Shown piece by piece: positions 1-38,005 of a DNA stretch of 38,005 bases. The notes under the pieces are model-generated. The model saw only the letters and a list, made by a program, of their open reading frames with translations, searched no databases and was not told the origin of the DNA. The number at the start of each line of letters is the position of its first letter. The first letter of the stretch is position 1. The position numbers and the translations under genes are program-made. This stretch comes from a virus, in the IMG/VR virus record IMGVR_UViG_3300044712_000313, positions 1 through 38,005 of that record; one strand, 5' to 3'.

Positions 1-516
1 GGTTGTGGCTCGAAGCCTTATCTCCAACGCGTGTCGCTTAGTGGGCTCCCTCAGACTTTTGAGGGAGCCGAAGTTGTTGGAGTAGACTTTGTGCATACCC
101 ACAACCCGGAGGTAGTGTTTGATCTTAACCAGAAGCCTTGGACCTTTGCCCGAGAGGGGGAGTTTGATGAAGTGCACGCCTATGACTTGCTAGAGCACCT
201 TGGCGCTCAAGGCGACTTCAAGACTTTCTTTGATGACTTCTACGAGATCTGGCGAGTCCTGAAAGTTGGTGGCCTCCTCTATGCTCTCTGCCCCTGGTGG
301 CAGAGCGAGTGGGCATGGGCGGACCCTGGCCACACTCGGATCATCAGCCCTTATACACTTACCTACCTTGACAAGAAGGAGTACAGGAACCAGATTGGGA
401 GAACCTCCATGACTGACTACAGGGGGTGGTGGAATGGGAACTTTCAGTACTTCCATGGTGAGCAGATGGGTGATGCTTTTGTGTTTGTGCTAAGAAAGAA
501 GGAGAGGGATGGCTAG
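1..516 (+). CDS. SAM-dependent methyltransferase, class I (5' end missing)
   Basis: The frame is open to base 1 and its first codons read GCGSKP, the glycine-rich SAM-binding loop (motif I) of class I methyltransferases. It continues with VVGVDF (end of strand 2, ribose-binding acid), HAYDLLEHL, and LKVGGLLYAL, the post-motif III strand typical of the Methyltransf_11 type. The start codon and first strand lie left of the window. A GTG at 31 would give a shorter frame, but it would discard motif I, so it is not the true start. The substrate cannot be told: small molecule, nucleotide and DNA are all open. The gene ends in TAG, overlapping the next gene by 8 bases at the head of a dense plus-strand operon. 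Confidence 0.8.
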   Translation, partial: GCGSKPYLQRVSLSGLPQTFEGAEVVGVDFVHTHNPEVVFDLNQKPWTFAREGEFDEVHAYDLLEHLGAQGDFKTFFDDFYEIWRVLKVGGLLYALCPWWQSEWAWADPGHTRIISPYTLTYLDKKEYRNQIGRTSMTDYRGWWNGNFQYFHGEQMGDAFVFVLRKKERDG

Positions 517-694
517 GAAGGAAATTAAGACTAAAGCAGGAAGTGTGTGGGTGGAGGAGAATCCGCTTATTGATCTCAGGACTAAGGAGTGGGCGGAGCG
601 GCTGATAGACGTGGTGCGTGTGGATGAACTCTACGCTTTGATCCAGGAGATTCGTGATGAAGCTAAGGATGAAGTGAATGAAACCTACTTCTGA
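509..694 (+). CDS. Small acidic protein of unknown function
   Basis: This 61-residue protein is not recognised. ATG at 509 follows a purine-rich GAAGGAGAGGG ribosome binding site and overlaps the methyltransferase stop by 8 bases, which suggests coupled translation. The N-terminus is basic (MARKEIKTK). The C-terminal half is a predicted amphipathic helix rich in Asp and Glu (residues 25-58). There is no cysteine, signal peptide or membrane segment. Support is positional: correct strand, tight packing and a good ribosome binding site. It could be an early host-modifying peptide, but nothing in the sequence shows a role. Confidence 0.55.
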   Translation: MARKEIKTKAGSVWVEENPLIDLRTKEWAERLIDVVRVDELYALIQEIRDEAKDEVNETYF

Positions 695-884
695 GGACTC
701 CGGCATCCTAGGCTTCACTCACCCCGATGACCCCTCCTTGCTACGCCAGCTTGGAGAGCGTAAGCTAGAACTCGGCCCCCTAGCTGGCCCATCAGTGTTA
801 GAGGCCTACTTGGATGCCTGCCAGAAGGCCCCGTTTGCTAGTGAGGACACTAAGAGGAAGTGGAGGAAAAGGCTCGGGCTATGA
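678..884 (+). CDS. Small protein of unknown function
   Basis: This is a 68-residue protein starting MKPTSEDSG and ending in a basic stretch (TKRKWRKRLGL). It overlaps the gene before it by 17 bases and the gene after it by the 4-base ATGA at 881-884, the usual sign of translational coupling. The upstream ribosome binding site is weak (AAGGATGA). No family is recognised. The central part looks helical, and the basic tail could bind nucleic acid, but that is a guess. Confidence 0.5.
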   Translation: MKPTSEDSGILGFTHPDDPSLLRQLGERKLELGPLAGPSVLEAYLDACQKAPFASEDTKRKWRKRLGL

Positions 885-1120
885 TGACTGACGAAGAAGT
901 TAAAGCATGGCATGAAGCTAATAACGCACGCTTGATCCATGAGGACAACATCAACACTGCCATTAAGCAGCAAAGGGAGCGGTTCCAAAGCACCTACGGT
1001 GTAGGCCTAATGTTGATCAATGCCCTAACAGAGGACCTACGGCAGCTTGGGTCTGCTTTTCCTTACGATGAGCTCTTAAAAGCACGTTGCCCGCATTGTG
1101 GGGAGGAGTTACTAGGGTGA
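881..1120 (+). CDS. Small protein with C-terminal CxxC knuckle
   Basis: I place the start at ATG 881, inside the ATGA overlap with the previous gene. A GTG at 860 is in frame but would overlap more deeply and has a poorer context. The 79-residue product is mostly charged helix, followed by a terminal CPHCGEELLG. That is the C-terminal half of a rubredoxin-like zinc knuckle, but only one CxxC pair is present, so metal binding would need a partner or a dimer. Function is unknown. Confidence 0.55.
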   Translation: MMTDEEVKAWHEANNARLIHEDNINTAIKQQRERFQSTYGVGLMLINALTEDLRQLGSAFPYDELLKARCPHCGEELLG

Positions 1121-1374
1121 AAGGCCGCAACTACACCCATCAGGAAGGTCTTAATATCCTCTCCTGGGGCTACAAGGGGCTTCGTGATGATGAGTGGGAT
1201 AAGCAAGATCCTGTGCAGCCACAGAACCAGCCACCTCCTGCTGCTATGCCTAGTCCCGCTATAGAACTTCAGCAATACCTAGCTACGATGAAGCCAGGGG
1301 ACAGGGTGCCAGTGGTGGCTACTTCTGTGCAGTATAGTGAATACCTTAGAGGTGGCTATGGCTATGGTTATTAA
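1117..1374 (+). CDS. Small protein with Tyr/Gly-rich tail, unknown function
   Basis: The start is GTG 1117, preceded by GGGAGGAG at 1100-1107 and overlapping the previous stop as GTGA. An in-frame TTG at 1087 lies wholly inside the previous gene and is rejected. The product is 85 residues: a helical N-terminus (residues 7-25), a Pro/Gln-rich linker and a tail ending GGYGYGY. The 3' end overlaps the start of the glycosylase-exonuclease gene. No family is recognised. Confidence 0.5.
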   Translation: MKGRNYTHQEGLNILSWGYKGLRDDEWDKQDPVQPQNQPPPAAMPSPAIELQQYLATMKPGDRVPVVATSVQYSEYLRGGYGYGY

Positions 1375-2956
1375 GCCCTCCACTTGTAAGGGCTGCCCAC
1401 TTGAAACCCTAGGTTCTGGCTTCGCCCTCACCGATGGTAAGGGGGAGCAGGAGGTGCTAGTTGTCGCAGAAGCGTTGGGCCAAGATGAGGCGAGAGCCGG
1501 TCGCCCTCTTGTCGGGCAGGCAGGAAAGACCTGGGACCGCATTGTCTCTCGAACACATGATCCATTTCTGGGACGCACTCTCCAAAGAGACGACTTCCTC
1601 CACGCAAATGTCCTCAACTGCCAACCCCCAGGAAACATCCTCGTCAAGGCCCCTTATGAGTTCGGAGCAATCAGCCACTGCCGACCCCACCTGGAGAAAA
1701 CACTTAGGGATTTCAAGCCGAAGGCGATTGTAACCCTTGGGAACACACCGCTTAGATGGTTTACCGGGCAGTGGGGAGTCGAGAGCCTCAGGGGGTACAT
1801 CTTCGAAACCGAGTGGGGACCAGTCGTCCCCACCTACCACCCGAGTTACATTCAACGGGGTAATTTCCATCTTGCCCGAGTTGTCCAGCTTGATCTACTT
1901 AAAGCACTTACGGTCGCTAGAAAAGGGGTCAAGCATTTTGTCCTACCTAAAGCGTACGACATCAACCCTATGGCGGGGGACTTCCAGGACTTCATAACTA
2001 GGTACAAAGCTGCTGGTTGCCCCCCGCTAGCGTTCGACATTGAGACCCCCTACGGCTCAGCTTCCAAGGACGAAGACATGACCTTCGAGCAAGATGAAAG
2101 CTACACAATCCTCATGGTCAGCTTCGCCTTCGAGCCATTCAAGGCAGTCTCGGTACCGTGGATTGAGCCATACATCAGCATGACCAAAGAGCTTTTGGCT
2201 CTCCCTGGCACTAAGCTCTCCTGGAATGGCATCTCCTTTGACATCCCGCGCTTGCAGGCCAATGGCGTAACCTTTGGGGGCGAACTCGTAGATGTCATGC
2301 TAGCGTGGCATTGGCTGGAGCCCTCGCTGCCAATGGGCCTCAAGTGGGTAGCCCCCTTCTACTGCCCCGATATGCCACCCTGGAAGTTGCAGATGCATCA
2401 GAACTTCTCCTGGTACAACGCAGCGGACTCAGACGTTTTGCTTAGGGTATTCCTAGGGGTGAGGAAGGAGCTTGAGGAGCAGGGCCGGTGGAAGGTCTTC
2501 GAGAGGCACTTTGTGGAGTTCGGCAAGACTCTACAGAGGATGACCACTCGTGGAGTCACGGTGGATCACGTGGCTAGGAAAGCCGCTAGGGAGCACTTTG
2601 AAGCTAGGTTCTCGGAGACTGTAGCGCAGGCTCAGGCTCTCGCTCCCAAGGAGGTCTGCCCCTCGGACCCACCGCGTGGCTATAAGAAAACAGAAGAGCA
2701 ACTAAAGGAAACTGGCCTATGGCAGGAAGGCTCTATGCGACGTATTCTTGTAGAGCTCTCCCCCAAGGACCTGGAGGTGCGTGAACGTGTCGAAGAAAGA
2801 GCTAAGCGCCGAGCAGAGAAGAAAGCGGAACTTGAAAAGAAGCGCGCAGAGAAAGCGGCAGAAAGAGAAGCTAAGAGAGCAGCTAAGGCCCTCCTCAAAG
2901 CTACTAGAAAGCCTAGAAGTACTACTAAACGAAGAACTAAGGAGGTGGCAAGCTAA
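1358..2956 (+). CDS. Uracil-DNA glycosylase (family 4-like) fused to a DNA polymerase A type 3'-5' exonuclease
   Basis: This is a 532-residue fusion. Residues 1-190 resemble a family 4 Fe-S uracil-DNA glycosylase: four cysteines in the expected pattern (C10, C13, C88, C108), the active-site loop AEALGQDEARAGRPLVG near 37-53 and the HPS motif at 161-163. Residues 220-385 form a DnaQ-like proofreading domain with Exo I DIE (D227/E229), Exo II NGISFD (N290-D295) and Exo III YNAAD (Y353-D357). Residues 385-455 look like the start of the polymerase thumb, and the chain then ends in a Lys/Ala/Glu-rich coil (475-532) instead of the palm. The start could also be ATG 1364. AGAGG at 1348-1352 favours 1358. 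The polymerase palm is encoded separately downstream. Inferred role: proofreading and uracil sensing at the phage replisome. Confidence 0.85.
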   Translation: MAMVIKPSTCKGCPLETLGSGFALTDGKGEQEVLVVAEALGQDEARAGRPLVGQAGKTWDRIVSRTHDPFLGRTLQRDDFLHANVLNCQPPGNILVKAPYEFGAISHCRPHLEKTLRDFKPKAIVTLGNTPLRWFTGQWGVESLRGYIFETEWGPVVPTYHPSYIQRGNFHLARVVQLDLLKALTVARKGVKHFVLPKAYDINPMAGDFQDFITRYKAAGCPPLAFDIETPYGSASKDEDMTFEQDESYTILMVSFAFEPFKAVSVPWIEPYISMTKELLALPGTKLSWNGISFDIPRLQANGVTFGGELVDVMLAWHWLEPSLPMGLKWVAPFYCPDMPPWKLQMHQNFSWYNAADSDVLLRVFLGVRKELEEQGRWKVFERHFVEFGKTLQRMTTRGVTVDHVARKAAREHFEARFSETVAQAQALAPKEVCPSDPPRGYKKTEEQLKETGLWQEGSMRRILVELSPKDLEVRERVEERAKRRAEKKAELEKKRAEKAAEREAKRAAKALLKATRKPRSTTKRRTKEVAS

Positions 2957-3132
2957 TGGCTAATCAGTGCCAGCATCAGCATCTTTGCATTGAGTGTGGT
3001 AAACCCTACAAGTGTGACAAGCCAGAGTGTATGACCCTGCCTGCCAACGACTGGCAAGGGGGCTGTGATGTCTGCCTATGGAATCATGGTTGGCGGCAAG
3101 CCAAGGACCGGGTGCTACTTGAAAGCTTCTAA
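2956..3132 (+). CDS. Small Cys/His-rich putative zinc-binding protein
   Basis: The frame starts at ATG 2956 in a TAATG overlap with the exonuclease stop, preceded by AAGGAGG at 2938-2944, a strong ribosome binding site. The 58-residue product has seven cysteines (5, 11, 14, 20, 25, 37, 40) and early histidines (7, 9), including CIEC and CDVC pairs, so one or two zinc sites are likely. It sits in the gap between the exonuclease and polymerase parts of a family A polymerase. It could be a free zinc-finger accessory protein or a displaced zinc insertion of the polymerase. It overlaps the next frame by 65 bases. Confidence 0.6.
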   Translation: MANQCQHQHLCIECGKPYKCDKPECMTLPANDWQGGCDVCLWNHGWRQAKDRVLLESF

Positions 3133-3286
3133 ACTCCCTCCAACCCTAGAAGAACTCTTCAACGAGACCAAGGTCTCCCTCGACGTGGAGGCCCTGAGTA
3201 AGGAAGAGGCGAAGGAGAAGTGGGAGAAGACTGGAGACTTCGCGCTCTTGCCCAAGGGGAAGCGTGGCACTATTAAGCGAAGCTAG
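3068..3286 (+). CDS. Short frame between exonuclease and polymerase, possible polymerase linker
   Basis: The frame gives 72 residues from ATG 3068 (SD-like AGGGGG just upstream), or 66 from ATG 3086. The first 20 codons overlap the Cys-rich gene and may not be translated. The rest (LPPTLEELF to GTIKRS) is charged, helical and not recognised. It ends at TAG 3284-3286, 23 bases inside the polymerase frame. A +1 slip at the stop would read IKRS then RWTKVAPFNP, running smoothly into the polymerase thumb. It may therefore be the lost or recoded N-terminal part of the polymerase rather than an independent protein. Confidence 0.45.
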   Translation: MSAYGIMVGGKPRTGCYLKASKLPPTLEELFNETKVSLDVEALSKEEAKEKWEKTGDFALLPKGKRGTIKRS

Positions 3287-4448
3287 ATGGACTAAGGTCG
3301 CACCCTTTAACCCACTAAGCTCTAAGCAGGCCCTGGCTTACCTGAAGCTAAAGGGTTACAAGATCCCACTTGAGAGGAAGAGTGGGAAGCCTACTGCGAA
3401 TGAAGAAGCCCTAGAGAATATCCTAAGGTACAACAAGGATCCCCTCTTAGAGCTCATGCTTGACTGCCGTCACCTCTCTAAGGCAGTCTCCTACTTGCAA
3501 GACACCGCTATCGGTAGGGATGGGAAGTTCCATCCGATCTATAGCTTTAAGCCTGAAACAGGAAGACTCTCCAGCGTCAGGCCAAACATGCAGAACGTGC
3601 CCAACGGTGGTGTGGATGCTGAACTCGCGAAGGCAGTTCGCTCTTGTATTGTCCCCTCCCAGCCTGGGATGGTCCTTCTAGAGTGTGACTGGAAAGCCTG
3701 TGAAGCCGTACTCACAGGTTGGTTCGCTGGGGACGATGAGTACATTGCTGCCTCGCAGAAGGACTCTCACTCTTGGTTCGGTGGTTACATCCTTCGTGAG
3801 CTAGGCATCATCAAGGATGTTCCCTCGCCTAAGAGCGATGGCTTCATGGACTTCGCACACTGGCTTAAGAAAGAGCACCCGAAGGTTAGGAAAGAGGCCA
3901 AGCAGGTCAACCTAGCCACTGGCTATGGCATGCAGTGGAAGCACCTTTCCGAAGTCTTGCGCTGTAGTGCTGCTCAGGCTAAGCGCTACCTTGCCATCAA
4001 GGCTGCGATGGCACCTAAGATTGAAGCATGGAAGAACGCCACTTGGCTGGAGGCTCACAGGAAGGGCTTCTTAGAGACACCATTTGGTTATCGCTCTTAC
4101 TTCTGGAATGTCCTTCAACCTATCAAGTCTAAGCCTGGGAAGTTTCGCCCGGGTAAGGAAGCCAACGAAGCCCTAGCTTTCCGGCCTCAAAGCACTGGCG
4201 CTGCCATGCTACGAGAGGTCATGCTGGAGATTGAACTCTACAATGGAATTGAATCTGGCGGGCTCTTTAACATGCTAGTGCCCATCCATGATGCTATCCT
4301 GGTGGAGTGTTTCGAAAAAGATGTCCAAGCCTGTATGGATGTGATTGTTCCTAGCATGGCCCGATCCTGGGTGGAGCTAGGTGGCCTTTCCATCGGGGCT
4401 GACTGCAAGTCTGGCCCGAGGTGGAGTGAAATGGAGGAGGAAGACTAG
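3264..4448 (+). CDS. Family A DNA polymerase, polymerase domain
   Basis: The product is 394 residues from GTG 3264 (AAGGGGA immediately upstream). It begins at the thumb tip with FNPLSSKQALAYLKLKGY and carries the template-contact motif TGRLSS (99-104). Motif A is CDWKACEA, with D142 and E147 matching E. coli Pol I D705 and E710. Motif B is RKEAKQVNLATGYG, with R209, K213, L217 and Y221 matching R754, K758, F762 and Y766. Motif C is PIHDAIL, with D343 matching D882 but A344 in place of E883. The exonuclease and early thumb are in the separate gene at 1358-2956, so an active enzyme probably needs both chains or a recoding event. Leu at the 762 position is a known variant of viral family A polymerases. 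Confidence 0.9.
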   Translation: MALLSEARWTKVAPFNPLSSKQALAYLKLKGYKIPLERKSGKPTANEEALENILRYNKDPLLELMLDCRHLSKAVSYLQDTAIGRDGKFHPIYSFKPETGRLSSVRPNMQNVPNGGVDAELAKAVRSCIVPSQPGMVLLECDWKACEAVLTGWFAGDDEYIAASQKDSHSWFGGYILRELGIIKDVPSPKSDGFMDFAHWLKKEHPKVRKEAKQVNLATGYGMQWKHLSEVLRCSAAQAKRYLAIKAAMAPKIEAWKNATWLEAHRKGFLETPFGYRSYFWNVLQPIKSKPGKFRPGKEANEALAFRPQSTGAAMLREVMLEIELYNGIESGGLFNMLVPIHDAILVECFEKDVQACMDVIVPSMARSWVELGGLSIGADCKSGPRWSEMEEED

Positions 4449-4615
4449 TGAGCCTTTGGAAACTCGCGAGTGCAGTGCAGCAACTCGACCTATACCTAGA
4501 CGAAACAAAAGAGCCGGACCTCGAAAGGATCCGGCCCTTGGTACATCGTATTAGTGAAGCCTACCTGAACTACGCCTTCACTACCTATAACAAAGAGTTG
4601 ACACTCCCTGAGTAG
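4448..4615 (+). CDS. Small helical protein at the end of the replication operon
   Basis: GTG 4448 overlaps the polymerase stop by one base (TAGTG) and follows GGAGGAGG at 4433-4440, so both the start and coupled translation look sound. The 55-residue product is mildly acidic and predicted helical (SLWKLASAVQQLDLYLDE...), with no cysteines or membrane segment. It is the last plus-strand gene before the convergent zone. Function is not recognised. Confidence 0.6.
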   Translation: MSLWKLASAVQQLDLYLDETKEPDLERIRPLVHRISEAYLNYAFTTYNKELTLPE

Positions 4616-4640
4616 GGTGCTACCCTATCCTTATAGTTAA

Positions 4641-4677
4641 GGACTAAGAGAGAAAGTCCTCGCGGGGGCGGCGCGAG
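4641..4677. terminator. Tandem hairpins in the convergent intergenic zone
   Basis: Two stem-loops fill the gap between the converging gene blocks: GGACT(4641-4645)/AGTCC(4655-4659), and CTCGCG(4659-4664)/CGCGAG(4672-4677) with a 7-base loop. Neither is followed by a good U tract in either direction, so at best they pause or help terminate transcription. The position, between a plus-strand stop at 4615 and a minus-strand stop at 4685, fits a two-way termination zone. Confidence 0.4.
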
Positions 4678-4684
4678 TAAGAAG

Positions 4685-5212
4685 TTACCGCCCAGACGTT
4701 CTTGCGAGCCTTCGGGCTCGCATTTGCTCTATCTTGGCCATGAGCTCCTTATAGCGTAGGTCTGGGTCTCCTGCAGCTGTTCTGGCTGCTAGCTCACTTG
4801 GCCGTCCTGCTTCAACCATCCACTCAGCATCATCAGGGGTGAGCCCTGAGGTCATGTACTCTGCGCGAAGCTTGCGCATTCCGGGTAGGTAGGCTTGGTC
4901 CATTTGATCAACGCCCCCTCCGTATAGCTGGTCAACATGCTCAATCTCATGGCGACGCTCCCAGGGCTGAGCCTTGGGGCTCACCCTAATCTTAGGGATG
5001 CCTTCTAAGCGCTGGCCATAGGTGCCCGGTTCGAACTCACCAACCTCTTCTACAAAGGGATAACCCCTAGGTGTGCGCTTAGCCCCCTTGAGGGGAACTC
5101 CTGGCATCATTTCAGCAAAGCGTTTCTCTGCATCTTGCACACTAGGATACTGTAGTGTGCTCAGCCCCTGTGGCTGTGCTGGCGCTGGTGGTCGCATCAA
5201 CTGGTCCGCCAT
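4685..5212 (-). CDS. Small HExxH protein, putative zinc metallopeptidase
   Basis: This 175-residue protein carries RRHEIEHVDQL (H88, E89, H92), the HExxH motif of zincins. A later acidic site in RPSELAAR (E140) is placed as a third metal ligand would be (H-E-x-x-H-x-D-Q then E). The N-terminus is Pro-rich and the C-terminus basic (ARRLARTSGR). Its ATG forms a TAATG overlap with the stop of the 2181-residue gene, so it is made with that protein. It may act on virion or host proteins after entry, or be an inactive structural relic. No signal peptide or membrane segment is present. Confidence 0.6.
   Translation of the reverse strand: MADQLMRPPAPAQPQGLSTLQYPSVQDAEKRFAEMMPGVPLKGAKRTPRGYPFVEEVGEFEPGTYGQRLEGIPKIRVSPKAQPWERRHEIEHVDQLYGGGVDQMDQAYLPGMRKLRAEYMTSGLTPDDAEWMVEAGRPSELAARTAAGDPDLRYKELMAKIEQMRARRLARTSGR
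4704..4726 (+). terminator. UUCG tetraloop hairpin, probable plus-strand terminator
   Basis: A perfect 7-base-pair stem GCGAGCC/GGCTCGC (4704-4710 and 4715-4721) closes a TTCG loop, which is the very stable C(UUCG)G tetraloop when read on the plus strand. It is followed by ATTTGCT, a weak U tract. It lies inside the last codons of the minus-strand gene 4685-5212, where it encodes RARRLA, and would stop read-through from the replication operon into antisense of the late genes. Confidence 0.55.
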
Positions 5213-8200
5213 TAGTCTTTCACCTCTTCTTCTAGATCACTCTTGAGGAAGCCCTTGAGGGCTGGGAGCTTCAGCTTCGCGCCACCAAAGGTCAGGGTCT
5301 TCTCCCTTACATCCTTGTTCACAGGCTGAATCTTGCCTGCCTTCCAATTCTGCACAACCTGTCGCTTCATTCTCCGATTAACCCCATAGACCTCGTTGAG
5401 CTTAGCAATGCGCATAGCTAGCGCCTTGCGCTGCTGCTCTGTGGTCTTCGCCTTATAGGAGGGGCTCTCGATGAACTCACTCAGAACCTTCGTGATCAGT
5501 GGCATGTAAAGCTTGTCGTGATCCGCCAGCTCACGAGCGCTAGCGGTGTAGTACAGACGCTTGCCGAACTTGTCCTTACCAGGGAGGCTGACATTCACAC
5601 CTAGGCGTGGGTCCCCAACTCCAAGGCGTCTTTGCTCTTTCGCTAGCTTAGTGGTTTGCTCTCGCGTGGCCCCAGTTGCCCAGTCTTCCTTACTGCCTAG
5701 TCCTGCGCTCACGCCTGTGCCTAGAAGCATCATCGGAATTAGAGCTAGGTGCTTTGGGTTTTCCTTGGTGATATTGATGAAGTCCTCAACGCTGAGGGGG
5801 CTCAGGATATCCCTTGCAGTCTGCTGTGCTTCGTCCCAGTTCTCTGGGGCCTTGGGTGCCTTCCCGCTCGGGGAACGCTGCCCTGTGATGGCATCATAGA
5901 GCATGCCGCCTCCCGGTGACATCTTGCTCCGAGCGAACCGCATAAGTGTTACCGCCGGGTTCTTCGGAACTACCTTGCCTGTGGAGACTTCCTTCTCGGA
6001 GCCAGTGATCACCTGGAAGGCAGTGCGGATGGGCTGCTGGAAGCTGGCCCAGGTATCCACTACGGTGTTGCCTAGTTTGATCTTAGCGAAGTTGCTGCTC
6101 CTGGGGTCGAGGTCGACTTCAGGTTCCTCGCCAGCTAGGGTAGCTAGGGCAGTTAGGCTGCCAACTAGCGCAAGGTTAGCTGCAACCGCTCTCAGTGCTG
6201 TCCCTCTCGCGTACGCCTTCGCCTCTGGGGTAGTGTAGTTGTTAAACCCAGTCATGGCGTTCTTAATCATCCTAAGCCTAGAGCTCTGCATCTGCTGAGA
6301 GAAGACCATCAGGTTGACATACTTAGCTGCGTCCCCACTTACGAAGCCCTGACCCCTAGAAGCTGCGTTGTTGATCATATGGGCGATCTCCCTCACTGCC
6401 TCATGAGGAGCCTTGGAGGAAGAGAGCTCGACATAGTTCATTGCATGCTTGAAAGCATCGAGCATAGCGCGGTCCTGGTAGTAGGTATAGGACCTCTCTG
6501 AGCCCTCAACTACGCTCTCTAGGAACTTAGCTGGGTGCTTCACGCCAGGGAGCTTTTGGCCAAGTTTTAGGGCTTGTACTAGTGGCTGTTTACCAAAGAA
6601 CGCTTCCTGCTGCGCTGTGCCTTCCCCTGTGAAGTTAACCCCTGCTTCCTTAGCGAGTTTCCAGTCGGGGTCATCGGTCATCTCTTTCCTGAGCTGTTCC
6701 CCTCCTGCCTTCTTCCAGGAGGCCACCATATCCCCTAGGTTCTTCCTTAGCTGGTTATCCTTCCTCCACACCTTTGGATCCCTGAAGGCCTGATCCATCG
6801 TGAGCATCCAGGTCTGGCGAAGTGGGTTTGAAAGGTCAGCAATCGTCTTCATGGTGGTGCTCACGTTGAATGCACTACCAAGCCAACTCGCGATTGCCTT
6901 ACTCCTAGTTACATGGGCGGGTTCGATGCCTTTCCTAGGGTTAGGCCTAGTAGCCTTAAGGGCGTCTTCCAGCTCTAGGCGCTTGGCTTTTGGGATTGCA
7001 GCACCAGCACTCTTACCAGGAAAAGGCTTCATTTGCCTCTCACCTGCAGACCTGTGCTGCAGGGCAATCTGATGAATTGCTTCCATATAGGCAGCTGCGC
7101 GCTGAGCCTTGGGCAGTTCTCCAAGGTTTACCTGTCCATCAATGATCTTGATTGCGGTAAGCGACGTTGGGTAGCGCTTAACGATCTCCTTTACGAGGGC
7201 TACTGTCTCCGGTGTGGCCTTGGTGTCAGACCTAGCATCAGCGGATACCTTCTCAAGCAGGGCATCAGCCTTCTTGCCGAAGCCTAGTCGAGGAGGTGGA
7301 GGCTGCATTCCAAGAGCATCACCCTCAGCTTCCTTTAGCCCCTTAAGGGTCTTCCGCTCCTCAGGTGTGAGGCTCGCATACTTCTCTCTTCCCTGTAGGG
7401 TCTTCATGCTGGAAGAGATGTCACTCGCAGCTCTTTCTGCCTCTGCTTGCTGCATGGCAGCATTCCGCTGGTAGCGCTTGTTTAGTATGGCGCTGTCAAC
7501 AAACTGGCTCTCGACTTCGGAGCCTAGGAGTTCATCTGGCCGAAGTTCGATCTCGTTTCCGACCTTCTCGTTCCGGTCCATCCAGCGGAAGCGCCGTGCG
7601 GTTTCCGCCTCACCCGTCCTCTTGCCTTTCCTCTCCGGGTGCGTACGCATTCGCATAGGCAGAGCAGGATCAAGGGTAGGTGGCAGGGTGGCTTGGTTCC
7701 CACCCTTACCTGATGGCATCCCAATAGCACCCTCGTACTTCTGAGGGAACACCCCGCCAGGGTACTCATTAGGATTCATGTCATAGGTCTTCTTGGTTAG
7801 CTGCTCCCGCCTAACTGGAGCCTGCCCCTTCTTCGCGCCTTCAGCCTTGGAGGGCCGAAGGTCAACTGGCCCCTGAACGTTAGGTTTTCCGTAGAGGGCA
7901 ATCTGGGAGCGCTCAGGCGAAGCTCCTGCCGGAGGCGGGGTCATTGGCTTGCTGGGCTGTCCAGGCTTGAGGTCCGACCAGAACTCTTCTACCTGCTTTA
8001 GGTTAGCCTTCTCGTAACGCTCTGCCCCGCCGATACGCTCGTAGGCCTTTTGCACCTCCGCCTGCGCTGCGGGGTTATTCTTGTAGCCCTTCTCAACCGC
8101 ATCCTCATAGACCAGCCGTGTGGCATCGAGCTCGCTGAACTTCTTGCCAGCCTCTGGCATAACAGTCCCTAGCTCGGTGATGCTCTTCAGCCCGCGAAGC

Positions 8201-11200
8201 CTAGCGTATTCCTTGAAGGTCTTCCGCATTCCAGGGATCTGCGCTGCATCAAGGTCTACCTTGCTAAGCAGCCTTTCCTTAACTACGCTTCCGTCCTTGG
8301 CAGTCCAGTCTCGGGTGCGTGTCTCGGTAGGCACAACGCTCGGTGATGGCACCGGGATATCAACAGCCTTGATCTCTACTTTGCCACGCTTGATGACAGC
8401 ACGTTCGGCCTTTCGAGTCTTCTGCACCCTAAGGGGAGTGAAGCCCTCGGGCACAGGAGTGAGCTTAGGCTGTCCACTAGGCTTGCCTTCCTTAGCAGCG
8501 TTCTCCTGTGCAGCCTTTGCCGACTTGGCCATGATGCGCGCCTGACGGATTCTCTTCCGCTCTAGGTGCCTATGCGCTTCGGTGCTTCCACCAAATGCAG
8601 GCCGTGGAGCAGTAGCTGCGATCTGGTCCCTAAGGCTCTCGATCTCCTTGATTAGAGCTGCCCTATCAATGGGCTTCCTCTCAGGAGGTGCCCCTGCAGG
8701 AAGTAGCCCCTTAGGCGTGAACCTCTCCCTTAGTGCCTGTGCTCTTTCCCAGATACCCTTGACATCCATCTTCGGACGAGGCTTGCCAGGAGCGGGCTTA
8801 GCAGGCTTAATGTACTCTGCTAGTGCTTCCTTGTCGCCACTTGCTAGAGCCTTGGAGATGTCAATCTGCTCTTGAGGAGAAAGGATCCGCCGCCTAGCCA
8901 TCCTAAGCTGTCTGGCTTCCTCGGGTGTGAGGGCAGCTCCGGCTCGCCGACCAGCGATCCTAGGCCCAGCCTGTGTGGGCTTCTTGACTGGTGCTTCCCC
9001 AGTAACTGCTCCTTCAACTTGCTCCATAGGGAACTCATCTAGGATGCTGGACTTCTGCTTAGCGGCTACAGTGGGCTTCTTCTCTCTAACTCTAGCTCTG
9101 GTCTCCTGTCTGATAGACTTAACACCAGCCTTAGCTGCATCCCTGGCTGAAGCTTCCGCGACCCTAGTAGCGTGTTGCTTCTGTGCCTCGGTAGCGTTTG
9201 CACTTCCTAGTACCTGTTCAACCGTATCCATAATCCGGCGGAAGATGCTGAGTTTCTCTGTAGGGTTGCTCATTCTGTTGGCCCTAGAGCGTGCATCGTT
9301 AAGGGCCTGAATACTAGAGGGTACCTTTTCCTTGTCCATCGCCAATGCGATAGAGTGCTGCTTCTCCCTGTAGGCTGCCTTCTGTTCAGGCGTGTACCTA
9401 TCCCCTAGCGCCTTAGGGTTAGTTCCCTGCGCCCTGGGATTGGTTCCCTGCTCTCTTTGATCCCTCGGTCCACCCCACACCCTAGGCTTAGCATTCGTAA
9501 CGCTGCTCATCGCCTTGATGGTGTCGTTGAGCTTAGCCAGTTGTGGTGATGGTCCCTTGCCTGCTAGCTGATGCGCTTGCGCTCGGAAGTTCGCTAGTGT
9601 TCTCTGCCAGAGGGCCTTGTCCATTCCGAAGTCTTCAGGCTTAACTGCCTCGCCACCCTTGATAGCAATTTCTTCTGCAAGGGCCTTCATGTGGTCGGCA
9701 ACCTCGTCAGCGCTAAAGGCAGCCTCACCACGCTTGTTGTGGCGGCCTACGTTCTCAGCGCTAGCAAGACGCTCCTTCAGAGTGGAGGCCCAAGTCTTTA
9801 GGTTCTCCACTGGCGAGAGCGGGCTCTCCATAGGAATGGGCTCTTCAACTGCTCTACTCTGTGAGGCTCTCCAACGCTCAGCAGCTTCCTGCCCTAGCTT
9901 GGGGTTCCCGAGAAGTGCCTGATAAACAGGGTGCTTTAGCAGGGGGTCAGTAGCTGGTGGTCCCTGCATCTTGCCCTCTAGCTCAGCTCTCTGCTCAGCT
10001 AGAAGCTTTAGCCTTCGATCTTCGATAGCTGCCTGCACGCGCTCGGGCTTGTATACCCCAGCCTGTGCGCCAGCTTCCATGCGCTTCCTAAAGAGGCCTA
10101 GCTGCGCTGCCCTTGCTGGGTCTAACTTATCCTCACCCCTAGCAGCACCAGCACGCCTACCTTCCATCCTAGCCTTAAGCGCCTCTACTAGTGCAGCCGG
10201 CTGGCCGTCTTTCCCTCGGTCCTGCAGATTGTAGGGAGTGCCCTTTTCCGTGCCACCAATGCCCAGGCCTTCAATCAGCCCTAGTGTCTCAGGAGAGTAG
10301 GTACCTGCTTCAACCGCCTGAGGGGTTTCACCCCGAAGGTTGGAGGCTAGCTCGGGGTCTCCACCAATGAGCTCCCCCTGAACCCTCGTACTCTCAAGCC
10401 CCTTAAGGAGGCTCTCTAGCTTCCTGGTAGTGTAAACATCCGAGATGTCCTGCGTCCTGTCGTCAAAGAACTCCCCTGATCGAGAGTGCCCATGAGGGTT
10501 CTGGTCAACAGGAGTTCCTTCTAGCCCAGTGGTGGGGTCTATCGTCCCCGGCCTAGCTTTGTTCTTGTTTAGGAAGTGTGCGAACTCATGGCTAACAAGC
10601 CTGATAGCCCTAGCCTGTAGGCCCGCCGCATCACCCGCCTGCAGGAGTGACCCCACCCCAGTGGGCGACATGATGATCTTTGGACCTGACTCATCAATGG
10701 TGAAGTAGACACCGTTAGTCGTGGTGGCTGTAGCTAGCCCCGGCTGAGGTGCGTCACTATAGACTACCTCGACTGGCTGCGGTGGCTTCTCACCAGGGTA
10801 GAAGAAGTCCCCAGGACCTTCGGTCTGCGCTTGTGCCCGTGCGTAGTCTTGCGCTAGAGCAGAGTTTAGCTGCTGCGCGAGGGAGTTCATTACTCCCATG
10901 ACCTTCCCAGTGATAGGGTGGTTAGGAGGAACAGGCTCAGGCGGGGCCATCTGCTCAGGCGTCAGCTCAGGCCGAGGAAGCCCTTCGACTAGCTCTGCAT
11001 CAAGACTAGTGTCCTCTAGGGAGTTAAGCGCTGGAGGCTTACTGATGCTCTGGTCAGTGGGTCGGCCATTCTTAATAAGAGGAATCCTGCTACGCTGTTG
11101 TTGGGTTCGAACCTCTTCACCCGCAGTCGGCCCCTGCTTATGGGAAGCATGCCCTGCCTCACCACCGAGGAAGGCACCTAGCATCACTCCGCCTGAGCCA

Positions 11201-11757
11201 AGGATCTCCATAGCCCTAGGAGTGAGCTCCGTCTTACCTTCCATCTCCTTCTGGTACTCTTGGGCAGCATCAAGCATACCCTTACCGACTAGGGCTCTAA
11301 AGCCCCACTGGAGGATGTTGCCAGCCTTCCCAGGTAGCCCAGGCGCGATCATCGCAGGGTCAGTGGCCATCTCCATGGAAGCCTCATTGGCTCCCTTAAC
11401 TAGGCCTGCAGCTTTGGGCTGCCCCATCGCGCTTAGGCCCCTTGCTGCAGCTTGGTTGACTAGGTTAACTCCACCAGCAATTGGGTTGATCGTCGCCCCT
11501 AGCAGTGGGTGCTTCGTCATGAAGTCCCCCATGCCACTCACTGGCTCTTGCCCCGCTAGGCGTAGTGCCGGGTTAGCCATCGCCGAGAAGGCATAGTCGG
11601 TGCCCTTCTTAGGGAGGCCTGCTAACTCCCCGAAGAAGTCGATCCCCTTACCTAGGAGGCCCATCCCTGAAGAAGGGGCTGCCTGCTCTGGGTCTTCCTG
11701 CGGAGGCGCACTAGCTCCTCCGAACTGACTCTTTAGGAGATCATAATTAATCGGCAT
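5212..11757 (-). CDS. Giant (2181 aa) polyvalent-type internal virion protein with HExxH metalloprotease motif
   Basis: This is by far the largest gene. Residues 1-210 are Gly/Ala-rich and moderately hydrophobic. Residues 330-450 hold a zincin-like segment with SHEFAHFL (H390, E391, H394). Residues 450-1450 are highly charged, helical and low in cysteine, with Arg/Lys/Glu/Pro linkers. The last 600 residues include a hydrophobic stretch near 1855-1872, then DPRSSNFAKIKLGNT and VVDTWASFQQP near 1880-1905, which resembles the C-terminal module of large phage polyvalent proteins. Such proteins are packaged and ejected with DNA. Gene order (after two Gln-rich proteins, like T7 gp14-gp15-gp16) supports an internal core or ejection role. 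TAATG overlaps couple it to genes on both sides. Confidence 0.7.
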   Translation of the reverse strand: MPINYDLLKSQFGGASAPPQEDPEQAAPSSGMGLLGKGIDFFGELAGLPKKGTDYAFSAMANPALRLAGQEPVSGMGDFMTKHPLLGATINPIAGGVNLVNQAAARGLSAMGQPKAAGLVKGANEASMEMATDPAMIAPGLPGKAGNILQWGFRALVGKGMLDAAQEYQKEMEGKTELTPRAMEILGSGGVMLGAFLGGEAGHASHKQGPTAGEEVRTQQQRSRIPLIKNGRPTDQSISKPPALNSLEDTSLDAELVEGLPRPELTPEQMAPPEPVPPNHPITGKVMGVMNSLAQQLNSALAQDYARAQAQTEGPGDFFYPGEKPPQPVEVVYSDAPQPGLATATTTNGVYFTIDESGPKIIMSPTGVGSLLQAGDAAGLQARAIRLVSHEFAHFLNKNKARPGTIDPTTGLEGTPVDQNPHGHSRSGEFFDDRTQDISDVYTTRKLESLLKGLESTRVQGELIGGDPELASNLRGETPQAVEAGTYSPETLGLIEGLGIGGTEKGTPYNLQDRGKDGQPAALVEALKARMEGRRAGAARGEDKLDPARAAQLGLFRKRMEAGAQAGVYKPERVQAAIEDRRLKLLAEQRAELEGKMQGPPATDPLLKHPVYQALLGNPKLGQEAAERWRASQSRAVEEPIPMESPLSPVENLKTWASTLKERLASAENVGRHNKRGEAAFSADEVADHMKALAEEIAIKGGEAVKPEDFGMDKALWQRTLANFRAQAHQLAGKGPSPQLAKLNDTIKAMSSVTNAKPRVWGGPRDQREQGTNPRAQGTNPKALGDRYTPEQKAAYREKQHSIALAMDKEKVPSSIQALNDARSRANRMSNPTEKLSIFRRIMDTVEQVLGSANATEAQKQHATRVAEASARDAAKAGVKSIRQETRARVREKKPTVAAKQKSSILDEFPMEQVEGAVTGEAPVKKPTQAGPRIAGRRAGAALTPEEARQLRMARRRILSPQEQIDISKALASGDKEALAEYIKPAKPAPGKPRPKMDVKGIWERAQALRERFTPKGLLPAGAPPERKPIDRAALIKEIESLRDQIAATAPRPAFGGSTEAHRHLERKRIRQARIMAKSAKAAQENAAKEGKPSGQPKLTPVPEGFTPLRVQKTRKAERAVIKRGKVEIKAVDIPVPSPSVVPTETRTRDWTAKDGSVVKERLLSKVDLDAAQIPGMRKTFKEYARLRGLKSITELGTVMPEAGKKFSELDATRLVYEDAVEKGYKNNPAAQAEVQKAYERIGGAERYEKANLKQVEEFWSDLKPGQPSKPMTPPPAGASPERSQIALYGKPNVQGPVDLRPSKAEGAKKGQAPVRREQLTKKTYDMNPNEYPGGVFPQKYEGAIGMPSGKGGNQATLPPTLDPALPMRMRTHPERKGKRTGEAETARRFRWMDRNEKVGNEIELRPDELLGSEVESQFVDSAILNKRYQRNAAMQQAEAERAASDISSSMKTLQGREKYASLTPEERKTLKGLKEAEGDALGMQPPPPRLGFGKKADALLEKVSADARSDTKATPETVALVKEIVKRYPTSLTAIKIIDGQVNLGELPKAQRAAAYMEAIHQIALQHRSAGERQMKPFPGKSAGAAIPKAKRLELEDALKATRPNPRKGIEPAHVTRSKAIASWLGSAFNVSTTMKTIADLSNPLRQTWMLTMDQAFRDPKVWRKDNQLRKNLGDMVASWKKAGGEQLRKEMTDDPDWKLAKEAGVNFTGEGTAQQEAFFGKQPLVQALKLGQKLPGVKHPAKFLESVVEGSERSYTYYQDRAMLDAFKHAMNYVELSSSKAPHEAVREIAHMINNAASRGQGFVSGDAAKYVNLMVFSQQMQSSRLRMIKNAMTGFNNYTTPEAKAYARGTALRAVAANLALVGSLTALATLAGEEPEVDLDPRSSNFAKIKLGNTVVDTWASFQQPIRTAFQVITGSEKEVSTGKVVPKNPAVTLMRFARSKMSPGGGMLYDAITGQRSPSGKAPKAPENWDEAQQTARDILSPLSVEDFINITKENPKHLALIPMMLLGTGVSAGLGSKEDWATGATREQTTKLAKEQRRLGVGDPRLGVNVSLPGKDKFGKRLYYTASARELADHDKLYMPLITKVLSEFIESPSYKAKTTEQQRKALAMRIAKLNEVYGVNRRMKRQVVQNWKAGKIQPVNKDVREKTLTFGGAKLKLPALKGFLKSDLEEEVKD

Positions 11758-13280
11758 TACTGCTGCACTCCTCCCTGTACCCTCTGTGCTTGTAGTACCT
11801 GACCGTAGATTAGTTTAAGCGCCTCTGCAGGTTCGTACGGTGTACCGTCCACTACGATCTTCCCAGGCACTGACTCGTTATCTAGCTGCATGCCGATAGC
11901 CTCGCCCCACTGCACTAGAGGCTGTGCGATCTGCACTAGAGCCTCATCCTGGCTCATCATTCCTTGCTGCATCCCTTGGGTAACCATACGCTGTAGGTTG
12001 GAAGCTCCTGCGCGAAGCTGCATGTTCCCCTGTGTAGTGTTAAACCTCTCCTTGGTTGCATTAATCTGGCCCCAACCTAGAGCACCACGCTGCTTAAGCT
12101 CCTGTTCTCTGAATTGTCGGTCCTTGGCCTTCTCCCCTAGCTCAATGTTCTGTAGATCAGTCAGCCGAGCGCCCCCGTACTCAGGTCGAGCCTGATATCC
12201 TGGGGGAGTCTGGCTAGCCCTAAACCTGTCCTCAGGTCGAGCGCCTGCTGGGTTCTCAATAGCTTCCTGAACACGCCTGTTGGCTGCGTCTGCCCAGCCC
12301 TCAGTCTGGCCGTGCTCAGCTTCCCTCGCTCGTGTCTGCGCGTCGATCTCCCGCTGTTCCTGCATCTTCTGCAGGTCCCCAGCGAAGAGTGCCCGCTGCG
12401 TGAGGAACTGGCTGATAGCCTTCTCGTTAGCCACATCCCCCTTGCCCACACTCTGGAGCACTGCCTGCTGTGCAGCCACGAGGTCCTTGTACTTGGGGTC
12501 AAGTAGGATATCCTGAGGGAGCAACTGCGCCTGCTTGTATGCATCCTCCATGGCCATCTGTCTTCGCTGCAGGTGCTCCATCTGGTCCTGCCGTAGGCGC
12601 TCCATGGTGAACTGTCCACCAGCCTGAGCTGCACCCGAAGCTGCAGCCGTGCCTCCGAAGAGCCCAGCAATGCCAGTACCCAGAAGGGTCATTAGACCTT
12701 CCTTCGCTCCTGGATGCTGATACCACTTCTCACCAGTTACTCCCCCCTCGACTGGCTGTCCAGGAGAGTGCATTGAGCTAAGGGAGTTGAAACTCCTACC
12801 AGTAGGAAGAGTATCTGGTGAGGTAGCAAGGGAGTTAAAGCTTCTGCCTGAGCTATGTAGCTCTGGTGCAGTGCCTCCCTCTACTGAAGTGGACCCATTT
12901 AGTGGCCCCGCAACTTCTCCTCGCATCGGAGGAGGTGTGATGGTCTTTACATCCTGCATCATGTTGTACTGAGGGCTCTTGCTTTGTAGTACATCCGCTA
13001 GGCTCTGCTGTGGAGGAAGAGGGAAGGTCTTCTGTGGTCCACTAAGGAGGAAGTCATTCTCAGACGTTACTGGCCTACGATCAGCAGGCCCTGGCTCCTG
13101 CTCTGAGTAAAAGATAGAGGCTCCTCTCTTGATACCCTCTCGATCACCTGCTTTGAATGCTTTACCTAGTTCAGTAAGCGAGTAGGGCTTTTCTGCAGTC
13201 TCAGTCTCAGTAGGCCAAGGAGATGTATCAAGATCTTCCGGTCGTGCTGGCTGTAGCTTAGTCCACCGATCTAGGGGCAT
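11757..13280 (-). CDS. Putative internal virion (ejection) protein
   Basis: This is a 507-residue protein. The first 190 residues are Pro/Ser-rich and probably disordered, with a duplicated GRSFNSL motif at 145-151 and 161-167. A hydrophobic Gly/Ala segment (194-222) could enter a membrane. Residues 225-420 are Gln/Glu/Arg-rich long helices (MERLRQDQMEHLQRRQ onward). It has almost no cysteine. It lies between the S74-domain protein and the giant protein, joined to both by TAATG. Composition and position resemble podovirus internal core proteins, but I cannot name a family. Confidence 0.55.
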   Translation of the reverse strand: MPLDRWTKLQPARPEDLDTSPWPTETETAEKPYSLTELGKAFKAGDREGIKRGASIFYSEQEPGPADRRPVTSENDFLLSGPQKTFPLPPQQSLADVLQSKSPQYNMMQDVKTITPPPMRGEVAGPLNGSTSVEGGTAPELHSSGRSFNSLATSPDTLPTGRSFNSLSSMHSPGQPVEGGVTGEKWYQHPGAKEGLMTLLGTGIAGLFGGTAAASGAAQAGGQFTMERLRQDQMEHLQRRQMAMEDAYKQAQLLPQDILLDPKYKDLVAAQQAVLQSVGKGDVANEKAISQFLTQRALFAGDLQKMQEQREIDAQTRAREAEHGQTEGWADAANRRVQEAIENPAGARPEDRFRASQTPPGYQARPEYGGARLTDLQNIELGEKAKDRQFREQELKQRGALGWGQINATKERFNTTQGNMQLRAGASNLQRMVTQGMQQGMMSQDEALVQIAQPLVQWGEAIGMQLDNESVPGKIVVDGTPYEPAEALKLIYGQVLQAQRVQGGVQQ

Positions 13281-14617
13281 TAGAACTTCCTCCGTTCCAC
13301 TTCTCTTGCTAGCTCCTGTACTGCCTGTACGGTCATGCTGAGGATGCTATAGGTGTCGACAGCTTTCACTCCTCCTATTTCTTCTACCATCTCAGGAGCG
13401 ACCTTTTCTAGGTCTTGGGCCATGATGCCCTGCCGACGCTTACCCTTGGGGTCAACTTCCGGGATGTAGCCATAGGAGAACACACCTAGCTTCATGAGAT
13501 CACTAAGGCCACGCCTGCCTGGGCCAATGTTGTCCTTGACCCTTACGTCTGAGAGTGCCGCTGCACCTAGGCCAAAGAGCCCACCCATAAGGCCACTAGC
13601 CAATGAAGTCTTCTGTTGGTTCTTCATCTGTTGGTTCTGGAAGCCTAGGTTCTGATTGAACTGTCTCTGTCCCTCGGTGAACTGCTTGCCCCAGTTGGCT
13701 TGCTCAGTAGGAAACTGTACATTCTGCTGCCAGTTCTGTGCACCCTCCTGCAAGCCTAGTCCACGGGATCCCAGGTTGTAGGAGTTAGTCGCCCCATACC
13801 AGCCTAGCGCGTTGCCCATGTTCGCCTGCCTAGCATTCTCTGCTAGAGCATTCTGTCCTGAGAGCCAGTTAATCTGCGGGTTAACCTGCTCACCTAGCAT
13901 TCCCCTAGCAGCTCCCGTCGCTGCTGTCCTCATCTGTAGTGGCAGCCCAATCTCCATCTGCTTGATCTGGTTCTCTAGGGCTGCCCTCTGCGGCCCCTCA
14001 GGCGTGAGCGCTAGCTGCTTCCTGGCTTGGTCAATCTGCTGTTGGAACTGCTGCTCCCCGCCTTGCCCCGCTAGGAGCTCGAAACTCTTTCTTCCAGTGG
14101 GATCCTCTAGTGCACCCTTAGCCTGCTGGCCTAGGTAGCGATAGTACATCTCCTCATCGGAGCCACCACCGCCAGAACCACCTGAGCCACCAGCGCCTCG
14201 TCCACCAGCACCGCCCTGACCACCACCGCCTCTCTGGCCTTGCCCTGCTGGCACGCACCCATCCGTCTCGTTCGGCCCGCCAGGAACCATTCCCTCAGGG
14301 CACTCGGTTGGCTTGTCGAAGTAGCCTTCTGCGCCTCGCATGCTCCGGTACTTGCCCGCGTTCGGACCTTCCTTCTGGAGGTAAGGGTCCCAGCGCTTGA
14401 AGGTCTCGTTTGACTGGTTCCCCTGGCCTTCCTCATTGCCTGTCCAGCCGAAGCGAGCCATGTCTTCAGGGCGCGCTCCCCCTTGCTGCTGCCCGTACCA
14501 CTTCTGGAACGCCCCTGTATCCTCATACCCTGGGAAGCCCTGTGGCTGCTGCGGCTGCACTGGCGGCCTCTGCGCCCCCCTGTAGTAGGGATTCTCATAG
14601 TCCTGCCCGTAGGCCAT
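13280..14617 (-). CDS. Virion protein with C-terminal S74 intramolecular chaperone domain
   Basis: I place the start at ATG 14617, in a TAATG overlap and preceded by GGAGGAG. Upstream in-frame codons overlap the previous gene. The 445-residue product has a Gln/Pro-rich N-terminus, a Gly-rich linker (126-152), a Gln-rich helical middle and a hydrophobic stretch (341-355). It ends in a peptidase S74 / endosialidase-type chaperone domain: LSDVRVKDNI with the Ser/Lys pair S356 and K361, later QGIMAQDLEKVAPEMV. In this family the domain trimerises the protein and cuts itself off before the serine. It is usually on tail spikes, but here it ends a protein that looks internal rather than fibrous. Confidence 0.75.
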   Translation of the reverse strand: MAYGQDYENPYYRGAQRPPVQPQQPQGFPGYEDTGAFQKWYGQQQGGARPEDMARFGWTGNEEGQGNQSNETFKRWDPYLQKEGPNAGKYRSMRGAEGYFDKPTECPEGMVPGGPNETDGCVPAGQGQRGGGGQGGAGGRGAGGSGGSGGGGSDEEMYYRYLGQQAKGALEDPTGRKSFELLAGQGGEQQFQQQIDQARKQLALTPEGPQRAALENQIKQMEIGLPLQMRTAATGAARGMLGEQVNPQINWLSGQNALAENARQANMGNALGWYGATNSYNLGSRGLGLQEGAQNWQQNVQFPTEQANWGKQFTEGQRQFNQNLGFQNQQMKNQQKTSLASGLMGGLFGLGAAALSDVRVKDNIGPGRRGLSDLMKLGVFSYGYIPEVDPKGKRRQGIMAQDLEKVAPEMVEEIGGVKAVDTYSILSMTVQAVQELAREVERRKF

Positions 14618-14850
14618 TATTCTTCTCCTCCAAGGGGTCCGCAGCACCCTGGCTGGCTTCCCCGAACAACTTGCTTGATGGCCTCTAGCCCTCTAGCAAA
14701 GTAGCGTTTTCGACACTTTAAACAGAACCAATGCCCACAGGCGGGGCAGAACTTGATAGGGCCAAGGAACTTGCAAATGTGGCAGAGCCCGAGGGGTCCA
14801 AGGTCCATAATAGCTTCATTATACAGGGGGTTAGCAGGGGTATCAATCAC
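14617..14850 (-). CDS. Small zinc-ribbon protein
   Basis: The product is 77 residues from GTG 14850 (GGGGAAAAA just before it). A shorter start at the in-frame ATG for MDLGPLG is possible. Three CxxC pairs (C23/C26, C35/C38, C43/C46) in CHIC-CPAC-CLKC arrangement indicate one double or two half zinc sites. The tail is Gly-rich and basic. It sits between a fibre-like gene and the S74-domain gene, overlapping the latter by TAATG. Its role is unknown. Several other tiny zinc-ribbon proteins lie in this late cluster. Confidence 0.6.
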   Translation of the reverse strand: MIDTPANPLYNEAIMDLGPLGLCHICKFLGPIKFCPACGHWFCLKCRKRYFARGLEAIKQVVRGSQPGCCGPLGGEE

Positions 14851-14858
14851 TTTTTCCC

Positions 14859-15506
14859 CTATACTCCAAGGTCCTCATACCACTCGAAGCGGAGCAGATA
14901 CTTACACCCGTTGGTCTGGGAAGTGAACCTGAAGAGATAAACTGTGTTGTTCTTCAGGACGAACTCAGTGGCTGCAGTGGAAATACCCCCTGCCTTGCCC
15001 GCTCCTGCGAAGAGCATCTGGTAAAGGGGAGTGCCCACACCAGTGATAGTGGGGTCTTCACCAATTACTAGTTTTGGTGTATATGTTCCATTTCGTTCCT
15101 TAGCAATCGGTGTCCGTGCTGTCCCCGCTCCTGTCACCGTAGGCCCCTCATACAGGAAAGCCTGGGAGTAGGAATCTGCGATTACCTCAAACCTAAAATG
15201 TGGGCAGAGCCCCACAGCAGTGTTGGTTCCAGGGATCGTGATATTAGGCACCGTAAAGAGGATATCCTTGCTGGAAGTTGCTGCAAGCCCTGCTACTGAC
15301 ATTACATCCCAGTAGAAGGTTTCCCCTTCGTGGAGCTGGTGATGGTCATAGTCGATTATCACTGGCATGTTGCTGATCTTGTCAGTAGGACCAATCAAGA
15401 CCCTAAGGCCCTTTTCATTCCAGGCTACCGCTGTCTCATTGGGGCTAACAACCTCCGCTAGGTCCCCGCCTGCATCCTGAATAATGTGCTGTCTAAGGTA
15501 ACTCAT
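14859..15506 (-). CDS. Predicted beta-rich virion structural protein
   Basis: This is a 215-residue, largely beta-strand protein with no signal peptide and few charged clusters. Its motifs (GETFYWDVMSVAG, LKNNTVYLFRF, YLLRFEWYEDLGV) have the look of a small accessory tail or fibre protein of marine or soil podoviruses, but I cannot name a family. ATG 15506 overlaps the previous stop as TAATG. It follows two fibre-like genes, so a role in the distal tail or adsorption apparatus is the best inference. Confidence 0.55.
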   Translation of the reverse strand: MSYLRQHIIQDAGGDLAEVVSPNETAVAWNEKGLRVLIGPTDKISNMPVIIDYDHHQLHEGETFYWDVMSVAGLAATSSKDILFTVPNITIPGTNTAVGLCPHFRFEVIADSYSQAFLYEGPTVTGAGTARTPIAKERNGTYTPKLVIGEDPTITGVGTPLYQMLFAGAGKAGGISTAATEFVLKNNTVYLFRFTSQTNGCKYLLRFEWYEDLGV

Positions 15507-16264
15507 TAGAGTACATCCCAGCTGGTGCCGTTACAGTGAATCATGAGGTTCTCTCCTTGCCTTAGTAAGTCCTGCGTGGTGGCGTCCTCCACGAGCTCAC
15601 TCGCATTTCCATCAATCCTAACGAAGTTCGCTGAGCTATCCACCTTCTTGATGTTATAGATGAGGCCTGTTGAGCTAGCTGCTGCAGGAAGGTTAACTGT
15701 CATGCTAGCTCCTACTGCATTACACCTAATGGTGTAGTCTTCAGCTGTGGCCGTGTAGCTGGTGGTCTTAGTAGTGGTAGGTCCATAGATGTCTGGTAGG
15801 TTGAGCTTCCTAGGCTCCCATACGCCAGTGCTGAGCTTGTGGATGAAGACATCCTTGTCAGCTGGAGTCTCCTGACTAACTCCGCTAAGCTCACCTAGTG
15901 AGGGCAGCACCTGCACGTTAACCACTACAGTAAAGAGGCTAGAACCCTCGGAGTAGGCAACCTGCCCCACCAACACCTGCGGTGTTGGGGCAGTCTGCCT
16001 AACATTCGAGATTCCCCCTCCTGCCTTACCCCAGAGATTATTCCCTGCTACCCAGGTCTCCCCGCCTGTCTGTGCGCACCCCCTAAGGATGCCACTCCGC
16101 ATCACCGCTACAGGCTCCCCTACTGCAGAATCTGTCATGGTAACACCTGCAATGCGCCAGCCTACACTTAGTCCTGGGCGCTCAGCCGCTCCTGTCCAAG
16201 GAAGCACTTTTGGAAGGCTATTACCTATGTCTTGTGTTTGCACTAAGGTGAATTTAGAAATCAT
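15506..16264 (-). CDS. Tail fibre-associated protein with C-terminal beta module
   Basis: The product has 252 residues. The N-terminal two thirds are beta-rich and unrecognised. Residues about 168-252 (SYTATAEDYTIRCNAVG, VNLPAAASSTGLIYNIKK, HCNGTSWDVL) form a module repeatedly seen at the end of phage fibre and structural proteins. ATG 16264 directly abuts the preceding stop (TAGATG). Position and composition argue for a fibre or fibre-attachment role. Confidence 0.6.
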   Translation of the reverse strand: MISKFTLVQTQDIGNSLPKVLPWTGAAERPGLSVGWRIAGVTMTDSAVGEPVAVMRSGILRGCAQTGGETWVAGNNLWGKAGGGISNVRQTAPTPQVLVGQVAYSEGSSLFTVVVNVQVLPSLGELSGVSQETPADKDVFIHKLSTGVWEPRKLNLPDIYGPTTTKTTSYTATAEDYTIRCNAVGASMTVNLPAAASSTGLIYNIKKVDSSANFVRIDGNASELVEDATTQDLLRQGENLMIHCNGTSWDVL

Positions 16265-17668
16265 CTAGGGTCTCCAGAGGTAGCCATAAGCGCGAGTCAC
16301 ACCAGAAGATGAGAAATTCAGGAGTTGAACTGAGCCAGTTGAAGGGGCGCTTCCGAGTGCAAAGACCGACGAGTCGAAGAGGTTGACTGAGCCCACGCCC
16401 GTGAAGATGTCACTCGGGGGTGGGACGGGGACGTGCGCTGTGTCGGAGGTCATCTGGTCATCTACCCACGTTGTAATCCCGCAGAAACTATCAAGCACGG
16501 AGAAGTCCGTCGTATTCGGCCCGTACCTGTCAGAGAGTCTAAAGTTGAGGACGACACCTCCGGCCTGCGCGTAGTCGATGATCGCTTGGCAGCGCTGCGC
16601 ATCTGTTGCGCCAAGGGCGGCAAATTGATTGTACTGAACGAATGAATAATCAGTTTTTGTCCGATCTAATGAACTGCCAGGGAGGGGCTCATATACGAAG
16701 TCGCAGAGCGGATCCATTTCCATCCAGACCCATGAGTCAAAGGGGTGAATCAGAGAGAGTCGAGCAGTCGTGCTATATAAGGTATTGCCGATGTTAATGG
16801 CCCACTGGACCGCGCCTGCAAACGCTGCTGGCGTGTTCTGCTTCGCCCACGCGGAGAAGGTGAAGTCGGACCCGAATACGAGGATACCACCCGGTTGCGT
16901 AGAGCTTTGCATCATTAGGGCATTCCACCCCTCACCTAGCTTAGCCACTGTGCTACCACTGGTGACCAGGGAAGAGAGCACTCGCTCTGTGGTATCCCAG
17001 ACTACTCGCTGGTTAGCAAGCGTGGGCGTGGAGGCTGTGAAGTCAATCCTGGAGGGGCTAATGATCGCCCCAGCGCCACTGAAGGTCGCATCCGCCTCAA
17101 CCTCTATGTTGTTGACATTGTTCACATTGTTGTGGTTCATATCGAGGTTGCCTAACATGGTCTGGCTGCCGTCCCTGGCGAGCTTCTCATCATCTAACTC
17201 ATTCAGAGCTGCCTGGACATTAGTACTCGCTATGTGCCCGTAGGGCACATTGATGATTTCACTTGCTGTATGGCTAGCCCCTGGGTGAGGACCACTTGCT
17301 GTAGGTGTGAAGGGCTGACCTACTGTCAGCCCGGTGTCTTTGTAGTACTTCCAGTTGCCTGCTTCACTAGCCTCTAGAATCAGGGCTGCTGTGGCATCTG
17401 CAATCCAACCATTAGCCTTGTCATAGTGGCACCCCACTGCGATCCCCATGGTCATCCTGTCGATGCCATAGGCATTGAAGGTGATTGGTCCAAGGTCAAC
17501 CAGGAGGTTCCCATCAGAAATGATCTTCAGGGTGTCCCGTAGGGTGACAATTCCATTCCTGCCCTCTAGGGCAGTGCTCGCCGTGGCTAGCTTCGCTAGT
17601 GCTAGGTTGATCTGCTGTAGGGTAAGCGCGCTAATCTGCGGTAGCTGTCTCGGGTCGCCGAAAGCCAT
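16265..17668 (-). CDS. Tail fibre protein with a distinct C-terminal alpha/beta domain
   Basis: This is a 467-residue protein. The N-terminal half has phage-fibre signatures: NVQAALNELDDEK (150-162), LGNLDMNHNNVNNVNNI (172-188, tail-fibre strand pattern) and an Asn-rich beta linker. From about residue 255 the style changes: GGILVFGSDF, then QAIIDYAQAGGVVLNFR, a strand-helix-GG-strand pattern that recalls ThuA or glutamine-amidotransferase-like Rossmann-type folds rather than a beta fibre. The DNA changes at the same place: no CTAG in 16269-16935, against eight in 16936-17660. This suggests a swapped-in receptor-binding tip. ATG 17668 makes a TAATG overlap with the nozzle gene. Confidence 0.65.
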   Translation of the reverse strand: MAFGDPRQLPQISALTLQQINLALAKLATASTALEGRNGIVTLRDTLKIISDGNLLVDLGPITFNAYGIDRMTMGIAVGCHYDKANGWIADATAALILEASEAGNWKYYKDTGLTVGQPFTPTASGPHPGASHTASEIINVPYGHIASTNVQAALNELDDEKLARDGSQTMLGNLDMNHNNVNNVNNIEVEADATFSGAGAIISPSRIDFTASTPTLANQRVVWDTTERVLSSLVTSGSTVAKLGEGWNALMMQSSTQPGGILVFGSDFTFSAWAKQNTPAAFAGAVQWAINIGNTLYSTTARLSLIHPFDSWVWMEMDPLCDFVYEPLPGSSLDRTKTDYSFVQYNQFAALGATDAQRCQAIIDYAQAGGVVLNFRLSDRYGPNTTDFSVLDSFCGITTWVDDQMTSDTAHVPVPPPSDIFTGVGSVNLFDSSVFALGSAPSTGSVQLLNFSSSGVTRAYGYLWRP

Positions 17669-20097
17669 TACGTTCCACCTTCCTTTCTAAGGTAAGGCGG
17701 GTAACCTGCGGTGCCGAAGGGATTCAGAGGCTGATATGTATTCCCCGTCTGCCAAGGCTTGGCGAAAAGCACAGAGTCTTCCCCGTAGAATCTAAAGGGA
17801 GCAGTGCTCTCTAGCTTAAAGCCCCAGTGCTTCCCGAGGAAGGGAGCTAGTTCCTGGTAGACCTTAGCCCTCAGGCCAGCAGTACTCGCCAGTGTGTAAG
17901 GTGGGTGCGTGATCCCATCTGTGGTCACCGTCAGCGTCACCGCTGCAGTACTCCTAAGGCCCCAATAGGAATCCTTAATATGGAAGAGCCCCGCCATCCC
18001 CAAGCTCTGCTCTGGGTGCTCCCAGTGAACTATCGCTTCCTCGTCCTCCCTAAAGAGGAGGACTGCTTGGTAAAGCTTAGGATGCGTAGAAGAGCTCTCA
18101 CTCCACTGGAAGTCGAAGGCAATGCTCTTTGCGTAGTAGTCGTCAAGCGAGTAGGTGGCAACTCTCCTACCAGCGTTGTCATTAGCAGTCCCAGTCTTGA
18201 AAGAAGTCCCAGCTGTCTTCTCCGAGTCATAGTACGGGGTGATGGTGATATCCACGTTGTTCGGGTCGAAGTCGAGCATCAGGGTGCCGAACTCCTTGTG
18301 GGTAAGAGGGATGCCGGAGTCCCAGCTGCCGGTCCGTAGTTGCACATTCAGGGTCTCATTCACATTCGAGTAGGAGTCATTGAAGTCCCAGAGGTACTGG
18401 TCCTGTGCGGTGCCGATGATGAGCTGGTTCCAGTTCTGGCCCTCGTTGTAGTACACAACTGAGGCCCTATCGGGAGTCCACTCAAACCACTTGCCATCTT
18501 CGAGCTGCATCACTAGGTGGAAGAGCTTTTGAGTTGTCTGCCCAGGGTAGATGAAGTGGAGCTCCCTGTTGGTCACATAGAGTCTGATCTTGTCAGACTG
18601 CACGTAGTCGATAGCCTCTAGGTCACCAGCGGGCCGCCCCCTAAAGATCGGCCTGATAGTGGTGTCTGTCAGATTGACTGGTGTATCCGGCTGGCAGTTC
18701 GTTGCATAGATGCCATCCTTGGAGCAGATGTACACTGCGTTAGGGCCAACGGCGCAGGCCCACTTACCAGCAACTCCCATCCCAATCGGGATCTCCCTAG
18801 GGGTGAACTCAGGCGTAGAACTCGGCCCACCATAGTCTAGGGCATAGAGTCTCTTGGTCGAGAACACGAATGGGTTCCCACCAAAGACGAAGCCATTCAG
18901 CAGTTCCTCCGCTGGGTCACTCACTGCATTCACATTGTTCAACTGGTTATGCTTCCCTAGGTCATCAGTCGAGTTCCAGTACACGTAGTTCTTCTTGACT
19001 GGATCCCCAACCCAGAAGAGGTACTTCCCCTGGAAGGGGCCGAAGCAGTAAGAGAACTTCTGTCCTGTCAGTGCTGCCCCACTAGAGTCAATGGTTGAGA
19101 AGATCTCCACTAGCTCAGCATCAATGGTCTCCGCTAGGGCTGCAGTAGCATCAGGCACGTTGTCGGTGATGTTCGTGGTGCCTACAGTGCCGTCATTCAC
19201 CGCAGTGCCAACTAGCCGCCAGGAGTTGCTAACCGCACCTCCCTTGCGCCATAGCCTGATCTGGTCCACCGCACCCGCTGTAGTCTTCGTGCAGGTGATC
19301 ACTGCGTTCTGCGCGCTAAGCACTACCGAGGAGGCAATGATTGCTCCTAAGGGACTCTCGAAGCCGGTCTTGGTGTTCTTGTAGGTGGCAGCATAGTAGT
19401 AGGTGCCAGTGAGTACACCAGCAGGGGTGGAGTCCTTAGTGGGAGCAATCGGAGCGGTGATCCCTAGGTTGTAGGCATAGAGGATCGGCACGTTCGGTAG
19501 TGTTGGTCCTCCAATGGCGAAGCTAGTTGCTGTCACTGGTGGAGCCGTCAGGTTGCAATCCTTCAGGGCGATCCACCACTTTCCATCCACGATCACTAGT
19601 GGAATCCCATTAGGCGCGTTAGCCAGAATGATCGAGTTCCCTGTGGGATCAATGAAATCCCCGTAGCGAGTAGCGCTAGTGGGCCACCCTGCTGGGTTGG
19701 AAAGAGCCACCTGGGAACTCTTTAGCATCACTGGCACGCCATTGATAAAGACTCTCGCGAGAGGATCAGTGTAGCCTGTCATCCTAGGAGTGGCAGCATG
19801 AATAGTCAAGTAACCATTTACTAAGCCAGCGCTAGTGGTAACCTTACCGATGTAGCGCACAGCCCTTAGGGAGCCTACTCCCCAGAGCCCTGGGTAAGGA
19901 CTATCCAAGTACCCTGCTAGCTGCTGCTGCGGCATTACAAAGTACCCACTTGCAGGCCGAGCTTCAATAGCTCCTTCAATGTTGGGCCTAACATTCAGTG
20001 CCCTAGTTAGCTGCCCATCATTTAGGAGCTCTGGAGGGTGCGTAACATCAAGGCCTCCTAGGACGAACCTGAAGGGTTGATTTCTATAGTCTGCCAT
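17668..20097 (-). CDS. Probable tail nozzle/hub protein (T7 gp12 or P22 gp10 type)
   Basis: This 809-residue, beta-rich, nearly Cys-poor protein starts MADYRNQPFRFVLGGLDV, then PPELLNDGQLTRALNVRP and IEGAIEARPASGY, the opening seen in podovirus nozzle and DNA-stabilisation proteins. Repeated strands (GKYLFWVGDP, NGFVFGGNPFVFS, AVYICSKDGIYA, LIIGTAQDQYLWDF) fit a beta-propeller. It lies between connector-type genes and fibre genes, as expected for the tube end of a short tail. The family assignment is by pattern and position and should be tested by structure prediction. Confidence 0.6.
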   Translation of the reverse strand: MADYRNQPFRFVLGGLDVTHPPELLNDGQLTRALNVRPNIEGAIEARPASGYFVMPQQQLAGYLDSPYPGLWGVGSLRAVRYIGKVTTSAGLVNGYLTIHAATPRMTGYTDPLARVFINGVPVMLKSSQVALSNPAGWPTSATRYGDFIDPTGNSIILANAPNGIPLVIVDGKWWIALKDCNLTAPPVTATSFAIGGPTLPNVPILYAYNLGITAPIAPTKDSTPAGVLTGTYYYAATYKNTKTGFESPLGAIIASSVVLSAQNAVITCTKTTAGAVDQIRLWRKGGAVSNSWRLVGTAVNDGTVGTTNITDNVPDATAALAETIDAELVEIFSTIDSSGAALTGQKFSYCFGPFQGKYLFWVGDPVKKNYVYWNSTDDLGKHNQLNNVNAVSDPAEELLNGFVFGGNPFVFSTKRLYALDYGGPSSTPEFTPREIPIGMGVAGKWACAVGPNAVYICSKDGIYATNCQPDTPVNLTDTTIRPIFRGRPAGDLEAIDYVQSDKIRLYVTNRELHFIYPGQTTQKLFHLVMQLEDGKWFEWTPDRASVVYYNEGQNWNQLIIGTAQDQYLWDFNDSYSNVNETLNVQLRTGSWDSGIPLTHKEFGTLMLDFDPNNVDITITPYYDSEKTAGTSFKTGTANDNAGRRVATYSLDDYYAKSIAFDFQWSESSSTHPKLYQAVLLFREDEEAIVHWEHPEQSLGMAGLFHIKDSYWGLRSTAAVTLTVTTDGITHPPYTLASTAGLRAKVYQELAPFLGKHWGFKLESTAPFRFYGEDSVLFAKPWQTGNTYQPLNPFGTAGYPPYLRKEGGT

Positions 20098-22265
20098 TAC
20101 TGCCCTCCATAGATGAACTTAGTAAGTTCGACGCCAGCACTGTAGAGTTCCTCGCAGGCCCTTGCTCTAGCGGGGTCATTCATCTCCCCTTCCTGGGAAA
20201 GCAGCTCTGCTAACACCCCGTATTTCACTGGCCACCAGAGCACGTAGGGTAGTGGGAAGGGAGACCAGGGACTTGCAACTCCGCCTCCACCCCAGGGAGT
20301 GCCCACGCATCCACAGCCAGTTGGAACTGTCGCTAGCGTTGGCGCTGGTACATACCATGCCTTCAGGGTGGTGACATTCGAGGCTGGTACTAGCTGGATG
20401 CTCAGGCCATCAGGTAGGGGATCCCGGATGTACTGTACACCACTTAGGGAGCCCTGTGAGAGATCAGCTTCTAGCTGGTCTACAGGAAGAATGGCGTAGC
20501 TGTCGGCCTCCAGGCGACGGAGTTCAACTAGATCTGTCGGAAGGGCATACAGGCCTGAGGAACCCGTGATCGTGGCTTCCTTCCTAAGGAGACCCGTGTC
20601 TAAGAGGAACCTTACTAGCCTGTCATAGGTGACTCGTAGGACCTTAGTGATCCCACCAAATCTAGTAAAGCCACCAGTAGCTAGGTAGGCTGTGCTGGAA
20701 GGAAGGGGCTCGATCAAGTGATTCCAAAGCTCGTCTAGGAAGTCTGCGTAGCTCGCTCCTGCGGGTAGCACACACACGTAGTTAGTCTGAGTGCTGGTGG
20801 AGTTGTCTGAACCATTCACTACCTGCAGAGCTACCGTGTAGGTCCCTGCAGTGGTATACGTATGTGAGGGACTCTGGCTTGTGCTAGTGCCTGTGTCTCC
20901 AAAGGTCCACCCCCAGCTCACCACATCCCCCGTGGAGGTATCCTTGAACTGCACTACTAAGGGTGCTACTCCAAAGGTAGGTGAGGCTGTGAAGGAAGCT
21001 GTAACTTTAGCTGGTAGGATAGTAAAGTTTGAAGTGGTGCTCTTGGTCCCTGCAGGGTTAGTAGTTGCCAGGGTAGCCCAAGCAGCGCCTGCTGTGGTGA
21101 ACACATGTACTGGGTTCTGTGAATCACTAGTGCTCCCATCTGAGAAGGTCCAAGCCCAAGTGGTTGGGTTATTAGTAGCGCTTCCTGTGAAGGCAAAGCT
21201 CACTGGCCGTCGAAGAGTAGCAGGTGTAGCCACATAGCTAATCGTCGGCGTGGGCCTGCCATCCGCTGCCACAATGAGGTTGCTCTTAGTAACTGTGCTG
21301 GTATCTGCCCCTGTGCCTCCTGCCCTAGTGGCAGTCAGGCTCACAGAGTAGGTCCCTGCAATCATGTATGCATGTGAGGGATTCTGTAGGGTGCTAGTTC
21401 CCCCATCACCGAAGGTCCAACTCCAAGTTGTGGGAGCTGGCGTACCTGTAGTGGTGTCAGTGAACTGGACAGCGAAAGGTGTAGACCCTGAGGTATAGTT
21501 ACAGCTAAAGCCTGCCTGTAGGTCAGTTGAGCTAGCATTAACCGTAATGTATGAGGTCTTAGTAACTGAGCCTGAACCCGAGGAGTTGGTGGCTGTCAGT
21601 GTAACCGTATAGGTCCCTGGGTTCGCGTAGGGGTGCGTGGGATTCTGCGTAGTTCCATGCGTAGTGCTATCCCCATAGTCCCAGTCCCAACTAGTGGGAG
21701 TGTTGCTCGAAGTGTCAGTAAAGGTGACACTTAAGGGGTTGAAGCCACTTAGAGGTGTAGCTGTGAAATTCGCCACTGGCGCAGCTGCAGCTACATAGGT
21801 GATGGTAACGTAGAGGTTATCCACCCCGAAGTACACACCTGAGTTCAGCGCCTTGTTGATCTCGACTCCGAAGATCAGAGAGGACAAATCGGAGGAAGTC
21901 CAGCTTCCCCCACCCGGCCTAGCTAGTGCTCCCGTAGTACTGAAGTAGTAAGAGTGCCCATCATTCTCTGGACCATATACCCTAGTAGAGCCCAGCTGCA
22001 CGAAGAACTTCAGCCGGGAGTCCGTGCTCCCCGAGCGCTGTACCGTGCTATAGATCTCCACCTGGGAGATGCTAGTGATGCTAGGAATGCTGGCGGGGTT
22101 CAGCGTATACGAGTCCCTGCTTTGGCTTCCTAGGTCCTGCACCTGAATAATCTTGCTATCCCCAGCTGCTACCACGCAGGGTACATGGTCTAAGGCTGTC
22201 CCTGCTCCTACATTAGTCCAGTCTCTCTCACTCTGCGCGTAGGGGATGAAATCAAAAGTTGCCAC
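20097..22265 (-). CDS. PKD-repeat virion protein fused to a connector-like C-terminal domain
   Basis: This is a 722-residue protein starting at GTG 22265 (TAGTG overlap). Residues 1-158 form a beta-sandwich-like domain (LIFGVEINKALNSG, VYFGVDNLYVTITY). Four PKD-type Ig-like domains follow at about 163-242, 249-333, 339-417 and 420-500, each with the W-x-W-x-F/Y-GD/SDG strand and an AGTY-type or related loop. The third is degenerate (FSDGSTS, AGAAW). Residues 503-722 are helical (ADFLDELWNHLIEPL, VLWWPVKYGVLAELL, LYSAGVELTKFIYGG) and resemble phage adaptor proteins. PKD domains on virions usually project and bind glycans, so the design joins a connector ring to decorative arms. Confidence 0.7.
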   Translation of the reverse strand: MATFDFIPYAQSERDWTNVGAGTALDHVPCVVAAGDSKIIQVQDLGSQSRDSYTLNPASIPSITSISQVEIYSTVQRSGSTDSRLKFFVQLGSTRVYGPENDGHSYYFSTTGALARPGGGSWTSSDLSSLIFGVEINKALNSGVYFGVDNLYVTITYVAAAAPVANFTATPLSGFNPLSVTFTDTSSNTPTSWDWDYGDSTTHGTTQNPTHPYANPGTYTVTLTATNSSGSGSVTKTSYITVNASSTDLQAGFSCNYTSGSTPFAVQFTDTTTGTPAPTTWSWTFGDGGTSTLQNPSHAYMIAGTYSVSLTATRAGGTGADTSTVTKSNLIVAADGRPTPTISYVATPATLRRPVSFAFTGSATNNPTTWAWTFSDGSTSDSQNPVHVFTTAGAAWATLATTNPAGTKSTTSNFTILPAKVTASFTASPTFGVAPLVVQFKDTSTGDVVSWGWTFGDTGTSTSQSPSHTYTTAGTYTVALQVVNGSDNSTSTQTNYVCVLPAGASYADFLDELWNHLIEPLPSSTAYLATGGFTRFGGITKVLRVTYDRLVRFLLDTGLLRKEATITGSSGLYALPTDLVELRRLEADSYAILPVDQLEADLSQGSLSGVQYIRDPLPDGLSIQLVPASNVTTLKAWYVPAPTLATVPTGCGCVGTPWGGGGVASPWSPFPLPYVLWWPVKYGVLAELLSQEGEMNDPARARACEELYSAGVELTKFIYGGQ

Positions 22266-22975
22266 TAACTACCTCCCTTAAGACCAGGGGTTGCTACTGC
22301 ACTAGGTGCCTGTGGGGTACGCTCTACTCCCATGTACTTGCTGTAAAGGGCAATCCCTGCAAGCTTGGAGTTTCTAGTCCTAGCTGCGAGGAGCATCATC
22401 TCTCGGAGGGGAGCGGAGTTCTCAAGGCCTTCCTTTGGGCTCTCCTTGAAGCTGAGGTACCACTGTGCGTACTCTAGGATCCTCACCAGTTCTTCGTCCC
22501 CTAGGTTCACATAGCTGGAGTCAGAGGTCAGGATCCGGTCACCCCTATAGTAAAAGGCCCCATAGGTAGTGCTAGTTCCTGTCTGTGGATAGACTACTAC
22601 ATGTGAAACCCCATAAGGTGCCCAGTAGGTAGGGGTTCCTGTTACTGCTGCCCTCCACCCATACTTCTCAAAGTCTAGGTCATCCACACTAGTGGGGTTC
22701 AGCGTTGCGCTTCCCTGAGTTACCCTGAGGATGTTTAATGGCACAGGGCTTAGAGCGTTAGCATTCGCCCCTGTGGGGTCGAACACTTCGACTAGGTTGC
22801 CTGTGCCAGTAAAGTTCGCTGAGGCCACGAAGTCCCCTGTCATGAGTTGCCACACCGCTAGGGCCTCGTTGATCGCGTCTTCCCGTTCGTGCTCTGACCA
22901 GAACTTCCCTTGACTTCCTACTTGCTGCGCTAGGCGATCCTTTAGGGCGAGAAAAGTAGTTCTAGCATATGCCAT
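22265..22975 (-). CDS. Predicted head-tail connector/adaptor protein
   Basis: This is a 236-residue protein with an early helix pair (KDRLAQQVGSQGKFWSEHEREDAINEALAVWQ, residues 12-43). The pattern of helices with a W-S-E-x-E-x-x-D/N-A-I-N-E-A segment is common in phage adaptor proteins that dock on the portal. A beta region follows (50-150), then helices and a Gly-rich tail. The C-terminal domain of the neighbouring PKD protein has a similar helical ending. Position between the other connector gene and the nozzle supports the role. ATG 22975 has only a weak upstream ribosome binding site. Confidence 0.55.
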   Translation of the reverse strand: MAYARTTFLALKDRLAQQVGSQGKFWSEHEREDAINEALAVWQLMTGDFVASANFTGTGNLVEVFDPTGANANALSPVPLNILRVTQGSATLNPTSVDDLDFEKYGWRAAVTGTPTYWAPYGVSHVVVYPQTGTSTTYGAFYYRGDRILTSDSSYVNLGDEELVRILEYAQWYLSFKESPKEGLENSAPLREMMLLAARTRNSKLAGIALYSKYMGVERTPQAPSAVATPGLKGGS

Positions 22976-22977
22976 CG

Positions 22978-23175
22978 TTACATCCCGCTAGAGAATCCGG
23001 GGCCTCCACCAATCTTGGGAATGCGTACTCCTGGGGGCTTAGGTGCGCTCACCTGGGGGAGCCCCTCAGTTAGGGGTGGGAGACCAACAGACTGCTTAGG
23101 CGCAGGCGGCTTCATCCCTCGGTATGCGCGAAAAGCTTCCAGAGCACTAGGCTTCTTCTTAAGAATCCCAGGCAT
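22978..23175 (-). CDS. Small Pro/Lys-rich protein
   Basis: The 65-residue product starts MPGILKKKPSALEAFRAYRG and continues as a Pro/Gly-rich extended chain to the end (GGGPGFSSGM). It is basic, with no cysteine, and is probably disordered after residue 20. GGAG lies upstream with long spacing. Tight packing among structural genes supports it as real. It might be a small virion or assembly peptide. No family is recognised. Confidence 0.5.
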   Translation of the reverse strand: MPGILKKKPSALEAFRAYRGMKPPAPKQSVGLPPLTEGLPQVSAPKPPGVRIPKIGGGPGFSSGM

Positions 23176-23183
23176 CTGGGGGA

Positions 23184-23372
23184 TTACTCCAGGCTCTTTA
23201 GATAGCTAAAGAGGTCGCTGTCACCTAGGCCGATCACAGGCTTCTGGCCGTTGATCTCTAGGTCTCCGCCCACGTAAACAGGACCCGAACCATTGATCTC
23301 TAGATCACTGGAGCCCGAGGAGGGCTTGACAATCGCATCCTTGAACACCGGCTTTAGAGTAGTGTTTGCCAC
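23184..23372 (-). CDS. Small protein with FKDAIVKP motif
   Basis: The 62-residue product starts at GTG 23372, preceded by AAGGAAG. The N-terminal segment VFKDAIVKPSSGSS matches a motif in the tiny protein at 27818-27937 (FKDAIVKPGGGHSS). After it, DLEINGSGPVYVGGDLEINGQ contains an internal DLEING duplication (residues 23-28 and 37-42). It sits between two connector-type genes. The shared motif suggests that both small proteins dock on the same virion partner. Confidence 0.55.
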   Translation of the reverse strand: MANTTLKPVFKDAIVKPSSGSSDLEINGSGPVYVGGDLEINGQKPVIGLGDSDLFSYLKSLE

Positions 23373-23389
23373 TTTGAAAACTTCCTTTC

Positions 23390-24322
23390 CTAAACAAGCC
23401 CATGCGATTGCATGAACTTAGCATCAATTGGGTACCCTAGCCCACCGTCGTCCGAGTCTAGGATCATCGTCTGTGACCGATCGAGGTCGTTCATCACTGA
23501 GTTCTGGAATGCCTCATCGAGCATCTCCGTGTACTGCCGATGTGAGTCGGGACTAAAGAACGGGTTCGGCTTTGCGCCAGTTCCTGGCCAGAGTGCAAGC
23601 TCTGCGAGTGCCCCATACACAAGGCACTCAGGTCTAAGTGCATCAATGATCCTATCTGAGTCAGCACTTAGTGTGTGATTCTTATAATACCTGTATACGA
23701 GCTCTCGTTCAACCTCAATCCGGGGCCAGAACTCAAGCCTAGGCACACGCACGTTGTTTGTGTCAAGTCGTGTTGGTGCAGCAACATACAGGATAGGAGT
23801 GCCAGCGAACGTTCGCTTCGGGTCAATCCGATCAATGTACGCCTGCTGACTCTGTTGAGTGCGTAGCCGCCAGTTCGTGTTGAGATCTCTGATCTCATCC
23901 ATCGCCCTATAGTCAGTTGGGAGGTCCAGGTAGAAGTTGCCGATCCTGTAGGAGATTCCCGCCGGGAGGCTGGTGGGTCCTCCAAAGGCCCTATCAATCG
24001 TCATGCTGGTAACCCCAGCCACCGCTGTGATGGTATACCAGGGGGCGATGTTGTTCGGCGCAATCTGCCTGTTGATCATCGCTGAGGTCCAATCAGTGCC
24101 AACGCCACTCACTGTAGTACTGCCATTTGTGAATACTGCTGTGCCCGTAGTGCTGACTGCCTTAGTCAACAGAGAGGCTTCCGCCCGTAGCTCACTCCAG
24201 TAGTGATCCGTGATCACCCGCTGGTATGTATTCTTAACTGCTTGCTGAATTACCCCGACTGGCGCATCGGGAGCGTAGAGTCTGACCCGATTCCACACCA
24301 TACCAAACGTATCTTGTGCCAT
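23390..24322 (-). CDS. Predicted connector/neck structural protein
   Basis: The 310-residue product has an N-terminal helical part (MVWNRVRLYAPD, AVKNTYQRVITDHYWSELRAEA). Next comes a beta module (GTAVFTNGSTTVSGVGTDW to GISYRIGNFYLDLP, about 57-135) seen in many phage neck and tail proteins, then a helix-rich end. The first gene of the connector block, it starts at ATG 24322 in a TAATG overlap with the HNH gene. That overlap means the HNH gene replaced whatever preceded it without harming this start. An assignment like T7 gp11 (gatekeeper) is possible but unproven. Confidence 0.6.
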   Translation of the reverse strand: MAQDTFGMVWNRVRLYAPDAPVGVIQQAVKNTYQRVITDHYWSELRAEASLLTKAVSTTGTAVFTNGSTTVSGVGTDWTSAMINRQIAPNNIAPWYTITAVAGVTSMTIDRAFGGPTSLPAGISYRIGNFYLDLPTDYRAMDEIRDLNTNWRLRTQQSQQAYIDRIDPKRTFAGTPILYVAAPTRLDTNNVRVPRLEFWPRIEVERELVYRYYKNHTLSADSDRIIDALRPECLVYGALAELALWPGTGAKPNPFFSPDSHRQYTEMLDEAFQNSVMNDLDRSQTMILDSDDGGLGYPIDAKFMQSHGLV

Positions 24323-24705
24323 TAGAGATAACTTTCCAAGTAAGCAATTGCTCGGCGCATTCTATCTGTATCCTCATCAAAAAGCCCTAGAGCAGCATTA
24401 CAGGGTTGGCACAAAATGCCTCTTACCTCTCCCGTAAGATGATCATGGTCTACATTGGTAGCTTTTGAATCAATGTTTAACGCTTTAAGACAAATCAAGC
24501 AACAGCCTCCTTGATCTGCAATACGCTGCTTTAGCTCTGCCTTGTCTATACCATATCGACAAAGAAGGCGTGCTTCTCGTGCACACGCTTTACAACGCCA
24601 CTGCAAACCATCTGCAGCAGCTGCACACTTTGCAAAGTTAGGAAGGGGCAAGTGCTTCTTACAACAGGAGCAACGCTTTTCTGTATCACCCACTTTAATT
24701 TTCAT
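24322..24705 (-). CDS. Endonuclease VII-type HNH endonuclease
   Basis: This is a 127-residue protein with the recombination endonuclease VII fold pattern. N-terminal cysteines are C12/C15 and C38/C41. Paired cysteines C69/C72 and C99/C102 bind structural zinc, and the catalytic VDHDHLTGEVRGILC segment is at 85-99. The single-domain length is typical of mobile (homing-type) phage HNH proteins. It lies just downstream of the intrinsic terminator at 24717-24741, has no clear ribosome binding site at ATG 24705 and is visibly AT-richer than its neighbours. It could be a free-standing homing endonuclease or a captured resolvase. Confidence 0.85.
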   Translation of the reverse strand: MKIKVGDTEKRCSCCKKHLPLPNFAKCAAAADGLQWRCKACAREARLLCRYGIDKAELKQRIADQGGCCLICLKALNIDSKATNVDHDHLTGEVRGILCQPCNAALGLFDEDTDRMRRAIAYLESYL

Positions 24706-24716
24706 AAGCTTAACAG

Positions 24717-24741
24717 AAAAGGGGAGGCACTAAGCCTCCCC
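24717..24741 (-). terminator. Intrinsic terminator after the capsid genes
   Basis: On the minus strand a perfect 8-base-pair stem GGGGAGGC/GCCTCCCC with a 5-base loop is followed at once by TTTTCTGTT. It lies 22 bases after the stop of the last capsid-block gene (24763) and before the HNH gene, so it should end or weaken the abundant capsid mRNA there. Confidence 0.85.
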
Positions 24742-24762
24742 TCCATCCTAACTAGTTAACCC

Positions 24763-25029
24763 TTACCAACCGATGAACCCGAGCTTCTGACTTGCGGCAC
24801 CAGAGGGGACAGCGCCATCAGTGCCGTAGACCGTTAGCGTACCCGACGCCCACGCGGCCCCTTGCACCGTAGCATTGCCCTGAAGGACCAGCACCCCAAG
24901 GATCGTCTGCAGGCCGACAGCGTTCGCTGCCAGTGCATTCACCCCCGTGGTGTTGACCGTCACGGTAGCCGTATGAAGCTTCAGGTCACCAATCCAGTGC
25001 TGTTCTAGACCTGTAACACCGATAGCCAT
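24763..25029 (-). CDS. Small Ala/Gly/Thr-rich virion protein
   Basis: This 88-residue beta-rich protein (LHTATVTVNTTGVNALAANAVG and similar strands) has almost no charged residues after position 20. It follows the capsid genes with a strong GGAGGTTTC ribosome binding site and ends at the capsid terminator. Small beta proteins in this place are often decoration or head-completion proteins. It lacks cysteine, a signal peptide and any recognised family signature. Confidence 0.6.
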   Translation of the reverse strand: MAIGVTGLEQHWIGDLKLHTATVTVNTTGVNALAANAVGLQTILGVLVLQGNATVQGAAWASGTLTVYGTDGAVPSGAASQKLGFIGW

Positions 25030-25038
25030 GAAACCTCC

Positions 25039-25578
25039 TTACCAGCCGTTACGCGGAGGGGCGAGGAATACCGTCCGAGTAGTACCAGTAGCCGTGGTGA
25101 AAGCCTGAACCACAAAGCCCGCACCAACCTGATCGACCTCGTTGGTCTGCGAACCGGAAGCCTTGAAGACCGCCTCAGTCGTAGCCGCGATGAGCTTAGC
25201 ACCCACCACGCCAGTGCCAGTGACCTTCGCATTTACGGGACCAGCAACCTGAATGTACCCATACTGGGAGGTTGAAGGAACCGCGCTTAGGAAGACCCCT
25301 GCCACCACCGGGTTAACCGCACCACCTAGCGCGCCAGTGGTCGCAGCCACTACTGTGTAGTTGCTTAGGTCAGCCCAGTAAGCCACCGCACCCGTAGTGG
25401 GGGCTGTGGCATCCGTCTGAGAACGCTTCACCTTCTGGAACGCCTGCATGCCAAGAGTACCCTGAATGAAGGTAACCTTGCCAAGTTCGCCCGGAATCTG
25501 CTGAGTCGCCTCGTCGGCCAGATTCATGTTGCCCGCTAGACCCTGAATCCAGAGCCCGTCCTGTCGCTTGTCTGCCAT
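25039..25578 (-). CDS. Probable capsid decoration/stabilising protein
   Basis: This is a 179-residue protein with a polar N-terminus (MADKRQDGLW), then low-charge Ala/Thr/Val/Gly-rich strands, directly downstream of the major capsid gene. An AAGGAGC ribosome binding site precedes ATG 25578. The central VVAGVFLSAVPSTSQYGYIQVAG pattern resembles the beta-tulip decoration proteins in many phages (lambda gpD-like: VxxGVLxxxxxxGxxxxVQxxG), which agrees with its position. The assignment is by pattern and context only. Confidence 0.6.
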   Translation of the reverse strand: MADKRQDGLWIQGLAGNMNLADEATQQIPGELGKVTFIQGTLGMQAFQKVKRSQTDATAPTTGAVAYWADLSNYTVVAATTGALGGAVNPVVAGVFLSAVPSTSQYGYIQVAGPVNAKVTGTGVVGAKLIAATTEAVFKASGSQTNEVDQVGAGFVVQAFTTATGTTRTVFLAPPRNGW

Positions 25579-25611
25579 TTTCTCTATAGCTCCTTTCTAA
25601 AACCCTAAGCC

Positions 25612-26673
25612 TTAGGCGAAGCCCCAGAGAACTCGCATGAGCCTAGGAGCCTGACAGGTGAAGTTACCCGCAAACTTGTAGTGGCCCACGACCATGGAGT
25701 TGTCCTGCGCAGGAAGGAACCCAGTGAAGCCGAAGCCAAACAGGGAATCCGTCGAGAGGTAGAACCGGAGGTACTTGGTGTTGAGGAACCAGAGGGTCTC
25801 GCCACTCAGGGCAGAGATGCCTAGCTTAGTGGACTCCATGGTGCTCACCGTGTCAGTACCCGGGGCGTATCGGTCCTGGAAGATCGTAGCGCCGTTGAAC
25901 TTGATACCCTGGAAGCCAAAGTCGGCCGTGGTACCCTCGTAGCGCTGCTGTGCGTGGAAGGCGAGCTTGATCATGCTCATGCCCTTGTTCGTAGTGATAA
26001 GTAGATCAGGGCTCTCAGTTCCATACACCACTGAGTTATACGCCTGCTCTAGGATGGGGTAGGAGAGTGAACCCGAGCTCTGGTCACCCGCCACGTAGCC
26101 CTCAGTCGAAAGAATCGGGCTGTTGATCGCCGAGCCGATGTTGCCGTCGTTACGCGTTAGCGTGAGGTAGGAAGCATAGGTCTCCGCGAAGGGGCCATTG
26201 TTGGAGCCATTCGAAAGGGCCTCAGCAAGACCATTGATGTACTTGGTCCGGTCACCTAGGGCCGTGCCCGTCTGGCCGTGCCGGAAGATGTCCGTTGCTA
26301 GCTTGGCGCTCATCGTGAGGGCCGCCGCCTGCATTAGCATGTCAACATAGTTGAACACTGCCTCAGGACCCGCCATCTCGATCTTGACCTTCTCCAGTAG
26401 CGCGGGCACTGGAACGTTGTAGTACCGAGGCGTGACTGTGCCTCCGGTGAAGATCTGCTGCTGCTTGATGTCGAAGCTCTCACCCGGAACGTAGGGCTGA
26501 ACGTCAAGCATGCCATAGAGGAAGTTCTCCTGCCAGCTGGGGCCTCCAGCGTACTTCTGCAGGCAATTCCTCTTGATGTACGCCATAGTCGGACCGCTCT
26601 TGAAAACTAGGTCCGTGACGCCGGGCACGATGGTCTTTCGAGCAATCGTGTTAACCGGATCAAGAAATGCCAT
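25612..26673 (-). CDS. Major capsid protein
   Basis: This 353-residue protein follows the scaffold gene and is preceded by AAGGAGAG. An N-terminal arm (DPVNTIARKTIVPGVTDLVFKSG) leads into an HK97-fold-like body: a long helix segment around MLMQAAALTMSAKLATDIFRHG, the P-domain strand LLITTNKGMSMIKLAF and the end segment FQDRYAPGTDTVS, then ALSGETLWFLNTKYLRF. The length is normal for a phage coat protein. It should be the most abundant product of the unit from the 27990 promoter to the 24730 terminator. The role is well supported by gene order and by residue pattern. Confidence 0.85.
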   Translation of the reverse strand: MAFLDPVNTIARKTIVPGVTDLVFKSGPTMAYIKRNCLQKYAGGPSWQENFLYGMLDVQPYVPGESFDIKQQQIFTGGTVTPRYYNVPVPALLEKVKIEMAGPEAVFNYVDMLMQAAALTMSAKLATDIFRHGQTGTALGDRTKYINGLAEALSNGSNNGPFAETYASYLTLTRNDGNIGSAINSPILSTEGYVAGDQSSGSLSYPILEQAYNSVVYGTESPDLLITTNKGMSMIKLAFHAQQRYEGTTADFGFQGIKFNGATIFQDRYAPGTDTVSTMESTKLGISALSGETLWFLNTKYLRFYLSTDSLFGFGFTGFLPAQDNSMVVGHYKFAGNFTCQAPRLMRVLWGFA

Positions 26674-26702
26674 TTGTTAACTCTCCTTTAAAAAAGACCC
26701 CG

Positions 26703-27470
26703 TTAGAAGTTCCCTTCCACGAACTCTTTCATGGCTGCAGAAACTCGGTCCCCTGAGGAGGGTGCCTTGTTCGCTGCGTCATTTAGGGAGTTCAGGTAGG
26801 AAACCACGTTAGCCGTAGGCTGAATATGATCGGGGCTGTTGGTCAGTGCTTGGCGTCGACCCTCTGCAATCCACTTCTGCTTCTCGTCTTCCTGCGCCTT
26901 TTCATAGCGCTTTCGACGTTCGTCAGCCGTTAGGCTCTCATAAGCCCTGTAGGGTTCGATACCTTGCTGTAGTGATAGCCGAATGACCTCTCGGGGATCA
27001 ACGTTAAAGCCATTCTTGATGGCGTCATGGGTAAAGGCTGCAACGTCCCCTAGCACACTAGGTAGCATCTTATCCAGTACGTCCACCTTGTTAACCTTAG
27101 CCCTGAGCTCCGCAAGATCCTGCGAAGAGATTCCGAGGTCAGTACCCGAAGCGGCGGGGGCATTTCCTGAACCTAGGGTCTCAAGCTGCGCTCGGAGTGC
27201 ATCCCGTTCAGCAATGAGAGCCTCATTCTTGGGTGCCTCCTCCTCATACCACTTGGCTAGTTCCGCAGCATCGTCCTTGAGCTGGCGCTCCTGGGCGGTG
27301 ATATCGTTTAGCCGAGTGTAGTAATCCTCAGTACGAAGGGAGCCTCGGAAGACATCCCGAGCGAACTCCGTCTGAGAAAAGGCCTTGAAAGCTTCTAGCT
27401 CTGCGCCCGCTAGCTTAGCTTCTCCAGCCTCAATCCACCTCTTGTACTGTTCGTCCTCTTTTCGCGACAT
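26703..27470 (-). CDS. Capsid scaffolding protein
   Basis: This is a 255-residue, acidic, almost wholly helical protein with coiled-coil stretches (ITAQERQLKDDAAELAKWY, ALIAERDALRAQLETL, AQEDEKQKWIAEGRRQ), immediately upstream of the major capsid gene. It has no cysteine. Length, charge and position are those of phage scaffolds, whose C-terminus usually contacts the coat protein. An AAGGAA ribosome binding site precedes ATG 27470. No protease domain is visible, so the scaffold is probably released rather than cleaved by a fused protease. Confidence 0.8.
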   Translation of the reverse strand: MSRKEDEQYKRWIEAGEAKLAGAELEAFKAFSQTEFARDVFRGSLRTEDYYTRLNDITAQERQLKDDAAELAKWYEEEAPKNEALIAERDALRAQLETLGSGNAPAASGTDLGISSQDLAELRAKVNKVDVLDKMLPSVLGDVAAFTHDAIKNGFNVDPREVIRLSLQQGIEPYRAYESLTADERRKRYEKAQEDEKQKWIAEGRRQALTNSPDHIQPTANVVSYLNSLNDAANKAPSSGDRVSAAMKEFVEGNF

Positions 27471-27500
27471 ATTCCTTCGTTACCTCCTGGGGTTTACGGC

Positions 27501-27812
27501 CTAGTAAGGGAACTTAGCGTTAGGACTTTCCAGCCCCTGCTTACCCTCGAAGGACGCTCCACCGGAAATTGCCTGCGCTAGGATCTCAGAAAGGCGAGTT
27601 TTGATCTCATCAATCTCCTCGGCCTGATCCGGGATAATGCTAGCCAGTGAATCCAGAACAAACTGGATCTCATCAAAAACGTCTTTCAGCCCTCCGCCGC
27701 CGCCAGACGGGTTAGGCTTTTCAGACCGCGCCATGGCGCTAAGCCCCTGCGGGGTAGAGCCAGGAGGCGGACCTGACATCTTGCTCGTGCTAACGGGCGG
27801 CATGCTAGCCAT
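27501..27812 (-). CDS. Small helical protein upstream of scaffold
   Basis: This is a 103-residue protein. The first 45 residues are Pro/Gly/Ser-rich and probably flexible. Residues 42-85 form an acidic amphipathic helix (LKDVFDEIQFVLDSLASII, then EEIDEIKTRLSEILAQ). It is the second gene of the capsid unit, six bases after the 39-residue gene, with only a weak ribosome binding site. It may be a head-assembly cofactor. No known family is recognised. Confidence 0.55.
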   Translation of the reverse strand: MASMPPVSTSKMSGPPPGSTPQGLSAMARSEKPNPSGGGGGLKDVFDEIQFVLDSLASIIPDQAEEIDEIKTRLSEILAQAISGGASFEGKQGLESPNAKFPY

Positions 27813-27817
27813 TTAAG

Positions 27818-27937
27818 TTACTTCCCCGTCTTGTTGTTCTGCGCAGGAGCAGGACTAGAATGCCCACCGCCCGGCTTAACAATCGCATCTTTGAAGGGGG
27901 AGTTCACTAGGGTGCTGCCCTTCTTGGTTTCTGCCAT
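27818..27937 (-). CDS. 39-residue protein with FKDAIVKP motif
   Basis: ATG 27937 follows AAGGAGACTATAACGAA, a strong ribosome binding site, and is the first start after the promoter at 27972-28001. The product (MAETKKGSTLVNSPFKDAIV, then KPGGGHSSPAP to NNKTGK) is basic and Pro/Gly-rich. Residues 15-22, FKDAIVKP, are identical to a motif in the 62-residue protein at 23184-23372. It is short enough to be missed by automatic gene finding. As the first cistron it could also act as a leader peptide for the capsid mRNA. Confidence 0.65.
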   Translation of the reverse strand: MAETKKGSTLVNSPFKDAIVKPGGGHSSPAPAQNNKTGK

Positions 27938-27971
27938 TTCGTTATAGTCTCCTTTCGACGGAACTACTGTT

Positions 27972-28001
27972 ATAGTAAAGTCCTAAAGCCCTAGGTGTCA
28001 A
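27972..28001 (-). promoter_or_regulatory. Sigma-70-like promoter for the capsid unit
   Basis: On the minus strand a perfect -35 TTGACA (27996-28001) and -10 TACTAT (27972-27977, four of six consensus positions) are 18 bases apart, with the start of transcription expected near 27965. The -35 overlaps the portal stop codon. The octamer ACTATAAC occurs twice here, around the -10 and just before the ribosome binding site. Together with the terminator at 24717-24741 it frames a separate unit for the scaffold and capsid genes. Confidence 0.65.
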
Positions 28002-30100
28002 GCACTTTCGGAAACTACTGGACGGGTTCCGCCGTCCCGGGTTTCGAAGTGAGGAGCCACCGCGCCCGAAGGAGGTCTGCCCCCTGAGGCATTAGGACCT
28101 GGGGGAGCTGGAGGCCCACCGGCTGGGGCCGGTCCCATTTGTGGAGGGGTACCCCCTGGGGGCATCCCACCGCCCATCTGCTGCTGCGCCATCATCTGCA
28201 TCATCATTTGCTGCATTTGAATCTGCTGCATCTGAAGCTGCTGGAGCTGACTCTGTAGCTGAGCCTGCACTAACTCAGGCGTTGGCCCTTGCATAAGGCC
28301 CTGCTCCCGGGCTTTGACGATCCGCTCTGGCACAGTCTCCGCAGGGTAGGGGCCAATGTCGGGAACGTCAAACTGCGTCCAGACTGTCCAGGGATCCATG
28401 AGGTTCGACCTAAGTAGCTGTAGCATGAACATCTTCTGGGTAGTGTGGCTAACATTGAGCCAAGAGTTTGGCGCCACCTGGAAGGAGAAGAGCTTGTGGT
28501 GTTCCATGGCGCGCTCCTGCCTAGTGCCCTCACCAGCAGGCACAAGGGTACCTGGGTCAAAGTCGAAGTCCTCCCGAGTAAGGCCATCCTTGCCGAGAAG
28601 TTCGATCCTCCTGGGAGCGGAGTACCACTGGAAGAAGCCAACCTTTAGCATCTCAGCTAGCTCAGAAAGGGAGATTTCCATGTTCCTAGACCTTAGCCGT
28701 AGGATTGGGCTGAGCGCCTCCATGAAGCGCTCCATGGTATCAGCTGATGGCATCTGGCCTAGCTGAGAGAGTTGCTGAACGCCGCGCATCCCTGAGGCGT
28801 CATCCATGGCTACTTTGAGGTATTCGATCAGATTGTTATAGATGGTGAAGACCTGCGGGTCAGGACCATCAAGCACCTTGAAGGGCTCCCCCGCCGCTGG
28901 GTTGTAATGGAACTTCACACCAGCCTTCCGGGTGTCTAGCGCATCTAGGGCACTCTTAGGCATAGCTCGCTTGTCAGCTGCCACGCTCCTTCGTACCCAC
29001 TGGTTGAGACCATCCTCCGCTCCTCGGAGTGCTTCGTTAAGGGCATCCTGGAGGGGAATGAGATCTCCCAGCACGCTGGCACCTAGGAGGGTCCAAGGGA
29101 TGGGATCCATGGTAAACCTGACCACAGGGAAGAGCCCGTGCCAGTGAGGGTTGGGGAGGTCCTTAAGGACTGCCTCAGGAGTAAAGATGATTAGCCGGCC
29201 CCTAGGGTAGAGTTTAGCCTCCTCCTTAGTGACCACCGTTCCATCTTCCCTGGTCCAGCCCATTGGGTAGACCGTGTAGGACCATTCGCCCTCACCTAGA
29301 GTGATAGGCTTGTCGCCTAGGTTTAGGGTGTCATCCTTCATGTACGCACGCATCACATCTACGCCCGGTGGGTCCTGAACGTTCTTCTTGCCCTCTAGGA
29401 CTTCCCACTGGGGGCTAACGATAGAGCCCATTCCTGAGGAGCTATCCGTCCTTGGGATTGGTGCCCAGGTGAGCTCCTTACCGAAGATCTTCGGTGCCTT
29501 AGAGGGGAACATGCGCTTGACAGTTTCCAGGGGCATCCGCTGCCGTAGGATCACCCCACGCCAGTCCTGAATACTATCAGAGTAGACCGGATCAATAGGA
29601 ACCACATCTCGGGGGTCAAAGGGGATCAGCTCAAGATCACCTTGCCCACCCTGCAACTCCTTGTTGAAAGTCAGGAGACCATAACCTGTGCCCCCACACA
29701 GGGCGTACAAGAGAATGCTAACTAGCCTCTTATCCGCCTTGGTGTTCTTCCACCATGCTCTCGCAAGCTTGTTAAGCACATCGCCCTGCTTCTTAAACTC
29801 CTCGGCGTAGGTCTCGTAGTTCCAAATCGGCCGCACGTCCGTCAGCGTGGCACACGCTTCCATGGCGATCTTCCGCATCCGGTTGTCCACAATCCTGGAG
29901 ATCGTCCTACTCTTCATCGAGTACTGCTTACCCTCAAGGTAAAGCATCGCCTGAGGCATCTGATCCCAGGCACGCTCCTTCTTGAGGAGAGTCATCCCTT
30001 CGCCATGCTTGATTCTAAGCCAGCTGAGAAGGACCTTTTCCTGCTCATCGGCTGAAGCTACTTTAGCTGCAGCGTTGTCGTAGTTTGATAGTTCAGCCAC
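27998..30100 (-). CDS. Portal protein
   Basis: The product is 700 residues from GTG 30100 (AAGGAG upstream). The N-terminal wing and clip contain LLYALCGGTGYGLLTFNKE, ELIPFDPRDVVPIDPVYSDS and YPMGWTREDG. The central helices PLQDALNEALRGAEDGLNQW and DDASGMRGVQQLSQLGQMPS are typical of the podovirus and siphovirus portals that read a P-x-x-x-x-x-A-DASG pattern. The last 100 residues are a Gln/Met-rich coil followed by a Pro/Gly-rich tail, probably the flexible crown. It lies upstream of the scaffold and capsid genes, the canonical order. The length is within the range for phage portals with crown extensions. Confidence 0.85.
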   Translation of the reverse strand: MAELSNYDNAAAKVASADEQEKVLLSWLRIKHGEGMTLLKKERAWDQMPQAMLYLEGKQYSMKSRTISRIVDNRMRKIAMEACATLTDVRPIWNYETYAEEFKKQGDVLNKLARAWWKNTKADKRLVSILLYALCGGTGYGLLTFNKELQGGQGDLELIPFDPRDVVPIDPVYSDSIQDWRGVILRQRMPLETVKRMFPSKAPKIFGKELTWAPIPRTDSSSGMGSIVSPQWEVLEGKKNVQDPPGVDVMRAYMKDDTLNLGDKPITLGEGEWSYTVYPMGWTREDGTVVTKEEAKLYPRGRLIIFTPEAVLKDLPNPHWHGLFPVVRFTMDPIPWTLLGASVLGDLIPLQDALNEALRGAEDGLNQWVRRSVAADKRAMPKSALDALDTRKAGVKFHYNPAAGEPFKVLDGPDPQVFTIYNNLIEYLKVAMDDASGMRGVQQLSQLGQMPSADTMERFMEALSPILRLRSRNMEISLSELAEMLKVGFFQWYSAPRRIELLGKDGLTREDFDFDPGTLVPAGEGTRQERAMEHHKLFSFQVAPNSWLNVSHTTQKMFMLQLLRSNLMDPWTVWTQFDVPDIGPYPAETVPERIVKAREQGLMQGPTPELVQAQLQSQLQQLQMQQIQMQQMMMQMMAQQQMGGGMPPGGTPPQMGPAPAGGPPAPPGPNASGGRPPSGAVAPHFETRDGGTRPVVSESA
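28173..28268. repeat. Gln/Met codon repeat inside the portal gene
   Basis: Imperfect CTG/CAT triplet repeats (on the plus strand) encode the portal residues from QAQLQSQLQQLQ through QQIQMQQMMM to MAQQQMGG. The run is low-complexity and prone to slippage, and it encodes the C-terminal coil. Confidence 0.7.
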
Positions 30101-30109
30101 TTAAGCTCC

Positions 30110-30406
30110 TTAAACCCAGCAGTTCGGCATGCCTACGCCGTTGCCTTCTTTGTACTCCTGCTTGCCAGTGCGGTGGTTGTAGCCCACATATTCCTTGTTA
30201 ATCCAAGCAGAGTCATCCCGCTTCACGCAGCCATGCTGTTGCATCAAGGCGCGCTCATGGGCTCTGGAGGTCACTTCGACTTCCTGGCCTGTGAACATCT
30301 TCGTAGTGAAGGGGTAAGACTTCTCGGTGACTAGGTGGCTAGAACCATGTGGGCAATAAGGCCAGTCGCCAATTTGGATTTCCTTATTGCAAGTGTCACA
30401 CTGCAT
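30110..30406 (-). CDS. Small zinc-ribbon protein next to portal
   Basis: This is a 98-residue protein with an N-terminal zinc site (C3, C6, C18, H20 in MQCDTC and YCPHG). After it comes a basic beta-rich part with W/Y-rich end segments (WINKEYVGYNHRTGKQEY). The ribosome binding site AGGAA precedes ATG 30406. A small protein of this style next to portal genes is frequent in environmental phages, but its role is not known to me. It has no catalytic motif. Confidence 0.6.
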   Translation of the reverse strand: MQCDTCNKEIQIGDWPYCPHGSSHLVTEKSYPFTTKMFTGQEVEVTSRAHERALMQQHGCVKRDDSAWINKEYVGYNHRTGKQEYKEGNGVGMPNCWV

Positions 30407-30407
30407 T

Positions 30408-30668
30408 TTAAGTTCCTAGAATAGCTGCAACCTGATCCTTCACTGCATCAGTGGCTGCTCTGTACTTGTCTGCAATTACCTTAGCACGGACATCCTTAGT
30501 AGTATTAAGGTAAGAGTTCACTGCTGAGCCTAGGATGTAGCTAGCATACTCATTCATGTCCACAAAGGGGAGACCTGTTACTGGGTTAACCTGCCCAGCT
30601 AGGAAGTTAGAAGTTAGCTCTGTGAGCTCTTTTGCACTTACGATTACTTCACCTTGGATTTTAGCCAT
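30408..30668 (-). CDS. Small helical protein, unknown function
   Basis: I place the start at ATG 30668 (86 residues), with GGGGGG suitably upstream. ATG 30674 is too close to that site. The product is helical, with KDVRAKVIADKYRAATDAVKD at the end. It has no cysteine, signal peptide or membrane segment. It lies between the signal-peptide protein and the zinc-ribbon gene. Not recognised; possibly a small head protein. Confidence 0.5.
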   Translation of the reverse strand: MAKIQGEVIVSAKELTELTSNFLAGQVNPVTGLPFVDMNEYASYILGSAVNSYLNTTKDVRAKVIADKYRAATDAVKDQVAAILGT

Positions 30669-30680
30669 TTTCATCCCCCC

Positions 30681-31418
30681 TTATGGGATTGTCGCCATTG
30701 CGCGCCAAGCGTAGGTATCAGCAGCCGCTTTGGCACAAATTGAAATAGAGTCTGCCACTCCGGCGCCACCCGCGTCGTACCAGATGGCACCCCGGATACC
30801 GGCTGCGCAGGTGGGCTGGGTGCCACCATCCACGATACGAACCGCGCCCGGTTCACCTGTGCTGGACTTGTCGCCGCCCGAGAGTAGCAGGTTGCCACCA
30901 TTGGCGATGCCGGATGTTCCCGCGCCGCCCTTGACGGTCAGGTCGCCGCCTGCGATGGTGGCCCCGGTACTGTCCGAGCCCTTGATCGTCTGGGCGGTGG
31001 CTGTGGCTGCGTCGACGCCGAGCTGGAGAGTGGCTGCGGTGTCTCGCACAAGAGATAGGTCAGCGGATGCTGTAGGGCCGGCCGTTGAAGACCACGAGAA
31101 GGCCGATGCAGCGGGGAGACGAATGCCAGATAGGTGCAGATATCCCGAGATCGTTCCTGAGCCAATCCAGTAAAAGCCAGCACTGCTGGCGAGGGATATC
31201 CCGACAGTGGGGTAAGTGCTAAAGGCGATGCTGGGAGCAGGCGCCGTCCCATCAGGAATCAGAATTGGCCCCGTCGTGAACGTAGTCGGCTTGGCGATGG
31301 TAACCTTAGTGTTGTCCTCAGTAATGCTTGGAGTCCCACCTGTGCCTCCGCCACCATACTGCGCGTTAGCGCCAGTTGCTACTAGAAGGAGGGAAAGTGT
31401 TAAGAAAAGCTTTTTCAT
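30681..31418 (-). CDS. Secreted fibre-like protein with Sec signal peptide (paralogue 2)
   Basis: The product is 245 residues with AAGGAG before ATG 31418. Residues 1-19 are a textbook signal peptide (MKKLFLTLSLLLVATGANA), with predicted cleavage after ANA and mature start QYGGGGTGG. The mature part is beta-rich and Gly/Ala/Thr-rich (ILIPDGTAPAPSIAFSTYPT, GGNLLLSGGDKSSTGEPGAV) and matches the style of phage fibre proteins. It ends in a Cys-containing module (QPTCAAGIRGAIWYD, ISICAKAAADTYAWR). The DNA has no CTAG in 30721-31320. It could be exported into the periplasm during infection or be a virion protein with an unusual leader. Confidence 0.65.
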   Translation of the reverse strand: MKKLFLTLSLLLVATGANAQYGGGGTGGTPSITEDNTKVTIAKPTTFTTGPILIPDGTAPAPSIAFSTYPTVGISLASSAGFYWIGSGTISGYLHLSGIRLPAASAFSWSSTAGPTASADLSLVRDTAATLQLGVDAATATAQTIKGSDSTGATIAGGDLTVKGGAGTSGIANGGNLLLSGGDKSSTGEPGAVRIVDGGTQPTCAAGIRGAIWYDAGGAGVADSISICAKAAADTYAWRAMATIP

Positions 31419-31428
31419 CTTAGGCTCC

Positions 31429-32583
31429 TTACTGAGGCGTACAAGTTGCTGGAGTCATGATGTCCCAGCGAGATTCAGACTGTAGGGTGGTCTGCGTTAG
31501 GGAGGAAACTGCGTTGAAACTAATCGCAAAGGAGTCTGTAGTGTCAGAACAAGTCACCGCATAGGTAAGGGTACCAGAGTTAATCGCAGCTGCGTTAGCA
31601 TCAGTCGTCTCGTTAACAGTAGTGTTCCCGGTAACTGTGGTGAGGCCACAAGTTGTAGTGCCAGCCTTGTTTACAGCTGCTACTCGAATGTCAGCGCAGC
31701 GTTCCTGCTGATCTGTAGCATCAGCTGCGTAGACACAGTACTTAAGGGTACCTCCAGTGTGGGCGCCTGCTGCGAGGGCGCAATCCCAGGCTGCAGTAGC
31801 GGAGGACTCGGTGAGGGCCTTGGACTTGCTGCCTTGGATGGAGCGGGAGAGGTAGGCGTTGGCAAAGAGTTTTGCACTAGTACCCAAATCGACTACGTCA
31901 GAACTTTCCGGCTGGAAGATGCTCGTGTTGTAATACACACCAGCACCAGAATTGGTTCTGAGATAGACACCCTTTCCGTTAGGAGAATTCAGAACAAGGT
32001 AGTCTGCGGAGTCGATTGTGATTCCGCGAGCAGTACCAGAGCCGAGAGACTGAGTCTTGATGTTGAATGCTGCCCCTGCTGTCCCGTAGATGCTCAGCCG
32101 CTCATAGTTCGCCCCATCCGTATACGTGTTGTACACGTTGAATGTCTGAGCATTCGTGCTATTGCGGAGGGCGAGAGTGTTGGCGGCGTCCCGCACAAGA
32201 GCCACGTCAATCCCAGATACCGGATCTGTCGTAGGGCTGAAGCCGAGCGTACACGCCGCACAAACCCGAAGGTAACCACCAGCGATTCCCGTTGTTGCAA
32301 CACCTCCAGTACGAAATACAATTGCCGTAGCCCCGGCAACCTTGTAGAACCCCAGCGTTGGGTCAGAAGTAAATCCCAAAGCTGGGGCAGCGAAGGTCCC
32401 ATCCGGCAGCAGAATTGGCACCGTCGCTGTCAGGTTGCTCCCGTTCGCTGCGAGGCCGGGGATGTTACTCCCTGTCCCTCCCGAGTACTGCGCCTTAACC
32501 TCCGCCACTGGCAGAGTTAGCGCTAGCAGGGAACCGACAAAAAGAAGGAAGCCTGAAAGCTTCCTCACAAGTTTATTAGGCAT
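31429..32583 (-). CDS. Secreted fibre-like protein with Sec signal peptide (paralogue 1)
   Basis: This 384-residue protein starts MPNKLVRKLSGFLLFVGSLL and has a cleavage site after VKA (residue 31), giving a mature start QYSGGTGSN. The mature part shares ILLPDGTFAAPALGFTSDPT with the LIPDGT...APSIAF segment of the next gene. It also has the LGF-Y-VAGATAIVFRTGG pattern seen in phage structural proteins. Eight cysteines, six of them in the last 125 residues, would fit disulfides formed after export. The ribosome binding site is GGAGTAATAGGG. As with its paralogue, CTAG is nearly absent, so the pair may have been acquired together. Confidence 0.65.
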   Translation of the reverse strand: MPNKLVRKLSGFLLFVGSLLALTLPVAEVKAQYSGGTGSNIPGLAANGSNLTATVPILLPDGTFAAPALGFTSDPTLGFYKVAGATAIVFRTGGVATTGIAGGYLRVCAACTLGFSPTTDPVSGIDVALVRDAANTLALRNSTNAQTFNVYNTYTDGANYERLSIYGTAGAAFNIKTQSLGSGTARGITIDSADYLVLNSPNGKGVYLRTNSGAGVYYNTSIFQPESSDVVDLGTSAKLFANAYLSRSIQGSKSKALTESSATAAWDCALAAGAHTGGTLKYCVYAADATDQQERCADIRVAAVNKAGTTTCGLTTVTGNTTVNETTDANAAAINSGTLTYAVTCSDTTDSFAISFNAVSSLTQTTLQSESRWDIMTPATCTPQ

Positions 32584-32588
32584 CCCTA

Positions 32589-32897
32589 TTACTCCATCCC
32601 GTTAACAACAAGATAATTAGTGGCTCCAACTGTGCCAATAGCATAAACCTCTGCAGGGTTACCGTTCCAGCCTTCCCCACTATAGAAGTCATAGCTCTGG
32701 CCAGGAACTAGCTCAATGTGAATGTTCGCTGAGGTAGTCACATCTGCGTTCCCAAGTAGGAGATTCGCTGTGCTCCCCGCTGAATTCTTCACCGTCATTC
32801 GCTTAGCAAACCTTCGGTCAGTAATCCCCAGTAGGTCAGCAATCGTTTTGGCTGTAGCCTGATGAGCTACGTTCGCGCCCCAAGCAACACAGGACAT
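32589..32897 (-). CDS. Small beta-rich protein, possible decoration protein
   Basis: This is a 102-residue protein with strands ITDRRFAKRMTVKNSAGSTA, ANIHIELVPGQSYDFYSG and TNYLVVNG. GGGGAGG precedes ATG 32897 (TAATG overlap). It is Asn/Ala/Thr-rich with one cysteine near the start. It has the look of a small accessory capsid or fibre-attachment protein. I do not recognise a family. Confidence 0.5.
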   Translation of the reverse strand: MSCVAWGANVAHQATAKTIADLLGITDRRFAKRMTVKNSAGSTANLLLGNADVTTSANIHIELVPGQSYDFYSGEGWNGNPAEVYAIGTVGATNYLVVNGME

Positions 32898-33079
32898 TAC
32901 TTATCCTCCCCTTCGAGCTCTTCCAGCTCTAGGTTAACCACCCCTGGTGCCCAGCCGCAGGGCTTGCTCCAGAGGCCATCATCCCGCTTCTCAACTTCGC
33001 TCTTCTCGTACTCCCTCCCCGTGTGCATCCCGAAGAGCCTACCCCCATGAACCTTCGTTACTTCCTCAACTAGCGCCAT
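32897..33079 (-). CDS. Small acidic-tailed protein, unknown function
   Basis: The product has 60 residues, with AGGAGGTCTAA before ATG 33079. The first half is mixed (VEEVTKVHGGRLFGMHTGRE). The end is strongly acidic (NLELEELEGEDK). It overlaps the next gene by TAATG. No motif, cysteine pair or membrane segment is visible. Real by packing and ribosome binding site. Confidence 0.5.
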   Translation of the reverse strand: MALVEEVTKVHGGRLFGMHTGREYEKSEVEKRDDGLWSKPCGWAPGVVNLELEELEGEDK

Positions 33080-33088
33080 TTAGACCTC

Positions 33089-33466
33089 CTATGGTCCAAC
33101 AATAGTGGTTACTGCCTTAGTAACCATATCCCTAACATAGGTCTCGTAGGGCAGGCCCATGTACTTAGCCATGTCCTTCAGCCTCTGCCGCTGACCCTGG
33201 TTCAGGGGGATTTCCCCCACGTCCTGCAAGTTAACCCTAGCTGCCTTCTGCAGCCAAGCCTTCAGATCCTCAAAGGTCGAAACTGGAAACCCTAGGCCCT
33301 CACTAAGAGCAGCTAGCTCCTTAGTACCCAGCACCACGTATGGCCTATCTGGGTCGAAGCCCTGGAACTTCTCTAGAACCTTCTCCATAACCTTCCGAGG
33401 GTTCTTCGCGTCAAGGGCCACGTAGCTTTCGAAAAGCTCATCCGAGACCCTAAGGTTAATGTTCAT
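33089..33466 (-). CDS. Putative ribbon-helix-helix-like protein downstream of terminase
   Basis: This is a 125-residue protein. The N-terminus MNINLRVSDELFESYVALD has the strand-then-helix form of ribbon-helix-helix DNA-binding proteins. The rest is helical with a GQRQRLKDMAKYMGL segment. It lies just after the terminase gene, with AAGGAG 11 bases upstream of ATG and a promoter candidate at 33494-33522. It might regulate late transcription or assist packaging. The DNA-binding assignment is tentative. Confidence 0.5.
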   Translation of the reverse strand: MNINLRVSDELFESYVALDAKNPRKVMEKVLEKFQGFDPDRPYVVLGTKELAALSEGLGFPVSTFEDLKAWLQKAARVNLQDVGEIPLNQGQRQRLKDMAKYMGLPYETYVRDMVTKAVTTIVGP

Positions 33467-33493
33467 TTAGTTAATTACTCCTTTGTAAATACA

Positions 33494-33522
33494 ATTATAC
33501 CTTAGAGGTTAGGTCCAGTCCA
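33494..33522 (-). promoter_or_regulatory. Sigma-70-like promoter candidate after terminase
   Basis: On the minus strand a perfect -10 TATAAT (33494-33499) is 17 bases from TGGACT (33517-33522, four of six -35 positions). It lies over the end of the terminase gene, just before the gene at 33466, and could boost the block leading to the portal. Confidence 0.5.
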
Positions 33523-35506
33523 CACCTTCCATCAGGCGGTCATAGAGAGAATCCATGTCCTCGCCTACCCCTAGTCCTCCCGCTAACTCCCAGAGCTGCT
33601 TGGGCTTCCGCGGGTTCTGCCTTTGCTTCTCCTTAGCCTCCTGTTCCCGCCTTCTCTCATCAGCTATGTTTAGGATGTCAAACTCATGTGCGATGTAAAG
33701 TGCAATTCCAAGAGCAATAATCCTATCGTCATGGTAGCCCTCGAAGGCTTCAAAGTGCCACCTGCCCGAGGCACTCTTGGACTTTACGAAGCTTCCCATC
33801 TCCTCGATGAGTTTGGGCGAGTTGATAAGAACGTCCTCCCTCTTAAGGAACTCAATCAGAGTGTTCACTAGATAGGGCCTAGTGCCAGTGGTAGTCCACC
33901 AGCCGTAGACGGTTGCCATCTGCCCTGTGGTGGTATGTGGGCGCTGCTGGACATAGAAGTTGTTATAGCCAAGGCGCTCTAGCTCAGCCTGGGTTGTGCC
34001 ACCAGGAGAGCCTGGGTTGCACTCCACGGCCATCAAGGCATCCAAATCCATCGACTTATCCCGGTAGATCCTACCAATTAGGGCAGCCACTACTGCTAAC
34101 TCCGTAGGCGGAAGGTCTCCTGCCCACTCTGCTACCTGCTCGTCCTTCTCCCAGCGGTCACCAACCCGGAGAACCTGGACTACTGCGTTATCCTGCTCCA
34201 GCCCGTGGGAGGCATCCACAGCCACCACGTAGAGCTTCCCTGGCCGGGGCATCTCCCACATGACTAGCTTACGCTCCCACTTGTCAGGGCCACTGGCTAA
34301 CTTCCACTCCCCTAAGTCGACCTTAGTTAGCTTCTTGCTCATCAGGTTAACCTCCCCCACGAACACTGGAGGCTTGACCTTATCCCTCATACGGGAACGG
34401 AGCTCAAGGGAGAAGACACTCTTTACCCCTGTCTGGAAGGCTTCCTCCACCGTAGAGGGGTACTCCTGGTAGAACTTCTCTAGCTCACCCTTGTTCTCGA
34501 AGTCTCGTCTAGTGTACTGGTAGTAGGCTAGCTGCTCTTTGTCTAATGCCTCCCCTGTCTCCTGCTTCACCCTCTTCGCCATGTCGAGAGTGTGTGGGAG
34601 GAACTCGAAGCCCTCACTCCGAAGCCTATTGTTTGGCCTCAGGTACCATGCTGCAAAGACTGCCTTGAAAGAGGTCTTCTTCTCCCAGGCAGCCATGAAA
34701 TGCTCGTAAAACCAGTTACCCTTAGCGCCTGCACCTGTTGACTCCATCAGAATAATCGAGTGATGCTTGTGCGAGGAGTTAAACGCAGGCATAAGGTCTT
34801 CATCAATGTAGGCTGGGAACTCCCAAGTTGAGAGCTCAGTGAGGTGGCAAACATCAATGTTCATGCCCTGACCTAAGGTGGTGCGCTGGTTTCCAGCACC
34901 GACTAACACTGAGGAGTCAAGCTTGGGGAACTGTAGGTGAGTACCTTTGACTCTGCCTCCTGCCATTGGCCTGAGCCACTTGGGAAGGTTGTCGTACATC
35001 CTAGTGAGGGTGCCGTAAAGGTTCAGCGAGGTATCGGGGTGGTCGCTCGCAATCAGCCCATAGGTGTTGGCGTTGAGGAAAACCATGTGCGCTACTAGGG
35101 CTTCCCCAATCACGGTACCTCCTACCTGACGACTCTTCAGGAGCACTAGGGGGATCTTAACCTCTCCGAACTCCCACTGCCGGGCTTCCTCATCCTCTAG
35201 GATCTTAAGCACCTTCTCCTGCGAGGGCCAAGGAATGATCGGCTCTAGCTTCTTTTGGTCAGTCAGGATCAGGCAAAACCTAGTCAGGAAGTACCTGAAG
35301 TCGATCTTGCAGAGCAGGCGGTTCCTGGTGACAAACTCCTGCTCTTCAGCTGAGAGTGCCCTTAGGAGTTGACCTTCCTCATCGAAGGCATCCTTTAGGC
35401 GGAAGTTGAAATCCTGTACCTCCTGGTAGGTGTTCTCCCCCAAGGACAGTCCTAGTGCATCTTCTAGCTTCTTCCTGTTCTGCTCAACTACCTTGAGGGA
35501 GTACAC
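33509..35506 (-). CDS. Terminase large subunit
   Basis: This is a 665-residue packaging motor. The ATPase has Walker A LKSRQVGGT (K124-T131), Walker B IDVCHLTEL (D218, E224) and the coupling motif MESTGAG (254-260). The RNase H-like nuclease has VVAVDASHG (D431), MAVECNPG (E495) and GYHDDRIIALGIAL (D593/D594). The C-terminus is a charged tail. The start is uncertain: GTG 35506 gives MYSLKVVEQN, but no good ribosome binding site precedes it, and a start a few codons later cannot be excluded. It is the packaging ATPase and DNA-cutting enzyme. The small subunit is not obvious. Confidence 0.92.
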   Translation of the reverse strand: MYSLKVVEQNRKKLEDALGLSLGENTYQEVQDFNFRLKDAFDEEGQLLRALSAEEQEFVTRNRLLCKIDFRYFLTRFCLILTDQKKLEPIIPWPSQEKVLKILEDEEARQWEFGEVKIPLVLLKSRQVGGTVIGEALVAHMVFLNANTYGLIASDHPDTSLNLYGTLTRMYDNLPKWLRPMAGGRVKGTHLQFPKLDSSVLVGAGNQRTTLGQGMNIDVCHLTELSTWEFPAYIDEDLMPAFNSSHKHHSIILMESTGAGAKGNWFYEHFMAAWEKKTSFKAVFAAWYLRPNNRLRSEGFEFLPHTLDMAKRVKQETGEALDKEQLAYYQYTRRDFENKGELEKFYQEYPSTVEEAFQTGVKSVFSLELRSRMRDKVKPPVFVGEVNLMSKKLTKVDLGEWKLASGPDKWERKLVMWEMPRPGKLYVVAVDASHGLEQDNAVVQVLRVGDRWEKDEQVAEWAGDLPPTELAVVAALIGRIYRDKSMDLDALMAVECNPGSPGGTTQAELERLGYNNFYVQQRPHTTTGQMATVYGWWTTTGTRPYLVNTLIEFLKREDVLINSPKLIEEMGSFVKSKSASGRWHFEAFEGYHDDRIIALGIALYIAHEFDILNIADERRREQEAKEKQRQNPRKPKQLWELAGGLGVGEDMDSLYDRLMEGVDWT

Positions 35507-35509
35507 GAG

Positions 35510-35779
35510 TTAGTAATACCAAATAGGCTTGTTGTACGGCCAATGAGGAATATGACCATTACCCCTGCCACAGTGTGGGCAATACCCGCAGGAGGGGCAG
35601 CCACCATAAGGGATCTGGTGCTGTATATAGCCACTAGTCTGAGGCACTGATTGCTTAAACGCATACGGATCTGGTGAAAGCCCCTTCAGTTCCATCAGCT
35701 CGTCACTAACAGTATTCTGTGTGCCCATTTCACTCTGCATTAGCTTCTCCACGTCTTCACTACTTAGTCCCTGCTGCAT
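35510..35779 (-). CDS. Small zinc-ribbon protein upstream of terminase
   Basis: I place the start at ATG 35779, preceded by GAGGAGGAAGAAG. Upstream in-frame codons lie inside the hydrolase gene. The 89-residue product has an acidic helix (LSSEDVEKLMQSEMG), a Pro/Tyr-rich middle, a four-Cys knuckle CPSCGYCPHCG (C61, C64, C67, C70) and an aromatic tail. It overlaps the hydrolase stop by 20 bases. The function is unknown. It lies between lysis and packaging genes. Confidence 0.55.
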   Translation of the reverse strand: MQQGLSSEDVEKLMQSEMGTQNTVSDELMELKGLSPDPYAFKQSVPQTSGYIQHQIPYGGCPSCGYCPHCGRGNGHIPHWPYNKPIWYY

Positions 35780-36260
35780 TCTTCTTCCTCCTCGGCTCAG
35801 TCGCGAACACATGTGAGCCAATCTTAGTGATACCTTTTAGCTGCTTCATCCAACCCGGTGCCCTGCCACTCTCGTAGAGATCCTTGCTGATGTAGTGGGT
35901 AAATGGCGGTGGTGCTGGACTCTCTAGGGCCTGCTTAACCGCTGTCTCGTAGGCCTGCCACTGTGGGTGCGCAGGAGTAAAGCTTTGCACCTTAGGGTAG
36001 TTCGGATCCCTAGGGTCGAATGGATTGTACTGATGTGGCTGCTCCATCACCTGAATTGGATCCTCAGGATACCCCCTGAGGGCTGTCCTGTTCTTTACAG
36101 AGGCCACTATGCCAGCGATCATCTGCGGGTCCACCCTTGTCTGATCCTCCCCATAGGCAAGCTGAGTCAGCCTATCAATCAGTGGATCCCTTTGCTGCAC
36201 CTGCTCTGGCTGTAGGGGAAGAACCTTCGCGTTCGGTCCGCCTAAAATCCTATCACTCAT
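35760..36260 (-). CDS. SleB-like cell-wall hydrolase
   Basis: This is a 166-residue protein matching the Hydrolase_2 (SleB/CwlJ) pattern: LTQLAYGEDQ with the presumed catalytic E38, VASVKNRTALRGYPEDPIQV, the EQPHQYNPFDP loop, FTHYIS, and GSHVFATEP near the end. These enzymes cleave peptidoglycan glycan strands. No signal peptide is visible, so it would need a holin or act in the virion. GGAGGTG lies seven bases from ATG 36260, which overlaps the previous stop (ATGAGTGA). It lies upstream of the terminase rather than in a typical holin-endolysin cassette, so either the lysis enzyme or a virion muralytic enzyme is possible. Confidence 0.8.
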   Translation of the reverse strand: MSDRILGGPNAKVLPLQPEQVQQRDPLIDRLTQLAYGEDQTRVDPQMIAGIVASVKNRTALRGYPEDPIQVMEQPHQYNPFDPRDPNYPKVQSFTPAHPQWQAYETAVKQALESPAPPPFTHYISKDLYESGRAPGWMKQLKGITKIGSHVFATEPRRKKNAAGTK

Positions 36261-37065
36261 TTGCTAACACCTCCGCATCAACAACGCTAGTATCAGGAGG
36301 AGGAGTAGCAGTTGGCCGAGCATAGAGGATCTCATCAGCCGCTTTAGACATTCTCTCCAGTAGGTCACTATTCATTCCCCCACTATTGTTCACCTGCACG
36401 GCTTGGTTTACGTTCACCATTGGAGCTTTCTTGGGGAGCATCTCGGTCATTTCTAGCACCTTCTGCATCGCGAACTCCTTATGCTTGCTAGAGGTTACCA
36501 CCTTGCCCGAGCCTTTGCAGCGAGGGCAAACTGCCCCCACCTTAGCACCAGCTTTCTTCTGTACCTCTCCTAGCCCATAGCAAAGATCGCACGCATCCTC
36601 ACCGTCGACTGCATGCTTCACTAGGTCCTTCATCAGGGTAGGCATCTCTTTGTAGAGCTCAAGCACCGTCTCCAGCTTCTTAAGCTCCAGTGCCCCCTTG
36701 CCGAAGCAGTTCATTACTACCGCTACATCAGCAGCAGCCTCGGCAATGGCCCTTGCTAGTCCATACCTTGGATTCTCCTGCATGAGAGCGACTACTCGCT
36801 GTATGCTCTGATTCTGGCTTCCTGAGGCTTGGAGCTTCTCAATAATGTCTTCCCGACCACCTGAGAGCTCCTTTTCGAGCTTCTGGGCTAGCCTAGCCGC
36901 TGCATTCGGCTTTACCCCACTTAGGCTCTTCACAATGATCTGCCCAGCCTTGCCATTCCTGCTCTTAGCCACTAGCTTATCCTGGAAGAGCACCGGCAAA
37001 AGGTTCTCAGTCATTCCGCGACTGAGGAGGTGCTCCCTGATTTTCTTCCGCACCTTCTGGCCCAT
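36253..37065 (-). CDS. DnaJ-type zinc-finger protein, possible small terminase
   Basis: I place the start at ATG 37065 (MGQKVRKKIR, 270 residues). Earlier in-frame codons read a frame that conflicts with the upstream gene, and no start here has a strong ribosome binding site. The N-terminal 90 residues are basic and helical. At 159-189 lies CDLCYGLGEV then CPRCKGSGKV, two CxxCxGxG repeats as in the DnaJ central zinc finger (half the usual four). The end is helical then Pro-rich. Being two genes upstream of the large terminase and helical, it is a candidate small terminase subunit, but this is inference. Confidence 0.6.
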   Translation of the reverse strand: MGQKVRKKIREHLLSRGMTENLLPVLFQDKLVAKSRNGKAGQIIVKSLSGVKPNAAARLAQKLEKELSGGREDIIEKLQASGSQNQSIQRVVALMQENPRYGLARAIAEAAADVAVVMNCFGKGALELKKLETVLELYKEMPTLMKDLVKHAVDGEDACDLCYGLGEVQKKAGAKVGAVCPRCKGSGKVVTSSKHKEFAMQKVLEMTEMLPKKAPMVNVNQAVQVNNSGGMNSDLLERMSKAADEILYARPTATPPPDTSVVDAEVLANE

Positions 37066-37360
37066 AACTCCAGCCCCAGGGCATTCCGTGTTCATCCAAC
37101 GGACTGAGGCTGGCTGAATCGGGAAGCCCCCATGCAAATTTCTGACGAGCTTCGGCTTCTTTCTTAGCAACTAGGTCCTCATCTGTGTAGGAAATTTCAC
37201 CTTCTTCCGTACCTGTAACGACTGTTAGGCCTCCAATTCGCGTTAACTCCAGCTCTTTCAGCTCGATAAGTCGTGCTAGAGAGTGCGCTATTCTGTCTAA
37301 GCTCACTTCCTGCGAGGGTGGACGGCCTCTTTTTCCTGCTAGCTTTCCTTCTCCTGCCAC
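37007..37360 (-). CDS. First gene of the late operon, unknown function
   Basis: The start is GTG 37360: AAGGAGGT at 37366-37373 lies five bases upstream, the best ribosome binding site nearby. The ATG-type codon farther upstream (37459) would read through a region of repeats and is rejected. The 117-residue product starts basic (AGKRGRPPSQEVS, an AT-hook-like RGRP), has a helix (RIAHSLARLIELKELEL) and a Gly/Ser/Pro-rich acidic end. It overlaps the next gene by about 59 bases. The GRP core and helix could bind DNA. No family is recognised. Confidence 0.55.
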   Translation of the reverse strand: MAGEGKLAGKRGRPPSQEVSLDRIAHSLARLIELKELELTRIGGLTVVTGTEEGEISYTDEDLVAKKEAEARQKFAWGLPDSASLSPLDEHGMPWGWSYGPEGAEENQGAPPQSRND

Positions 37361-37384
37361 TTCACACCTCCTTAAAGAAAACAG

Positions 37385-37445
37385 CTGCTGCAGAGGGCTC
37401 ACTGAGGAGGGGTAGGAGGTGGTAGTGAGGTACCTCGTGCAGCAG
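37385..37445. repeat. Inverted repeat enclosing a perfect palindrome
   Basis: CTGCTGCA (37385-37392) and TGCAGCAG (37438-37445) form arms 45 bases apart, and within them lies the 10-base palindrome GAGGTACCTC (37427-37436). It is 25-85 bases upstream of the first late gene, a natural place for an operator or a 5' leader structure. Confidence 0.5.
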
Positions 37446-37669
37446 CATGAGGGAAGCATAGCAGGAAGAGGGGTTTAGGGCAAGTTGATAGTAGGAAGTA
37501 TAATGAAAAAGTGAAATTTGTATTTTGCTTTTGGCATATGCGTGTTTTAGGGGGGTGCCTGAAACCCCTAAGTCCTTTAGAATCAGTCTCCTTCACCCCT
37601 CTTTCAGCGGGTTTTCAGGCCCTATATATAATAAGAAGTATGAAAGAAGCCAGACATCACTGCTAGACG

Positions 37670-37695
37670 ACGTGCCCCCTGTTGGGGGGGCACGT
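37670..37695. repeat. Perfect 10-base-pair hairpin
   Basis: ACGTGCCCCC (37670-37679) pairs with GGGGGCACGT (37686-37695) across a six-base loop. There is no T tract on either side, so it is not a simple terminator. It may be a protein site or RNA structure. Confidence 0.6.
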
Positions 37696-37844
37696 ATTCG
37701 CTGCGTTAAACCCTGAAGGCCTAAAAGCCTCTAGGAAGCGCCATAATAAGAAGGAATAGCCCGGCCTGGGAGAGGCTTAGAAGTCTCGTCTGGCGGGCAG
37801 CTAGAGGCCTTCCTACCCTAGTTTTCACGCCTCGCTAGCACCTT

Positions 37845-37866
37845 ACTGGGGCTTGGTGGCCCCAGT
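37845..37866. repeat. Perfect 8-base-pair hairpin with flanking stem
   Basis: ACTGGGGC (37845-37852) pairs with GCCCCAGT (37859-37866) over loop TTGGTG. Outer arms CTACCC (37813-37818) and GGGTAG (37867-37872) could extend it. There is no T tract after it. Confidence 0.5.
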
Positions 37867-37920
37867 GGGTAGGGAGGGTGGGTAGCTTTGCTTTCCCCCC
37901 TTCCTAAGCCTAGCTAAGTA

Positions 37921-37966
37921 ATTGAAAAATAATAAAAAAAAAAATAAGTGGAGCTAGGAGCCCCAC
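37921..37966 (-). terminator. Intrinsic terminator for leftward transcription entering the window
   Basis: Read on the minus strand, GTGGGGCT/AGCTCCAC (37966-37948, one G-U pair, 3-base loop) is followed by TTATTTTTTTTTTTATT. This is a strong intrinsic terminator. It would stop transcripts arriving from genes right of the window and so insulate the late operon. It is not a usable plus-strand terminator, since no T tract follows on that strand. Confidence 0.8.
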
Positions 37967-38005
37967 CCCTTAATCCCCCCCATAGGCTGACCCCCTCGGA
38001 CAACC
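37967..38005. other. Window edge, nothing identified
   Basis: These 39 bases are C-rich (runs of C at 37974-37980 and 37991-37995) and contain no supportable gene or structure. They do not join in frame to the truncated gene at base 1: a TGA at 37988-37990 is in that frame and no start codon follows it. Confidence 0.5.

Follow-up and report, generated by a model that had tools for sequence, protein, structure and literature searches.

The window, the whole stretch of 38,005 nucleotides analysed here, is a viral contig, from a virus of bacteria, in which a family A DNA polymerase lies on two separate genes, with the cut falling within the thumb (Table 1). Family A polymerases are textbook one-chain replicases. 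The first of the two genes (chain 1) combines a uracil-DNA glycosylase (UDG), the proofreading exonuclease and the first thumb helix, while the second (chain 2) encodes the palm and fingers. For chain 1, similarity to its closest relative, the IMG/VR contig 3300027900_000009 (hereafter L001), begins at ATG 1364, and the stop codon is 2954-2956. A preliminary description, made from the letters of the DNA, had placed the palm gene some 300 bases later, and indeed its frame begins at 3264, 307 bases past that stop. In the intervening region (2950-3300) stops are present in all three frames, and therefore no simple read-through joins the two chains; nor does one continuous frame run from UDG to palm, as in a single-chain UDG-polymerase fusion. 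Both chains match the PHROG DNA polymerase profile, over profile positions 472-938 and 896-1236 respectively, such that together the chains cover one polymerase. Elsewhere in the window, on the minus strand, a 722-residue protein (20097-22265) has PKD repeats and a C-terminal SU10-type adaptor domain, which is odd for a head-tail adaptor, and a gene for 2181 residues (5212-11757) has no Pfam or PHROG match.

Table 1. Genes and sequence features at the split polymerase locus.
Feature	Position	Strand	Remarks
Chain 1: UDG, 3'-5' exonuclease, first thumb helix, basic tail	1364..2956	+	Frame open from GTG 1337
Uracil-DNA glycosylase domain, family-4 type	1376..1927	+	Pfam UDG, E 9.5e-19
Exonuclease motifs	2033..2434	+	Exo I FDIET 2033-2047; Exo II WNGISFD 2222-2242; Exo III YNAADSD 2414-2434
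Thumb helix H region (QRMTTRGVTVDHVARKAAREHFEARFSETVAQAQALAPK)	2537..2650	+	Alignment with T7 gp5 and single-chain relatives
Chain 1 share of thumb insertion (PxRGY ... VEL)	2651..2758	+	Common to single-chain sisters
Lys/Arg/Glu/Ala-rich tail	2759..2953	+	25 K+R and 12 D+E in 65 residues; predicted long helix
Cys-rich protein, 58 residues	2956..3132	+	Six of seven Cys kept in L001; ribosome site
Gap without conserved reading frame	3133..3263	+	Upstream part of the 3065-3286 frame falls here
Chain 2: helix H1 onward, palm, fingers	3264..4448	+	GTG start; Pfam DNA_pol_A, E 3.6e-39
Polymerase motifs	A CDWKACE 3684-3704; B RKEAKQVNLATGYG 3888-3929; C IHDAI 4284-4298	+	TGRLSS also found
Helical protein after chain 2, 55 residues	4448..4615	+	L001 counterpart, pairwise E 2e-6

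The N-terminus of chain 1 has its nearest solved relative in the T. maritima UDG TM0511 (E 1e-20), and along with this fold match it contains the four cysteines of a family 4 UDG as candidate Fe-S ligands (C8, C11, C86 and C106), as well as an HPS motif. Its first UDG motif reads AEALG as opposed to GEAPG, and the glycosylase activity of chain 1 is therefore not certain. The three 3'-5' exonuclease motifs of a family A polymerase are all intact on this chain; in other words, the gene is as first described, with the Exo motifs and the first thumb segment followed by a coil and then a stop. The AlphaFold model of chain 1 has a pLDDT of 33. Chain 2 starts about 14 residues before the FNPxSS motif of helix H1 (FNPLSS begins at 3306) and has Taq, Klenow and Bst polymerases as its nearest solved relatives. 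It contains motifs A, B and C together with TGRxSS, the set that marks a family A polymerase. Two variants are common to the window and L001: HDA replaces HDE in motif C, and motif B has, by alignment, a Leu at the 762 position, a substitution that in Taq polymerase lowered the speed and raised the accuracy (PMC6302109). The ribosome site of the GTG start of chain 2 is moderate in the window and weak in L001.

Between the two chains, the start of the Cys-rich frame overlaps the chain 1 stop by one base (TAATG), and a ribosome site, AAGGAGGT, lies directly 5' of it. The L001 homologue has 59 residues and 47% identity, with six cysteines invariant between the two proteins, among them the conserved pairs of a zinc ribbon or finger. 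Family and fold searches against known zinc families gave no match, as did a Foldseek search with the model of the protein (a weak one, pLDDT 65). A conserved small Cys-rich gene is thus present between the chains, and its product is probably zinc-binding and may be a polymerase accessory. The novel zinc-finger accessory of the preliminary description is retained to this extent, with zinc or polymerase binding as no more than an inference. The L001 protein also gave a weak match (E 5) to exonuclease subunits from O4 and other Pseudomonas phages, a type of subunit that ends in a zinc ribbon and belongs to another exonuclease family, RNase_H_2 (1517 phage records); accordingly the match was rejected as homology. 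As a separate observation, the O4 genome (L030) encodes such a detached RNase_H_2-type subunit with a C-terminal zinc ribbon at 5404-6171, and similar subunits are common in phages. The short helical frame at 3065-3286, which had also been noted between the polymerase genes, was rejected as a gene: L001 has nothing equivalent, and its palm gene follows after a gap of only 72-99 bases.

L001 was assembled independently and has the gene order of the window: a 519-residue UDG-exonuclease with a basic coil at its end, then the Cys-rich gene, then a palm gene that starts just before FNPxSS, like chain 2. Between the two contigs chain 1 is 62% identical, the Cys-rich protein 47% and the palm protein 68% (identical residues 289/436 in the chain 1 core, 26/55 and 265/384). 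Since synonymous sites are saturated, constraint was assessed not by dN/dS but by randomisation, in which the observed substitutions were redistributed randomly among the same codons in 2000 trials. None of the 2000 trials reached the observed identities for the chain 1 core, the Cys-rich gene or the palm, and by this sequence comparison all three genes are under constraint. The basic tail resembles that of L001 in composition and is weakly kept in sequence, its distal part being reached in 80 of 2000 randomisations. A pseudogene was rejected in view of this constraint and of the catalytic motifs, which are intact on both chains. Frameshifting or read-through was likewise rejected, given the stops in all frames and an offset between the chain 1 and Cys-rich frames that differs between the window and L001. 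The arrangement is known from these two genomes only, both metagenomic and read from sequence alone, and two scans of genome contigs for further relatives found none.

Single-chain relatives were found in five contigs by DNA-pattern and alignment scans (L024/L033, L026/L035, L028/L034, L036 and L037). Four of these could be read to the end; that in L028 is truncated in the fingers but runs unbroken past the position at which the window is split. Those of L024 and L028 are 31-36% identical to the split proteins over chain 1 and about 28% over the palm, and more distant UDG-exonuclease-polymerase phages, also single-chain, are vir526, ctfzr933 and ctMlz233. The earlier statement that glycosylase-polymerase fusions are normally one chain therefore holds in related contigs and beyond them. 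In L033, small Cys-containing frames follow the single-chain polymerase gene (3403-3916), with no detectable relation to the 58-residue protein.

In trees that took in four of the five single-chain contigs, and whose root is placed by more distant polymerases, most of which are single-chain, the window and L001 group together at 100/100 and the single-chain clade is their sister, also at 100/100, when both halves are joined. Separate trees of the UDG-exonuclease and palm halves agree, with the window and L001 together at 100% and the single-chain sisters as one group (86/92 and 100/99), such that both halves share one history. From this agreement and from the sister position of the single-chain relatives, fission in the lineage of the window and L001 is the simplest history and the most likely one. 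The relationship of the two lineages is not confined to the polymerase, as the L037 phage and the window also have in common a terminase and a portal protein (31% identity).

The place of the cut appears to be older than the cut itself. Four of the single-chain relatives (L033, L035, L036 and L037) contain, between helix H and FNPxSS, 63-101 inserted residues; this insertion begins P..GY/GF like the corresponding part of chain 1 and ends R(W/L).K/R..PFNP like the start of chain 2. The thioredoxin-binding domain of T7 polymerase aligns to the same gap as the window cut, from helix H to H1; the window is thus cut at an insertion between the same two thumb helices as in T7. The preliminary description had offered, as an alternative to a natural two-subunit enzyme, an insertion of about 500 bases into the thumb loop. 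Of this proposal the thumb insertion itself predates the split, being present in single-chain sisters, and what is new is the basic tail, the Cys-rich gene and a short gap.

The reading preferred here is that a single-chain glycosylase-exonuclease-polymerase underwent fission inside this pre-existing thumb insertion and now works as two functional chains, to which a probability of roughly 0.75 is assigned. Helix H on chain 1 would pack with the remaining thumb on chain 2, such that the chains come together non-covalently, since a complete thumb needs both; UDG, proofreading and synthesis would then be brought together on one complex. It could instead be supposed that the chains act apart, chain 2 as a polymerase that has no proofreading domain attached and chain 1 as a uracil-acting nuclease that shares only the operon, in keeping with the complete motifs of chain 2 and the detached exonuclease genes known in LUZ24 and kuraviruses (PMC9965538). 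This is rather improbable: the well-conserved helix H of chain 1 would be useless without the other thumb parts, chain 2 alone would be without that helix, and both halves give the same tree.

That the window is a metagenome assembly raises the thought of an assembly error or a decayed gene, for which the probability is negligible, given that L001 has the same arrangement and retains every motif, its proteins being 47-68% identical. Indeed, with this layout in L001 and a single chain in their cousins the split looks natural, and the search for relatives proposed earlier returned one with the same split, its closest, and continuous-frame relatives in a clade of their own; the two-chain natural state first suggested is thereby upheld against sequencing error or decay. 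Slightly more credible, and still very improbable, is an intron or intein in one gene that yields a single chain after splicing. Phage polymerase genes often contain group I introns, and the authors who described the split polymerase of MEP401 left an intron possible there (PMC10580990). No Rfam intron was found in the window up to E 5, however, whereas the LUZ24 polymerase intron, as a control, was found at 2e-8, and the RNA of the region is not more stably folded than shuffled sequence (z +0.8 and +1.4). Nor did Pfam contain an intein domain match; the chain ends are instead a basic coil and the start shortly before FNP, and the insertion part of chain 1 and the Cys-rich gene are conserved as protein.

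In T7 polymerase a 71-residue loop binds thioredoxin (PMC3997047); thumb insertions serve processivity factors (PMC7699545), and the thioredoxin-binding domain raises processivity when moved to other polymerases (PMC5984650). The site that the processivity factor occupies in T7 is where the basic tail and the Cys-rich gene originated. By analogy, both the tail and the Cys-rich protein, which probably binds zinc, may be located at the thumb insertion and assist the enzyme in holding DNA like T7 thioredoxin, a suggestion made tentatively and at rather less than even odds. Close to an even chance is given to the Cys-rich gene being an unrelated passenger, perhaps a host-directed factor, without part in the polymerase. 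No family or fold match ties its product to polymerases, it is undetected in the three single-chain sister records searched, and the 77-residue gene in the MEP401 split, which has no cysteine, indicates that small genes in such splits need not be alike; against this, it is in place and constrained in both split genomes, and the independently split polymerase of phage ctLwi270 has a zinc ribbon at the same position, both of which are no more than suggestive. An unlikely extension of the T7 analogy is a three-part replicase, cut at the processivity-factor site, in which the 58-residue zinc protein and the basic tail would rejoin the chains and clamp DNA. If true, the phage would encode for itself an equivalent of thioredoxin, which T7 takes from its host. 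More generally, a natural and conserved cut in the thumb shows where the family A fold tolerates fission, and points to the thumb insertion as a site at which processivity modules are gained and lost. Two chains and one protein of 58 residues make a small test system, and a naturally split polymerase could serve as a laboratory tool.

Among known systems, a family A polymerase split has been reported for MEP401 and MEP402 of the Zobellviridae (PMC10580990), which likewise encode the polymerase in two genes and have a small gene between these. They differ in being without UDG and in having the cut just before motif A in the palm, which is not where the window is cut. LUZ24 and the kuraviruses resemble the window in keeping exonuclease and polymerase on separate genes, but there whole domains are separated and the thumb is uncut; in LUZ24, moreover, the polymerase gene is interrupted by a group I intron. 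Like the window, ctLwi270 (MW202554; L006) has a UDG-exonuclease gene, then a polymerase gene, and between them a frame for a small protein, here a zinc ribbon. Its cut lies at the border of exonuclease and thumb, however, and its ribbon is of the NrdR type (PF22811, E 5.8e-15). The tree requires two separate fissions, one in ctLwi270, whose branch is long, and one in the window and L001; a scan seeded with ctLwi270 found no relative. The ctLwi270 ribbon (2944-3138) is unannotated and overlaps the end of the first polymerase gene in another frame, and its only usual start is far upstream (ATG 2878), which makes a frameshift fusion or an assembly slip possible.

The single-chain relatives L033, L035, L036 and L037 share with the window the domain order UDG-exonuclease-polymerase as well as the thumb insertion, and differ in being one chain, with no Cys-rich homologue detected in three sister records. 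T7 gp5 has its insertion, also basic, at the same place from helix H to FNPxSS, but it is one chain used with host thioredoxin, and the insertions are without clear sequence similarity. In the open-access literature (PubMed Central) no report was found of a thumb-internal cut or an interposed Cys-rich protein in a phage family A polymerase, and an earlier report elsewhere is possible. Phage polymerases of this family split at other places were known already; what appears to be new in the window and L001 is the cut inside the thumb with a Cys-rich gene between the chains.
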